A stretch of DNA of 64,000 bases from Nitzschia sp. pyKryTriq1 (taxonomy: Eukaryota > Bacillariophyta > Bacillariophyceae > Bacillariales > Bacillariaceae), in contig OY101115.1 in assembly GCA_956465555.1 (NCBI GenBank), positions 4,254,120 to 4,318,119 on the forward strand, given 5' to 3'. The translations under genes were made by a program, and so were the position numbers. This document shows positions 1 to 64,000 of this stretch, one piece after another (position 1 is the stretch's first letter; every line of letters begins with the position of its first letter). Below the pieces are notes generated by a model. The model searched no databases, had not been told where the DNA came from, and saw only the letters and a list, made by a program, of their open reading frames with translations.

Positions 1-738
1 CCTGGTACAGTACCGGTATGTACTACTACTACTGCTTAGTCTTGCGTCTCGCAAGAAATTGTTGTTCCCGAGCGTGACTGGTCTGGGATCCACGAACCAC
101 GTCATCAGTCAAAATCGCGCTATGCGCGCGCTCGCCGCCCCTCTTTTCGGAAAATCGGGGCACATTCTTCAACAGCCAGCGTTCGTGTAAGGTACAGTAC
201 AGTAAGTACTGTACGTACCAGTACAGTGCTCAGTCTACTGGTACTTTACGACACAGGCTACATGTGTGCGGTACGTACGGTACCGGTACGTAGGCATTCT
301 ACCACCACGTGTGTCCAATCTACCGTACGGACAAACGCAATCGAGGGTCCGTAAAACAAAGGATGGTAAAACCAATGCTCCCCTTGTACGGTACCGTACA
401 GTACCAGGTACCGCACCGGAACAGTACCTGTACCAGGTACAGGTACAGGTACTGTATGTACCTGTACTACTGTACGTCTTCTCAGTACAACCGGTATGTA
501 CAACCTGCTGGTACAGTGTACCGGTACAGTACGTGAAAATTGTACAGTAGCCTGGTACTGTTCGTGCTCAGTTTTAGCCCTCCGACGACCCAGCACGACG
601 ACCCCCTCATCATTCCTCTCGTCACTTATTTCCCGTTTCTTCCTCTCGTCGGCATCTCGTCGTAACAAGAACGACGACGAAGACACAATTTTAACAAACC
701 GGTAATAATAGCCTATCCTTCGAGTACTCTTTAATCCC
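1..738. other. Upstream spacer, GTAC-rich, no gene seen
   Basis: No convincing coding region. The short open frames here overlap GTAC-rich sequence and give low-complexity Tyr/Val/Pro/Gly peptides. Positions 1-30 and 180-560 are dense in GTAC. Positions 575-700 are pyrimidine-rich and lead into the start codon at 739, as expected for a promoter/5' UTR. Confidence 0.6.
180..556. repeat. GTAC island 1
   Basis: Irregular array of the tetramer GTAC separated by 0-4 bases, with units such as GTACCG, GTACAG and GTACCAG. It contains many nested palindromes (GGTACC, GTACCGGTAC, AGTACT). The spacing is not a fixed period, so it is not a simple microsatellite. It lies about 180-560 bp upstream of the fusion gene's start codon. 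Confidence 0.85.
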
Positions 739-2464
739 ATGACCATGACCGCCACTTCCGATCGTCACGAAGAGTCTGCTCTAGGCAGCGGAGACGCAAG
801 TCCCTCTTCTTTTACCAAGGTAAGACCAACCAGAGACTCTGGAGGTGAGGATTGGTTATTCTGTTTAGTTTCAGCGCCTGTTGTGCTAACGTGAATGCAC
901 ATCATATTATTTTTATTCTCGTCGAAAGATCTTCAACAAGTCGACACAGTACACCGAGGAGGCGATTCAAACGTTCGAACACACCTTCGGCAAGCATTAC
1001 ATGTCGGCGGGAGGAGAAGCCATGACGGGTTTGATGATGGGAGCCTTGCAGGCACCCAAGGGCTGCTCCATGCTCGACATTGGCTTTGGCATCGGCGGTG
1101 CCGCTTATGCATTTGCCGAGACCTTGGATGCGACAGTCCGTGGGATCGATGTCGGTGTTCAAGGATGCGAATTGGCCAAGGCGGAGCTAGTTCGACGCAA
1201 CGAGGAACGTGTGGCCGCTGGACTCACTCCACTTAAAATTACTTTTGAGCTGGAAGACTGCACCCAGGCTGATTACGCGCCAGAATCGTTCGATGTTATT
1301 TATTCGCGAGACACTTTTGTTCATTTGTCTGCCGAGAGCAAGGAAAAGGTATTTGCCAACTGTTTCAAATGGCTCAAGCCGGGTGGAAAGATCTGCATCG
1401 CCGACTATTCCCTCGGACGCAATTCCGACGCGTCGGGACAACCGACGCCAGCATTTGCCCAGTATTTGCAGGCTCGAGACTACCATATGTACACTGCTAA
1501 GCAATATTCGGTGGCCCTGGAAACACCGGGATTCACCGATGTCAATGCGAGAGATATGGCGCATTGGTACTGTGTCACCTGCCAGACCGAATTGGATCGA
1601 GTAGCCCAACCTGGACCCAGTCGCGAAAAGTGTCTGGAAGAACAGGGAGCAGAACAAGTGGCCAAGCTGGAGCAAACCTACGAAAACAAAATTCAAATGA
1701 CCTTGCGGGGAGATCGTTCTTATGTTTTGATTACAGGTGTCAAGGCTGATGGTGAGGCTGAATCGTCGGCGTCGCTCCAAAAAGAAGTCCAAGAAGCCTA
1801 TCTGAAGCTTTACAACAAAGGATGGGTCATGAGTTGCGACGGAAACTTGTCGGCACGGGTGGCTCCAGGATCGCCTGACTTTTTCGTGACACCCACGGGC
1901 ATTGATGCTACCCAGATTGAACCCTCACAAATTGTTCGTTGCAATGGCAACGGCAAGACCGATGGTGCTATCAAACCGACTTCGGAAGTGGATTTGCACA
2001 CTTTGATTTATCAATCTCGTCCTGATGTGGGCGCTGTGGTGCATTCGCATTCTATTTATGCTTGTGCCCTTGCTTGTTGCCGCATTCCCCTTCCCCCCGC
2101 CCACTATGCCGTCTGCGAACTCTTGTGCAGCCCCACCAGCAGCTGCGCCGTTAACGACCAGGAGGGCGCCGCGGCGGTTCAGTGTGGAAGCTACCACACA
2201 TACGGAACCTTCGAGCTGGCCACTGCCACCTTGGCCGCTTTGGGCCAAAATTATGCCTGTTTCATGGCCAACCATGGAGCCGTCGTCGTTGGAAAGGATC
2301 TTGCTGAAGCCATGTACTTGACTGAACGATTGGAACGAGAATGTGAAATCTACTGGAGGGCCAAGCAGTTGGCCCGCCCCATTCCTTTGACATCGGAAGA
2401 AATTACCAGCCTCGCGTTGAGGGATAAAACGTACGGCCAAAACCCAGAGGAAGAATCCTCGTAG
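739..2464 (+). CDS. Phosphoethanolamine N-methyltransferase-like / class II aldolase fusion protein
   Basis: Two exons, 739-819 and 929-2464, joined in phase 0 across a GT-AG intron, give 538 residues. Residues about 28-300 resemble phosphoethanolamine N-methyltransferase (SAM-dependent triple methylation to phosphocholine). The N-terminal QYTEEA segment, SAM motif I LDIGFGIGG near residue 75, IYSRDTFVHLS and FKWLKPGGK are all present. The Tyr of QYT and the His of VHLS match the catalytic Tyr-His dyad known in the Plasmodium enzyme. Residues about 312-520 form a class II aldolase/adducin domain with its metal site: Glu of TSEVD (about 379), HSHS (about 397-400) and NHG (about 474). This fold covers fuculose-phosphate aldolase and methylthioribulose-phosphate dehydratase types; the substrate is unknown. 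No signal peptide is seen, so it is probably cytosolic. The fused architecture is unusual; the methyltransferase substrate is inferred from family resemblance. Confidence 0.88.
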
Positions 2465-2741
2465 ATACATACGTCAAAGCTTACGAAAAACAACCTGCTA
2501 GGGCCATAAATCCCCCAAGAGCCTTGTTTGGAATGTTGTTGTTGATACACATTCTTGTGGACCGTCGATGGATTTTGGAACACCAATGAATAAAATAAAT
2601 GTGCCGTTGTCGTTTGGGACTGAAAGTACGACGTTATCACTTGCAGGAGAAAAGAGTGCGGAAAGAGGAAGAGTACAATACCAATACTGTACGAGTCCTA
2701 CTGGCGTCTAGAGTAGTTTCGAGTTATATACATCTTGCAGA

Positions 2742-5700
2742 CTACTGACGATAGGCTCTTCCGTCATGTGTCGACTCGAGCGGAAAGCCAGCCTGAGCCA
2801 AATGTTGGATCAAACGACTTTCAAATCGACGGGAATCCGATTTCGAGGGTACTGGCAACACAACTGCAGTGCAGCTAGACCAGGCCGGGCCCTTACTGCG
2901 GTGGCTTTGTAAACGTTGAAACAGAGAGTCCGTTTCACCAACATAATAACGAGGTGGATTGCATCCCAACTCCAACAAATAGACGCACGATTTATTGGCA
3001 AACGTGGGCGGAGGATTAGCCTTTGGTGGGATGGTAGTTGAAGGTTGACCGAGCATTTCTTCTGCTAGAGCCACTGCTTTCTGAAAGCCATAATGGTCCT
3101 GTGTGATTATACTGTTGATTCTAGTAACAAGTTCCTTGGCATCTTCGGGAGTCACAGTGTGGTGGGAGAGATACTGATCTAGTTCGTCGGCTCTCTCAAT
3201 GATCTCATCGGGAAGACCAAAACGTGCAGCGGTCACCATGGCCAATGAATCGTTGCAGACGCCATCTTCCAAACGATAGGTCCACTCGTAGGAATTGCTT
3301 GCAGATCTTGTAATAGCCATTTGTTTAGTGATAATGCGTTCTTTCGCCTTCAGCGGCAAATTCAAGATATCGTGCAGATGAGTAGCGAAGATGCCACTCA
3401 TCCCACGGCTGGCCATGGCCTCAAGAATAGCAGCGGCCAGTCGAGCACCATCACGAGGAGAGGTTCCTCGTCCAATTTCGTCCACAAATACAAGTGATCT
3501 AGGGCCGCAGCAGCGCATGAGTGCCGCGATATCTTCCATTTCGGCTCCAAACGCACTTTTGTTCTCGGCAGGGACGTCGGCTGAAGCTCCCCGTAGAAAC
3601 AGGGTATCAAAGCGAGGAATACGAGATCCTTCCATCAACGGAGCACACAAACCACAGACGGTTAAGAGCGCGGCAGCAGCTGTAGAACGCATAATCGTAG
3701 ACTTTCCACTCATGTTTGGGGCTGTTAGAAGAAACATGCCATCCAAATCAAAGGTATTCGGTACCGCCTGCGATTGAGGCATCCAGTACGGCCAAAGCCC
3801 TACGAGCTTGGCCGAGGCACCCGTAGTGCCATCGATATTGGTGCTTTCTGGGTCCAGTGTTTCCGCCAGATGCCAATTATTCTTGATAGCCTTGACGGCA
3901 TGGTGATAGGCGGCCGACAAAGCCAGATTCAAATGTGCCGATTGGATAATTGCTGGAATGTGGCCGTCGTCTTGCAACGTCTTGGCTAAAGTAGACAAGA
4001 TTGACGATACTTCTTCGCAAGCTTTGTCACAGGCCACAACGTACTCTGATAGAGCCTGCTGCACATCTTCTGTGGTGTAACGGGTGTTGAGTTTCTTGCC
4101 GTGCCGATCCCTTGGGATAATGTAATCCTTTGCATTCCCAGAAGTTGGGACTTTCTTGAGTACCAGCAAATTATTGAAAATATCTTGTGCAATCAGCACT
4201 CGGTTGCTCTCATCGCCCTTTACGAAATCCCGAGCGATGACTTCATCAAGATGTCGCCCCGCTTCTTCCACTCGTCGGTACACCTGCTCTGCGACTTCTC
4301 GCTGAACCCGACCTCGCCAAGGAAGTTCGTTCCGTTCTACAAACCCATCTGGAAGATACTTGTAGTGTGTCAATGGGTCCTCCAGAGAGAAATGCAAAGA
4401 TGCAGCATTGTCTTGAAACACGAGCAACTCATCGTCGACATGATGTGAAGGGCAGATGACGGCTTCAATCGTGTCCATAGCCTGCTGACACCGCACCAGC
4501 AACGATTCTCGGTCGGCAACCAAGCCGCTTTCATGGGAACACAATGTCAGAAGCGCGTCTATGGGCAGGTCATGGTGATGATGATGATTTTGCGACACCA
4601 CAAACCGAGTCACTGCGAGCGTGTGTAAGAGTTCTCCATAGATGGCCGCACTCGCTTGACCGGCCCGAATCAGACTCAAAACTTTTCCCAAGGGTGGAAC
4701 CGTCAACCGGGGCAACACCATATTGTTGTCTTCATCCCTCAGTGACTGGACAACCTCGGACATCGCTCGTGCCACTTTGGGTGGAGGTGGCACCAACAAG
4801 TAACGCTTCAAAAATCGTCGAGTTGCTGCAGGTGCAGCCTCGTCCAACACATGAAAAATTAATGAGGGAATGGCAGGATCTTGGAGCAAACCCAGCTGGC
4901 TCGCTGTTTCCAAATACAATGGATTGGTATGGGCTGACGATTGAGAAACGGTAAAGTCCTTTGGGCTCGGTCTTTGTTCTGGAATACAGCCACCCGGCTT
5001 TCGACTTGAGGAAGTTAAATCGTGGCGCTCTTCGTCATGCCGTTTTTCATTCCAGTGAAGTAAGGTATCCACAATGACAGAAATATATCGTTCGGATTCG
5101 GATCCATCCGTGTTGGGAATCAAATGAGGTGGCAGCACGATGGTACGGACTCGAAAGCCACCCAAATGAGCTTCTACTAATTCTCGCTCTGCCGTCGTGC
5201 TGGGCTGGGAAGGATGAGGCAAAAACGGCAAGGAAATCGACTTGGTGGAAGATGATGATGATTCGGTAGGAGAAGGAATATACACCAATGGTTCCGCAGG
5301 AGGATATGCGGCCAATCGACAAGCCACCGCCTCTGGAGTCAATCGTTCCGAATACTCCACCGACCGCTCTTCCAAAGAGACCTCCATCATGTGATACCCC
5401 GCTGCCGTGTGAACAATTCCCACACATGGACGGGATGGTGGTAGCTGATCCAATGCAGAACCACTTTCATGCTCTGAGCCCAGCAACCAATTGTGGTCAT
5501 ACAGATATGTGGGCGATGCCGGTGAGACGATTTGCGACAAAACCCTCGTTTTGAGTTTGTTGGACGCTGTTTGACCGACTTCTTCGTAGACGGCGACGCT
5601 GAAGCCTTGTTCTGTAAGTCCATTCAGAGTCGCCTGTACATTGCGATAAGGACATCCTGCCTTGACTTTGCCTCCCATTGGATTCAACCCAACATGTTCG

Positions 5701-6782
5701 ACTAGCAGAATCGCATCCACCCCAAACGTTTCATAGAAATCACCCATTCTCGTCAAAATCACACACTGGGGATATAATCGTTTTTGTTCTCGACAAAATG
5801 CCAAGAAACTTCCCTTTTTGCCAGCAGCTGTGGGTGTAGTAACTACAGCTCTTTTCTTGGGCGAAGCTGTCGGATCAAAGCCCATGGGACATTCGGTGGA
5901 ATCGAGTTGTTTCAAGAGATCACGTGCGACCGGTCTTGAGATCTGTTTCAAGGGATCTCGCCAATAGTCATCCAATTTGGATCCTGGTCGGTCAAAGAGT
6001 GAATCCACGATTTGCTCATGTGTCGGTTGATGATCTTTCCTGCTGGTAGCACTAGTTGTGCTAATTCTAGTAGTAGGGACCAGCATTGTTGGATCATCCT
6101 CGTCCAATGATTCTTCTTCATCATCATCATCATCATCATCATCGAGTTGCTGCTGTTCCTCCTGCTGTATCTGGCTTTCTTGTTGTTTGATTAAGGATCG
6201 GCAGTGCAAAATAAGATGCGCTAATTGCCGTTTATCGGGTGGAATTTCTTCATCGGTCATGGCCTGTTGCAGCGCCGACTTGGCCGTGGATTGGTTCGGC
6301 CGTCCAAAAATCGCCATGGAAACTTGTTTCGGGCTTTGGACATTGATAGGAGTGCCGTCATTGCATTGAGTGATTCGTTCTTGCAGTGCTTCAATAATAC
6401 TATCGTTGCTATAGTTGCCAGAAGACTGATCATCATCTTCTTTTTCTTCGCCACCACCGTCCACATGCCCAACATACGATTGAAGCACCGAAACGAAGGA
6501 AAACTGCCGACGCCGATCGACCAGATCGATTCTTTGCAAATGCAAATGACAGTGGGTACGATGATGATGACTTGCTGTTCTCGTTGTCGTTGTTGTGGAG
6601 CATGGGGCAGAAGAAGAAAAGGCACGGACCGCCAAAGTCGGCTGACGATGCCGAGAAAATGCTGCTGCTAGCAGAAGGCACGACGACGCCATGAGAATAT
6701 AAAGAATTACCGGTATTGGAGACAAACTAGCAGCAACCGAATTTCTTCTTCTTCTTCTCCGTTTCGTGTGTGGCACTCTCAT
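2742..6782 (-). CDS. MSH1: MSH1-type organellar MutS homologue with C-terminal GIY-YIG nuclease domain
   Basis: Single exon, 1346 residues from the first ATG (6782); the open frame runs slightly further only through a TTG. The N-terminus has a basic stretch, then a hydrophobic run ending LLAAAF near residue 42, which resembles a diatom signal peptide with the Ala-Phe plastid-import site. An Asp/Glu-rich low-complexity tract follows. MutS domain I carries the mismatch-reading motif GDFYETFG near residue 348. The ATPase has Walker A TAPNMSGKST near 1023 and Walker B LVFVDEIGRG near 1097. The C-terminal ~85 residues form a GIY-YIG domain (VYLLEL ... YYVGET). MutS plus GIY-YIG is the hallmark of MSH1, which suppresses mutation and recombination in plant organelles and has also been reported outside plants. 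Plastid targeting is inferred. Convergent with the fusion gene. Confidence 0.93.
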   Translation of the reverse strand: MRVPHTKRRRRRRNSVAASLSPIPVILYILMASSCLLLAAAFSRHRQPTLAVRAFSSSAPCSTTTTTRTASHHHRTHCHLHLQRIDLVDRRRQFSFVSVLQSYVGHVDGGGEEKEDDDQSSGNYSNDSIIEALQERITQCNDGTPINVQSPKQVSMAIFGRPNQSTAKSALQQAMTDEEIPPDKRQLAHLILHCRSLIKQQESQIQQEEQQQLDDDDDDDDEEESLDEDDPTMLVPTTRISTTSATSRKDHQPTHEQIVDSLFDRPGSKLDDYWRDPLKQISRPVARDLLKQLDSTECPMGFDPTASPKKRAVVTTPTAAGKKGSFLAFCREQKRLYPQCVILTRMGDFYETFGVDAILLVEHVGLNPMGGKVKAGCPYRNVQATLNGLTEQGFSVAVYEEVGQTASNKLKTRVLSQIVSPASPTYLYDHNWLLGSEHESGSALDQLPPSRPCVGIVHTAAGYHMMEVSLEERSVEYSERLTPEAVACRLAAYPPAEPLVYIPSPTESSSSSTKSISLPFLPHPSQPSTTAERELVEAHLGGFRVRTIVLPPHLIPNTDGSESERYISVIVDTLLHWNEKRHDEERHDLTSSSRKPGGCIPEQRPSPKDFTVSQSSAHTNPLYLETASQLGLLQDPAIPSLIFHVLDEAAPAATRRFLKRYLLVPPPPKVARAMSEVVQSLRDEDNNMVLPRLTVPPLGKVLSLIRAGQASAAIYGELLHTLAVTRFVVSQNHHHHHDLPIDALLTLCSHESGLVADRESLLVRCQQAMDTIEAVICPSHHVDDELLVFQDNAASLHFSLEDPLTHYKYLPDGFVERNELPWRGRVQREVAEQVYRRVEEAGRHLDEVIARDFVKGDESNRVLIAQDIFNNLLVLKKVPTSGNAKDYIIPRDRHGKKLNTRYTTEDVQQALSEYVVACDKACEEVSSILSTLAKTLQDDGHIPAIIQSAHLNLALSAAYHHAVKAIKNNWHLAETLDPESTNIDGTTGASAKLVGLWPYWMPQSQAVPNTFDLDGMFLLTAPNMSGKSTIMRSTAAAALLTVCGLCAPLMEGSRIPRFDTLFLRGASADVPAENKSAFGAEMEDIAALMRCCGPRSLVFVDEIGRGTSPRDGARLAAAILEAMASRGMSGIFATHLHDILNLPLKAKERIITKQMAITRSASNSYEWTYRLEDGVCNDSLAMVTAARFGLPDEIIERADELDQYLSHHTVTPEDAKELVTRINSIITQDHYGFQKAVALAEEMLGQPSTTIPPKANPPPTFANKSCVYLLELGCNPPRYYVGETDSLFQRLQSHRSKGPAWSSCTAVVLPVPSKSDSRRFESRLIQHLAQAGFPLESTHDGRAYRQ

Positions 6783-7662
6783 GAATGAATGAATCAATCA
6801 ATCAATCAATCAATCAATTACAGCAAGTCAATCTGGCTACCAGTATGAAGCAGTACTTGTACATTACTGTACTTGCACCGGTACTCGTACAAGTAGCCAA
6901 GCGTGGAAAGAATGATCGTGGGTTGTAATACCGGTACGGTGGATAATGGTGTGGGTGTTGGGTGTGGGCGAGAGAACAATCCAAGATTCCCAAGCTACGC
7001 CTCGGTCAGTGCAAGGTAATGCAAATTGGGTATGTATATATTGGTACGGGATGCTTGGTTGGTATCGTATGTATAAAGGTAAATTGAGAGCGCGCCTGGC
7101 TTGAACACATACATTACTTAGATGTATATTTTAAAGTATACAGTATGAAATAAATAATGAGACCTAACTTGCATCAATTGCATGACCTTGGCCAGTGTGC
7201 GGTACATGAGGTCCCCAGCCGCCGGCATAGTACTGGTACCAGGTACGAAACGCCGGACCTCTCGCCCACGATGACCCTTGAGATGATCGTTAATTGCTGA
7301 CTTCAATCCGGCACTGTTAGTCCGGGAAAAGAACAAGGGCCATTTCATATAATACATAATATATTATAGGTTTTAACCGACTTTGGTGGTACTGTACAGT
7401 ACCATGGCCAAAAGTGCCGGAACTGTACCCCTGGTACCAGAGCTAGGTACAGGTACCAGTACGGTACCTGGTACTGCTGCTGGTACCGTAGGTTTATCGT
7501 ACTTGTACCAGGTACCGGTGCAATACCAGGTACCAGGTACCAGGTACGGCCCGCCCCGACGTAGTACTGTTCTCTTCTTGTAGGGCTCACGCAGCACTTT
7601 GGGCCTCAAAAATATACGGTAGTGCGGTAGTCTTCTACTGTACCTGGTACTGTTCAGGAAAA
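6783..7662. other. Spacer with ATTG microsatellite and GTAC-rich sequence
   Basis: Immediately upstream of the MSH1 start is a short TCAA/ATTG tetranucleotide run (about 6789-6820). GTAC-rich patches occur at about 6840-6950 and 7225-7250, before the dense island at 7381-7560. No coding region is supported. Confidence 0.6.
7381..7560. repeat. GTAC island 2 (very dense)
   Basis: I count 17 copies of GTAC in these 180 bp, against less than one expected by chance. Many sit in GGTACC or GTACCAGGTACC contexts. Both strands are open for about 200 bp here, but the peptides are low-complexity and I treat them as by-products of the repeat. Confidence 0.9.
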
Positions 7663-7980
7663 ATGGACGGCTATGATATTGTACCGGTATGTTCTACGCG
7701 AGTACAATTCGCTAAAATGATTTTGAGTGGTGAAGCGATGCCCACCGTAGAACATGGTATGATTTCTACGTGTCGCGACACTACCTACAGTACTTCAACG
7801 CAGAACCCATACCTTGCCTTCTCTTCACTATTACATTGTACTACTAATGATGACGACTCAGATGTCTTGCCCCCTCTCCAGTTTGTACATACGTACGTGG
7901 AGAAGAGAAAAGATCTGGCGATGAGCATGTTCTTGCAACAAGCCCAAGAGACTTCGCCTTGCTATGCTCTGGTAGAGTAG
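7663..7980 (+). CDS. Doubtful small ORF, 105 residues
   Basis: Begins with ATG just after a GTAC patch and ends in a GTAG/CTAC cluster. The protein has no recognised domain, signal peptide or membrane segment; the middle is Asp-rich and the C-terminal part is helical in character (VEKRKDLAMSMFLQQAQ). It could be an exon of a diatom-specific gene or a chance frame. No splice partners are obvious. Confidence 0.22.
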   Translation: MDGYDIVPVCSTRVQFAKMILSGEAMPTVEHGMISTCRDTTYSTSTQNPYLAFSSLLHCTTNDDDSDVLPPLQFVHTYVEKRKDLAMSMFLQQAQETSPCYALVE

Positions 7981-8355
7981 CTCTACAGTATTACTCTACT
8001 ACTCTACCACTAGAGAGTAGACGAGCGAAAAGGTGTGGTCGCCTTCGATGAGGCCAGTACTGTAGATGGAGGAGCGGGGTGGTCTTGCTCAAGCAGAGGA
8101 GGCGTGCTGCACATGGTGATTTCAATATATATTTAATAATACTACTATGTTATGAAGAAACTGCTATTACAATATGACCGTACTTGATAATGATCATGAA
8201 GGTGGTGTCTACTCGTCCTGGACGAAGAGTGGCAGCAGAATGTCCATCCTCATGATCATACTGAGAATCGGCACAAACACTGGAGGGATAGTTCCTCGTA
8301 GGCAGTAGGGCAATTGTTGTCTTTTCTTGGGCCACCCGGGCACATTGTTTGTTCT

Positions 8356-8787
8356 TTACCTGCCATTACTCTTAACGCTAGGAACTGGCGGAACGGTAGG
8401 AGCCTTGGTACTCTTGACGGAGACGGCAGGAGCCTTGGTGCTCTTGACGGAGACGGCAGGAGCCTTGGTGCTCTTGACGGAGACGGCAGGAGCCTTGGTG
8501 CTCTTGACGGAGACGGCAGGAGCCTTGGTGCTCTTGACGGTAGGAGCCTTGGTGCTCTTGACGGTGGGAGCCTTGGTGCTCTTGACGGTAGGAGCCTTGG
8601 TGCTCTTGACGGTGGGAGCCTTGAACTTGGGTACCTGCAGCAAACGTTCCTCACCGGCAGCACCACGAGCACCGAACACGCGAGAGCTCCTGATGGATGC
8701 TTGGACTTGCTCGTCGTCGTCAGACAAAGATGAAACCACAAGAACCAAGAACGCTGCGGCAAGAGCAAGAGGGAAAGAAAGTTTCAT
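8356..8787 (-). CDS. Secreted Lys-Ser-Thr-Lys-Ala-Pro repeat protein
   Basis: 143 residues starting at the ATG at 8787, chosen because a clear signal peptide begins there (MKLSFPLALAAAFLVLVVSS); upstream codons are only an Ile run. After an acidic spacer and an Arg/Gly-rich stretch comes a repeat array: four units of KSTKAPTV followed by four of KSTKAPAVSV and a short tail. The protein is very rich in Lys, Thr, Ser, Pro and Ala. The K-S-T-K spacing fits the KXXK pattern seen in silaffin-like silica-associated proteins, where lysines carry polyamines, but Pro-Thr-rich wall or adhesive proteins are equally possible. Function unknown. The last codons read AGG-TAA inside a splice-donor-like AGGTAAAG, so a further 3' exon cannot be excluded. 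Confidence 0.7.
   Translation of the reverse strand: MKLSFPLALAAAFLVLVVSSLSDDDEQVQASIRSSRVFGARGAAGEERLLQVPKFKAPTVKSTKAPTVKSTKAPTVKSTKAPTVKSTKAPAVSVKSTKAPAVSVKSTKAPAVSVKSTKAPAVSVKSTKAPTVPPVPSVKSNGR
8393..8625 (-). repeat. Coding tandem repeat, 24-bp and 30-bp units
   Basis: Nearly identical 30-bp units (four) followed by 24-bp units (four) on the plus strand encode the Lys/Thr/Pro repeats on the minus strand. The 30-bp unit equals the 24-bp unit plus two codons (Ser-Val). Because both lengths are multiples of three, the opposite strand is also open here. The near identity indicates recent slippage or unequal exchange. Confidence 0.9.
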
Positions 8788-10351
8788 GATGATGATGATG
8801 ATGATGAGCGCGTTGGCATTCCCTCTCGTTGACAATTTTGCCCGCTTCTTGTAAATTATGATGTGGGCAGGTCGCGGGGAGATCCCGCCATGGGCGGGTC
8901 TTTGTTATCATCTGGGTTAGCCAGTGCAAGTCCCAGGTGCAGCTACGTAGCGAGCACTTTCGATCATGAAGGGTCATTTGCCATTAGAGTAAGATACTTC
9001 ATCATCATGATCGGTCATTTCCCCAAGGAGCGGCCGGTGCTTTCTGTATTTATGGAATCATCTTTGTACCAGGCAAGTGTCACGACTAACAGGGGGCTGT
9101 CCTCGCTCGCTGAGACAGGTGCCGCCGGTGTGTACCGGTACCAGTACCGCTTCGAACGGTACGAGTACGGCACCGGTACAGTGGACACGTACCGGTACTG
9201 GTGGTACTGTACAGGAGACATATTCAATGAGAACCACGTATATGAAAACCAAGATAAAAACCACGCGATAACGCTAGTAGTAAAAAACCAAAAGACTCAA
9301 CTGGCGGGAATTGAACCCCAACCTCCTAAGTAATAATAGTTTTCGTTTTGTCTGTGATCGGCTTTGGCACTCCTCTTTGCTTGGCAGGCGCCCTTTGCAC
9401 ATGGCTTCCCTGGTTCCCTGGCGCCTCCTCTTCTGACACGACTGCAATAGATACGGGATTCAATTCGTGATTTAAAGTAGACGAAATTAACGCCAATCGG
9501 ATCGCCCACCTTCGAGGCCCCTATAGGGGCCTCGAAGGGGTTTTTTCGAGGCCCCCCGAGGCCCCTATAGGGGCCTCGAAGTCTTAAAACACGGCCCTTC
9601 GAGGCCCCTACTTTCTTATCTCTGCTTAAAACAAATAGAGATAAGAGCAGATAAGAGCCTCCCTCCGACATTTGCAATTTTTATTTCTTCCTCGCATCAT
9701 TATCATTGTTCATCACCTGGAGATTTCTATGGAGTAGCGGGAGGCCAAAAATACGATAGTGGGGGATAGCCAGGAGCATTCCCCAGAGAAAATCTGCAGG
9801 CGGAATTTGCAAGCTCCCTGGAGAATTTGGCAGAGAAAAAGTACCTTAATTAAATCTGAAGTTTTGTCTTAAGAGAATTCTGCCTACTAAAAAGAAACCA
9901 ATAACTAAAAGGAATCCACAGGCGATCGTGCATAGGGCAAAATAGCTATGTGTGTATCAGACCTGGAATCTTGTAAAGATATCCACTTGGTTGCTACAAT
10001 AGTCTATTGCGATCTGATATTTTCATGCAAATCGGATTATTAAAATTTAATGACAATCCGATACGTTTCATCGTTCGCACATTTCAATTCATCTACAAGT
10101 AATGGTTGGCTGTCACACACAAAATATCGTCCCGACATATGATGTCTAACACCACCATACTTCATACATACGTATACCAGCTGTCATACCTTCGTATGTT
10201 CAGCCTCCTTCATTTTTACTCAACACCTGACTCCTCCTTCCTTCATTCCCTCCCTTGTCCCCAGTCGGGTATTTCGTGGTTGTACTGTGCCGGTACGAGT
10301 GGTTTGCGGCGTTTGGTATTGAGCAGGCCGAGGAAAAGAAAGGCTATCATC
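8788..10351. other. Spacer with GTAC patch, palindrome cluster and AT-rich tract
   Basis: Holds a GTAC patch at about 9130-9220, a lone Pol III B-box-like sequence on the minus strand near 9300, and the palindrome cluster at 9509-9612. An AT-rich tract without features runs from about 9840 to 10100. The 10106-10351 stretch is open in frame with the next gene but lies before the preferred start and is probably 5' UTR. Confidence 0.55.
9509..9612. repeat. Cluster of perfect GC-rich palindromes
   Basis: A perfect 30-bp palindrome occupies 9509-9538 (core GGCCCCTATAGGGGCC), and a second perfect 22-bp palindrome occupies 9557-9578 with the same core. Partial copies of TTCGAGGCCCC lie at 9546 and 9598. 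Next to them, 9612-9660 contains inverted copies of a TTATCTCTGCTTA-like sequence. The cluster may be the end of a foldback/MITE-like element or a strong hairpin; it is not a protein-coding feature. Confidence 0.8.
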
Positions 10352-11626
10352 ATGCTGAAGCCGAGTTGTGGTCGTCGTCGGTTCGTGGTCATTCACCATG
10401 CCAGCAGCAGCAGTGTCGTTTTGTTGTTGCTCTGCAGAATTATTTTCATTTGTTGGACGACTCCTGGCACTGTTACGGCTTTCGCGTTGTCGTCTTCGTC
10501 GCTCTTGGCCACACCAGCCGCCTCATCCTTCAAAGGTGATCATTCGTCTGGAAGGAAAAGCAGCAGCAGCAGCAGCAGCAGCAACAATATTTTGATTTTG
10601 GATCATTGGAATATTAATCATGAAAAGGGACGGCAAGACTGGCTGCTCACTTTTTATGTGGATTTTCTGAAATGTGCCTTGGATCCTCGTAAGCTCGACA
10701 ACCTGGAAGATCCCGATCGACGTGAAAGAGCTGGATTGTCGTCACTTTCGCCCAGCGACAAAAAGAGGACAGTATGGGCCAACATTGGCGCTCATCAATT
10801 TCATTTGCCTCAAGGAAACCCCGACGCCCAAGTGCTGGACGGGGTCATTACCTTGGTCTACGAGGATTTGAAGCCTCTGCTCGAACGGTATCCCATGGTG
10901 GCACCGAGTTTGAAAGATTCCATGTTTCAAATGGAAACAGAAGAAGATGGGTCGGTATTGAAAGTGACAGATCCTTGGGGATCTCGCTTTCTTCTAGTGG
11001 AGGGCAATGGTCGTGATTCCAGGGGACTGCAACCAGGAGAACCGTCCGAGGGGTTGGCCTTACGAGACCTGACCATTCACACCCCTCCCGGAGCGAATTT
11101 ACCAGGGATTGGTCGCTTTTACCAACACATTCTGGGGGCACATTTGGTGGAAGATACTACCGGTAGTAGGCCCACAGGAAATAAGAATAAGCATGAGGAT
11201 GATTGTGTTCAAATTCAAGTGGGTCCGCAGCAAACCTTGACATTTCGTCCATGCCCTTCGACGACCCCAACGAGCCACGTCGATTTGCGAGACGAACCGG
11301 TCGAGATCCCAGATGGCGTGCCCGCGTATCTCTCCAACCATGGACCTCATATTTCCATGTACGTGGCCGACTTGGCCGCAACCTACCAAAGAGCCGCAGA
11401 CTTGGGAGTGATCTACGTCAATCCTCGCTTTTCGAGACGAGCCTATTCGTTACAGGAATCCTTGAAGGATTGCATGTTTCGGTGTTTAGATATTGTCGAC
11501 CCTGAGGACGTGGAGTCGGGACCGATTTTGCAACTCGAGCATGAAATTAGGAGTGTCGTCAGGGTAGATGGTACCAAATACAAGTCATGTCCCTTTGACG
11601 AAATTCCTCCGGAATGCACCAGATAG
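10352..11626 (+). CDS. Plastid-type protein with glyoxalase/VOC-fold features
   Basis: 424 residues from the ATG at 10352, chosen because it starts a signal-peptide-like N-terminus (basic, then VVLLLLCRIIFICW) followed by TAFALS, an Ala-Phe plastid-import site. A poly-Ser linker follows. The body begins LILDHWNINHE, then has paired segments resembling two vicinal-oxygen-chelate modules: one near GAHQFHLPQGNPDAQVLDG with DPWGSRFLLVEG, the other near LRDLTIHTPPGANLPGIGRFY with HISMYVADL. Such modules bind a metal and act as isomerases, dioxygenases or lyases; no substrate can be assigned. Probably plastid stroma. Convergent with the large mitochondrial-type gene, stops 183 bp apart. Confidence 0.75.
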   Translation: MLKPSCGRRRFVVIHHASSSSVVLLLLCRIIFICWTTPGTVTAFALSSSSLLATPAASSFKGDHSSGRKSSSSSSSSNNILILDHWNINHEKGRQDWLLTFYVDFLKCALDPRKLDNLEDPDRRERAGLSSLSPSDKKRTVWANIGAHQFHLPQGNPDAQVLDGVITLVYEDLKPLLERYPMVAPSLKDSMFQMETEEDGSVLKVTDPWGSRFLLVEGNGRDSRGLQPGEPSEGLALRDLTIHTPPGANLPGIGRFYQHILGAHLVEDTTGSRPTGNKNKHEDDCVQIQVGPQQTLTFRPCPSTTPTSHVDLRDEPVEIPDGVPAYLSNHGPHISMYVADLAATYQRAADLGVIYVNPRFSRRAYSLQESLKDCMFRCLDIVDPEDVESGPILQLEHEIRSVVRVDGTKYKSCPFDEIPPECTR

Positions 11627-11809
11627 AACAAACAAGGAGCATCTCGCTGCACCAATCTTGATTGCCTTTCTACTCTATTAATATATTTGGCACTCTGAAC
11701 TTGTAAAGGTTGGTTTTGGATAATTTTTTGGCTACATGATATGCTCATGCTCCTGAACTCTATTATCTCGTTGAAACTACATGGACGGGTGATGATTACC
11801 AACGTCGCT

Positions 11810-14674
11810 CTAGCGCCTATCATCCTCGTCTGCGTCGCTGTCGCTACCTTCCTGGCTGTCATCGCTATCGCTTCCAACCAGTTTCTGAGTTTCTTCGAGT
11901 TGTTTATAAAGTTCAGGGTAGCTTCGTTTAAGGATGCCTTGGAGGGAAATCCCGATTTGGTCGTTTTCCAAGGCCTCATCGAAGACCTGTTGAGCCAGTG
12001 CCCGTCTCTGATCCTCGTCGGGACAATGCACCAGGCATCGAAAAAAGGCTGCGTACGTACGCGATAGAAAGAACAAGCCCCCTCGAGCCCTTTGTTCTTG
12101 TGCAATCTTGTAAACTTTCCATGCCGTCTCCCATGATTTGCAATGGGCACAAATTTGCCAGACCAGTAAATAGACGGCGTGGTCGGGGGCGTCTTCTGGA
12201 TTGTACAAGTGGCGGACCATTTGGGGATCATTGCCGAAAAAGTAAGGGGTCGAATAGGTGTGTAGGGATTGAAAGAGTTGCCAGGCCCGTTCCACGGGAA
12301 GCGGACTCCCATCGTAACTTTCTTCCACTGATGCCTTGTTTTGAGCCATGCGGCGAGATGTTTTGGCCCACGCATCCAGGGCATATTTTGTGGTGGTCAA
12401 CCGACCCAAAGCGTATTCTCCGGTAATAACCGAACAAAGCTCGTGCTTGCGGAGCACTTGATCAACCTGGGGTCCGTCCGAAGCCAAGCCAAAGAGAGAA
12501 TGCCATATTTCGCTTGTAGGCCACCAGGGTTTGGTGAGAACCATCCGATTCACAAGTTTAATGGCAAAGGCAAAATGTTGATCCCTGAGGCTCCCCTTTC
12601 GTGTCGTCCCGCGGCGTCGGGACCTACTCCTCGGCTGCACCAACAAATCAAAGGTGGACTGAGACATGACATCCTCCAATTCCGCTACAACGTACTTATC
12701 GAAGAGTACCTCCATCAAACGTTCGGCTTTTCGAAGGGATTCAGCTTCTTGGCCTCCACGTAATCCACCATATGCTTGCTCCAGCCAACGGTACGGAGGT
12801 CTACCATACAGCAAAATGAGATGATGGAGTGTGATATAGTCCTTGGCGCGCAGAAATTTTCTGGCCGTGCTGCTGTCGTCAGTAGTCGAAAGCAATCGTT
12901 CGGTAGCATCGCGTCCAAATTTTCGTTTCATTAGAGCTTCCACGAGTTCATAGTATCTATCCACTAGAACAGGTGGAGGTGTATTTAGCAAACAGTGAAA
13001 ACCAAAGGTGAAGAGACTGTTTCGATTTTTCGCATCCAAGCGTGGTTGCATCAGTAGCTGGACAACCGACAGAGTCGCACCTGCGGCCTCGGACAGTGCC
13101 GTCTTCAATTCCTCCGGTAGTTCCTCATTCGTCAGGTTGCTTTTGTTGCTGAGATCCTTGTCATATTGCTCCACCAGAGTTGCTGTATTTTTAGTGATTT
13201 GCCAGTATCCGTACGAAATGAATCGCAGCAAGTGTCGACCAACAGAGGGATGATAATGATAGACGGATTCTGCCTTTCGACAAGCTTCAAATGTACCAGA
13301 ATCACAATACGCTCGTACCAGCAAGCGTAGAGACTTTTCTGAGAGGACCTTGGTCCCACGGATTTGTGAGAGGAACTCGGTCTCACGGAAGGTCGCCTGG
13401 TCCACCACTTCTTGAATTTGGTTCGCACGCTGCCGATACCAGTCTGCTGCCTCCAATCCTTGACTGGGAAATCGATAAAAGAGCCGCCCGATCAATCGGG
13501 TATAGTGATATTGGCCGGATGCAAACTCTGGAGAGGCATGGGCTTCGACAAGTGGATATTTTTTCTTTGTAGGAGGAAGTAATTCATCATCTTTGCTCCC
13601 AGCTCCCACAAGACTTTGTATCCACTTACCAAGCGACAATTGAATCTTTGGTTCCTCAGTATTAACTGTGTCCTCTGATGGAAGGTCCTCCTCCTTGGGT
13701 GGATATCCGACCGGTTGCAAGGCTTCTACCATGATAGTTCGTTCGTTTCGGATTCGTTCCCAGAATGCCAAGACCAGTCTTTGATTTTGAATGATTTCCA
13801 TGTCCGTTTCATTGTGCTGGGAGGGAATGACGGGGCGCTTGAGGGGGGAAAGCATATAGGATTCTTGTGTCATATCCTCGGCATCGTCCGCCTCTTCTTC
13901 GCTTTCCGACCTGCTGGAAATGGATCCTAGATCGACCAAACTCTCATGACATGCCGTGCATAGCTTTGCGTAGGCTTCTTCGGATTCGAGGATTTGTTCC
14001 CAAGTGACATCGGCCAAGGATGGATGAGAAAATTGTTGCAGAAGATCATGCCACGGCAAAGAAGCGTCGTCTACCGCATACGACCCGGATGCTGCTGTTG
14101 CTGCTGTTGATGTTGCCAACGATAAATCTCCGTCCTTCCATATTTGGGCGTAGTCTCGCACGCATTTCAAAAAATCTTTCTGTCGTCCCTTGTTCCAGGC
14201 CTCCAATTGTTTCCCCGCCTCTTTGTCGAAAGATCTGCGAATTTGTCTTGGCCTTTGTTTCTGGTTAGTATTTTGATCAGTGCCAGTCCCTGTGGCGTTA
14301 TGCCGTCCACTATTCCACTGTGTACTATGAAACGAGCGATTTGGAGGATATCGAAAGGGGGGCTGCTGGTGCTTCTGTTGTGGCTGTGGTTTATGATGAC
14401 TATGAAATCTCGTCGGGGCGACAATGTTATTGTTTGACGATCCGCCGGTAACTGTAGGTATCGTCTCGTCATGTTCCCGGATACCAATCACACGTGTCAG
14501 CCCCTCGATCGAACTGAGAGATAAAGGCTGTTCCCGCCGCGACGATACCAACGGGGAAGAGATGTTTCTTCTTTGGTGTAATATTCTTGCGGGTCGCCGC
14601 CGCCGTAGGGAATGCTGGTGTTGAAGAACAAGGCGCCGTCGCAAAAGGTTTACTGCTTCTGCTGTGGCAGACAT
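11810..14674 (-). CDS. Large mitochondrial-type helical-repeat protein (PPR/TPR-like), function unknown
   Basis: Single exon, 954 residues. The N-terminus is Arg/Ser/Leu-rich with no acids for about 45 residues (LLRRRLVLQHQHSLRRRRP), typical of a mitochondrial presequence. A disordered Gln/Asn/His-rich region follows to about residue 150. The rest is mainly alpha-helical with repeat-like segments such as SLRLLVRAYCDSGTFEACRKAE and HAVYLLVWQICAHCKSWETAWKVYK, which look like degenerate pentatricopeptide or tetratricopeptide helices. The C-terminus is an acidic Ser-Asp tail. RNA processing or mitoribosome work would fit, but nothing in the sequence proves it. It is divergent from the GNAT gene at 15320. 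Confidence 0.8.
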   Translation of the reverse strand: MSATAEAVNLLRRRLVLQHQHSLRRRRPARILHQRRNISSPLVSSRREQPLSLSSIEGLTRVIGIREHDETIPTVTGGSSNNNIVAPTRFHSHHKPQPQQKHQQPPFRYPPNRSFHSTQWNSGRHNATGTGTDQNTNQKQRPRQIRRSFDKEAGKQLEAWNKGRQKDFLKCVRDYAQIWKDGDLSLATSTAATAASGSYAVDDASLPWHDLLQQFSHPSLADVTWEQILESEEAYAKLCTACHESLVDLGSISSRSESEEEADDAEDMTQESYMLSPLKRPVIPSQHNETDMEIIQNQRLVLAFWERIRNERTIMVEALQPVGYPPKEEDLPSEDTVNTEEPKIQLSLGKWIQSLVGAGSKDDELLPPTKKKYPLVEAHASPEFASGQYHYTRLIGRLFYRFPSQGLEAADWYRQRANQIQEVVDQATFRETEFLSQIRGTKVLSEKSLRLLVRAYCDSGTFEACRKAESVYHYHPSVGRHLLRFISYGYWQITKNTATLVEQYDKDLSNKSNLTNEELPEELKTALSEAAGATLSVVQLLMQPRLDAKNRNSLFTFGFHCLLNTPPPVLVDRYYELVEALMKRKFGRDATERLLSTTDDSSTARKFLRAKDYITLHHLILLYGRPPYRWLEQAYGGLRGGQEAESLRKAERLMEVLFDKYVVAELEDVMSQSTFDLLVQPRSRSRRRGTTRKGSLRDQHFAFAIKLVNRMVLTKPWWPTSEIWHSLFGLASDGPQVDQVLRKHELCSVITGEYALGRLTTTKYALDAWAKTSRRMAQNKASVEESYDGSPLPVERAWQLFQSLHTYSTPYFFGNDPQMVRHLYNPEDAPDHAVYLLVWQICAHCKSWETAWKVYKIAQEQRARGGLFFLSRTYAAFFRCLVHCPDEDQRRALAQQVFDEALENDQIGISLQGILKRSYPELYKQLEETQKLVGSDSDDSQEGSDSDADEDDRR

Positions 14675-15319
14675 GGTGCGAATGTAGTACAGTAATTCAC
14701 CCCAAGGGCGTAAGTATTTCAGAAAGTCGTCGATTGATGGATGAAGTAATGGAATGGTCGACCAGCAAAAGCTACAGTATGATGATATGGTCCATGGTCC
14801 ATGGTCGAACTGAACCGTTCGAAAAAAATCTTTCTCGCGAACAGAACCGATGGATGATTATTCTGCGGTGGAGCGATCGGTCATGTTGGTCGTGTTTCCT
14901 TTTTCACTCTGATGCATGGACGGACGATCGATCGATCTCATTGTCTGCGTCTCCAGTCTCCGGTCTCCAGTCTCGATGGTGATGATTCCGTCCTCCGTCC
15001 ACTTCTTGAATCATCGACTGGCTCGACTGGATCACTCAATCAATAAGGGGTGGGGGGCGGGGGCGGGGGGCGGGTCCTTGTATCATAACGAAGAGAAAGA
15101 TCGAGATCTTGGGGTGCGATGTTCCGCGTGGAAAGTTGAAGGCAAAAAAGATCATCTCACGCACTTTTCGTTGAGGATGATGAAGGGATGACGACGATAA
15201 TAATACTTGTACTGCACCCTGGTACTTCTTTGATACGTCAAGATGCTATCATTCTTGCTACAAGTACCCCAACAACAACAAACAACTAAGAACTAAGAAC
15301 TAAGAACTACAAGAGGACC
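14675..15319. other. Divergent promoter region with G-rich tract
   Basis: 645 bp between two divergent start codons. It contains GTCTCC-type short repeats near 14950-14975, the G-rich tract at 15047-15074 and an AACTAAG tandem just before the GNAT start (about 15283-15308). No coding region is supported. Confidence 0.6.
15047..15074 (+). other. Potential G-quadruplex
   Basis: 28 bp containing five runs of 3-6 G separated by single bases (T or C). That is enough for a stable intramolecular quadruplex on the plus strand. It lies about 250 bp before the GNAT start and about 370 bp before the divergent gene's start. Confidence 0.75.
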
Positions 15320-16474
15320 ATGACACATCCTGTCGCTCGTTTACTTTTACTCTGGTCATTCCTCCAAACCACTGTCTGCGGATTCCAACCTGTGACGCGG
15401 CTTTCTTCGGCTGGAAAATCTCATTCCATCATCGGCCATCATCATCCACGTCGAGAGTCGCTAGAACTTTACGTGGCAACGACTGCCGGTCAAGAGTACA
15501 TTGTCGAAGTGGTAGAAGGGGGAGAAGATGATCCACGTGTATTGGATGTGGCAGCCTTTCGCAATGGCATGGTAAATCCGGAAATGATGGTCGAACGGGC
15601 CAAAAGCAAGCGCGACGCGATCGACACGACAGAAGCTGCAGTGAATGGTCTCAAGATTGGGGTCCTATATGTAGGACCCGTGATTGCTGCTTTTACCTAT
15701 TTGGAGTCGAACGATGTCACTCAGGCTTTGTCGAACTACGCCCTCCTGGGGGGAGGAATCGGTGTCCTACTTGCCGCCAACAACTATATGGGTCGGGGAA
15801 TCCACGTGCCCGACACTGCAGAGGCTACCAAGTAAGTTGCAAAGAATATTTTCATCATGGCTGAACCTACAGTATGTCGTTCCCATTTCTCATTCAAGTC
15901 GAATGCGTTCGATCCATACTCTAGCCGTATCATTGTCGACTTTTCAGAAGGAATCTACCGAAAACAAGACATTGGATTCGTCGCCGTCTCGGAGGACTCG
16001 ACGTTTGCCCCAACCCGAGGAGTCATGGGAACGGTCGATGCGCAACTTCGAAATTCGGACAAAAGTCACCCAGGGGCGCGAAAGGTGTCGGGTCTTCCAT
16101 CTCATTTGCATATTAAAAACATGGAAGTTCACAAAACGTCTCGGAGGAGAGGGGTCGGCCAAGCCTTGTTGGATAAAATCATTGAATACGCCAAGACGAA
16201 AACTGATGCTGAAGCATTGACATTGTAAGTACATCGAAGATGATATCATTTCTGTGCTTTTGGTATGGATCCAAGGTCTGATACAGGATCCAATACTAGA
16301 GAAGGCGGCATCTGAACCATTGACACTCTCACTCCACATGCACATTTTGCGAACCGCAGGGAGGTCGAGGCCGCGAACCCCGCCGCCGTCAACTTGTACA
16401 AGAAGGCGGGCTTTGAAGCAAGAGAGAACCCAAACAAATTGAGCAAAAACGTGTACATGGTCAAGTTTTTATGA
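15320..16474 (+). CDS. GNAT-family N-acetyltransferase with inserted two-helix membrane hairpin
   Basis: Three exons, 15320-15831, 15925-16224 and 16360-16474, with GT-AG introns of 93 and 135 bp and matching phases, give 308 residues. The last two exons hold the acetyl-CoA-binding core: HIKNMEVHKTSRRRGVGQALLDKIIEYA (the R/Q-x-x-G-x-G/A loop) and PAAVNLYKKAGFEARE. Exon 1 starts with a signal peptide ending CGFQP, consistent with plastid import. It then has YIVEVVEGGEDDPRVLDVAAF, which fits the first GNAT strand and helix. Next come two hydrophobic segments (IGVLYVGPVIAAFTYL and YALLGGGIGVLLAANNY), so the enzyme fold seems split by a membrane hairpin. The in-frame TAA at 15833 falls inside a perfect donor (AAGTAAGT); a separate second gene starting about 20 bp later would be implausible. 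Substrate unknown. Confidence 0.82.
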
Positions 16475-17285
16475 AGGAAAAGCCTTTTCTAGATTCGTGA
16501 TTGTCGTTGGAAGAGTTTCACGAAGAATGGTGGTGCTACTACCCGTTCCATCTAAAGACTTGGAGTAGTACAACTTAACCGAAATTTCGTTGTGTAAAAT
16601 CCCTTCTAGCTAGGATATCGATGATTACAATCTGCTACCTCGTAAAGGATCTAAGATCCGGTTCTGGACTTGTTCTTGTGAATAGGATCCGCAATATGGT
16701 AATGTTGCCTGGCGCAAACTGACCGCTTCGCCGATGAGACCCTCGGCGAGAAGAAACAAAGCAAGTTACGCCGCTTCACTATGGACTGCGCGATGCAAGG
16801 ATCGATGATCGCGCCGATGATGCGATGTACGAGGATGTATCTTCATTCTTTTGAGTCGATTATTTACATGTTGGTTGCGCGTTGGTCAATTCGGCCATTC
16901 GAAATGATATACTTAATATCTCAATAAAATAGTATACTCGTAGAATTTTCTCAACGGAAGACTATTTTGGTAACAAATAGAGTTACATAGAGCGTTCCCG
17001 CCAAAGACATAGGGCGAAATAAAAAATCCGAGAGACGACCCAGCTGCGAGAACTTGTAGCGGCGCGCCTGACAACGAACACGCCTACGAAGCGTGCACTC
17101 TCTACCGGTACTGGTGTCCCCTGCGTTTCTCGGAAGCAGAAAAGGGAGAGAGCATTCCAACGCACAACACTATCCATTCCCCTCTTCCTCTCTTTCTTTG
17201 CATCACCTATCCACACGTACCGCTTTCGTCATTTCACATCCAGTTGATCTTTAGCACGCTTGAGAACGACGACGACGACTCAAGA
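16475..17285. other. Spacer without recognised features
   Basis: About 800 bp. Mixed composition, AT-rich near 16890-16980. I see no GTAC island, RNA gene or coding region. The last ~70 bp hold GACGAC repeats that are probably 5' UTR of the next gene. Confidence 0.5.
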
Positions 17286-18737
17286 ATGAACTGCACGATG
17301 GTACCACAATTGCTTCTGTCGTTCTTGCTGCTGGTGACAACGGCGGGGGCGACAACAAGAGAACAAGAGCATCATGTGGATTCAGCTCCCGCCTTTCGGG
17401 TACGAAACGTGCAAGATCGGCGGGAGGAATTGAGTGATCGGCAGCGGGAAATAATGGCGTTGGAACTGACCTTTGAAGAGGAAGGTGAACCCATCAATGT
17501 GCCTCCTTTCAGCTTGCAAATATTCCCGACGCCCAATCCGTTGGCGTCCGACAGCAGGTTGACTATGGAAGCCGCTCTCGACGACTATCTCACAGCCTAC
17601 TTTAAAGGTCTTTATCCCGAATTGGACACGGATCCGGTAGATGGCGCTCCTCAATTCCTTTCTGCGTCTGTCGGTGTAGCGAGTATGGCCCCCATCACTT
17701 CGGACAACGCGAGACGGAACTTGCAGCAGCGCAGCGGGACTCAGTTCGATGTTGAAACCACACTTCGATTCCAGGATGGTATTTTTCCAGAGTATGGGGA
17801 ACTGGAGAGCAACATGCAAGATGCCATGTTCAACAATTTCGATGTCTTTCTTGCAGACTATCTTTTCTTTTACGGCACACCCGACTTGGCCAACATTGAT
17901 TCGGGCACCTACATTTCGGGTTTTACCACACCCCCTGAGGCTACTGACAATCCTACCGCGGCTCCTAGTGCTAGTATTGGAGGTTCTATTTCTCAAATCA
18001 ACGAGAGCGTTCCAGTCAATGCCCAAGATGGGGACGGAATCAATCCTTTGTATCCAGCGATTGGTTGTGGTGTGGTCATGTTCGTTTTGACTGCCTTGTT
18101 TCTGTCCTATCGACGCAAGCGCCTACTTGATATGGATGTCAGTACAGACGATTCCGATATTGAGCACATTTCTGTAGACTTTGACGGCCGGCAAGAAGCC
18201 GTGGAGCTGGAGCGCGAACGCCAACTCCAGTATCAAAAGGAACAGCAGATGATACACGAACAGCAGGAGCGCGAGATGCTCCAGCAACAGCAACAACTAG
18301 AAGCGCAGCGAAAAAAGAACAACAATAAGCGCAAGAACAAGTTTGGATGGAGCAAATCCAAAGTGCCCGTCGAAAAAATCCAAATGGAAGACGGTCGAAC
18401 AACCATCCATATTGCTCCTGTAATACCCGACGAAGATTCTGAGTACGACCAACGGCCTGACGAAGATGATTCCGTGTACGACCGAAGACGCGGCGAATTG
18501 CCCATGATCTTCAATGTTGCCAGTTCGATGAGCCATGAGTCCTTCCATGACGACCATGACAATGATTTCATGCGGACTTATACGTCGGATAGTGGTGAGC
18601 ATGATAGTTCTGCCTCGAGCAACATATATCAACCTTATGGCAACGGAGGTGGTCGACGTCCTCTGCCAAGTATGAGCCGAGGTGGCGCCACATTTGGTGC
18701 TGGTGGCCAACAAGACATGAGAAGAGGGTATGCGTAG
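17286..18737 (+). CDS. Single-pass type I membrane protein with cytoplasmic coiled coil, function unknown
   Basis: 483 residues from the ATG at 17286, preferred over 17244 because it begins a signal peptide (MNCTMVPQLLLSFLLLVTTAGA). The ectodomain of about 240 residues has a compact region (FSLQIFPTPNPL to FFYGTPDLANID) of alternating strands and helices, with no known domain assigned. A transmembrane helix (IGCGVVMFVLTALFLSY) near residue 265 is followed by a basic RRKR stop-transfer. The cytoplasmic part has a Gln/Glu-rich coiled coil, a Lys-rich NKRKNKFGWSKSK patch and a Gly-rich tail with several Asp-Ser and Tyr-Asp motifs. The layout suggests a receptor or surface protein. It could be a diatom-restricted family. 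Confidence 0.78.
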   Translation: MNCTMVPQLLLSFLLLVTTAGATTREQEHHVDSAPAFRVRNVQDRREELSDRQREIMALELTFEEEGEPINVPPFSLQIFPTPNPLASDSRLTMEAALDDYLTAYFKGLYPELDTDPVDGAPQFLSASVGVASMAPITSDNARRNLQQRSGTQFDVETTLRFQDGIFPEYGELESNMQDAMFNNFDVFLADYLFFYGTPDLANIDSGTYISGFTTPPEATDNPTAAPSASIGGSISQINESVPVNAQDGDGINPLYPAIGCGVVMFVLTALFLSYRRKRLLDMDVSTDDSDIEHISVDFDGRQEAVELERERQLQYQKEQQMIHEQQEREMLQQQQQLEAQRKKNNNKRKNKFGWSKSKVPVEKIQMEDGRTTIHIAPVIPDEDSEYDQRPDEDDSVYDRRRGELPMIFNVASSMSHESFHDDHDNDFMRTYTSDSGEHDSSASSNIYQPYGNGGGRRPLPSMSRGGATFGAGGQQDMRRGYA

Positions 18738-19537
18738 CAAGGGAATGGCGTGCTGTAGTTTGATGGGAATTGTTGTTGAGCTACAGACGGTACAGTACAT
18801 TATGATGATGTGTTTCTGAAGTATAATCTTGAGTAACAACCGAATTGGGACAGCATAACTTTTCTAGCAAGTCTCTGCTCTAGTAGCATCTCTACTCTAG
18901 CTAGAGTACGTTTTAAAGAGGAATGAAAAGCTGAACTCCTTGGGATTCCAAGCGTCACTATCAAATATCACGAATGTCTGTTCTAGATCATCTCGTATCC
19001 CGATCCTGTATTCGTCGAAGTCCGCACTCTTTGTCCCGCCACCTTCTTTTTCAATTCCGATCCGAATGCTCCCGATCGCCTTTTGACAGGTTCAGGTTTA
19101 CCGGCACCTGTACGAGTACAGTACGGCATTCAACGGGCCAAATCCCGATCATTGAGGGGTGGTGGGTCCCAAGGAGACTAATCAAGTTCTTTTCAGAATA
19201 CGCACAGTACTTGACCTACGGGTACAAGTACGTACGTAGAAAGCTACGGGTACAGTACTTGTCAGCTGCCGCACCACGAATAAATGCAACGCTCGATAAT
19301 ACTCGTAATAATAGATCTTTCTTGCCGCGCGGCGCCGGAGCTCAAAGCCCGCCGCCACTATGATGCGTGCCAAGAGCAGCCGCAAGAATAAGCAAGAGAA
19401 TAAGAAGCAAGCGCCAAAGCTGCTCGCGTGTTACTAGTGCATTGTATAATACTCCAAAGTATTGTTTTCTTCTTGTCGTTGTCCTATTGCAGGATCCGAT
19501 CCTATCACTCTAGCATTAACATAGAATAACAAGCACA
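18738..19537. other. Spacer with CTAC/GTAG and GTAC patches
   Basis: A cluster of CTCTAGTAG/CTCTACTCTAG motifs lies at about 18865-18912. GTAC-rich patches lie at about 19107-19130 and 19205-19262, some 280-430 bp upstream of the SKP1 start. No coding region is supported. Confidence 0.55.
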
Positions 19538-20220
19538 ATGGACGTCGAAGAAAGCACCGGAAGTGTCAACCTGGTACGTCGCAGCGTTGCTCGAGTACTT
19601 GCTGCCGCCTGCCGCCGCGATCCTTTGCGGCAAGCGCCTCACGCCGCATCGAGTCGTAGATCTCTTGCGGCGCATTGTATTCTGATGATAGATGCTCACA
19701 CTCTGTATCCCTATATTGTAATCCGCACTATTGTCTATCACAGATCTCCAAGGAAGGAGACTCGTTCCCCGTGCCGACCGCCGTCGCCAACATGAGCGAG
19801 CTCGTCAAGACCATGATGGACGAAGACGCCGAAGACGACGAGGACTCGCCCACGGAGATCCCGCTGCCGAACGTCAAGTCCCAAGTCTTGCGCAAGGTTA
19901 TTGAATTCTGCGAACACCACTTGCAAGAGCCCATGACGGAAATTGAAAAGCCGCTCAAGAGTCAGAACATGGCGGACGTCGTACAAAAGTGGTATGCGGA
20001 CTTTGTTGATTTGGAGCAAGTCTTGCTGTTTGAACTCATCCTGGCGGCGAATTACATGGATATCAAACCGCTTTTGGATTTGACTTGCGCGACGGTTGCC
20101 AGTATGATCAAGGGCAAGACTCCGGAAGAGATCCGTGCTACCTTCAACATCACAAACGACTTTTCGCCGGAAGAGGAAGCCCAAGTGCGAGAAGAAAACA
20201 AGTGGTGCGAGGAGGCTTAG
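19538..20220 (+). CDS. SKP1: SKP1, SCF ubiquitin-ligase adaptor
   Basis: Two exons, 19538-19573 and 19744-20220, phase 0, give 170 residues. The 36-bp first exon encodes MDVEESTGSVNL and continues directly into ISKEGDSFPVPTAVA, the first BTB/POZ strand of SKP1. The POZ fold follows with an acidic loop (DEDAEDDEDS). The C-terminal helices show the family signatures WYADFVDLEQVLLFELILAANYMDIKPLLDLTCATVA and the MIKGKTPEEIRATFNITNDFSPEEE F-box-binding segment; the final WCEEA matches the usual terminus. SKP1 links cullin-1 to F-box proteins; an F-box-like protein is encoded at 62-64 kb. Length is normal for the family. Cytosol and nucleus. Confidence 0.97.
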
Positions 20221-21142
20221 GGCGGCGCCAGCCAGTGATGGAAGAGGAAAGCGGCCCTCGTTCGTTTTACCAGAGGCGAAACTATGGAAAATAGGGAGAT
20301 GTGGTTTTGGCTTGGTGGAGAGAAGAGACGAGGCATTTATTCATTTTTCACCCGTACTCTAGTCGGTCGACTGTATGGAATCGGGGAAGGATCCTCTTGC
20401 AGTTCGACAGGTCTATGTATAGCTACCACCACTACGAAGTACTACTATTACCACATCTAGATCACTATTTCAACGGAACTATCAGAAACGTCGTCGTGGG
20501 TGAACCAGCAGTTGGGCAGCATGCAAGCAAACAGACACCATAATTGCCTCTGCAACCCCTCTCGTATATCGGTGGACCGCTGGTTCTACCTCTCTACTAG
20601 TACTACAACACGACAAGTAGCAGTGAGACCAAATGCTTGAGATTTTGCTAACAACTACACATACTGCCTGCATGATATACCCCTGTAAATTCAAAATACG
20701 ATACTGCTCTCTAGTAGACTATCTACTACTATACATGAGAGAGCAGAGAGGGACGATGCTGGTAAAAACGTAGTAGACAACTGGTGTATCTATTACTACT
20801 TCTTGATTCGTCTTTGGCGATCATGGCGGTATTGATCCTTGATGCATTGGGGATGACTACTACTGTAGTACTGTCTCTCAGCTATCGTCAAGAAAGTAGT
20901 GCTAAAATATATTGTGAACTCTTGGCGCGGTGCACTACCATACCGTACCGATACTGTAGAACTCCGGGTCTCAACAAGCAAAAAGTACGCGGCAGCTACA
21001 GTACTAGAGAGGTAGACTCTCTCCTACCGGGTAGTACGGCACTACTCTCTACTGGTAGAGTAGAGCGGGTAGTAGTAGTACTGTAGAGATGATATTGGTA
21101 GAATGTAGAATACTAAGAGCAAAAGAGAAAAAATAGCAGGCA
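20221..21142. other. Spacer rich in CTAC/GTAG motifs
   Basis: Downstream of SKP1. Clusters of CTAGTAG/CTACTACTA/GAGTAG words occur at about 20580-20620, 20700-20780 and 20995-21085. No coding region is supported; the small frames have no domain or signal peptide. Confidence 0.55.
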
Positions 21143-21216
21143 AGCTTGATCGCGGAGTCGAACCACGGACCTCCTCATTACTAATGAGGTGCTCTAACCA
21201 ACTGAGCTAAACAAGC
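21143..21216 (-). tRNA. tRNA-Thr (anticodon AGT)
   Basis: 74 nt fold as a full cloverleaf on the minus strand. The acceptor GCTTGTT pairs with ATCAAGC (one T-T mismatch), followed by a T discriminator. The D arm is GCTC...GAGC with a GGTTA loop. The anticodon stem CCTCA/TGAGG holds loop TTAGTAA, anticodon AGT, reading threonine ACY codons. The T arm is CGTGG/CCGCG with loop TTCGACT. There is no intron and CCA is not encoded, as usual for nuclear genes. A-box and B-box promoters are internal. It lies about 490 bp from the start of the PRORP gene. Confidence 0.95.
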
Positions 21217-21370
21217 CGAGCTGAGGGATGTGGTTCTCGCAAATATATAAAGTAAATTATTATTTGTAGTTTTAACTGTCATCCTTGCGGGGCGCAAATC
21301 CTTTCGGACTCGCGGGGAAGCGTTAAATCAAGTTCATGCAAATACTTAAACGGACACGTCACGAAGCGCT

Positions 21371-21640
21371 ACTGTACTTTAACCCAGGTACTAGCAGGTA
21401 CCTGGTACGCGCTGTACCGGTACTGTACAGGTGTGTACGGTTCAGTACCAGGTACAAGTACCCGGTCTCGCGCTATTTATCATCCCACGTTTATTGGCGC
21501 TACCGCAGTACCAGTACCGGTAAAAGGTACAGTAAAGCACTCTGCTCTTGCGAAGCAGTACGAGAATACTCTACCGTGCGTACGTACCGGTACTGTACAA
21601 GTATGCACTCGTACAGTTGTACCTCTATCTAGTACTGGAT
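21371..21640. repeat. GTAC island 3
   Basis: GTAC at irregular spacing with GGTACCTGGTAC, GTACCGGTAC and CGTACGTACCGGTAC contexts. It lies between tRNA-Thr and the PRORP start codon, ending about 65 bp before it. Confidence 0.85.
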
Positions 21641-21703
21641 TCTGAAGAAATAGCTCGGCTTCTGCTTCACGCCAGACGCCAGAGGCATTTCATCATCACA
21701 TAA

Positions 21704-24700
21704 ATGCCAATATTCACCAGTATCATAAGGAGCCTCTCTACTATCCCACCTGTTTGGACTGCGTCCGAGCAAACAACCGAAACCATTGGCAACCTTGCAA
21801 GTAATAATATGGAAGATCCCGCTCCAGACAGTGGCACGGCGTATCGGGAAGACACAAGTAGTGGTGGGAACGTCCCAAAGGAAGATCCGGTGGAGGAGAA
21901 AAAAACAAAGGATAATACGACCTCACCGCCACCAGAAGATGAAGTCGAGGGAAATTCGCCTCATTCTTCGAACAGCAGCAACCGTGGAGAATATGGCGAG
22001 GGAGCTCCTGCTCCTGTTATTCCCATGAATGGTGGCCATTCCACGCGACAGGTGTCCGCGGATGAAGAGGCGCCCAGGGCTGAAGTACACAATAACACCA
22101 CCACATCAGTTTCAGCCCCCGAGGCACCAGCCGGCGCTAATAAGAACACCGACGACGCTGTTACAAAAAAAGAGGAACGAGACGCTGAACATAATTCGAT
22201 GGACGATGCCGATCCGGAAACGAATATTCCAAATGGCCAAGAGGACTCGTCTATGAAACCGGAAAATCCTCCACCAGTAAATGAGGTGCGGCCGTTGGAA
22301 ACTAGCGATGCGGACGAACCCCCCGTGAAAAAGCAAAAGACCGAAGATGGGGGTGCGGAAGCGGAAGAATCTGTAGAAGAGGCAGCGGCTTCTATGCTTG
22401 ACGAACAGAAGGATTCACCTCCTTCTGTAGAAGAAACGGACACGCCCCCCGAACCAGCTGACGACAAGGGTGATAAAATGGAAGTAGATTCCATGGATAC
22501 AGAAAATAAGAGCCCAGAAGAGCCTGCCCAAGACACAAATAATACAGCAGATTCGGGCCGGGAGACTGAAGAGCCTGACCAGTCAGCGCAAGATGGATCC
22601 ATTGAACACAAAGAGGACATGTCCACCGCAGTGTCTGCTGACGATGGTGATGCCGCCAAAGCCATAGTCGCCGATGGACCCCATGATTCAAAGCTTGACG
22701 AAAAGGCTACGCCCACAGAATCCATCGAAGAACCCATCGTCGAGGAATTCGCCGAGGAGGCATCAGCAAATAAGAGGAAGGATGCAACGGACGCTACCGA
22801 GAATGCTAATGATGGCGAACCGATAGTGAAAGTCGACAAAGTAAGTGCGCCTCTGGTGTCCAAGGGCGAAGGTTCTGCGATAGGAGCTGAGACTCCAGAG
22901 ACTGCTCCCTTGAATATTGAAAACGCTACTGGAAAAATGAAACACGATGACAACACCGGTGACTCGAAAGTAGACTTTCCAGAGTCAAAGACAGAGGCCG
23001 ACCTGGTTGTGGGTGGCTCCCCCACGCCGTCTACTGGTGATGGAGCTTCTGGCGAGAAAAAGTCGGCCAAACACGTCCGCAGCAAACATGTGGATCCACA
23101 GATTCTCGGGCTTCGACGACGGATTCAAGGGGCATGTCGTGACAATGATCTCGAGTCTGCCATGAAGGCATACGAAAAAGCCGTCACAGACAATATTCGG
23201 CTGGAGGCCCAATCATTTTATAATTTACTTAATCTGTGCGATGGCCTAGAACGATCAGTGCATGTTGGAACTCCCAAGTGCGATGGTGGGGCCAGTTCTC
23301 CAAAAGTGCCCCCAGCGGAGGATGATACGATCGACAACAAGAAACGGCAAGAATATGCATTCCGACTTAAAGATCATATGATGCAGCTGAATATTCCACT
23401 CAACGAGACCGCCTACACTGCGATTATTAAAGTCTTGGTTCGCAATAAGGAATATGCCAAGGCCGAAGAGGTGATAGACGAATCCAAAACGGTTCAGCAG
23501 TGCAAGCCCAAGCTACGACTTTTCTCGCCACTATTAACAGCATATTGCGAGGAACGTCAAATGATAGACGCCTTGAAGTGCTGGTTGCGCATTTACTCGA
23601 ATAAATTGGAACTAATGGAGCGCGAGTTGTTGAGCCTCATGAAGTGCGCCATTGCGACAGGAGATGTCCATGTATTCGATCGCGTGTTGAGTGATGTCGC
23701 CGAGGCTGTCGCGGTGCCGTCTAAAGACACTGTGTCACGAATACTGGAGTGGTACGAGTCACCACACGCTACTGTCCACACAGAGTCCATTCGGATACCC
23801 AAACATGCCGATGAAATTCAAGTGCAATCCCTTTTACAAGAAATCCACAAGGATGAAGTGGAAAGACCACCGAGTATGGGACCCGTGCAGACTGCAAACG
23901 GGTGGAACGTGAGCTCTGCGGTTCCCATCGATACTGAAAGTGGCAAGCTAAAAGACGGATGCCTACAAGATTGTGCACTGCTGCCAGTTTCAATTTCCGC
24001 TAGGGCGTGGGAAGAAATGATGATGATGAACGAATCGATTGTTCTGGAGGGACAAGTGGAAGGAAATACATCCGAGTTCCAGGGCGGTCGCAAGGGAAAG
24101 ATGCGAACTGATTTTGATCCTCAGGAACGAAAGGAGAGTTGGAAGCATTTCACCGATTTTTTGGAATCTATGGGACCTATCGATGTCGTAATAGATTCCG
24201 CAAATGTTGGTTACTTCAAGCAAAACTTTGCCAGCGCTCCCAAGCACGTGGACTATGACCAGATTGATTGGGTCGCACGTCGTTTCTTGGCAATGGGCAA
24301 GAAGGTGCTGTTGGTTTTACACCAACGGCACTTCGCGCCCAATCTCATGCCGGAAAATTTCAAGCCGTTACAAGAAAAATGGGAAAATATGGGCATTCTC
24401 TATAAAACGCCTGCCGGGATGAATGATGATTGGTTTTGGCTTCATGCTGCCTTGAAGCACAAGACGTTAGTCTTAACCAACGACGAGATGCGAGATCATC
24501 ACTTTCAAATGTTAGCACCTCGAACTTTTTTGCGTTGGAAGGAACGACACCAAGTTCATTTTAGCTTCGGTGACTGGGAATCCTCTGACCAAGATGGCAG
24601 TGGCAATTCTGCCAGTCGAGGACGCACGGTCGAGCTGGAGTTTCCGGCTCCGTACTCCCGTCGCGTTCAACGAGTTGAAGACGGTCTTGTTGTCCCATTG

Positions 24701-24802
24701 ATTAAGAAGGGAGACGAAAATCGATTTTTAGACGGTACGCACGTCGCGGAAGCAGATGAACCAGAAGAGGAAACGTACCTCTGCATCCGAGCCGTAGAGT
24801 AG
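21704..24802 (+). CDS. PRORP: Protein-only RNase P (PRORP) with long acidic N-terminal extension
   Basis: Single exon, 1032 residues. Residues about 40-460 are disordered and strongly acidic (Glu/Asp/Pro/Ser/Thr) with a nuclear-localisation-like PVKKQK; this is far longer than in plant PRORPs (about 530-570 in total). Residues about 465-680 are helical pairs typical of PPR repeats (for example TAYTAIIKVLVRNKEYAKAEEVID). The C-terminal NYN metallonuclease carries the catalytic aspartates: VVIDSANVGY near 829, MNDDWFW near 907 and TNDEMRDHHF near 926, then WKERHQVHFSF. PRORP removes 5' leaders from pre-tRNA. The usual structural zinc site looks altered: the Cys pair is CX3C, the last Cys (YLCIR) is present, and the expected His before the final Pro is Val. 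Localisation is ambiguous; an alternative start is Met36. Confidence 0.95.
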   Translation: MPIFTSIIRSLSTIPPVWTASEQTTETIGNLASNNMEDPAPDSGTAYREDTSSGGNVPKEDPVEEKKTKDNTTSPPPEDEVEGNSPHSSNSSNRGEYGEGAPAPVIPMNGGHSTRQVSADEEAPRAEVHNNTTTSVSAPEAPAGANKNTDDAVTKKEERDAEHNSMDDADPETNIPNGQEDSSMKPENPPPVNEVRPLETSDADEPPVKKQKTEDGGAEAEESVEEAAASMLDEQKDSPPSVEETDTPPEPADDKGDKMEVDSMDTENKSPEEPAQDTNNTADSGRETEEPDQSAQDGSIEHKEDMSTAVSADDGDAAKAIVADGPHDSKLDEKATPTESIEEPIVEEFAEEASANKRKDATDATENANDGEPIVKVDKVSAPLVSKGEGSAIGAETPETAPLNIENATGKMKHDDNTGDSKVDFPESKTEADLVVGGSPTPSTGDGASGEKKSAKHVRSKHVDPQILGLRRRIQGACRDNDLESAMKAYEKAVTDNIRLEAQSFYNLLNLCDGLERSVHVGTPKCDGGASSPKVPPAEDDTIDNKKRQEYAFRLKDHMMQLNIPLNETAYTAIIKVLVRNKEYAKAEEVIDESKTVQQCKPKLRLFSPLLTAYCEERQMIDALKCWLRIYSNKLELMERELLSLMKCAIATGDVHVFDRVLSDVAEAVAVPSKDTVSRILEWYESPHATVHTESIRIPKHADEIQVQSLLQEIHKDEVERPPSMGPVQTANGWNVSSAVPIDTESGKLKDGCLQDCALLPVSISARAWEEMMMMNESIVLEGQVEGNTSEFQGGRKGKMRTDFDPQERKESWKHFTDFLESMGPIDVVIDSANVGYFKQNFASAPKHVDYDQIDWVARRFLAMGKKVLLVLHQRHFAPNLMPENFKPLQEKWENMGILYKTPAGMNDDWFWLHAALKHKTLVLTNDEMRDHHFQMLAPRTFLRWKERHQVHFSFGDWESSDQDGSGNSASRGRTVELEFPAPYSRRVQRVEDGLVVPLIKKGDENRFLDGTHVAEADEPEEETYLCIRAVE

Positions 24803-25811
24803 CAGCGTTGTATACGTTTAGAGAAATGAATGGGGTTATAATGGTGCGAAATAGTTAAAAGAGCTAAAGCAGTATTAACTGGTCTACACTAGGAAAAAAT
24901 GAAAAATCCGCTGCGCCTCGATGACAGCCGTTGGACTTGCTGCCAACGAAGGGGTTGTGAGCAAAGAAAATCATTATAACGGCATAAGTTCGGGCGTACA
25001 ACCCATTCGAAGGAACATCTCCGGCATTGGTCCCGTGGTGAGGATTCTCGGCCACAAGCAGAGGTGAAGGGGTGATTCCACGGATAGCACCAGGATCCAA
25101 AAGGTGGCGCCACCATTAGTCGCAGGTCAATGTTTGTACATCATTCATGCATCGCCATATCGAAACAAAGGCGATCGTCGGAAATACCGATCGGTCCACG
25201 ATGTCTTATCAAGACGACCGACTCCTCTCCGATTATCACCTGTCTTCGATGCTGATGACAACAGATCATTGAAGAAGACCTTGGGAAAGAGACATTTTAG
25301 CGTTCTTCAACAAGATCTCGCATGCTGGTTTTATGGAACGCCGATGGCAGCAACAGCTGACGCATCATCTGGAATCGTTGTTGGGCAACGATGATGTATC
25401 GAATACTGTAGCAATCGGAGATGCTGGATGACCGGCAAAGCGAAATAGCAAAACCAACAAGAACAATCGTTGGAGAAAAGAGAAGGGCTTCATACGGAGG
25501 ATCTTGAAGCCGCCGACATTCTTCGACACTGTCCAAGTAATATGCGCTTTCAACTACCACAATGATGATTCTTTATTGTTTTCTTTATGTATGCTTCGTC
25601 CATATTAGTCCGAGGCATATATATATGTGAAATATATATGCAATCTCGGAGGAATCCTCCGTACGTGTTGTTCGCTCCGTCCACGGCACGAGATTTCGCT
25701 CCGTTTTTTTTCAGGACACGACATCGCACGCAGCACGCAGCCCTCTCTGTCACAAATTGCAAAACATCACGAGCATTCACATTACCCCACCACCAAAGCG
25801 AAATAATAGCA
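24803..25811. other. Spacer and possible 5' UTR, no feature recognised
   Basis: About 1 kb between PRORP and the TPR-like gene. Both strands show only short frames without domains. TATATATATG-type AT-rich sequence lies at about 25617-25640. The region from 25587 is in frame with the next gene but encodes no family-like sequence before the preferred Met, so I treat it as untranslated. Confidence 0.45.
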
Positions 25812-26675
25812 ATGCAATCCATCACCTGCATGAACAACAATGCTGCTCTGCTAATCGAGCAGAAGAAATACAATGTGGCGCTTGAAATTCTCGCCGAGGC
25901 GCTAGGAAATGTCCAGCATGAAGTCGATTGCTTGGCCGACCCTTTGGAGCATGTTGTGGAACACGCGGGCCACCACAACCCCCAAGAACAAGTCGGCAAC
26001 ACTCGAGCGAATGCTTACGTTTACTCTTTTCTTGACAGCCAAAGAGTTCAAGAACGAAGAGAAGCTGCTATGCAATGCGATCCCCTTGATCAGCACCACG
26101 CTAGCTGCTCAGCCGCTCAACAATCTTGCATGCGGCTGCTGGACCAAGAAGAAGAACGTGCCCAAGATTTCGTTTACCGCCATCCTATCCACGCCAACCC
26201 CGATCTTGCCAACGACACAGAAAACGGAGTCTACATTCTAAGTGTCATCATCGTCTTCAACTTGGGATTGACGCATCATTTGATGGCTCTTGACGACTCT
26301 CCCATGCAGCGAACGGGGAAGCAACAAAAAGAAGTCGATGATGATGGTGAAGATACTAGCCAAAAACACAGAAGGCGCTACCTTCGACACCTCAAGAGTG
26401 CCTTGCGTTTGTATGAACTCGGCTTTCACATGCAAATGAAAGGTTGCGTTTCTATGGATATGACATATGCTATGGCTATGGTCAACAATTGTGCCTGTAT
26501 ATACGAAGCGTTGAACAAAAAGCGACGAGCAATCAAGTTCTACCAACACCTGCTATCCTCTCTACTTTTCTTGGTCGAAAACGGAGAGGCTGAAAACATT
26601 GATGAGCTCGACGGTTTCCTCAGTAACGCCTCTCGACTGATCCTTCGAAAGAACGTTGTAGCAGCGGCTGCATGA
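25812..26675 (+). CDS. TPR-like helical protein, function unknown
   Basis: 287 residues from the ATG at 25812, selected because recognisable helical-repeat sequence starts there (MNNNAALLIEQKKYNVALEILAEALG). Further repeat-like segments are YILSVIIVFNLGLTHHLMAL, HLKSALRLYELGFHMQ and AMVNNCACIYEALNKKRRAIKFYQHLLSSLLFLVENGE; these follow the A/B helix pattern of tetratricopeptide repeats. Between the repeats is a poorly conserved, charged insert. I know proteins of this general architecture to be frequent in diatoms, usually annotated as hypothetical. A protein-interaction role is likely; the partner is unknown. No targeting signal is seen. Confidence 0.78.
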   Translation: MQSITCMNNNAALLIEQKKYNVALEILAEALGNVQHEVDCLADPLEHVVEHAGHHNPQEQVGNTRANAYVYSFLDSQRVQERREAAMQCDPLDQHHASCSAAQQSCMRLLDQEEERAQDFVYRHPIHANPDLANDTENGVYILSVIIVFNLGLTHHLMALDDSPMQRTGKQQKEVDDDGEDTSQKHRRRYLRHLKSALRLYELGFHMQMKGCVSMDMTYAMAMVNNCACIYEALNKKRRAIKFYQHLLSSLLFLVENGEAENIDELDGFLSNASRLILRKNVVAAAA

Positions 26676-27517
26676 AAGGCAATAGCTTAACATACTCAAT
26701 GCTATAAGCTAGTACTAAACGGCAACAAAGCAATTCCTTTTATCAATCCACTGAAGAAGCTACTACTAGTCATTGTAACTAGTAGTAACGAGATGATCTC
26801 GATTATCTTGCCCCCTTCATCAGCATGTGCTCCATAGTTGCTTGAGCACCAGGAGAATCAGGTAGGTACTGTAGTCTAGCTATGTATGGCGGTTATCCTG
26901 GTGATCAGCGGTTGAGAACTTGTGATGACGACAAATAAGCGAACAAGAGCGAAAGCGAAAGAAGCGCGAAGAGGCGATTTTGTGTCCGCGGAAAGATGAA
27001 GTACTCGTTCCAGTTTTACAGCGCAACAGAAATTAATTAAATGCGATGAGACCTATTGTTCGGTAAACTGCAACAAAAAACATATCATACCACACATCAT
27101 AATATGGTTCAATAGATTTTCAATTTAGAGAGGTAGTATGTTTCGTCATCCGTCACTCGCACCCATTCTTGGAGCTCGAGTCTCGAGTGTTGATTCGATT
27201 CACGAGTGAGTCGGAGCGACTAACTCGATTCATCCAGACGACGACTGACTTCAGTCCCCAATAAAACCCGGATCTTGGCGGAGAAAGAGAAAAGATCTTT
27301 TCGGCGGCAAAACCTGATGGGCAAAACCGCTCCCATCATTCTTCATCATGACCGCATCGAGTCTCATCTCAAGAACCATTGTCGCCAATTCATTGTCGTT
27401 GTTGTTGCAACAAGATAAGACGCAGAGCCATCGACTCCAACTGGTTCTTTTCATATAGACAGTCAGTCAGTACTGATAGATCTACCGCAATCTTCATCAA
27501 TCCTCGTCGCCTTCATC
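26676..27517. other. Spacer with a CTAGTAG inverted repeat
   Basis: An inverted repeat of CTACTACTAG / CTAGTAGTA flanks a short loop at about 26760-26790. Pro/Ser-poor AT-rich sequence and GAGTCG/CGAGTC words (about 27170-27240) follow. No coding region or RNA gene is supported. Confidence 0.5.
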
Positions 27518-28873
27518 ATGTCGTCCTCGTCCGACCGAAGTTTGAGTACGACGCTCGCCTACACGATCGCTGCCGTGTTTGTAACTCGTCTAGCTTGGCA
27601 AAACACGCCACAATGGATCAAACAGGGGCTTCGGGGCAACATCAACGGCAACGATAATAATTCTGACTCCAACGATCAACTGGCCACTCCCATGGCGGTG
27701 TATACAAGAATCAATGAAGTCATGCAGCTTGCCCACCAACTTAGCGAAGACGTTATCCGAGATGATATGCCACAGTACAAAATGTACTGCTGTTTCATGA
27801 GCATGGTTCACTTGATGAAGGAGATAGATGCCAACCATCCCGAATGGCGTGAGTCTTACTTTGCCAAGGACGGAGTGGACGTGACCGAAGGAGAATTGGA
27901 GGTTCTCGCCAAGTATTTGGATTTTGCCGAATGGTCGTACCTAGCAAGTCAACTGGGTGTCGAAAAATTGCTGCGACCGTTAGGGTACAAATTGATTCGA
28001 TTTGATAATGCCACGGAACCGGGTCGAGTGGGGCATTTTGTGGTGGTGCATCATCCGCGCAAGGAAGTCGTCATTTCCATCAAGGGAACCTCGACTCTGG
28101 CGGACGTGTTGACCGATATTATTGGCAAGGCCGTCCCACATACGATACAAGGAGACAAACAAGAAATTCGGTGTCACGAGGGCATGTATACAGCAGCGCT
28201 ATTGTTAATGGAAGAGACCATGCATTTGATTGAAAAGTTCTTTCTTCCACGAGGCTACAAATTGGTTCTCTGCGGCCATTCCCTCGGAGCGGGCGTGAGC
28301 TGCTTGCTGGGCATGTTCATCAAACAGCAGATTCCCGACATTGATCTACGCGTCTATGCCTTTGCCACACCCGCATGTGTTTCTTATGAGGCGAGCCTGA
28401 ACTGCGATGGCTATATTACATCGATTGTCAACAACAACGATTGTGTCCCTAGATTGTCGCTCATGAATCTTCGATTGCTGGGGAAAATGCTGGTCTTGGT
28501 CGAAACGAAGTTGGACGAGAAGGGACTTAGCCCCGATAGCTTCCAAAAGGCCAAACGATACTTGACCGATATGATGAAAATTGACTCGGACTTTCTCTTG
28601 ACGCCCCGTGCGTTGACCCAGTTTTTGGAAACGGAATTTGCCGAACCCCGCAGTGATCGATTTCTAGATTTGGAGCTGTATGTTCCAGGCCGCGTCGTCT
28701 CCATTTGGCAACATGTCGCGGATGCGACCATTATGGGTGGAAAAGTGACCGATGGACAGTCTCAAGTTTTGAAACAGATTTTTGTCGAAACCAACATGGT
28801 CTCGGATCATTCGTGCGATTCGTATCGAGCGAATCTCTTGCATTTGTTGGAGCAAACCGCCAATACTATCTAA
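27518..28873 (+). CDS. Class 3 (alpha/beta-hydrolase) lipase, diacylglycerol-lipase-like
   Basis: Single exon, 451 residues. A hydrophobic N-terminal helix (TTLAYTIAAVFVTRLAW) suggests membrane attachment. The catalytic domain starts near residue 160 with VGHFVVVHHPRKEVVISIKGTST, the oxyanion strand of class 3 lipases. The nucleophile elbow is GHSLGAG near residue 253. The acid is the Asp of VNNNDCVPRLS near 308, and the His is probably in MVSDHSCDSYRANL near 433. Spacing and the VYAFATPACVS strand match sn-1-specific diacylglycerol lipases. These release a fatty acid from acylglycerols, giving lipid signals or supporting membrane turnover. Substrate and compartment are inferred. Convergent with the LHC gene, stops 293 bp apart. 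Confidence 0.9.
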   Translation: MSSSSDRSLSTTLAYTIAAVFVTRLAWQNTPQWIKQGLRGNINGNDNNSDSNDQLATPMAVYTRINEVMQLAHQLSEDVIRDDMPQYKMYCCFMSMVHLMKEIDANHPEWRESYFAKDGVDVTEGELEVLAKYLDFAEWSYLASQLGVEKLLRPLGYKLIRFDNATEPGRVGHFVVVHHPRKEVVISIKGTSTLADVLTDIIGKAVPHTIQGDKQEIRCHEGMYTAALLLMEETMHLIEKFFLPRGYKLVLCGHSLGAGVSCLLGMFIKQQIPDIDLRVYAFATPACVSYEASLNCDGYITSIVNNNDCVPRLSLMNLRLLGKMLVLVETKLDEKGLSPDSFQKAKRYLTDMMKIDSDFLLTPRALTQFLETEFAEPRSDRFLDLELYVPGRVVSIWQHVADATIMGGKVTDGQSQVLKQIFVETNMVSDHSCDSYRANLLHLLEQTANTI

Positions 28874-28993
28874 TACATATACGAGTAACGCAAAGGCAAG
28901 AACGATTTTTTCGCTACAATTGCCTAGCTAGACCTTGAAAATGTACACCTTCGAACGATCCTCTGGCGTTCTTGGTTTTATCGCCACCATGAA

Positions 28994-29030
28994 GCCTCGT
29001 TTTGCAATTCCCCTAGGGGGGGAATGAGGC
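28994..29030. other. Hairpin between convergent genes
   Basis: Inverted repeats GCCTC/GAGGC (28994-28998, 29026-29030) enclose ATTCCCC/GGGGAAT (29007-29013, 29019-29025) around CTAGG. It lies in the 293-bp gap between the lipase and LHC stop codons, so it would fall in one or both 3' UTRs. Confidence 0.6.
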
Positions 29031-29166
29031 GTGTAGGAATCCATCGCCGATGACTTGGTGTCGCCTACTTGGTGTGCCACTCATTCCTTACGTTCATGCT
29101 AGTGGATAATTTACAAGTACTGTCTGCACTTTACAGCACTGCCGGTGCTGCGCTGTGCTGTAGCAG

Positions 29167-29820
29167 CTACAATCCCTTCCAGATGAATGCTTTAAAAATT
29201 CCTCGATACGAGTCTGTGTGGACTTGAATATCATGAAGAAGATAGTACAACATGACCAACATGGCCAATCGCCCATTTTCCAATTCACTGACCAACGATT
29301 CTTCATGCCGCCCCTTGTCTCGGACTCCAAAATACGCCAATCCATAATCGCCCGGCATGTCTTGTGGATTAACTTGAACCAAGACGACCGTTTCCAAAAT
29401 CCCACAAATCGCCAAGAATTTGTAAATATCCGTCAGTGGCCATTGGTGTATTAGTTCAAATATAGGAGGCAACTGCTTCTGACTCAGTATGTCGAGTACA
29501 TATCTTGGTAAATCCGAAGCAGAAGACGAAGCAAAGGATGAAATCCAGGACCAGCAAAACGTGATCATGGCCACTCGACCATGTTTCAATTCGGCTTCCC
29601 GGTAACGAGCGAAATTATCATCTGTAGCCAAACCAAGAGGATCAAAATAATACATCAGAGGACCCTCCCGTTGCAGTATTTTGGATAGAGTCGGGCTGCA
29701 TCCGAGTTCTTCTTGCAGGGATACTGGTGAACTATTAAAAGCGGCGGTGATGGAAGACTTCCTCTGCAGGAGGAGAAGGAAGGCGATAATCAGCGATCGC
29801 GGGGAGTTGAATTGCAACAT
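29167..29820 (-). CDS. Light-harvesting chlorophyll-binding protein (LHC/FCP superfamily)
   Basis: 217 residues from the ATG at 29820; the frame extends to 29829 only via TTG. The N-terminus is a signal peptide followed by ITAAFNSS, the Ala-Phe cleavage site for diatom plastid import. Helix one carries the chlorophyll-binding motif REAELKHGRVAM, preceded by the typical FDPLGLATDDNFARY. The third helix carries ESLVSELENGRLAM. The central region (ILETVVLVQVN) supplies helix two. These generic motifs bind chlorophyll and stabilise helix crossing by Glu-Arg pairs. The protein acts in the thylakoid membrane in light harvesting or photoprotection. The helix-two region and the Trp/Ser-rich loop diverge from major FCPs, so it may be a minor LHC type. 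It is divergent from the PEX22-like gene. Confidence 0.9.
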   Translation of the reverse strand: MLQFNSPRSLIIAFLLLLQRKSSITAAFNSSPVSLQEELGCSPTLSKILQREGPLMYYFDPLGLATDDNFARYREAELKHGRVAMITFCWSWISSFASSSASDLPRYVLDILSQKQLPPIFELIHQWPLTDIYKFLAICGILETVVLVQVNPQDMPGDYGLAYFGVRDKGRHEESLVSELENGRLAMLVMLYYLLHDIQVHTDSYRGIFKAFIWKGL

Positions 29821-30328
29821 CGCCGTCAATCAATGTAATGATCCCGTCCTGAAAGTTGTGTCTCATGGAATAACGAGAGAAGGTACAAGTACGGGCTACG
29901 GCGGGTATGTTTGTGGTTTGTTGTGTCGTTATTTTGTCGATGACGATGATCTACTACCAGTATGCGATCGATGATCGAAGAAGAGAAGCGCGGCCGCATA
30001 GCTACCACGACAATTTTGAAAGAAGCAGTCCGGTCCGTCTAATCGGATTCAGAATTCGACTGCCTCGAATACTTTGACGGCGGGGCGGGCGTTCGTCAGC
30101 ATAATAATCATCCGTTGCTTTCTTTTTGCTACATAGCTTTGCGCTTTTAGCGCGTTTGACCAGCATGGACCATGGCGGAATTCGGAGCTTGAAACAACAA
30201 GCAGAGTCCAAAGCTCACAGCTCCCATACAGCAGCCGTTACAGCTACACAGCGTTTGTCGCAAATAGAAGCACGCTAGCAAGACACAACAGCTGCAACAG
30301 TGGATTAATCACTCTACTACGTGTAGTC
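29821..30328. other. Divergent promoter between LHC and PEX22-like genes
   Basis: 508 bp shared by two start codons facing away from each other. It has only scattered GTAC (for example about 29884-29892) and a TGATCATCGATCG-like AT/GC palindrome near 29965. No coding region is supported. Confidence 0.5.
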
Positions 30329-31243
30329 ATGGAAGACGAAGAAAGCTTTTCGAGCGGCTCTGCTCTGCTGTTTGCCGTCGTGAGTTTTATCCTGTATTGG
30401 TTGTTCTTGCGTCCCACGGCAGCTCCGACGACGGGCACCGGCAATACTGGTACTGCGACACCCACTAATAATCATACCGCCGGTCCTACTTCCACACCCC
30501 GCCGACCCCGCCCTCAACCTGCGGCAGCTGTCCATGATGCGCCAAGAGTGCAACATCAATATCACATGAGCCAAGCTGCCGCCGAAATCTTGAGCGAGTG
30601 TCAATCCAAACCCAAGCATGTGTCGTCTTCCATCGCCGCAGTTGGTTTGGGGGGATCCAATGTCATTTTGAGCGATAGCGGATTGGTGGCGTTTGCGCAT
30701 ACGGAAGCGGCCTCGGTGGTATCGAACGATTCCGCAGCGTCCGTCCGACAAGAACGCGCAAAAATTCTAAGTCGATTGTGCCATCCGCATCCAGGAGCAT
30801 CAGCATCAGGATCATCGTCAGGAGCGACACCACCGCCTTTGAAAGGATCGACATTAGTGGTTTCGATATCCCAAGCTACTATCAAGGGATCGTCCTGCTT
30901 GCCGCGGATTTTGTATGTCTTGGGGACCTTTTACAACCTAGTCGTGATTGTGGGTGTAGACGATAGTAATATTTTGGGAAACAAGGGCGGGAATGCTGCC
31001 GATGGTGCTGCCTTGCAAACCGAGCTGGTAGAGCAATTACGAGGATCCTCGTCGCTATCGGAAGATATCTTGCCCTCGCATCGGATTTTGGTAGCATCCA
31101 CAGTGACAGGAAGAGTGGCACTAGTTCGACAATTAGCAAAAGTCGCAATGGTCGTTGACTGGGATCCCGAAGTGGATTCGCAATTGACACGATTTGGGTA
31201 CAAGGTAGCGCTGGTACCCAACTTGAGTATATTGCTAGAATAG
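30329..31243 (+). CDS. PEX22: PEX22-like peroxisome biogenesis protein
   Basis: Single exon, 304 residues. An N-terminal membrane anchor (SALLFAVVSFILYWLFL, about residues 12-28) is followed by a Thr/Pro/Ala-rich linker. The C-terminal part matches PEX22: a Rossmann-like LPRILYVLGTFYNLVVIVGVDD and the conserved block LPSHRILVASTVTGRVALVRQLAK, followed by VDWDPEVDSQLTRFGYKVALVP. The latter mirrors the plant segment with HR-L-ST-GR-FVRQL and D-PE--QL-RF. PEX22 anchors the ubiquitin-conjugating enzyme PEX4 at the peroxisome and is needed to recycle the PEX5 import receptor. Length and topology (N-terminal anchor, cytosolic domain) agree. The Ala/Ser/Gly-rich stretches are low-complexity insertions. 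Confidence 0.8.
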   Translation: MEDEESFSSGSALLFAVVSFILYWLFLRPTAAPTTGTGNTGTATPTNNHTAGPTSTPRRPRPQPAAAVHDAPRVQHQYHMSQAAAEILSECQSKPKHVSSSIAAVGLGGSNVILSDSGLVAFAHTEAASVVSNDSAASVRQERAKILSRLCHPHPGASASGSSSGATPPPLKGSTLVVSISQATIKGSSCLPRILYVLGTFYNLVVIVGVDDSNILGNKGGNAADGAALQTELVEQLRGSSSLSEDILPSHRILVASTVTGRVALVRQLAKVAMVVDWDPEVDSQLTRFGYKVALVPNLSILLE

Positions 31244-31908
31244 ACTCCTATAGTACTGCACGGTTATGTAATACAAGAATTGTTAACAATACGTACGAAT
31301 ATGAGGAGTGAGTCGGATTGTAGTCGTTGTAGCAGCATTTGGTCTATCTCGAATACTCGCACTGCACTATTATGCGCGCGAAGTGTATCCCTCCATTTGA
31401 AACAATAGTGGTACTGCATTGTACTTGTCTTCAGTATGGATTGTTGTACATCTATCGAAATTGATATTGTCAAAGAAGATAGCCAAGATAGAGGACTCTA
31501 AAAAGAACTAATAAAATGTACGTTCACCAGTGTCGGAGTAGTAGGCTCGGCTTCCCTTTGATTTGTATCTTCCATCACCGGTACTGTACGAACTGGTAGA
31601 CTACTCCCCCCCCCCTCCCGGCTCTCTACTCTACTAGCCAGAGAGAATAAGCCAGAAAGCTTGTCCTGCGAGTACTACAACAAGCAGACGACAAGAGCTC
31701 CCTCATTAAGGTGTTATTGTATCAGGATTGGATCGGTTCTGTACGTGTGCCAATAGTCAACGAACACAAGAAGACTCCCATGCACGTCCCATGCCACCGC
31801 CAAGATCGTCTAAATAAATTAGGCCTACATACTGTGCCGTAGCTAGCAAGTAGACGCAACAAAGACAAGACGACGTGTTCGGACACCAAGTCAATAAAAA
31901 TAATTAGC
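31244..31908. other. Spacer, no gene seen
   Basis: Contains a short C-run followed by CTCTCTACTCTACTAG words at about 31605-31640 and isolated GTAC motifs. It separates the PEX22-like and RanBP1 stop codons (convergent genes). No coding region is supported. Confidence 0.5.
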
Positions 31909-32721
31909 TTACTCCTTTGGCTCTTCTTCCTTGGTAGAAAGCCCAGCAAGTGCTTCCGCCGCTTCGTCGGCCGCTTTACCACCATCTTCACCAGGTTTGT
32001 CTTCTCCAGCCAACAGCTTTTCCATTTCTTCTTGGCATTCAGTAAACTTCTTCTTGAATTCCTGGGCAGTATCTGAGTCGACAAATCGCATGGCAAAGAC
32101 CGTCTCTACCAGGTCTCCGTCGGCAAAGTCAAAGGCCGACCACACCCACGACCGATCGCTGCCTACATTCGGTTCCAATTTGATACGGGGATCCATCGCA
32201 TGATTGGCAATGACCTTCATTGTTTTCTCCTGACGCATCAGTAGTCGAAGACGCTGGTGCTCTCGGTGTCGCAGAATACGAGCCTCACCAATGCCACGCT
32301 CTCTCCATGTTTTGTTGCCCGTGCCGACGTCCAGCATAGTTTCGCCGTAAATAAACAGCTTGGCGCGAACTCCAAAGACGACTTCTTCGTCTTCTTCGCC
32401 CGATTTCACTTCGACTTCCTCCAGTTTCACCTATCGAGGGGCAAACACACACCAGAGACAAGGATTAGTCACATATCCTACATTCCCATTCAATTCGTGG
32501 CCACAATATTTTCGCCAAATCTCCACATGTCCATGAAGATGATGGGTCTCCAAAACTCGGCTACGCGACCTCTGCGTAGAAAAGCCTACGGCATGCAAGA
32601 TGCGCCCACTTACCACGGGTTCAAAATGGGCTGTGCTTTCTTCTTCCTTGGCGGCATCTCCCTCCTCCTTTTCTTCAGGGGCTGTTGTTTCTTCTGCGGT
32701 TTTTGCTTCTTCTTCGCTCAT
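31909..32721 (-). CDS. RANBP1: Ran-binding protein 1 (RanBP1)
   Basis: Two exons on the minus strand, 32721-32614 and 32430-31909, phase 0, with a 183-bp GT-AG intron, give 209 residues. Exon 1 is an acidic, Glu/Ala-rich leader ending HFEPV, and exon 2 resumes VKLEEVEVKSGEEDEE, exactly the start of a Ran-binding domain. The domain continues with RAKLFIYGE, KTWRERGIGEARILRHREHQRLRLLMRQEKTMKVIANH and the WVWSAFDFADG segment. The C-terminus is acidic and Gly/Ala-rich, as in animal and yeast RanBP1. The protein binds RanGTP and assists RanGAP in ending nuclear export; it acts in the cytosol at nuclear pores. Confidence 0.96.
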
Positions 32722-32989
32722 GGTTGTCGATGGATGATGAAAGGGAATTCAAAAAGTGATTTAATTATGATATCTATCGTGAAAATGACTGATGGTAGCG
32801 AGGTTGCTTCGGCAGCCACAGACGATGCTCTGACCCTGCTGGCCAAGCAATGCATGCATCGGGCATCGGCCCAATAGACAACGCCCGCCCCGCATGCATG
32901 CATGGCGCGCGAAGGGCGAGGAACGAGGCCAGCGTCCGGATCGAGCGGGTCGGATTCCGGCCGGCGGCGGTACGCCCAATCTACCGGTC

Positions 32990-33098
32990 GTAGGGGACTG
33001 TACCGGCACAGTACGTACCCCAGGTACCCTCTAGAAAACCAGGTACTTGGACTGTACCGGTACAGTACAGTACCAGTACTCTACAAGTACAGTACTTG
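32990..33098. repeat. GTAC island 4, site of the LTR-element insertion
   Basis: Dense GTAC with GTACCGGTACAGTACAGTACC-like context. It ends exactly at the 5' end of the miniature LTR element. The sequence following the element (CTTGTACTCGG) continues the same theme, so the element landed inside the island. Confidence 0.85.
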
Positions 33099-33299
33099 TG
33101 CAATACACAGGACACGGCACAAGACAGTCTTTAAGACATTCCCCACTCCTCTGAATAAGAGAGCTCCAAATGCCGCAATGGCTAAAGGCTAACGCACAGA
33201 GTGTGAGGCCGTGGGTTCGAGACCGAACCTCAACCCCCCTTTTTCAGAGCACATCCCGGCTGAAGGCCAGACGTGACTCCTGACTGCATGCATAGTGCA
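33099..33299. repeat. 5' terminal repeat of the TRIM-like element
   Basis: 201 bp, TG...CA. It contains an A-box-like TGGCTAAAGG (near 33179) and a perfect B-box GGTTCGAGACC (near 33214), followed about 20 bp later by a TTTTT terminator-like run. The tRNA cloverleaf is degenerate. Confidence 0.85.
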
Positions 33300-33589
33300 T
33301 TATGAATTCATAGCACAAAAATCAACGTACGAACAAACCCAACGCGAAGGTTCGCGCAATTGACTAATCCGAACAGCAAAAAGCCCCTGACAAGGGCAAT
33401 AATAACAAGAAGACAAAAGAACAACAAGAGCTTAGATAAGCCCTATCTGTGCGCCGTAGAGCCACTCAACAATCCACCATTAAACAACCCAATTCGGGTC
33501 CAAAAGATAAGCCCCATTGAAGTGTGCCTTAGCGCCGTAAAAATAACAACCACTAAAAACAATAATCATAAAATAACACGCTAGCGAAA

Positions 33590-33728
33590 CATTGGGAGGA
33601 GTTCCGTATGGAAGCCTCAAGAGGTAGCAGTGCTTCTCGACCAACTAACCTACTATAACAAGCATTGGGAGGAGTTCCGTACGGAAGCCTCAAGAGGTAG
33701 CAGTGCTTCTCGACCAACCAACCTACTA
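33590..33728. repeat. Tandem 66-bp duplication inside the TRIM-like element
   Basis: Two copies, 33590-33655 and 33663-33728, in direct orientation with a 7-bp spacer and about two mismatches. They lie in the internal domain of the element. Confidence 0.85.
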
Positions 33729-34306
33729 ATAATAACAACCATAAACAAAAATCATCGCAATATACCGACGGCCTGATCACCCGCACGGCATAATTGCAAC
33801 ACACGCCCACAGTAGCAGAAGGGCACTACAAACTCGGGGGAGAAAAAGAAAAATCCCACCCTGCCCGCCCAGAGATTGAGGCGCAAAAACCAGCACATAA
33901 TAACTCGGAGGAGCGCAGTTTCCCCACCACTACCGACCGCCCCCAGTGAAGGGCACATACACACAAGAACAAGCAATAAGTGGAAGAGCGAGCAGCGCCC
34001 ACCCGCCCACACCGAATACGGGCATATCAACAACATAAAGTAGCGTACGACCGCACCTTAACAAATAAAAACACAACTTCAACACGACCCGAAGCGCCAA
34101 GAATGGCCGGGAAAAAAATACACTTCGAGGCGAAGCCCGACAATTCAAGAGCGCGCGCGGCTCGTACTGCAGTGTGTAATGGTTACTATGACGTGAAGCG
34201 TCGGCCCTCTGACCACGCACGCCTGCAAAAGACCACGCCCGCCTGGCAATAAAAACAACTAACAACTGAAACAAGGCATCTTAGTGAGAAATGTCTTGGG
34301 GGAGAG

Positions 34307-34507
34307 TGCAATACACAGGACACGGCACAAGACAGTCTTTAAGACATTCCCCACTCCTCTGAATAAGAGAGCTCCAAATGCCGCAATGGCTAAAGGCTAA
34401 CGCACAGAGTGTGAGGCCGTGGGTTCGAGACCGAACCTCAACCCCCCTTTTTCAGAGCACATCCCGGCTGAAGGCCAGACGTGACTCCTGACTGCATGCA
34501 TAGTGCA
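34307..34507. repeat. 3' terminal repeat of the TRIM-like element
   Basis: 201 bp, apparently identical to the 5' copy including the A-box-like and B-box motifs. Preceded by the polypurine-like tract at about 34298-34306 and followed by the CTTG target duplication. Confidence 0.85.
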
Positions 34508-34749
34508 CTTGTACTCGGCCCTCCACGTGGCAAGTGGAGCAGCCGTACTACATTGCCAATACCACTAAAGCTCACGCTTTGACAACACTCATCTACCTTC
34601 TCAACACATCACAGACTTGCCTGGTGAAGACGGATTCAAAAAACCTCTTACTACAGAGGCGGTAGAGTAGTGGGAAGTTTTCCGGAGTTGTATTTTTGGT
34701 CCTCGGCGCTGCACCGTAGGATTCCTACGGACCACTCCATAGCTCAGCC

Positions 34750-35209
34750 ATGACGATCTCAAATACAATCCGACAATCTACACCAAATGGGAGCAAGGAC
34801 ATCCGCTTAGTACAGTCCGTGCTCCTATATGGAATAGAAACTTGGACCATGACACTGGTGATGGTGGCGATCCTCCGGGGCTTCCACCATCAGGTTGCAC
34901 GCCAGATCACCGGACGCAACCCAAAACTACTCCAAAACGGTAGCTGGGACTACCCAAGAATTGAGGTGGCTCGACGAGAAGCAGGGCTTTTCACGATCCA
35001 GCACTGCATCGCAGTTTGTCAGAATAGTTTTGTCGACAAGGTGGCAACCCGCCCTATCCTCTGAGAATGTGAACGTGCTGAGCAACAGACTGGGTCAGCA
35101 CCCAGTAGAATCTACTGGTGGACACAACAAATGCTAGCGCTAGACGAGGATGCACCAGCCCGCGGTGTGTCCGACTCTGAACCGGACTTGGGCGGTGATA
35201 GTGATAGTT
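34750..35209 (+). mobile_element. LINE (non-LTR retrotransposon) ORF2 tail, remnant
   Basis: The translated segment reads QSVLLYGIETWTM, then GFHHQVARQITGR, then VARREAGLFTIQHCIA, ATRPIL and, after one in-frame TGA (35062-35064), ECERAEQQ and IYWWTQQ. The VLLYG-ETW and FHH--AR-I-G blocks are typical of the C-terminal end of LINE reverse transcriptases. The upstream polymerase core is missing, so this is a 5'-truncated copy. The frame ends at TAA near 35209. It directly follows the TRIM-like element after about 240 bp of unassigned sequence. Confidence 0.72.
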
Positions 35210-36036
35210 AAAGTTCGCATATTAGTGGTCAGCCTAGGTGCCCGCAAGCCTCTGTCGGGATTGGAATCCCATGCTGGGCAAGCTCAACGACACCGGAGGT
35301 AGTTAACAACAACAACAGTACTTCTTGTACAGTTCTTGCACAGTACCTGGCACTGTACCAGGTACGGGACAGTGGTACAGTACAACGTACAGTACAGTAC
35401 AGCACTGGTATGTACCGGTAGTACCAGCGGTACTGTTCGCTGCGTACCAGGTACTGTAGAACCATGTACTCGTACAGGTAGGGCCTACACTGTGCTAATA
35501 ACAGGGGTAGAAAATGCTGCTGGAACTTGCTGGAACTCCAAAAACAAAATACCGGAGCCTGAGACCTTCCTCCTATTCTTACGAAGAATATTATGTTATC
35601 ATGCGGTACAGTAGTAGCGCGTTGGGTTGTTGTTCTTCTGACCTTCCTGCTGGTTGTTCTTATCTTGCTGATGTCGTGCTAAGCCTGCCTCCAGCAGGAC
35701 GGTACAAGTAGTCTACAGGTAAAAGTACCAGCGGCGGATTGAGAATCAGATTTCCTCTGCCACCAAGCAACCATAAAAATGGATACGCTAGCTAGTACAG
35801 GCAGGTAGAACAAAATTGAAGAATCCACTGGTTAGATCGATGCAGGAGTACTGGTACTGCCATCATGGAAATAGTTGAACTACCGGTAGTAGCGCGTAGA
35901 TAGAGAGCTACTCGATAGTAGAGGCGTTGTTCTTGCTCAGCTCCGACCCCAACAGCATATTGTTTTGGACGGTAGTCTACACTTCCAGTACCAACGATAC
36001 CGTGTAGAAAACTTGCAAGATGAACTTCCAGTAGCA
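35210..36036. other. Spacer with GTAC island and CTAC motifs
   Basis: Contains the island at 35318-35480. Beyond it are scattered GTAC/GTAG words (about 35700-35730, 35845-35925) up to the 3' end of the HSF gene. No coding region is supported. Confidence 0.5.
35318..35480. repeat. GTAC island 5
   Basis: Dense GTAC with CAGTACC, CTGTACCAGGTAC and GTACAGTACAGTAC contexts. It lies downstream of the LINE remnant and does not sit near a start codon. Confidence 0.85.
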
Positions 36037-37767
36037 TCATGGATGTTCCTTATTGTTCTTGGTTGTGGGTACCCTTGTTGTTGGGACCGTAGTACTGGTG
36101 CTAACGCCACTGGTTCTTGCATGGTCCTGCTCCGCCGGAGGACCCGGTCTCTTCCCCTCGAGATGGAACTTGAGAATGCGATTCTGATGGGCGAGATAGC
36201 TGACGTCTGCTTGACTTAGCTGCAAAGCTGTCGACGTAGTAGTGGTGGTGGCTGTAGTTGCGGCGGTGGCAAAGTCATCATCATGAGGAGTTTGTTCCTC
36301 TCGTCCTCTCGTGTTTGCAGGATCGGCACCCCTTCTTCTAACAGTATCGTCCTGATCACCCTCCGAGTCAATCAGAAAATTGTCATCGAATTCAAAGTCC
36401 GATGATGATATCCTTGCTTGATCCTCCCCGTCTCCGGGTGGCCAAGAACCGGCATCAAGCGGCAACACGTCCATAGCAGTTTCTTCTTCCCCAGCTTCTT
36501 GTTCTTCCACATTTATCGGCTGGATCATATAACGAGGCGTTACCGCAGAAGAACCAGCATCGAACCCACTCTTGGACTCTTTGATCACGGGTCTAAACGG
36601 AGCCGAGGGCGGGAGTGGTGCAATCTTTGCAATATTGTAAAAATCTGGATTCCCTGTACCAGCCCCTGAGGCATTTCGTGCAGCGGATGCGGCATTTTTT
36701 ACTTTGGGAGGTCGTTTCATCTTCAATGATAACTCTGGAATACCTCTCAGGAATAGCTGTAGTAAGAAAGAATAAACAATTTGTCAGTTGAATTCACTCA
36801 AGCTTCTGGTTCATGTGGTTCTTCTTCCTCGAGCAAACCACCGCCGCGAACGTACCTCATGATAGTATGCGTTGAGATCTTGTCCTTCTACGACCCTCGT
36901 AAAAGCCCAACCGTTCACCTGGAAAGAAAAACGGGAAGATGTTAGATGGAAAGTGTTTGATTCGGGATCAAGTGCATTCTCATAAAACTGTAATATCATT
37001 TACTCGCTCACCTGGCGCATGAAAGAAGCGATTTTGGAGCTTCTGAAAAATTTTGGAATGAGATCTTGCTCGAAAGCCTCTGGCTTTACTATCCTCCATG
37101 ATCTCCCATGAGGCAGCCAAGAAATATAGTTCTGATACTTTGGGTTGGATAATATGTAATGCAATTTCACCGGGAACGGCAAGTTCATGTCCAATTCATT
37201 CTCCTTCTTCGTCCGAATAGGTTTGTTCGGGACTTGTTGCTTGCCGCTCATAACCCTACAAGTACTCGAAGGGAATAGCATGTAGTTCTGATCCAGCCGA
37301 AGCATACCCGACGATGAAGGTACAACTCGGTCAATCGAGAACTGCATTGGCGATGTGTTCGTGATAACATTTGTATTCATAACTGAGACATCCTGGGGAG
37401 AAGAACGTCTATACAGATCGGACATTGGGAGTGTTCGCGTGCTACTACTAGACCCGCTACTCGACCCCCCTCTCCTTTCACCATCAGTAGGAGACATGGT
37501 ATCCAAGGTGGATATTGCTTCAGACATTGTATTAGCAATATCAAGCGGATTAGGAATAGTCGGACTTGACGAGGCCTGTTGACCAAACCAGCTGACGCCC
37601 TGGAGGCGGCGTGTCATATCAGAAACCCTTTGCAAATTGAGCCCTTGTACTTCGTTTAGTGGCCTCGCTGGTAGAAGGAAATCGGAAGAAGATTTCCCGT
37701 CGTCGTCGGTCTCATCTTCTTCTGAGTGTTCAGTCCTCAGGGCTTCGTTCCTTTCCATCATCAGCAT
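36037..37767 (-). CDS. Heat-shock-factor-type transcription factor (HSF), divergent
   Basis: Three exons on the minus strand, 37767-37012, 36918-36856 and 36756-36037, all phase 0, give 512 residues. The HSF DNA-binding domain is assembled across all three: FPVKLHYILSNPKYQNYISWLPHGRSWRIV and SSKIASFMRQ in exon 1, VNGWAFTRVVEGQDLNAYYHE in exon 2 and LFLRGIPELSLKMKRP in exon 3. Introns are 93 and 99 bp. The domain is preceded by about 190 Ser-rich disordered residues, unlike animal HSFs where it is N-terminal, and followed by an acidic/Pro-rich tail with DFEFDDNFLIDSEGD, a possible activation region. No clear leucine-zipper trimerisation segment is seen. It would act in the nucleus on nGAAn-type elements. 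Confidence 0.92.
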
Positions 37768-39513
37768 TCATGTATTTGCTTTTGGGGGGCGCGATGTAAA
37801 TGAGCTGATGAGCGAGAGTTGAGGAATGAGGAAAGAGGAAAAATAGTGGAAAATCTCGCGCACTTCTGGAAGAAAATAATAATATCGGATGCGGATGTGC
37901 ACAGACGAAGGTTCCCTACGAGTACAAGGTACAGTACTGGTACTGTATTCTACTAATAGAGAGCAACCGGTAGTCTACTGTACTTTAGAGGTACAGTACT
38001 GTAGGGCCTCCTGCAAACCAAACAGGAACATGGCCCTTGAGCCTTGAGAGCTGTCTCTTCATTCGCTATTGTGCTGAGAGTAGTACTACTGGTAGACCGT
38101 CGGTAGATAAGTTTACGTAGAGGGACCCTGTCCTTCATTATTCATGCCATTAGCGATTGTTTAAGCCAAATCCACCAGTCGAATTTGAATATGCCCCAAT
38201 CGAAGCACGTTAATTCCTCTTTCCACTAAAGCCCCTCGGATTCACTGATGCAGCTAAATAATGCAGATACGGTACGAGTAGTAAGAAGTGTTAATGAGCG
38301 AGGAGCGCTCAACCGTCTTTGATCTTTCCGCCTGTCGTCGTTTGTGGGACTTTTTTACTTCAAAAAAAAAAATACACAAGCCGCCAAAATTTTACAGTAT
38401 TTTATCATCTTCGTTCAGATATAGACGAAAAATTGATATTATTTCAAATGATGGTTATTTAAGGACACCTTTCATTTGTCTACACTGAATTGGAATTGAA
38501 TGCAAGACTGAAGAGAACTCCATTGATTTATTGATGACCAAAATTCCGCCTATTATTGAATTGAGTACCGGTAGACTTCTTATGCAAACGGCGATAAGAC
38601 CCCGTGTCGCTTTCAACGCGCGGTCGGATCCGACCTCATGGTACTTGCAGTGTGCTGTCGACGTCATCGGTCTGTCCTTCCATCCTGTCGACGTCAGCCT
38701 GAGCCACTGCGTGACGTCATAGCGTTCCAACTAGTCGTGACACCGCTGTCAAGACTAATGCATTTCATCTAGGAGAAGCGATCCTTACTTCACAGGACAT
38801 CCAAGATCGCCATCACCTCTACATTTATGTTCGTCAGGTGCCAGCTCACTGGATTCGGTGCACTCATCATACTCTCCAAGAAGGATGACTTCAAAAATAC
38901 CCTCGATGGTATAATGAAGTACAAGCACCCCGCCCGGCCGGGGGACGCGCAGGTACTATACATCTCACCACCACCAGCGAGACAGAACCTGTAGGCGGCG
39001 CAGTGTTCCAAAATAACAATTCATGTCTACTAGCTTATAATTTTCACTTTCAATCATTCTTGTCGACTACCTAGTGCATCCCGGTACCGGTACTGGTAGG
39101 GCAGCATTCAAAGCGCGGGCAACTCGAAACATGTTTCTCTTCGCAGTCGCGCATGCAGTCGTCTATAGCGCGCCGGCCGGCTAGCCGCCGCTCTACAATT
39201 TCGCTGCATTCTCAACAACGAGAACACAGCGACGACACCACAAAACAACATGTGCCAAGACTGACGACGACGCGCGTAGACGACTCTACTACGGTAGCTA
39301 CAGTAGGTACTGTAGTACCCGTGCTCGTAACGGTTGTTGAATGCCAAGAAGCGAAAGTGCGACCTCTTCTTCCATACCGGTACCTGGTACGGAACGTACC
39401 GGTAGTTTCATTACGGCCATAACGAGTATTCGTAACACTTAACATTCTAATCATCATACGAGTACAGCAGTACTTGTACATATTGTATTGTCAGTTCAAA
39501 CAACAAATCAACC
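37768..39513. other. Long spacer with GTAC patches and ACGTCA cluster
   Basis: 1.7 kb divergent interval between HSF and the bestrophin-like gene. GTAC patches lie at about 37915-38005, 39080-39100 and 39370-39480; an A-run lies near 38362. Three ACGTCA cores lie at 38661-38719. The small frames have no domains. Confidence 0.55.
38661..38719. promoter_or_regulatory. Cluster of three CRE/bZIP-type ACGTCA cores
   Basis: ACGTCA occurs at 38661-38666 and 38691-38696, each in the context CTGTCGACGTCA, plus a full palindromic TGACGTCA at 38712-38719. TGACGT/ACGTCA is the bZIP core and the sequence of the CO2/cAMP-responsive elements known from Phaeodactylum carbonic-anhydrase promoters. It lies about 800 bp upstream of the bestrophin-like gene. 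Function is inferred. Confidence 0.4.
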
Positions 39514-40914
39514 ATGACCACAAAGGACGACGCTCCCGCCGAACACGAATCTGCGGCGAAAAGCCATCGCAAAAGCGGTGTGATTAATAAATCTGTCCAC
39601 GCCGTCAAGACCGGCGGGAGGGTTTCTGCCAAGGTCGTCGGAACTGCGGTCAAGACCGTCCTTCCGGGTGGCAAGCATGACGATTATCGCTGGGAGGAGT
39701 TGCAGAGAATCGAGAAGAAACGCCGCAACATTCTAAAGCGAGCTGAAGAACCCTTCTGGAAGACCCTGACGCACTGGGACGGAACGGTCTTGTCTCATCT
39801 CAAGGGCGATTCGGTCTTGTGGCTCACCATTGCTATCTACATAGGAGTCCGGGTGGCAGCACGGGAGGGTCTTCCCGATTTTGTGTCGGGCTTGGACTCT
39901 GGGCGCATGACCATTGTTGGTGGATTCTTGACCTTTTTCATTGTCTTTTACGTCAACCAAAGTCACAAGCGCTACTTTGCCTTGTACGGGCATAGTATGG
40001 CGTGTAAGGGACGTATCTTTGATACCGCCACTCTTGCACGAACGTGCCTTCCTCAAGAAAGAGCACTTCGATTGATCCGATACATGAACGCAGCTCACGC
40101 GGCTGCCTACGTCGGTCTCTCCGCGGTGTATCCTTCTAAGAGCTATTTTAATCACATTGAAGAGACCTTTCAGCTGTTAATACCCGAGGAAAGAGCGCGA
40201 TTGGACAAGATTGGTTTGGACACAGGAGGCTCCGCCTACCGAGAATTGATTGTCTGGGCCATGATGGAAGTCGAAAACGCCAAGAAAAAAGGACTGCTGG
40301 ACCGTGAATTGGCGGCCATGTTGCGGACAGAAGTGCTCAGTCTTCGAGCGGCTGCAGGGCAACTCTACAACGCGGCGGATCTACCTATTCCTTTCTTTTA
40401 CGTGCATTTCATCTGCCTCTTGACAGCTATGTACCTACCGCTCTTCGCCATCGGACAAGGCATCAATGCTGGTACAGGCGACGATGCCCACTGGGTGGTA
40501 GATGTCGTGGCTGGATTGGTAGTCGTCTTGCAATCGATCTTTGTGATTGGACTGAGAATCTTGGGTCAAAAAGTTTCCGATCCTTACGGTGACGATTTGG
40601 TGGATCTTTCGGTCATGTTCTACGTCCAATTCACTTGGCTGAATAGCAACCGTATTCTTCTCAGTGAAGACGCTCCGGCATCCAATCATTATGAGATTGA
40701 GCACGATCTCGCTCGGAACCGAATTACCGTCGGGGCCGCCTGGGACGAGGGTTCAGATCGCGGACTGGGGTCGGAAAAGAAAGACGGAGGCCCAAAAGGT
40801 GGTGAACTGGAAGTCAATGACGGTACTGTTCATAATGACGACGACGCAAGCTCCTCTGATGGTTCCATCATGGACGAACAAATGGGATTTGGTCGAAATG
40901 CTGAAACGACTTGA
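39514..40914 (+). CDS. Bestrophin-like anion channel
   Basis: Single exon, 466 residues. A basic N-terminal tail (to about residue 75) precedes hydrophobic helices near 95-113 (SVLWLTIAIYIGVRVAA), 130-147 (TIVGGFLTFFIVFYVNQ), 291-310 (YVHFICLLTAMYLPLFAIG) and 325-350 (VVDVVAGLVVVLQSIFVIGLRIL). The order and the segment NQSHKRYFALYGHSMACKGRIFD resemble bestrophins. So does the acidic, Pro/Gly-containing motif after the last helix, VSDPYGDDLVDLSV, which parallels the calcium-clasp region (DPFG-DDDDFE). Bestrophins conduct chloride and bicarbonate; algal ones take part in CO2 concentration at thylakoids. No plastid presequence is seen here, so another membrane is possible. A charged disordered tail ends the protein. 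Confidence 0.72.
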   Translation: MTTKDDAPAEHESAAKSHRKSGVINKSVHAVKTGGRVSAKVVGTAVKTVLPGGKHDDYRWEELQRIEKKRRNILKRAEEPFWKTLTHWDGTVLSHLKGDSVLWLTIAIYIGVRVAAREGLPDFVSGLDSGRMTIVGGFLTFFIVFYVNQSHKRYFALYGHSMACKGRIFDTATLARTCLPQERALRLIRYMNAAHAAAYVGLSAVYPSKSYFNHIEETFQLLIPEERARLDKIGLDTGGSAYRELIVWAMMEVENAKKKGLLDRELAAMLRTEVLSLRAAAGQLYNAADLPIPFFYVHFICLLTAMYLPLFAIGQGINAGTGDDAHWVVDVVAGLVVVLQSIFVIGLRILGQKVSDPYGDDLVDLSVMFYVQFTWLNSNRILLSEDAPASNHYEIEHDLARNRITVGAAWDEGSDRGLGSEKKDGGPKGGELEVNDGTVHNDDDASSSDGSIMDEQMGFGRNAETT

Positions 40915-41142
40915 GACCACAGTATTACTGCATGATTACTTGTAAGTGTGTGTCTGCAGTCTCTCTGCGCGAACGGCTGGCACATGTATATTGTGTATTT
41001 ATCCAGGAGAAGATGCGAAACGTCACAACACGAATTCGCTCTGGATAGTACTAGTACTGTCAAGTGAAATGAGACAATTCCACCTTCTATAGAATAAAAT
41101 ATGTAAGTTATATATTTCAATGAAAACATAGTGCCGATAAAC

Positions 41143-42654
41143 TCAGTGCTTCGAAGACACTATGCTTCCGCTGGTAGAGAAGGACGATGGCGAGGGGAAA
41201 TATCTTTGTAATATCGCCCACAGCTCTTTCGAGGCCATTGCCTTGAGGAGATGTTTGGTTGCGCGTTGAGTCTCCTCCGGAAAGAAAAGGTCACGATAGG
41301 TCTTGCCTGTCTTGAAAGGAAGAGGAGGGGCTGCTCGAGGCAAATCCAAGAACCCAAGAATCGAGTCCACAGTTTGGTTGTAGTTGGTCTCGTAGTCTTC
41401 ATAGTAAATCACAAGTGACGGGAGCTTTTCCTGTTCGATCATTCGGAGAGCGGCATTGTGCCATTGAACATAGCGAAACAGCTCGGAATGACAGGGTACC
41501 TTCAGTAATAGATTTGCATCAAAGGGGATGCGCTTGAGCTTATTCTTGTTTGTAATATTCTTGGGCAATTCGCGTTCCATCCAAAACGATTTATCGGAAA
41601 TGGTACACCAGCTCATAACACCTTCTGGAGACTCAATGAATTTGCGGATTTGTTTCTCAGAGAATCCAATGTTCTTCTGACGCATTTTCATTCCGTGATG
41701 CATTCGAGAGATCACATTATCAAAAGGGTTCCGAATCAAGTGAACGACGCTCGTGACCAGGTCTTTGTGTAGGTACTTTGACTTCTTCTTGGCGTGATTG
41801 GATGGATCTTTGGGGTTCACGTATTGCACGCTCTCAGCACAACCATTTAGAAATCTTTCTGTAGTAACAATTGAATTCTGTAAAGCTGCTCTATCGCTAT
41901 AGCCTGCACAATGGGTCTTGGTTAGCGCCACTGGTGGCATAGGTAAGGTGTTGTTCCTTTGCCAGGGACCGTGTGCAATACTATCCTTGGTTTGACGGAC
42001 GGGTACCATTTCATCTTTGTAGTGAATTTCCATGGCATAATTTGACGCCGTCGAACTCATAGACACTTGTTCTGTATTGTGGATCGTATAAGTAGTCCCA
42101 CTATTAGGAAAGCTGATAAGCCAGGATACTTTCGAATCAACCGTCGTTCCAGGCTTACGATCGCCACTCGTTTTCGAAGCATGAGATGACGAGTCGTCGT
42201 CTTGACGCTTTGTTCCGGGGGAGACTTTCTTATCTTCTCCTTTACTCTTGTCTTTCTTTTTGCGATCACGATTGTGGATCTTCTTTTCCTTTCGAGTCTC
42301 TTTCCTCAGAGTCTTCTTTCGCTTCCTCCTGTCGGTCCACGTTTCCTTGACTCCAAGCTTCGAAAAAGTCACGGTGGCCAGCAAGTCTTTTTCAGCTGGA
42401 GTTATCAATTCAAGGTCATCAAACTTGGTGACTAGCGATGCCATGATATTGCGATTCCATCCCGATTCTCGCATTATGGTGACAGACACACTCGACAAGG
42501 CAACCACCATCACCCCGATGAACATGGTGGAAACCGCCGAATTCCTCATTGCCCTCCTTTCTCCATTCGTTGGTCCCTTGGATTCCATCATGCTTTCAGA
42601 GACATTGGTGAAGAACTGTGTTTCTTTCCAACTAGTAGAAGTACAATGGTTCAT
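41143..42654 (-). CDS. Sulfotransferase-like type II membrane protein, copy 1
   Basis: Single exon, 503 residues. A transmembrane anchor (STMFIGVMVVALSSVSV, about residues 44-60) is followed by a Lys/Arg/Asp-rich stem. The catalytic domain has the PAPS 5'-phosphosulfate loop VSWLISFPNSGTTYT near 183 and the 3'-phosphate motif HLIRNPFDNVISRMHHG near 308. Near the C-terminus is LPFKTGKTYRDLFF, equivalent to the second PAPS-contact region. Such Golgi enzymes transfer sulfate to sugars or proteins; the acceptor is unknown. A clear relative lies at 52391-53662. It is convergent with the bestrophin-like gene, stops 228 bp apart. Confidence 0.85.
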   Translation of the reverse strand: MNHCTSTSWKETQFFTNVSESMMESKGPTNGERRAMRNSAVSTMFIGVMVVALSSVSVTIMRESGWNRNIMASLVTKFDDLELITPAEKDLLATVTFSKLGVKETWTDRRKRKKTLRKETRKEKKIHNRDRKKKDKSKGEDKKVSPGTKRQDDDSSSHASKTSGDRKPGTTVDSKVSWLISFPNSGTTYTIHNTEQVSMSSTASNYAMEIHYKDEMVPVRQTKDSIAHGPWQRNNTLPMPPVALTKTHCAGYSDRAALQNSIVTTERFLNGCAESVQYVNPKDPSNHAKKKSKYLHKDLVTSVVHLIRNPFDNVISRMHHGMKMRQKNIGFSEKQIRKFIESPEGVMSWCTISDKSFWMERELPKNITNKNKLKRIPFDANLLLKVPCHSELFRYVQWHNAALRMIEQEKLPSLVIYYEDYETNYNQTVDSILGFLDLPRAAPPLPFKTGKTYRDLFFPEETQRATKHLLKAMASKELWAILQRYFPSPSSFSTSGSIVSSKH

Positions 42655-43280
42655 CTCAGCTTATGGCTGAAGGAGAGGTCATGAGAGAAACAATACCATG
42701 GATTTTTTGGAGTGCAATATCGAAAATGGATGGATGTACTATGAATCTCGACAAATTTGTGTGATGGTGGCAGTTGGGGATTGAGCGAGTTGACGAGATT
42801 CCCTCGACATAAGCCCTTGATCCGGCCGGCGCGCTTTCATGTTCGTCGCAATAAGTGAGCCATGTGCCGTCGGCGAAATAAGTTTACGATCGAGAAGCCC
42901 AAAAAACTCTACTGCCGACGAAAATGTTAGACGAACGGAAAAGTTCTAAAAACTGTTGTGCATACTGTAGTGTAGATTTTAGTTTACCAGCACGACGTCA
43001 ATTATGGAAGGGCAAGGTAATACTATTTTGATCGACAGAGGGTATCGGCTTTTAAGCCAGCCAAAAACGGGCTCAATCTGAATGTAGCTGCGCGCTACTC
43101 AGTCGCCAATATCCTAGGTCGGGTAAAGGTATGCACATTCAGTACCTGCTCTACTCAGTAGTAGTTTAGGCAATCGGAGGAAGGTACTCGCCTAAAGATG
43201 GAGGAGCAAGAAGAACATTGTGAGACGAATTTCCTCTCAAGAATGAAGAATAGCAAGGGATATCCTGCGTACACATAGTG
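42655..43280. other. Spacer upstream of sulfotransferase 1
   Basis: About 625 bp between the sulfotransferase start and the transporter's 3' end, both on the minus strand. No GTAC island. A possible tiny last exon of the transporter lies at 43166-43191. Nothing else is recognised. Confidence 0.5.
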
Positions 43281-45402
43281 TCACTTACCAGCAGTATTTA
43301 ATTGCACTTCGACATCCTTTCTTTTCTTTTTCTTTGCCTTCAATGCAGCCTTGAACTTCTTCTTGTCTTCCTCTACTGCTGCCCGAAGCTTCGGTCCAGC
43401 GATACGGACATCGTGTGGGTGTTTGATGTACAAGGAGCAGGTGAACGAAACTATACCAAGGATCGATATGTAAAAGCCGGGAAGAAGTCGGGGCAGCAAG
43501 GAATCCCAAAATGGTGCCTCGTCGTCTTCCACCATCTCTGCCGCAACATAGTAGAGAAATGTGGCGACCAAGGGCATAGTTCCACCGAAAAGCGTGGCAG
43601 CAATATTGTGTCCGATGGCGACACCAGTGAAAGATAGTGTGGGATCATCCATCCAAAGTTCAACTTCAAACGCCGCCATACCTCCTTGGATCATCGAGAG
43701 ACAGGCCGCAAACTGCATTTGACCGAGCAAAATACCCCACCAGCTCTCGCTCTCGAACATTCCAAACATGGTGGGACAGCCGACGATAATTGCTGGAAGC
43801 CCAATTCGAACAAGGTCGGTTCTGTGTTCGAAACGATCCGATGTTTTACCGGCGATGAGGAGGAAGCAAATGTAGGAAGCGACGACGAAAAAGTTCATTG
43901 CATCTGCGTCAGCTTGTGACATGATACCCCGGAGCTCAGATAGGTAGACGGGTGTCCATAGGAAAAGGATGTAGAAAGAACTGGTGACAGCACTGAGTAT
44001 CCCAATCATGCCAGCAAGCTGGCGGCGACGGAATGGCGATGCTAGTAGATCCATGACGGCAGGTTGGGTATAACTTTCGCTCGGTTGAATTATCTCGTCG
44101 GTTTGTTTTTGTTCATTGCGCTCCTCCCAATGTTTGGACTCTTCCGTATGACTCACCACCCTAAACAATATCGGAGCCAAGAACAAAGAAAAAAGAAACG
44201 GGAGTCGCCAACCATATGAATCTATTTGTTCCTCCGTCAATGCATATCGAACGCATGATGTGACCGCGGAAGCAAGCAAGAACCCACCAACCTATTTCAC
44301 AAGGAGGGGATGGAAAAGGCGTTTGAGAATGTGCACGTTAACGTGTGAGGATATGACCGCGTTGATAATCAGCAGGGGTACATGGTAGAGTCTCAAGAAA
44401 GTACGTACCGAACTGGCATCACAGACACTCCCTCGGAAACCGCGAGTTTTGGCCGAGGACTGTTCAATGCTGATGACATACGAGCCCGCTAGCTGACCTC
44501 CGACAGAAAGCCCCTGCATCATTCGCAGTAACACAAGGAGAATAGGCGATGCGATTCCCCACGTCGCGTAGCCTGGAAGGACGCCCATCAAAACAGATGG
44601 GACAGTAATTAACAGAATCGAGAATACTAAAGCATGTTTGCGACCAACGATACGATCGCCTATCTCTCCAAATAAAACAGCGCCGAGTGGCCTGAAGTAG
44701 AGAAAAAGTGTCACGAGATCAGTGTTCGTTGGTGCTCAACATGTAAGCGCGGGTATGATCGTAGTAGCTGTACAAGGTACTCACCTCATGAGAAAGGCAG
44801 CCAAGTATACCCCAAACGAATTGATCAACTGGAGCTTGTCCGATGCATCAGGAAAGAAAGCGCCGCCGATTTCCGGTGCCAGGAGGCCATAAACGGCAAA
44901 GTCGTACCTGTCGGGAAGAACGAAGGGATAGGAAGGTACCGGTAGGTGAGCAAAGCATTTCTCAAAGTTTTCCTCATCTCTGCGCTGGAGATTTTCGTTC
45001 CAAGCTTGAACCATGGAGCTGGGGAGATTGGGCTTCTCCCCTAGCCCCAAACTAGGCACTAAACCTGCATTCAGATTGATTCCATCTTCCGAACATTCTC
45101 CCGTTTCCGCCTTACCATTCGTAAATGTTTCCTCCCACTCCACTCAGTAGACCCCAGATATTATCATCGCCGTGCTCATTGTCAGACGCCGAATAAAAGG
45201 AGAGCTCTTCTGCCGTGATATTGGCCCGAGCCTCGTCGTTTGCAATCGAGTCTAGTGCTTCCATCCCCTCAATTCTAGTCGCTACTTGTCTCGTATCTTG
45301 CATAGGCGCCAGATCTTTGATTGGAGCAGTCATTCCACCGGTCTTTTTGCCCGATGATGACGATTCGTCCATCGTGGCGAACGACGCCGCAGATGCATCC
45401 AT
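43281..45402 (-). CDS. MFS transporter, metabolite:H+ symporter (ProP/MHS-like) family
   Basis: Exons on the minus strand: 45402-45116, 44907-44785, 44691-44409 and 44291-43281; phases match and the protein is 567 residues. The start is the first ATG (45402); the open frame extends only through TTG. After a 90-residue hydrophilic N-terminus comes GNIYEWYDFAVYGLLAPEIGGAFFP, then FGVYLAAFLMRPLGAVLFGEIGDRIVGRK, the defining MHS loop, then RMMQGLSVGGQLAGSYV and six further membrane helices. MHS transporters carry proline, betaine, dicarboxylates or similar metabolites with H+; the substrate is not determined. A Lys-rich C-terminal tail follows. The stop at 43281 overlaps a perfect donor (GGTAAGTGA). 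An alternative is exon 4 to 43289 joined to a final exon 43191-43166, giving an ending AGEYLPPIA and 573 residues. Divergent from the ALDH gene. Confidence 0.88.
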
Positions 45403-46320
45403 GGTGTTGAAACGCTTGTGGAAGTTCAATTCGCACTGACTGTCCTCTAGGTTGTCCGATGATGGAAACGCTACAGTAATGTCTTCTTTCTTCAGAATCT
45501 TCTTGTACCAAAACTACTCGTACGGTACCGGTAGCTACTAGGGACACGAAATGCTTGTTATTATAGCACGACCGTCAATTGCAAAACAATGTTGTAATCA
45601 AAACAAAGTACTGTAGTATCGTCTTTTCCCGAAATAATGATAGAAGGTAGCTAGTACCGGTACGTGCTGTAGAATACCAGCCCAGTCACAGAAGCAACCA
45701 CACGGGCATCGGGAACATTGTCAAAAGCGCACACGTGCCGAAGAAGTCGATACAAGCTCGCAAAAATGGGGTATGTAGATATACGTATCCGAGGAATGTG
45801 TATTTGGGTCTGGTTCCCGCCCGGCGGCGATTGCCAACCAACGGTGGGCTCGCCTACGAACCGGTACCAGGTACTGTACGTTCGTACCGGTACACACAGT
45901 ACGGTAGATCTACCGGTACTCACGCTGTATCACACGAAATTGTACGTACAGTACTATTGTCTGTACGCGAAGTACCGGTATGATTCTGTGCCGGTACGAC
46001 GCCAATGCACCCGCGCGAGCGAGACGGCGCGTGCGTTCGCGTGGGTCCCAAATCAGAACTCACGTACACAGACAGACCGTGAAAGATCCAACCGCATCGC
46101 ATCTCAAAACCTGCTGTCCCACAGGTACCGGTACTTGTACGGTACTGTAGGTATGATCTAGCTAGGATCTATGATCTTCTTTTTCTTCTTTGCCGATGAT
46201 GCGATGATGATGCCTTCACAACCAGTTCACAACGTTCATTGAAGCAACAAAACATCATCATCATTACTATTACTATTACTATTGCAAGACTAGAAAGATC
46301 AGGACACTTCCACGCAAATA
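45403..46320. repeat. Divergent MFS/ALDH promoter with GTAC island 6
   Basis: 918 bp between two start codons facing away from each other. GTAC islands occupy about 45515-45535, 45650-45665, 45855-46000 and 46120-46150, with GTACCGGTAC palindromes repeated. GATGATGATG and ATTACT microsatellites lie just before the ALDH start (46190-46285). No coding region is supported. Confidence 0.75.
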
Positions 46321-48015
46321 ATGAGGTGTCTTCCCATTAGGCCTGATACCGTTTACACCAGCTACATCGACGGAACCACAGAGCGCCTGACGAAATCGGG
46401 GCTCGACGCTGAAACCCAAGCGACCTTGGTCCCCGTTGTATCACCGGCCACGAACAAACCAGTATGTTGGTTCTTACCGGCGAGTGATGACGATGTCGCT
46501 CGTGCCATCCAAGCGGCCGCCACGGCCTTTGAGGACGACTCTTCGGAATGCTGGTCGCATCCTTCCCGAGCCCCACAACGTGCCAAGATACTACGATTCA
46601 TGGCGGCCAAATTACGGGAGCGCGTCGAAACATTGGCAGACATGGAAGTGCTTCAAATTGGAAGACCTCGAAAGGAAATGCGATTTCAATTGTCCAGACT
46701 ACCTGAGTGGTTTGAATATTTTGCGAACTTGGTGTGCGTCCACGAAGACTCCATCCCGCCGTTCGGACCGGGCTACATCAACCAAGTGAGACGGCTTCCA
46801 CTCGGCGTGGTCGCCCAAGTCACGCCATTCAACCATCCGCTGCTCATCACCATAAAAAAGCTGGCGCCCGCCATTGCAGCAGGGAACACTGTGGTGATCA
46901 AACCTAGCGAACTAGCTCCCGCCTCCATCGTTGAGCTAGCAGCCTTGTGTACAGAAGCCGGCCTTCCAAAAGGAGTCATGAACATTGTCCTAGGCGCCAA
47001 GGATGTTTGCTCGCGTCTCATCCAAGATCCAGCGATTGTCAAAGTGGATTTTACAGGAGGTCCCAACACGGGGAAAGCCATAGGAGAACAAGCTGGCAGT
47101 AATTTGAGCAGCTTCACTCAGGAGCTGGGAGGCAAAGCTCCCATGATTGTCTTTGCGCCTCCCTACGTGGAGCAACTCGACGAAGCGAGCCTGGACGCAT
47201 ATTTAGATCCTATCGTCAATGGATGTGCCTTTGGAGCATTTATCGCAAGTGGTCAAACCTGTATTGCGGGTACGCGTATTTTGGTACAGTATTCCATATA
47301 CAACAAACTGCTTTCCAAGTTAGTCGAAAAGACCAAGGTATTTTGTATGGGAGAGCCCATGGATATGGCGACGACTATCGGTCCCATCATCACGAAGCGA
47401 CACATGAATTGGATCCATGATACCATCGAGTCTAGTATGGCGAAGGATGAAAAAATACTACAAATATTGTGTGGCGGGAAACGATTTGAAGGGTTCGAGG
47501 GCGATCTGGCTGAATTGAACGATGGAAACTACTACGAACCGACCATCATTGCTGTTTCCCCCGATATTATTTCTCAAATGACGACGCAAGAAGAAGAGTC
47601 CTCATCAATGATGACGATGGCGATCCAAAGCGTCTCAGCAGTCCATCATACAAGCGACGTCTTTCAAAAGGAGCTCTTTGGGCCAGTGGTCGTTCTCGCC
47701 CCCTTTTTCGATCAAAATCACGCAACTGCGTTGGCGAACGACACAGACTTTAGCTTGGGATGTTCCATTTGGACAAAGGATCTGATTCAAGGGCATCAAA
47801 TGGCGGACAAGGTGAAAGCAGGAATTGTATGGATCAACGATCACCACAAGAACCACCCGAGCAGTCCGTGGGGAGGCTTGACGAAAATGTCAGGAATTGG
47901 TCGGGAAAACGGTCTTGACGCCTTTCGAGAATACACTCAGGCCAAGAGTGTCGTTATCAATTGCAACGAGTTCACAAGTGATTGGTTCCAAGACCCCAAC
48001 GCCAGATACAACTAG
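46321..48015 (+). CDS. Aldehyde dehydrogenase (ALDH superfamily)
   Basis: Single exon, 564 residues. NAD(P)-binding and catalytic signatures are all present: VTPFNHPLLITIKKLAPAIAAGNTVVIKPSE, VDFTGGPNTGKAIGE, the general base Glu in QELGGK (about residue 269) and the nucleophile Cys in ASGQTCIAG (about residue 313). The C-terminal ELFGPVV, GIVWINDHH and PWGGLTKMSGIGRENG also fit. It oxidises an aldehyde to the acid; the closest feel is betaine-/semialdehyde-type ALDHs, but the substrate cannot be fixed. It has an extra Ser/Met/Glu-rich insert near residue 420-440 compared with the usual ~490 residues. No targeting signal, so probably cytosolic. Possibly co-regulated with the divergent MHS transporter. 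Confidence 0.95.
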   Translation: MRCLPIRPDTVYTSYIDGTTERLTKSGLDAETQATLVPVVSPATNKPVCWFLPASDDDVARAIQAAATAFEDDSSECWSHPSRAPQRAKILRFMAAKLRERVETLADMEVLQIGRPRKEMRFQLSRLPEWFEYFANLVCVHEDSIPPFGPGYINQVRRLPLGVVAQVTPFNHPLLITIKKLAPAIAAGNTVVIKPSELAPASIVELAALCTEAGLPKGVMNIVLGAKDVCSRLIQDPAIVKVDFTGGPNTGKAIGEQAGSNLSSFTQELGGKAPMIVFAPPYVEQLDEASLDAYLDPIVNGCAFGAFIASGQTCIAGTRILVQYSIYNKLLSKLVEKTKVFCMGEPMDMATTIGPIITKRHMNWIHDTIESSMAKDEKILQILCGGKRFEGFEGDLAELNDGNYYEPTIIAVSPDIISQMTTQEEESSSMMTMAIQSVSAVHHTSDVFQKELFGPVVVLAPFFDQNHATALANDTDFSLGCSIWTKDLIQGHQMADKVKAGIVWINDHHKNHPSSPWGGLTKMSGIGRENGLDAFREYTQAKSVVINCNEFTSDWFQDPNARYN

Positions 48016-49495
48016 TGTAGCACGTACCATAGAGTTAGTACTAGACGGGGTCAAAGTAGTATGGCTATTGTTGGAGGAGCTACTTCTTGTACCTGATAGT
48101 ACTACAGTCCTGGAATATCTCAAAGAATTGGCTGGTACCAAGAATACCAGCAAAGAAGAACAATTATAGACTCTAACTAGCTATCAAGCCTACTCTAGTA
48201 GAGAGTAGATTACCGGTAGTAGTAGCGCTCTCCTCTTGGAGTACCGGTATATCTTACGGCAGCGAAAAGGCGCTTTGTCTTACAATATTGCAGTACTGTA
48301 CTGCTACAGTACCGGTACGAGTAGCTGTACTACTAGTAGTAGCAACTATCCATACCGTGGATACCCCCAACGAACAAAGGGAAGACACGAAGTCGAACGA
48401 ACACAAGTTGAGCCGATACCGAAGAGAGACGACCGATGAATCTCATAAGATCATCGAGTCGACAACCAATATCGCAACTTCGGATTTCTAGATTAGTTGG
48501 ATACCAGACAGCCAACGCCTCCTACTAGACAATGAACCAGAACTGGTGCAGATTTCTCTACTACGAAAACACGTTTGGGTAAGGGGTAAGGGTACTATTC
48601 TCGAAAGAGGACAAATTTGCTATGCAAATCGAAATCGACTAGCCAGGGACATGGGCCAGCGAAATATTCTACCATCTACTACATCATCGGTCTACAGTGC
48701 GCCATCATCTCGTACTGTAAATTCTCCCAATTTTGATGTTAACATGATTAAGAAATCGACTACGTCGACTAGCGAGCGTGCGAGAATCATCACCTCTCCA
48801 ATCTCGCATACACCAGTACATACGTACTGGTACCGTGGCGAACTAAGTTCGTACTGTATTGCTATTAGTAATACTGTAGCTACTCTACTCTACCGGTAGT
48901 TGACGACTAAAAGCACCGGTACAGTACACGTACCGTACTTGTAGTATTTTGACGGCCTTTCGGGAAACTCCGAGCGCTACGTGCAGCTGGCGACAATGGC
49001 GACAGAGCACACTCCGAGTCGAGTCGTCGGCTGAAGTTGCCTTCGTCGCTTTTGAACTTCAACACACATGGTAATATTTTCCGTTCGTTGTGCTGGTCGC
49101 CACCAAAAGGCTATTGTTTCCAGTCGTTCTCGAGGACCCGGGAATTGAAACTTCTGTCCTTCAATAACAAAAATGGGCTTCTTTTACTTGCAGATGAAAA
49201 TCTTCTCCTTCTGATGATTCCGATTCCGATCTTGTTGTTTTGATGATAATATGATGGTGATGGGTCGCTGCGAAGCTTACCGTATGATAATAGCATGCAG
49301 ATACAGTACTCGTAGCGAGCAGCGAGTAGACTACGGTGTTCATTTTTTACCGGCACAGTCCTCATTCATTGATCTGAATGAATCATCGTCCTCTGAGCAT
49401 TGTACATAACTCCTCTTTTCGATAAACTCTCTGGCTAGTCTAGACTACTGTTCGATACACGATACAGGTATTCGTACAAGCCAAATCTGAAGACA
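48016..49495. other. Spacer with GTAC and CTAC/GTAG islands
   Basis: About 1.5 kb with GTAG/CTAC clusters at 48165-48240, GTAC patches at about 48240-48340, 48820-48950 and 49300-49335, and GATGATG/ATCATC-type runs near 49210-49260. No coding region is supported. Confidence 0.55.
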
Positions 49496-52318
49496 ATGAG
49501 CGCAACAGGCTTTCTTCGTGCAACGTTGTTTCTCCTGTGGTCGTGGGGTTTCCCCGGCACTCGAGCTCAAAATATCTTCCGATATACTAACACCGCATTC
49601 AAATCGCACCCACCCAAGCCTCCAGCGGATATCACGGTCGGGGCATATTACTATCCTTGGTATTATCGCCATTTCGAAGTGGACAAAAAGGGCTTCAACG
49701 TGAGCAAAGAGGGCTATGTTCGCAGGATGCTTGTCCCTCGTCAGGAGATTCGACTCGGAGAGTACGATGATAGACAAGTTTCCGTCATTGAGCAGCACCT
49801 CGAATGGAGCCGCCAAGCGAATATAAAAGTATGGGTTTCGTCTTGGTGGGGACCCAACACCGACACGGACGCGTTCCTAAGGGATTTGGCATTTCTTCCC
49901 GCCGCGGTTCCCCCCGTGTTGAGCAACTTGAACGACCACAAGATTGCCATTCTGTACGAGACAACGGGAAGGATCAAAGAGTCGGAAGGATACAATGTCA
50001 CGAAACGCGTTCCAGATGATTTTGAGTACATCTGCAATAATAAGAAGTATACTCAACATCCAAACTACTACAAGATCAATGGAAGACCGGTCATTGTGAT
50101 CTACCTTACCCGTCTATTGGATGGGAAGGACCTTTTGGATGACGTGATTCCGATCATTCGCGAAAAGTGCAAAGACGTTTACATCATTGGGGATCAAGTC
50201 TGGGGAAATCCGCCGACTAAAACTCTGGACTATTTGGACGCAATCACGAACTACGACGTCTATGGAAACATGGGTCGGCCAAAATATGCAGAGCAGAGTC
50301 GTGTCGATCAGTACTACAACAGGTCGGCCCAATGGAAGAATTACGCTGCCCAACATAAAACCTTTTTTGTCCCTGCTGTTTCACCTGGTTTCAACGATCG
50401 AGGCGTTCGCTTGGAAGCCAACCATACTGCACTGTCGCGTCGCCTAGCAGCTAATTCGCAGGAGGGTACGCTCTTTGCTGCTCAGCTTGTGCAAGCAAAT
50501 AAATTGTTGGATCCCGGAGCGGGCTATCTTCTGTTGGTCAACTCATTCAACGAGTGGCACGAAGATACCCAAATTGAACCATGTGATGGATTAAACTCAA
50601 CACAGCCTTATGAGCTAACAGGAGGGTTGCAATATGTTGGATACGGAACGTTGTATTTGGACATCTTGGCCACCTACACCAGTTCCAAGCTGACGCCCGT
50701 ATCGACGCGCCCGATTGTGTTCACGGGTAAACCAGTTGCCAAAAAGGTCACGGTGGGGGCCTACTACTGGTCATGGCTGACGGAAGAACATTTTGAAACG
50801 GGTCTACGAGGCCAATTGGATCCGCCACAGACGTCTACATTCTCACTATCAGCCGACCCGATCCCTGAAGATCTTCGCATCTCATGGCAGGCCAATATTC
50901 GACTATGGATCACGCCCTGGGAAAAAGAGGGACACACGTCGGACGTTGGTGCACGATCCCTTTTTAACAGTACCTATCTACGCGATTCCGGGCACAAACT
51001 TGCTCTTCATTACTATGTGAAGAATCGAGTCGATAACATCTCGGGGAAAGGAAGTAACGTCTACAAGGATGTTAGCTACCTCTGTGGACGGTTTTTCAAG
51101 CATGCCAGTTACTATCGAACCTCTTCAGGAAACAAGCCGGTCTTGTTCATTGGTCTGACGAGAGCACTTTCCGATAGTAACTTAACCACGACTGTCAATA
51201 ATATTCGGATGGCATCGACAGCCTGTGGTGAGCAACTCTATCTGGTGGGCGACCAAGTCTGGGGCCCGGCGCCTATGGCTGGCCCCTATTTTCCGTTCTC
51301 AAAGCTTGACGCGGTCATGAATCACGATGTATTTGGATACATGGACGAACCTGCAGGGTATGCAGGCTCTAGCCGACTCGACAAATACTACGAGGAGCAA
51401 CGACAGTGGCGTATTGCTGCGTGGAATGAAGGCACGTCCTTCGTTCCTACGGTGATCCCGGGCTTCAATGATCGGGCTGCTCGAACCAGCAATATGGCAA
51501 TGTCACGTATTTTGAATGAGGGTGGCGCAGAAGGAAGCTTCTTCAATGCGTCGTTGGACAAGGCTAAACACTTGTTGAATCCAGAACTCGACGACATGAT
51601 TTTGATTCATTCCCTTAATCACTTTCAAGAGGACACCCAGATTTATCCAGTATGTGGAAAGGACACCGATATGCCGATGACCCTAACCCAGAATCTCACA
51701 TATGCGGCTTACGAAAGTCTGTATCTGGACCTCATGAAAATGCGTTTTGGCTCCTATCATAACCCCAGCTTTCCTACTTTGTCAGTCTATGCGTGCCCAA
51801 GCCCAGCACCAAGTCTGACGCCCTCGGCATCGCCCAAACCTACCCAGTCAGCACAGCCAAGCTCTTCGCCTAGTACTCCTATTCCCTCCTTGAGTCCGAG
51901 TACGAGTCCTTCTCAAATCCCAAGTGCCGGGCCAAGCATCAACGTGTGCTTTGATAGCAGGACCTTCGTGGCCACAGATGGAAGAACTTGTGCTACTCTC
52001 AAACAAAGCAATTGCGGTAAAACATTGGACTCGACAGGGAGGAGTGCGATCCACGCGTGCCCAATCAAGTGCGGAAAGTGCACACCCAGACCAACTCTTC
52101 GGCCCACTCCTCCTCCTACAGAACTGAATTGTACGCCTCAACAGACATGGCAGGATAGTAAAAAGACCACCACTTGCCTTACTATCAACACTGCACTTTC
52201 GCGGGGCGGGCCTGTCGATTCATTGTGTGCGAAGGCTAATAAAACGAAAATAACGGGTTACGTCGCTTGCCCCGCAGAATGCAATGCGAACTGCCGAAAA
52301 GTCATAGTAAGAAATTAA
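49496..52318 (+). CDS. Secreted protein with two GH99-like domains and Cys-rich C-terminal modules
   Basis: Single exon, 940 residues. A signal peptide (FLRATLFLLWSWGFPGTRA) is followed by two homologous GH99-like barrels, about residues 38-400 and 418-770. Each starts VGAYYYPW or VGAYYWSW and contains QANIKVW or QANIRLW and DQVWG. Domain 1 ends in VNSFNEWHEDTQIEP, whose two Glu match the catalytic pair of GH99 endo-alpha-mannosidases. In domain 2 the same site reads IHSLNHFQEDTQIYP: the first Glu is lost and the second kept, so it is probably catalytically dead or altered. A Ser/Pro-rich linker and two six-Cys-like modules (ending CPIKCGKC and CPAECNANC) follow, resembling ShK-type or binding modules. 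Likely acts outside the cell or in the secretory pathway on mannose-containing glycans; the substrate is inferred. Confidence 0.9.
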   Translation: MSATGFLRATLFLLWSWGFPGTRAQNIFRYTNTAFKSHPPKPPADITVGAYYYPWYYRHFEVDKKGFNVSKEGYVRRMLVPRQEIRLGEYDDRQVSVIEQHLEWSRQANIKVWVSSWWGPNTDTDAFLRDLAFLPAAVPPVLSNLNDHKIAILYETTGRIKESEGYNVTKRVPDDFEYICNNKKYTQHPNYYKINGRPVIVIYLTRLLDGKDLLDDVIPIIREKCKDVYIIGDQVWGNPPTKTLDYLDAITNYDVYGNMGRPKYAEQSRVDQYYNRSAQWKNYAAQHKTFFVPAVSPGFNDRGVRLEANHTALSRRLAANSQEGTLFAAQLVQANKLLDPGAGYLLLVNSFNEWHEDTQIEPCDGLNSTQPYELTGGLQYVGYGTLYLDILATYTSSKLTPVSTRPIVFTGKPVAKKVTVGAYYWSWLTEEHFETGLRGQLDPPQTSTFSLSADPIPEDLRISWQANIRLWITPWEKEGHTSDVGARSLFNSTYLRDSGHKLALHYYVKNRVDNISGKGSNVYKDVSYLCGRFFKHASYYRTSSGNKPVLFIGLTRALSDSNLTTTVNNIRMASTACGEQLYLVGDQVWGPAPMAGPYFPFSKLDAVMNHDVFGYMDEPAGYAGSSRLDKYYEEQRQWRIAAWNEGTSFVPTVIPGFNDRAARTSNMAMSRILNEGGAEGSFFNASLDKAKHLLNPELDDMILIHSLNHFQEDTQIYPVCGKDTDMPMTLTQNLTYAAYESLYLDLMKMRFGSYHNPSFPTLSVYACPSPAPSLTPSASPKPTQSAQPSSSPSTPIPSLSPSTSPSQIPSAGPSINVCFDSRTFVATDGRTCATLKQSNCGKTLDSTGRSAIHACPIKCGKCTPRPTLRPTPPPTELNCTPQQTWQDSKKTTTCLTINTALSRGGPVDSLCAKANKTKITGYVACPAECNANCRKVIVRN

Positions 52319-52390
52319 AAAATTATGGCACCTCGTGAGTCTACTACTCTATAGTAGTTTTAGCAGTCTTTCTCCGTTTAGTACTAGTGG

Positions 52391-53662
52391 CTAATCTCGA
52401 TTATCGACTTCGTCATCATCGTCGTCGTGAGAAGAAGTGAAGTACCTTCGGAGCAGTGCCCAGGTCTCTTCAGAAGCAATTTCCTTGATGAGATGTTTTA
52501 CTTCATGTTGAACGGAATTGTCAAAGAAAGAATCTCGATAAGTCTTTCCAGATTTGAATGGCATAGGATCAAACTCCCGACTTTGGCCAAGGAAATCAAG
52601 AATTTGATCGACAGTTCGATTGTATGTAGTCCCGTAGTTTTCATAGTGGACGGTGAGCACCGCCAGATTTCGCTTCTTTATCAATTCCACGGCATAGTTG
52701 TGCCACTGAGTATAACGAAAAAACTCACCGTGACAAGGTACATGTAAGTAAGGGAATGGATCGTAGGGAAGTAATGATAGCGTCTCATTCGAGATCTCAA
52801 CATCCTTCTTTGTCCCTGTGTGCGTCTTGTTCCAGAATATGTTATCGATTGATTCGCACCACGCCTTAACACCTTTTTTTGACTTCATAAAAGCCTCCAG
52901 CTGTTCCTGGGATAGATGGGTGAACTCTTTTATGTGTTTATTGCGAAATCCTAGATGCATTCTCGAGATTACGTTATCAAATGGGTCCCGAATCAAATGA
53001 ATAGCGCTGTCAACCAATCCTTCCACTTCGTAGAGGGCGTGACGTTTATTTCGCTTTGACGAAGATTTTGTCTTGTCCTTTTTTTGATGCGTTTCTCGGC
53101 ATCCATCAAGGAATGTCTCAAAAGTTCGTACAGATTCTCCCACAGATTCTTTGTCGTCGTATCCAGTACAATGTGTCTTGCAGAGGACTCTCTTCGGCGG
53201 TAGAGACAGGCCGGGATTGAGTTTCCAAGGACCCTTCTGGACATGATCACTATGCAGCTCTGTCAGGCGAATGGGCACCGGATCCCCGTATTCTTGCGGT
53301 ATCTCCAAGGCATAATTGGTGGCAGTCGATGACCCACTTATTGATTGTGTGTTTGCCATTGTATAGGACGTTCCGCTATTGGGAAAACTCATCAACCAGG
53401 TGACGCTTGGCTCGGGCGGCTGGTAAGCTTCTTCTGTTTTGTTGTTATCATGTTTCGTTTTTCCAGAGAATACGACACTACCAATTTGATCATCATGAAC
53501 TCTGGCTGCAGTTTGTGTTTTCTCACCGCCGCCATACTTATGCTGGGACGAAGACAGATCCAAGCTCGGCAGCCGTGAGTCCCTGTCTATCGACACCATC
53601 AGCAACACCGCGAGTGCACCGAAGAAGCCCACTGCAGCCGACCAACACGAAGTTCTCGTCAT
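52391..53662 (-). CDS. Sulfotransferase-like type II membrane protein, copy 2
   Basis: Single exon, 423 residues from the ATG at 53662 (the frame extends to 53680 only via GTG). A transmembrane anchor (WSAAVGFFGALAVLLMVSI) sits near residues 7-25. The PAPS loop VTWLMSFPNSGTSYT lies near residue 94, and the 3'-phosphate motif HLIRDPFDNVISRMHLG near 229. The C-terminal half (PYLHVPCHGEFFRYTQWHN, VHYENYGTTYNRTVDQILDFL, MPFKSGKTYRDSFF) parallels copy 1 at 41143-42654 along its length, with a shorter stem. Probably Golgi, sulfating an unknown acceptor. Its stop lies 72 bp from the GH99 gene's stop (convergent), so their 3' ends probably overlap. Confidence 0.85.
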   Translation of the reverse strand: MTRTSCWSAAVGFFGALAVLLMVSIDRDSRLPSLDLSSSQHKYGGGEKTQTAARVHDDQIGSVVFSGKTKHDNNKTEEAYQPPEPSVTWLMSFPNSGTSYTMANTQSISGSSTATNYALEIPQEYGDPVPIRLTELHSDHVQKGPWKLNPGLSLPPKRVLCKTHCTGYDDKESVGESVRTFETFLDGCRETHQKKDKTKSSSKRNKRHALYEVEGLVDSAIHLIRDPFDNVISRMHLGFRNKHIKEFTHLSQEQLEAFMKSKKGVKAWCESIDNIFWNKTHTGTKKDVEISNETLSLLPYDPFPYLHVPCHGEFFRYTQWHNYAVELIKKRNLAVLTVHYENYGTTYNRTVDQILDFLGQSREFDPMPFKSGKTYRDSFFDNSVQHEVKHLIKEIASEETWALLRRYFTSSHDDDDDEVDNRD

Positions 53663-54969
53663 TGTCGATTTTGTTACCACTTTCGTACTTGTACCATCCT
53701 TGCCAATTTCAAATTACCTCGTTACCTTGTACCATTCTTGCCAATAGTGATGGTGTAAAAATCGCCGAAAGTCCACGCTCACGCACGGCCGAAAAAGTGA
53801 GATGACCAAAAATTTTGGCGCCCAAAAAATCGAAGGAACATTATTTAACTGTATTATTTTTGCTCCTGCGGCCTGCCGGCGCGGCGAGTGGGGAGGCTGG
53901 CAGCCACGCGGGACGCAATTCGTGAACGAATTGTTGATACATGTTTTACAGGAGTAGTCTACGTATGTATACTATATTCTACCGGAACAGTACGTACAAC
54001 TGCTGCTCTAGCTAGTACCGACCCGAGAGAGATCATTCATCGTAAAGCAGCGAAAAAGTGCATTGCCTCTACTAGTCTAATTTAGCTGCTGCTTTGATGT
54101 TCGAGAGGGAAGATCATCTCTCTCCTCTCTCGTGCCGAAGCGACGACATAAGCCACGTTAGTAAAGCTAGTACTATGAACTACTACGTGCAGTGCCACCA
54201 CAATAATATTGTATCCTCTTTCTCTACCCGTAGTATGCTAGTAGTCCTGCTGGTACTCTCGAGACGACTTGGATTCTACCCATTTGGATATAGAGAGTGC
54301 ATGCACAGTGCGGTACTCGTACACCCGGTCGAGTAGTACTAGTTGTAGATCTACAGTTAGTCGTCTTCTCTACCAAAGAGTACTAGCTAGTACAACGCAC
54401 TCGCTCTCCAACCCCTCTGGTAGTGGAACGACTTTCTTGATCATGAGGAGGGGGACAACATTTCTAGAGAGGTGATGAACCATATGATTGTTACATACTC
54501 GGAACGTCATGATCATCGACGATCATATATATTTTGTGGTAATAATTCATTTCTAGATAGTCTTCTTACGAGTTCTTGGCTGCATACCGGTCCTCGCTCT
54601 ACTGTGAGTTTCCTCTTCTCGATGAGCACGAACGCAGTCGGTCGACATCGATCACCACAAGCTGATTGTTGTTTGTTTGGCAATAAAGAAAGGAGCGGGT
54701 AAAATCCTTGACCTGAACATAGGCAAGCGGCCTTGTGGTTGCGGAGCGATATAAAACAGCAGCCACTACTTGTATTCGTAATGGAGACAACTACGTACTC
54801 TCTAGGCATCGCTCATACATTACTGTACGCACAAACTAAAAAACGATAACAGTCAGTGGGGGGCTGGCATGACACAAACATGAAAGACGAAAATACGACG
54901 TTGAGACAAGCACATGAAGATTGGCAGTGGACGCTGCTTCCTCGATTTTCAATAGATTGGCATCTAATT
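53663..54969. other. Spacer with CTAC/GTAG words, no gene seen
   Basis: 1.3 kb. Near-duplicate TTGTACCAT(C/T)CTTGCCAAT words occur at about 53688-53745 close to the sulfotransferase start. CTAGTAC/GAGAGTAC clusters occur at 54170-54420. The last 120 bp before 54970 are probably the 3' UTR of eS12. Confidence 0.5.
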
Positions 54970-55490
54970 TTAAATCTCAGCGGCGTCAGCTTGCTTTTGA
55001 AGGAAATCCAAAAGAACGGAGAGAGCACGCGTCTCTTCTCCGAAGTCGGTGACAACGGCGCACGAAGTTCGGACTGCCTTCTTGACCGAGCCATCGTCGT
55101 CAAGCTTGGCAAGGCCGCACCAGGCGCCAAGATCCTTTCCTGCTTCGACCATCACAACATGGACCTCACCCTCGGCGCAAAGACCCTTGATGAGCTTCTT
55201 GTACTCATCGTTCTCGCAGTCCTTGGCCAAGCAGCACAAACGGGCTGTTCGGCGATCCAAGGCCTTGGCGCATTCATGAAGACCCTTCTTGAGTCCACCA
55301 TGGATCATGGCCTTTTCAAGAACCTGAACGTTGGAAGGAAGAAAAGGAAATCGGTTAGAAACGAGATGGGCTGTGGCAATCAAAAATGGGACGGGTCTGT
55401 GAAATCGCTCACCTCTTTCAAAGCGTCAAGGACGCTCATTTCAACCTCCTCCACAGGGGCAGGGGCTTCTGCAACTTCTTCGTCGGCCAT
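54970..55490 (-). CDS. RPS12: 40S ribosomal protein eS12
   Basis: Two exons on the minus strand, 55490-55413 and 55323-54970, phase 0, with an 89-bp GT-AG intron, give 143 residues. Exon 1 is an acidic/Pro/Ala leader (MADEEVAEAPAPVEEVEMSVLDALKE), and exon 2 continues VLEKAMIHGGLKKGLHECAKALDRRTARLCCLAKDC. The rest follows the L7Ae/eS12 fold with LCAEGEVHVVMVEAGKDLGAWCGLAKLDDDG and CAVVTDFGEE. eS12 sits in the beak of the 40S subunit. The longer minus-strand frame starting upstream of exon 2 is intron read-through and not coding. Length is normal (about 130-145). Confidence 0.97.
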
Positions 55491-56523
55491 GGTGTCTGAT
55501 TAAAGTTTTGATGAAATAAATGATGGACTCAAAGTGCCGAGACTAGTTTGACTCTCACACTACGTTGCTAAAAGACGCAGGGTCCTCGAATGGAAACAAC
55601 GCCACTTTGGATGAAAAGAGGCAAACTCCATCGGATTGTGCTTTTGGGGCTGGCGGCAGCTCGTCGTTGCACGTGGCTTTCAGTACTAACGATACAGGAT
55701 AGCTGACAGGTTATGAGTCAAGTAAATGGTGGCCGCAGTAAAAAAATAGATTTTAGTCCATTGAATCGATATCTTAGTACGTAGTAGAGTACCAGCTACT
55801 CTACTACCTAGTAGGTACAAGTACTCGTAGTGAGTAGCGACCACGCACGACGACTCTACCCTAGTATACTTTTAGTCTAAGAGTACGAAAGACGACGGAA
55901 GTCCAAGGAGTAGCAAGCACCTCTTCTTTCTATAAGCCCACAGCCAGTACAGGTTGGTCTACTCTACCAGGTACAGAACATTGTACAAGTACTTGTACTA
56001 CTTCCAAAGATGAGTTCTATCTACTAGTACTAGTAGAGACCAGATCTTCTAGTAGTAGAGTAGCTCTCCTCTACTAGAGTAGCTAGAGAAGGCTGACAAG
56101 CGCGCCTCACATCCTGGCGGATACAAAGAAATGCGAGAATGTTGGTTAAAACATTATATCTGGATCCTCCCTCGAAATTGTTGAACGTAGTATTAACCTT
56201 TGGAAAAAAGGCTTGCGATGAAGACTGCGCTCTACGCCTAGTAGGAGATCGACGTTCTCAAATCTTTTAATGAAACCATTTCACTGCTAACACAAATAGT
56301 ACTATGGTATAACAAAATTTCGTGGTCGTTCCCCAAATGGCACCTCCCGAGAAGACACTCTGCGCAAGCCATCTTCCGACGTTTCCCAACACGATTCCAC
56401 AATCAGTGAGCATAAATCACACCCGGATCTATCGATCAAGACATGCAACAAAATTGAAAAGGCCACAGTCGTTTTCTCCCTAATCGAATGGAAAACAGTA
56501 CTGAACCCACGATGATCGCTTGG
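55491..56523. other. Spacer with CTAC/CTAGTAG island
   Basis: 1 kb. A dense cluster of CTACTAGTAGTAG, GAGTAGCTACTC and GTACTCGTAG words lies at about 55778-56090. The rest, toward the HSF 3' end, has no recognised feature. Confidence 0.55.
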
Positions 56524-58541
56524 TTAGGCCGACGTAGCATTCAAGGGATTTGGTGTCCCATGTTTATCCGAGCCGTTGGGTCCTCCGGATGATGGCGATG
56601 GTTGTGAGAGTTGCATGGTGGCCTCCTGCATAAATGCTTGTTCCTGTTCAGGATCAAACATGGCGGCAAAGTCCATATCGATGTCATCGACATTCCCACC
56701 AAGGTCGTTCCAGTTGATTCCCTCCATTGGAATGTGCCCCTCGTCTCCATAAGGTTGTGATGGTGGTGGCATTCCCACCAATGGCGGCGGAGCCTGCAAA
56801 ACCTGCCCAATGACCGACGGCTTGGTATAATTGACAGACTCGGCCACATGGCCAGCGGCCGCAAGAGCACTAGCCTGTCGTTCCCTGTCAGCCAAATCTT
56901 CCTGAACCCGTGCTCGTTGATCTGGTGGAAGATTCGCAAAGTGATAATTGTGATTGAGGCCTGAAGGACTAGGTGCCAGCAAGGGTGGAGGATTCGAGCC
57001 TCCGTTCATCAAGATGCCCAAACCTGTTTGTGGCTGCACCGACTGACTTTGTGGATGCGAAGGAGACATGGATCGAAAATGTGCAGCTCTTTGTTCGCCC
57101 TGCCCACTGTGAAATCAAAATAGAAATGCAAGAAAGCAAAAAAGCAAATAGACAAAACACGGTCAGAACACGACCGCTGGAAAGTGCAACTACACATCAG
57201 CAAAATAAATCCAGATGGCACGTACGTAGACATGACGGAAGGTTGTAGTAACATTGGGGCCGCCGATGATGGCCCCGCTGGTGATTCTAGTGCATACGAG
57301 GCTGGCGAGTCCCCCACGGATGACATGCCCACAGACGCTGGACTCGAAGCGCCACTTCGCCCTCCCATTGCCGGCGATGGCCGCAGCTTGGGCGAACCAT
57401 TTTGTTTGGTGCGTTTCATTTGCAAACATCGTTCCGGGTGATCTCGATGGAAATTTTCATGTCGGTAAGCCCCCGCATCTGGGCCTTTTGTGACTCTTCG
57501 GAATCCATATAGGTTCAATTGTCGCTGGAAGCTGGTGAGCTTGGTGTGCCGGAAGTAACGAGGTAAAATGTCCCCTACAAATTTGTCCGCGTCTCGGACC
57601 ATAAATCCGTCTCCCTTGGGCAACCATGCCACAACACTGGCATCTTCCTTTCGCAGCATTTCCATTAATTTGCGCGGGAAAGGATTGGAATGCCCTGTGC
57701 TGCTAGAACCACCAGGGCTACTCGTTGCCGATAAAGCGGGTGACACCGATGCCCCGCGTCCAGAGCTTCGTCGTCCCGAGCTACCAGAATTGTTGGTAGT
57801 GGCGGGCGACGAGGACAAATTGGCAGCCCCCGGACTTAGGGACAAACCTGGCTGGACTTTGATGACCCCAGCGGCCATGCCACCGCTCACGGGCATCAAA
57901 ATGGCAGCAGGTGGAGTTCCTGCATGTGGTTGTTGATTATGTTGGGCTTCCGTCCGCGCCGTATCGAAATTATCACGCAGAGATTGTTGGTGAACATTAG
58001 AGGAAACGACCGTGGCGGGCGGCCCTTGCTGGCCTGTTTCTTGTTGCCGCTGCTGTGCCGCAGCCCTGAAACCAGCCAGATACATAGCCCGCAGCTGTTC
58101 CTGCTTGACGTCGACCACGGCCGGGGCAGCTGCCGCGCTCGGGTCGTTGTCATCATCGCCCTCCGTGAGAATACTCTGCAAGGCAGCGTCCATACTGTCC
58201 TTCAACGCAGTCATATCCATCGGATCTACATTATCTGCAGCATCCAGCGATGGCAGTGACGTGGAACTGGCACCGGACCGAGCCAAGAAAGAGGCTGGCT
58301 TTCCAGAGTGTTGTGGTTGATCGGAAAGACTCGTGGCCATGTTGGGCGTGCTACTACTAGAGCTCATGTGATTGGATTGACCGTTGGAGGTTGCGAAGGG
58401 AGCCGCGTGTGACGATTCTTCTTCTTGCTTGATGGGCACGTTGGATGACTCCGCTGGTGCTTGCTCCGCTGCTGAAGGCGCTGATGAAGTCTCCTTGTCT
58501 TCTTGTTTCAATCCAGCCCCCAGTTGAATCCCAAAGACCAT
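56524..58541 (-). CDS. Heat-shock-factor-type transcription factor (HSF), second gene
   Basis: Two exons on the minus strand, 58541-57226 and 57106-56524; the donor GTACGT and acceptor CACAG join in phase 2 and give 632 residues. The start is the first ATG (58541). Residues 1-285 are disordered, Ser/Ala/Gln-rich, with a possible helical stretch near 130-170. The HSF DNA-binding domain is about residues 286-380: [71 protein letters not shown]. It fits the canonical consensus better than the HSF at 36-38 kb. The C-terminal part is Gly/Pro/Gln-rich with an acidic hydrophobic stretch ([19 protein letters not shown]), a plausible activation domain. Nuclear. Confidence 0.93.
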
Positions 58542-60925
58542 GCTTTTTGTTACTGCTTCCGACAGATTAATCAAAGTTAATGCTTTGCCCACTGTCAGTC
58601 ACTAGAGCTCCGTGCGTGCTGTTAATATCTCGCTTTGCTTTCTCGCCTCTTCCTAGCAGGTCACCAAATTATTTTTTAGTAATTCTCGATACGAATCAAT
58701 CTGAATCACTTGATCAGGAAATCAGCGAATTGCAGGTGTTGTCTGTATGACGCTGGTCTTGATGGCAGATGAAATTGATTGATCAATGCTTGACACGCAG
58801 TGTTCCCTTGCTTGGAGATGGATTATTCAAACAAGGCGGCGATATTGATAGGCTCTTTTTTTAGTTTTGGTACTTGAATTGTTTCGGCGGACGCCCTCTC
58901 GCAATACCTCGTAATATCGAATCGAATAAATATCTACTCTTTCGGGCGTGGCCTATCGCGTGTTGTACTCGTGGACCCGTAGATACAAGTACTCGTACTC
59001 GTACAGGTAGCGACGATGATCGGATGAGCGATCGATGCGGCGGGCCGGGATGTCAGAATTTTCCACTGCGACGGTCTACGTGCGGTTTGCGTGCGCTGTT
59101 GCAGCAACTTTCTCACGCACGATGAGATACAGCGCAGTGCAGAGGTGAAAAGTTTCGCAAAGGACTGTTTTAGCTCTTAAAATGGCTTGCCGACCAATGA
59201 CCGAAACAGCAAAAAGTCTTCGTTCGAACAATGGATGAATGAATGAATCCTCGTTGAAGCTTCCGATATTGTTATTCTTTTTTTTCCTCGCCAAAGTCAA
59301 TCGATTGATTGATTCAGATTATGATGAATTGAAATGTTTTTCGCAGAAGCTGACTGATGGCAATGATGCAGAAAGCGGACGAAAGGAGGAACCGAGAGGA
59401 GGATGAGATTATTGGGCGCGAAAACACTGATGTGTGCGGAACCGCGGTTACAGTTGTTGTTGTCGTTGTTGTCTTTTGCTTTGACGCTGCGCGCGCGCGG
59501 TCACTCGGTTTGGTAGAAAAAATACGGCGATCTCACGCAGAAAACTCAAACTGCCGCCAACCCCAATCAGAATTCGGAAATATCGAGATTTACCAATCAC
59601 AGCGGCTCTTTGTTCCGCGAACTTTTCGTTCAGTTAACGGCAATCTTAACGTCTCCTATGTTCGCATGCACTGCAGTCCGAACAGTCCAAAAAGCGAAGC
59701 CTTAACATTCCCAAAAAACAAAAAAAGCGTCCCACTGTATGTATGCACCGTAGGGAAAGTCGACACTCGACAACAAAACATACTTTCACTGCATCATCAT
59801 GCCTTTTGCAACCAGATGTCACATCGGTGCTGGAAAGAACAGTGGGATTTACGCGGCTCTTGGTGGAAGCATGATTGATTGATTGATTCCTTCCCAATAA
59901 AACGGGCATCAGCCTACTGCATCAACATCGATGACAATCATTATTGTGTGTCTGGTAGTGCTACGGGGATTGAAAACAACTCGTATCGTCAAGATGCATG
60001 CGGCTGGGATAACAACATCTCGGTTTTATTTTTGTCATCGCACTCTCGTTGGAGTCGTAGCTGGCTGTTCTTCATTCTAGCCTGGAGAGTGCCGTGACCC
60101 ATTTTCGGAGTACGACACATACATAGAATCTTCCCGAAGAAGGAGCGAAGCAGTGGTGCAATTTCACCAAAAGCAGATTTTTAGCAGAGCGAGCTCGCGA
60201 AAAGATTATGATTATTTTATATTGTTCCATCGTTTGCTCTGCTCGTGGTGGCTGTCTCAGCTCTAGAGGGCAGCAGACCATGATCACTCGACATCTTGGA
60301 GCACGTTAGTCTCGGGCGGAATATGCGGTAGAGATGTAAAAGCAAAGAACAATAGAAGAAATGCAATCAATAGTTTTAAATATCAAAAGTGATGCGAGCT
60401 AGAGATATGACGGCATGAATGAAAACCGCAGGCACAGCTTTACTCTCTAATACTACTACCTACTAGTCAAGCTCCCCAGAGACGAGCTACCAAGAATAGA
60501 TAGTAGAGATAGAGCCTACTGTACCATAACACCACACTCGTAGGTATGAAGGATGTTACAACATGTAAAGTACTTGTTACAACAAGTATAATAGTACGAG
60601 ATGGCCGCATGCATGCATGCGCGGCTTGCAGAGTCGATTCCATTGACTAATAACGAGGTGTCAACAATCAACAACATATAACTACTATGTCAACTAAAAT
60701 ATGTGAACTTTTACTTGAACTGTATTAGGAGTGTGGCAGCCTTCACCTTTCTTCCATGCATTTTTATCAATGCATGAGAGGGAGACACAACTACCTCTCT
60801 CACACCTCTCACATCACACCTCTGGGAAGACACAAAGCCTCGTTCATCTGCGGGTTTGTCACGCTTGTCTATAAGTATAGTCGTCACTCATATGAAACCG
60901 AAAGATTGATTGATTCATTCATCCG
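58542..60925. other. Long spacer, no gene recognised
   Basis: 2.4 kb. A GTAC/TACTCGTAC patch lies at about 58975-59010, CTAC/CTAG words at 60440-60500 and a GCATGCATGCATGC palindromic run near 60608. AATC-type tetranucleotides occur near 59230-59330 and 59870-59890. The 173-residue frame at 59357-59878 has a Val run and no domain; I do not call it. No RNA gene is recognised. Confidence 0.45.
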
Positions 60926-62152
60926 ATGGCAGAATTAGTATGCACCTTCCATCCCCCCAAACTTGAATCATGGCTGTACGTGGTCGCCTGCCACGGGGCG
61001 TACTGTGTGGGCGGCGGTGTCCCGATTGGTCTGTGGGCGTATTATGTGGGACGTCGGAGACCTCGATGTTGCGTTGGGCTAGCCATGGTGGTCGCGCTAT
61101 CCATTCCCCTCTATCTTCACCACTCTTATCGAGGCAGCAGCAGTGGTGAAGCAATCGATCCTCTGCCGTCGCCGGTCGTCTGGGTTGGGCATTTTTTGGG
61201 AAGTACCTTTGGATTTTCTACCGCTTTCAAGCTGTGGAATGTGGCGTATCAACAATTTCCCGAAGGAGCCGACGCTTCTCTTCAAATATTCTTGGCATGG
61301 TTTTTGATTCTACCGGAACCGCAATTTGTCAAGGGCAAGACACGAACGCTATCTAGAGATGAGATCCAGGAACACTTGTCGGGCGTATTGTACAAGATTG
61401 TCGGGATATTTGTGTTGCTGAGCATGTTGACTACTCCTGCAACAACAACACGGGAGGTGGTGGCAGGGTCGGAAACTAATAGTGATACTGCAAAGGCGCA
61501 GAATGGTGGGTGGTCGTCGATACTGGCATGGATTTTGCAAATCTTACCTACCAAAGGAGACAGCTTGGTGGAAGAAGCGTGGAATGGATGGCTTCATTTA
61601 TGGTGGCTCTATACATGGGTCTCTTTTTGGTTAGAAGCCTCGGTCCTTGTGACCATGCCCATTACAGGCTTCCAAGCTATGGAGCCCGCGTTTCGAAATC
61701 CGCTTCTCGAATCCAGATCGTTTCAAGAAGTCTGGGGGACGCGATGGAATTTGCCGATCCAAGCTTTGCTACAACGAACTGCCTACGTTCCTTTGCGCAA
61801 ACAAGGATACAGCCGAACTATTGCCGCAGTTGGGACGTTTGTCGTATCGGGGATCCTTCACGAATACAACTTTTGGACGCACAATTTTGCGGCCTACCGT
61901 CAACCTGGCATTGCAACCTTGTTCTTCGTCGCGATGGGCTTCCTTATGTTGGTCGAGAGTAAGATCTGGGCCATGCTCGTACCAGCGCCATTGCGAGCTC
62001 TCATTCAGAAACACGTTCCGTCATTCCTGGTCTCCTTTGGGCTCATCATGTTATCCGCCATTCCCGTGGAGCGATATTTTATCAAGAGTTGGTTGGAAGC
62101 TGGTATGATCGAAGCCTCTTCCCAGCTTTTCCCTCACGTCACCTGCCGGTAG
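60926..62152 (+). CDS. Wax-synthase/MBOAT-type membrane acyltransferase
   Basis: Single exon, 408 residues, with about eight hydrophobic segments. The conserved wax-synthase block is present: PLLESRSFQEVWGTRWNLPIQALLQRTAYVPLR, then GTFVVSGILHEYNFW, whose His is the likely catalytic residue of MBOAT enzymes. The N-terminal helices (WLYVVACHGAYCVGGGVPIGLWAYY) and the last ones (FLVSFGLIMLSAI) complete the fold. This family transfers an acyl chain from acyl-CoA to a fatty alcohol, sterol or diacylglycerol in the ER; the acceptor cannot be told. Length is normal for plant-type wax synthases (about 340-400). Convergent with the F-box-like gene, 134 bp between stops. Confidence 0.85.
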   Translation: MAELVCTFHPPKLESWLYVVACHGAYCVGGGVPIGLWAYYVGRRRPRCCVGLAMVVALSIPLYLHHSYRGSSSGEAIDPLPSPVVWVGHFLGSTFGFSTAFKLWNVAYQQFPEGADASLQIFLAWFLILPEPQFVKGKTRTLSRDEIQEHLSGVLYKIVGIFVLLSMLTTPATTTREVVAGSETNSDTAKAQNGGWSSILAWILQILPTKGDSLVEEAWNGWLHLWWLYTWVSFWLEASVLVTMPITGFQAMEPAFRNPLLESRSFQEVWGTRWNLPIQALLQRTAYVPLRKQGYSRTIAAVGTFVVSGILHEYNFWTHNFAAYRQPGIATLFFVAMGFLMLVESKIWAMLVPAPLRALIQKHVPSFLVSFGLIMLSAIPVERYFIKSWLEAGMIEASSQLFPHVTCR

Positions 62153-62286
62153 TAGTAAATGTCGTTTGGTGATTTGCCGCTAAAGAATCCAACTACGAGC
62201 ACAACAAGACTTTCGCAGTCGTCGTGCTTATTTAAAATAAACAAATGCTAGCTACCGTATACGCAAGTCCACGGTTTTCTTATACA

Positions 62287-63732
62287 TCATCCGAGATACT
62301 CATTCGAAATGGTGACCAGCGGATGCTCCACTGTCATGGGACGATTCTTGTAGCATTCATTTGCGAGTACCATCATCCATCCTGACACGGCATCTGGTGC
62401 CGGATCTGGATGAAACCCGGGCTCTTCCTCATCCAATGTCCTACTACTAGTAATCCAAGGGGGTATCGTGAACCAAATGTGAAAACGTTCATTGTTGGCG
62501 ATAAAATGCCGCCCTTCTTCTAAAAGTTGCCACGTGGGAGAAATAGCAAAATGGGGACTTTGGAATCGCAGCAAAATCATTGGTGGAATCATCACATCCG
62601 TTTGGACTCGATCACGTCCTCGAAAGGCTGGACCGAGTGGACCGAATTGATGATATCGAGTCTCAATGACAAACGTCTCCCGTTGTTCTCGTTGCCCCTC
62701 ATCCGATCTTTCCACCAACCTCCTCTCGTTTTGCAGGCTGACAAGATCGCTCACAACCCGAGTGATTTCATCAACCACCGATGTACCCGTCGCCAAAAAG
62801 CAATAGTGGGGGTGTATGTATTCGACATTTTGTGGCTCTGTCCGACCAAGTATTCCATGAAGAGGCGACACCAATTTGTACAACGCCAATTGTCGGCGTG
62901 TCATGGGAAATGTTCTCAAAAGTGTAGAGTGTAGAAAGACCCACCGTCGATACCAGTGAACCGGGCCCTCGTCCTTGTGTAAAGGATCTATTAAGTCTTG
63001 AGTCCATGTATAGTGATTCGTCTTACCCTCTACGATACCGGCTACCGAGTGAGCCATCAAGAAGTAGGCAATCAGAACGTCACCAATGTAATTTTCCAGT
63101 GTTGTAGTGACGGAAAGAGGCGCGTTGGCAGCAAAGCCACGATCAGCCAATGGAGGATGACACTCGACAGTCGAATTCGCTAGCAACCGTTCATGAATTC
63201 GATGCGCTTTGGATACCGACTGCAGCTCCTGTAGACACGCTTGGAAATTGTTGGTGGAGATTCCTTGTTCAGATATCAGTTGTAGATCCTCTTGCTGCAA
63301 ATCCAGCAAGAGCCATCGCACGTCATCATTGGAGGGATGAGACATGGGAAGGGCTCTGTACAAAGCCTGTATTCTTTCGACGATCGACGGCAACACATGC
63401 CATTGATTCTTGTCGCCGTTGATTGGTTGTAGGAGAACGTCGACATTCTTTTCCGTATCGATGGTCCTGCTGGACGACGACATCGACAGGGTTGGAATCT
63501 CTCGCACTGGCACTACGCGAGAAGGTTCCGAGAGCTGATACGCATGGCGGAATAAGAATTGTCGAGCGCGACGCCGCTTCAAGTGAGGCAAAATGTCTCG
63601 CAATAGCCCTTGTCGGGAAACCTGAGAGTACCGAAGACAGTCTCGCAGAGGCAAATACTCGAGCACATGGTTGCGAGTATCCGGCGAAAGGGCGGCAAGA
63701 GGCGAGGCCATCATCATCATCATCATCATCAT
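62287..63732 (-). CDS. F-box-like protein, function unknown
   Basis: 481 residues from the first of eight consecutive ATG codons at 63732 (the frame before is TTG); any of these could be used. After the Met run comes ASPLAALSPDTRNHVLEYLPLRDCLRYSQVSRQGLLRDILPHL, which has the Leu-Pro-Leu-hydrophobic-Cys pattern of an F-box. The remaining ~430 residues have no recognised motif; they mix helices and strands with Trp/Pro-rich segments (WYRRWVFLHSTLLRTF, WQLLEEGRHFIANNERFHIWFTIPPW). If a true F-box, it would dock with SKP1, also encoded in this window. A GATG microsatellite produces the Met run. Confidence 0.72.
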   Translation of the reverse strand: MMMMMMMMASPLAALSPDTRNHVLEYLPLRDCLRYSQVSRQGLLRDILPHLKRRRARQFLFRHAYQLSEPSRVVPVREIPTLSMSSSSRTIDTEKNVDVLLQPINGDKNQWHVLPSIVERIQALYRALPMSHPSNDDVRWLLLDLQQEDLQLISEQGISTNNFQACLQELQSVSKAHRIHERLLANSTVECHPPLADRGFAANAPLSVTTTLENYIGDVLIAYFLMAHSVAGIVEGKTNHYTWTQDLIDPLHKDEGPVHWYRRWVFLHSTLLRTFPMTRRQLALYKLVSPLHGILGRTEPQNVEYIHPHYCFLATGTSVVDEITRVVSDLVSLQNERRLVERSDEGQREQRETFVIETRYHQFGPLGPAFRGRDRVQTDVMIPPMILLRFQSPHFAISPTWQLLEEGRHFIANNERFHIWFTIPPWITSSRTLDEEEPGFHPDPAPDAVSGWMMVLANECYKNRPMTVEHPLVTISNEYLG

Positions 63733-64000
63733 CAATCGCTGGTCGCGGTCAAAAATGCTTTGCAGTATGCAGAGCGGGCGTAGAAGTACGATACAGCATA
63801 CGAGTAAAACGCTGAATGGTCTGTAAGTGCCGTACAGTACTTGGTATTTACAGTATTACTTGGTACCGCAGGTACTGGTACAATACCGACCGGAGAGAGA
63901 GTTAAAACATTGGCTCCACCACCGCCATTGTCGTATGCGGCACTTTTCTTTTATATATTGAGTCATAGTTCTTACATTCACTCCAGTGAGTCGTAAAATT
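63733..64000. other. Terminal spacer with GTAC patch
   Basis: Upstream of the F-box-like gene. A GTAC patch lies at about 63828-63880 (about 100-150 bp from the start). The window ends before any further gene. Confidence 0.6.

Follow-up and report, generated by a model that had tools for sequence, protein, structure and literature searches.

A spliced diatom gene predicted to join a phosphobase methyltransferase and a ketose-1-phosphate aldolase in a single chain

A frame close to the start of the analysed stretch of diatom DNA (64,000 nucleotides, hereafter the window) raises the question of whether a single gene encodes two complete enzymes and, if so, which reactions the two would carry out in one chain. 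The gene consists of two exons on the forward strand: exon 1 (739-819), which has 27 codons and the ATG start at 739, and exon 2 (929-2464), which has codons 28-538 plus the stop and contains both domains. They are separated by a 109-base intron (820-928) of the GT...AG type, and the spliced product (739-819 joined to 929-2464, forward strand) comprises 538 amino acids. Exon 2 lies within an uninterrupted frame of 524 codons that holds both domains; since no methionine precedes the catalytic Tyr35 in this unspliced frame, an upstream exon is required. The coordinates and the 819/929 splice given in the original prediction are correct, with the ATG, the intron borders and the stop all in place. 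No organelle-targeting signal was seen in exon 1 by eye. Pfam analysis of the same frame revealed Methyltransf_11 (E 3.4e-15) and Aldolase_II (E 7.1e-45), both above the curated cut-offs. Residues ~28-285 form a phosphoethanolamine methyltransferase (PMT)-type domain and residues ~312-538 a class II aldolase domain, which puts the boundary, anticipated near residue 300, at ~285-312.

A second copy of the gene sits on contig C3, in a surrounding stretch of 99.3% identical DNA, and its fusion frame is also open. The coding sequences on C1 (the contig of the window) and C3 have eight differences without any indel, leading to three amino acid changes (G18R, A202P and N436K), and their introns differ by one substitution and a 2-base deletion that leave the splice sites intact. 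Given the single open frame in both genomic copies, we reject two separate genes and assign the methyltransferase and aldolase halves to a single spliced diatom gene. As the two copies are nearly identical, their kept frame and sites are weak evidence of selection. Near-identical matching points were found at C1:4140195/C3:3004618 and C1:4315119/C3:3177328, in the paired regions G000:C1:4140195-4316619 and G000:C3:3004618-3178828, between which the window start and window positions 61000-62500 lie. A comparison of these matching points and of ~10 kb around the gene suggests that C1 and C3 have a block of ~176 kb or more in common; the pair may be either haplotypes or a true (segmental) duplication.

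Several features of the neighbourhood and the genome were recorded alongside. Upstream of the fusion gene, positions 1-560 are filled with dense, GTAC-rich imperfect repeats (GTACAGTACC and similar, by eye). The minus-strand neighbour (2742-6797) encodes a MutS family protein with MutS_I and MutS_V matches; by eye its C-terminus is GIY-YIG-like, presumably as in MSH1. Silicon transporters gave eight matches in the genome, seven of them above 870 bits and the best at 885, in support of its diatom origin. A 663-codon frame with two methyltransferase domains (G000:C6:209938-211056) is possibly a double methyltransferase of the glycine-betaine type.

The PMT-type domain is encoded at 938-1729 (+) and matches AtPMT2 (PDB 5wp5) with an E-value of 4e-41 over exon-2 residues 4-267. 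The closest of its solved relatives are plant PMT2 (E 4e-41) and PMT1 (E 1.3e-38), followed by the Plasmodium PMTs; identity to plant PMT2 is 33.8% over 263 amino acids (E 3e-45). AlphaFold modelled this half confidently, with all ten-residue blocks across residues 11-270 scoring 84 or higher. Structural similarity search of the model against the PDB using Foldseek placed PMTs at all of ranks 1-21 among the 50 matches listed. TM-scores, taken by target, reached 0.88-0.92 with the Plasmodium chains and 0.49-0.57 with the larger chains from plants and nematodes. Tyr35 (codon 950-952, +) and His159 (codon 1322-1324, +) align with Tyr19 and His132, the dyad of Plasmodium PMT, for which Y19F and H132A mutant structures exist. 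Of the eight positions that, as we take it, make up the catalytic and phosphobase site in Plasmodium PMT, the diatom domain retains every one (Y35, D155, H159, Y187, Y206, R210, Y212 and K281), and PDB titles of the mutants Y19F, H132A and D128A back three of them.

As a control, the same positions were read in bacterial homologues of the methyltransferase half, namely the best 80 of 345 relatives, drawn from at least 592 pattern matches. Six of the 80 loci had no plus-strand match and were omitted from the count. Among the 74 used, two have all eight residues and 72 have four or fewer. Two bacterial metagenome-assembled genomes encode stand-alone PMTs with all eight residues (L033:1145-1906 and L040:4965-5732), which are rare among these 74 homologues. 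By its sequence and modelled fold, we classify the N-terminal half as a PMT-family methyltransferase that depends on SAM and has kept its phosphobase site intact. It resembles the known PMTs (the C-terminal half of plant PMT1 and PMT2, Plasmodium PMT and nematode PMT-2) in sequence, predicted fold, Tyr-His dyad and phosphobase site; however, the solved PMTs among the matches listed are, by name and size (245-491 residues), methyltransferases alone, whereas the diatom protein carries an aldolase too.

The genome (40.65 Mb in 20 contigs) was searched exon by exon, in a manner that could overlook a second PMT, or a fucose isomerase, whose gene is split into many pieces. The plant PMT2 query found the two fusion copies at 132 bits, and the next 15 matches scored 52 bits or less; the fusion is the sole PMT-type domain found in this exon-by-exon search. 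For the alternative route of phosphatidylethanolamine methylation, the PF04191 profile gave seven matches in the genome. Inspected by eye, five of these loci look ICMT-like, NnrU-like or of another kind, and L025 is a twin of L024; the C-terminus of L028 resembles, in our estimation, PEMT/PLMT. In Nitzschia laevis a PMT transcript is named, and the excerpted text of that source (PMC8401676) gives no domain layout for it and makes no mention of an aldolase.

The Aldolase_II domain (PF00596) is encoded at 1784-2356 (+), and the FucA-like similarity extends beyond it to Tyr529 near the C-terminus. The best PDB matches of this half are FucA enzymes (4c24, E 5.9e-30). Glu380 (codon 1985-1987, +) aligns with the catalytic Glu73 of E. 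coli FucA, the His399-Ser-His401 stretch (2042-2050, +) with His92 and His94, and His476 (codon 2273-2275, +) with His155. When compared to the 13 residues that we take to form the E. coli FucA active site, the diatom domain (G332, N333, T350, G351, T378, S379, E380, H399, H401, Y420, Y452, H476 and Y529) is identical at 11, and the other two are conservative replacements (Ser-to-Thr and Phe-to-Tyr). At the Glu position, by contrast, the control domains of the same genome have Cys (its own MtnB) and Ala (an adducin-like domain on contig C4). The Tyr-His dyad, the Glu, the His-x-His pair and the third His named in the original prediction are all present, and its claim that one chain holds two active sites, both apparently complete, is borne out residue by residue, with support from the fold for the methyltransferase half alone. 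Modelled by itself, the aldolase half reached a mean pLDDT of 37.5 because few relatives could be aligned; it yielded no confident fold, and the model was left unused.

The aldolase half scores below the curated cut-offs of all 25 NCBIfam families among the matches listed, including PRK06833 (129.2 bits against 264, the best family), fucA (98.3 against 400.25) and salvage_mtnB (67.9 against 137.05), and it retains the FucA-type Glu. As the scores are so far under the cut-offs, it should not be named an L-fuculose-phosphate aldolase. Compared to its FucA relatives (E. coli FucA, S. pneumoniae 4c24 and NCBIfam PRK06833), with which it has the 11 identical and two conservative residues in common, the diatom domain differs in its ~30-37% identity to the closer ones, in its fusion to a methyltransferase and in an insertion of ~15 residues after Tyr420. 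This insertion is absent from six aligned aldolases and could alter the aldehyde pocket. The residue pattern identifies the C-terminal half, on sequence grounds, as a FucA-type class II aldolase with metal, phosphate and catalytic residues intact. The original prediction had allowed for either cleavage or dehydration of a sugar phosphate; cleavage fits the FucA-type residues, whereas dehydration is less supported, since the residues follow the FucA-type aldolase pattern and the MtnB dehydratase of this genome differs at the Glu position. The same residues bear on the idea that the aldolase half, like adducin, has no catalytic role and serves as a module for oligomerisation. Adducins have the same fold, appear among the PDB matches and are, to our knowledge, not known as enzymes; nevertheless, the diatom domain has kept its metal ligands, Glu, phosphate site and C-terminal Tyr, where the adducin-like domain on C4 has Ala in place of the Glu, and we regard such a role as very improbable.

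Another two-domain methyltransferase fusion, DsyGD, combines the DsyG methyltransferase with a decarboxylase of family PF04115; a 2024 account calls it the sole enzyme known to decarboxylate DMSHB (PMC11306096, in excerpt). Its two-part logic is similar, and the diatom gene might be taken for an algal counterpart that unites an MTHB S-methyltransferase with a DMSHB decarboxylase. We compared it to L132, a cyanobacterial DsyGD-like protein of 510 amino acids (PF08241 at 91-190, PF04115 at 321-473), the layout of which is close to that of published DsyGD and which was named by this architecture rather than against the published sequence. The methyltransferase half aligns with the DsyG half of L132 at 28% over 145 amino acids (E 8e-10), as against 33.8% over 263 for plant PMT2, and the DsyG half has two of the eight phosphobase residues and a much better relative elsewhere in the diatom genome (36% over 267 amino acids). 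Moreover, the methyltransferase half of DsyGD is of the DsyG type, and its second domain is PF04115; that of the fusion gene is PF00596 with a FucA phosphate site. The reading as a DMSP enzyme fails after this comparison, and we give it next to no credence.

The better relative of the DsyG half belongs to a locus on contig C4 (G000:C4:801200-809900, L020) with two divergent frames, at 1412-5143 (-) and 7554-8453 (+) of the locus. One is a DsyG/DSYE-like methyltransferase of 299 amino acids, which matches the L132 DsyG half at 36% over 267 amino acids (E 9e-55). The other, of 1243 amino acids, contains a DsyG-like methyltransferase (30% over 217 amino acids), a D-2-hydroxyacid dehydrogenase and, as a further domain, a class II aldolase whose best solved relatives are adducin (E 1.1e-24), with the decarboxylase NovR (E 2.1e-11) ranking before E. 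coli FucA (~E 2e-5). For the first ~430 residues of this frame, Pfam gave nothing at E 0.01 and the PDB nothing below E 0.7; a reading of this part by eye as an amino-acid dehydrogenase was dropped, as neither of the two supported it. Larger TpMMT-like diatom proteins with extra domains of unknown function are mentioned in excerpts of PMC10989797, and by analogy the 1243-residue frame may be one of them. From its layout, the pair may carry out three steps of DMSP synthesis (keto-acid reduction, S-methylation and decarboxylation), with the adducin/NovR-like aldolase domain as the candidate decarboxylase. It is a candidate gene pair for DMSP synthesis and a candidate locus in which to seek the DMSHB decarboxylase that is still missing from algae.

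Which sugar phosphate the aldolase half of the fusion protein would cleave was approached through its possible partners in the genome. No match to PF02952 (Fucose_iso_C) was found in the exon-by-exon search, which covered the C-terminal domain of fucose isomerase alone; fucose catabolism is disfavoured, as this partner is missing from the search. MtnA is encoded (376.8 bits against a cut-off of 279), and so is an MtnB-MtnC fusion (G000:C4:1914597-1916465; L018:1174-3042). The MtnC half of the latter scores 209 bits against a cut-off of 128.1. Its MtnB half falls into two pieces of 103 and 87 bits that flank an in-frame TGA, each below the cut-off of 137, which applies to a whole protein; as the MtnB profile continues across the TGA, this codon probably lies within a small intron. 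With MtnA and MtnB-MtnC present, methylthioribulose-1-phosphate should be made, and it is a possible substrate of the aldolase half. The MtnB-MtnC and DEP1 fusions likewise join a eukaryotic class II aldolase-fold domain to another enzyme; however, theirs is a dehydratase that lacks the FucA Glu and is joined to a phosphatase, and the diatom genome has one separately.

Bacterial aldolases that cleave methylthioribulose-1-phosphate or 5-deoxyribulose-1-phosphate are described in excerpts of PMC5893883 and PMC6079011; one, Ald2, leads in vivo to 2-(methylthio)ethanol (PMC5893883), and another, DrdA, is a tetramer (PMC6079011). DrdA and Ald2 belong to the same fold family as the diatom domain, and the operon-borne aldolases L030 and L169 carry the same key residues. 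Among 18 aldolases compared from the prokaryote and phage collections, the highest-scoring lies inside an mtnK-mtnA-aldolase operon. In three of 17 contexts mtnA stands beside the aldolase, a count from hand-picked loci that gives no rate; contexts L172-L175 lack annotation and were read by tblastn alone. In the aldolase tree, which took in no DrdA or Ald2 of known activity and in which the row L174 is a frame of 409 residues whose start may lie too far upstream, the diatom domain sits on a long branch, unplaced and not grouped with the operon-borne aldolases.

Taken together, we lean slightly towards a predicted bifunctional enzyme, in which a phosphobase methyltransferase and an aldolase that releases dihydroxyacetone phosphate (DHAP) from a ketose-1-phosphate are encoded by one spliced diatom gene. 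The N-terminal half would methylate phosphoethanolamine or its methylated forms, with SAM as donor, to give phosphocholine on the way to the membrane lipid phosphatidylcholine, a role assigned to it because it is the sole PMT-type domain found in the genome. The C-terminal half would cleave, in a metal-dependent manner, a ketose-1-phosphate into DHAP and an aldehyde. Its substrate would most plausibly be 5-methylthio- or 5-deoxyribulose-1-phosphate from the salvage of SAM by-products, given that no fucose isomerase match was found and that the makers of methylthioribulose-1-phosphate are present. By analogy with the tetrameric DrdA, the aldolase half may, in addition, bring four methyltransferases together.

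The same data could be read as an unlinked housekeeping fusion, in which a PMT that makes phosphocholine and an aldolase that acts on a ketose-1-phosphate in general sugar metabolism have a chain in common for expression or assembly and no pathway in common. Each active site is ordinary for its own family, and in none of the best 80 of 345 bacterial methyltransferase loci, the true PMTs L033 and L040 included, is the gene flanked by an aldolase, so this sample gives no sign of natural coupling; no aldolase, mtnK or mtnA match was found there at E 1e-5, with some flanks being short. Both complete sites are kept in both genomic copies, which speaks against an unlinked fusion, though as little evidence, since the copies are nearly identical. 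We hold this explanation to be unlikely but deserving of real weight.

The fusion itself was also sought elsewhere. Searches by tblastn matched 751 plasmid and 18 phage records, none of which covered 80% of the query in one place, and viral contigs gave either no match or weak single-domain matches, with none of five viral loci having both domains. The better of two plasmid matches to the methyltransferase half, in Fuscovulum ytuae (L031:1507-4759), stands beside a DMSP-lyase-family protein and an amidohydrolase and by eye lacks some of the PMT phosphobase residues. A fusion of a methyltransferase to a class II aldolase is unreported in the openly licensed papers searched, as far as their excerpts go, and excerpts of a methionine-salvage review contain none. 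The gene may well be already modelled, without comment, in diatom databases.

Returning to the predicted bifunctional enzyme, a more specific coupling of its two halves would turn methylthioadenosine into the sulfonium head group of phosphatidylsulfocholine, and possibly also supply dimethylsulfonioacetate. The aldolase half would cleave 5-methylthioribulose-1-phosphate to DHAP and 2-methylthioacetaldehyde, as in the bacterial Ald2 reaction. The aldehyde would then be reduced and phosphorylated to methylthioethyl phosphate, a thioether counterpart of N-methylphosphoethanolamine. S-methylation of this compound by the PMT half would yield phosphosulfocholine, which forms the phosphatidylsulfocholine head group, or a precursor of dimethylsulfonioacetate. 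Phosphatidylsulfocholine is reported from five diatoms, with its sulfur derived from methionine, cysteine and cystine (PMC4483651, in excerpt), and dimethylsulfonioacetate was measured in five of eight diatom species but not detected in the other three (PMC7221440, in excerpt). The 2-(methylthio)ethanol that Ald2 yields in bacteria, the makers of methylthioribulose-1-phosphate in this genome and the intact phosphobase site are also consistent with such a route. Against this, it requires a reductase and a kinase between the steps of the two domains, no residue discriminates S- from N-methylation, and the aldolase tree leaves the diatom domain unplaced; moreover, ordinary phosphocholine synthesis accounts for the methyltransferase half as the sole PMT-type candidate. 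We consider the sulfonium route improbable on balance. No gene for phosphatidylsulfocholine is named in the excerpts of PMC4483651 and PMC12442346, the latter of which equates this lipid with choline-O-sulfate, in mismatch with the sulfonium structure. A reading in terms of the betaine lipid DGCC was dropped, as the titles of the papers listed gave no lead.

Both enzyme families are known, but their union is absent from the papers and the collections searched, none of which holds eukaryote genomes. As the sole PMT-type enzyme found in this diatom, the fusion protein bears on the synthesis of choline lipids in diatoms. If the two steps were linked, phosphatidylsulfocholine, the sulfonium lipid of diatoms, would have a gene assigned to it, a question that is directly testable.
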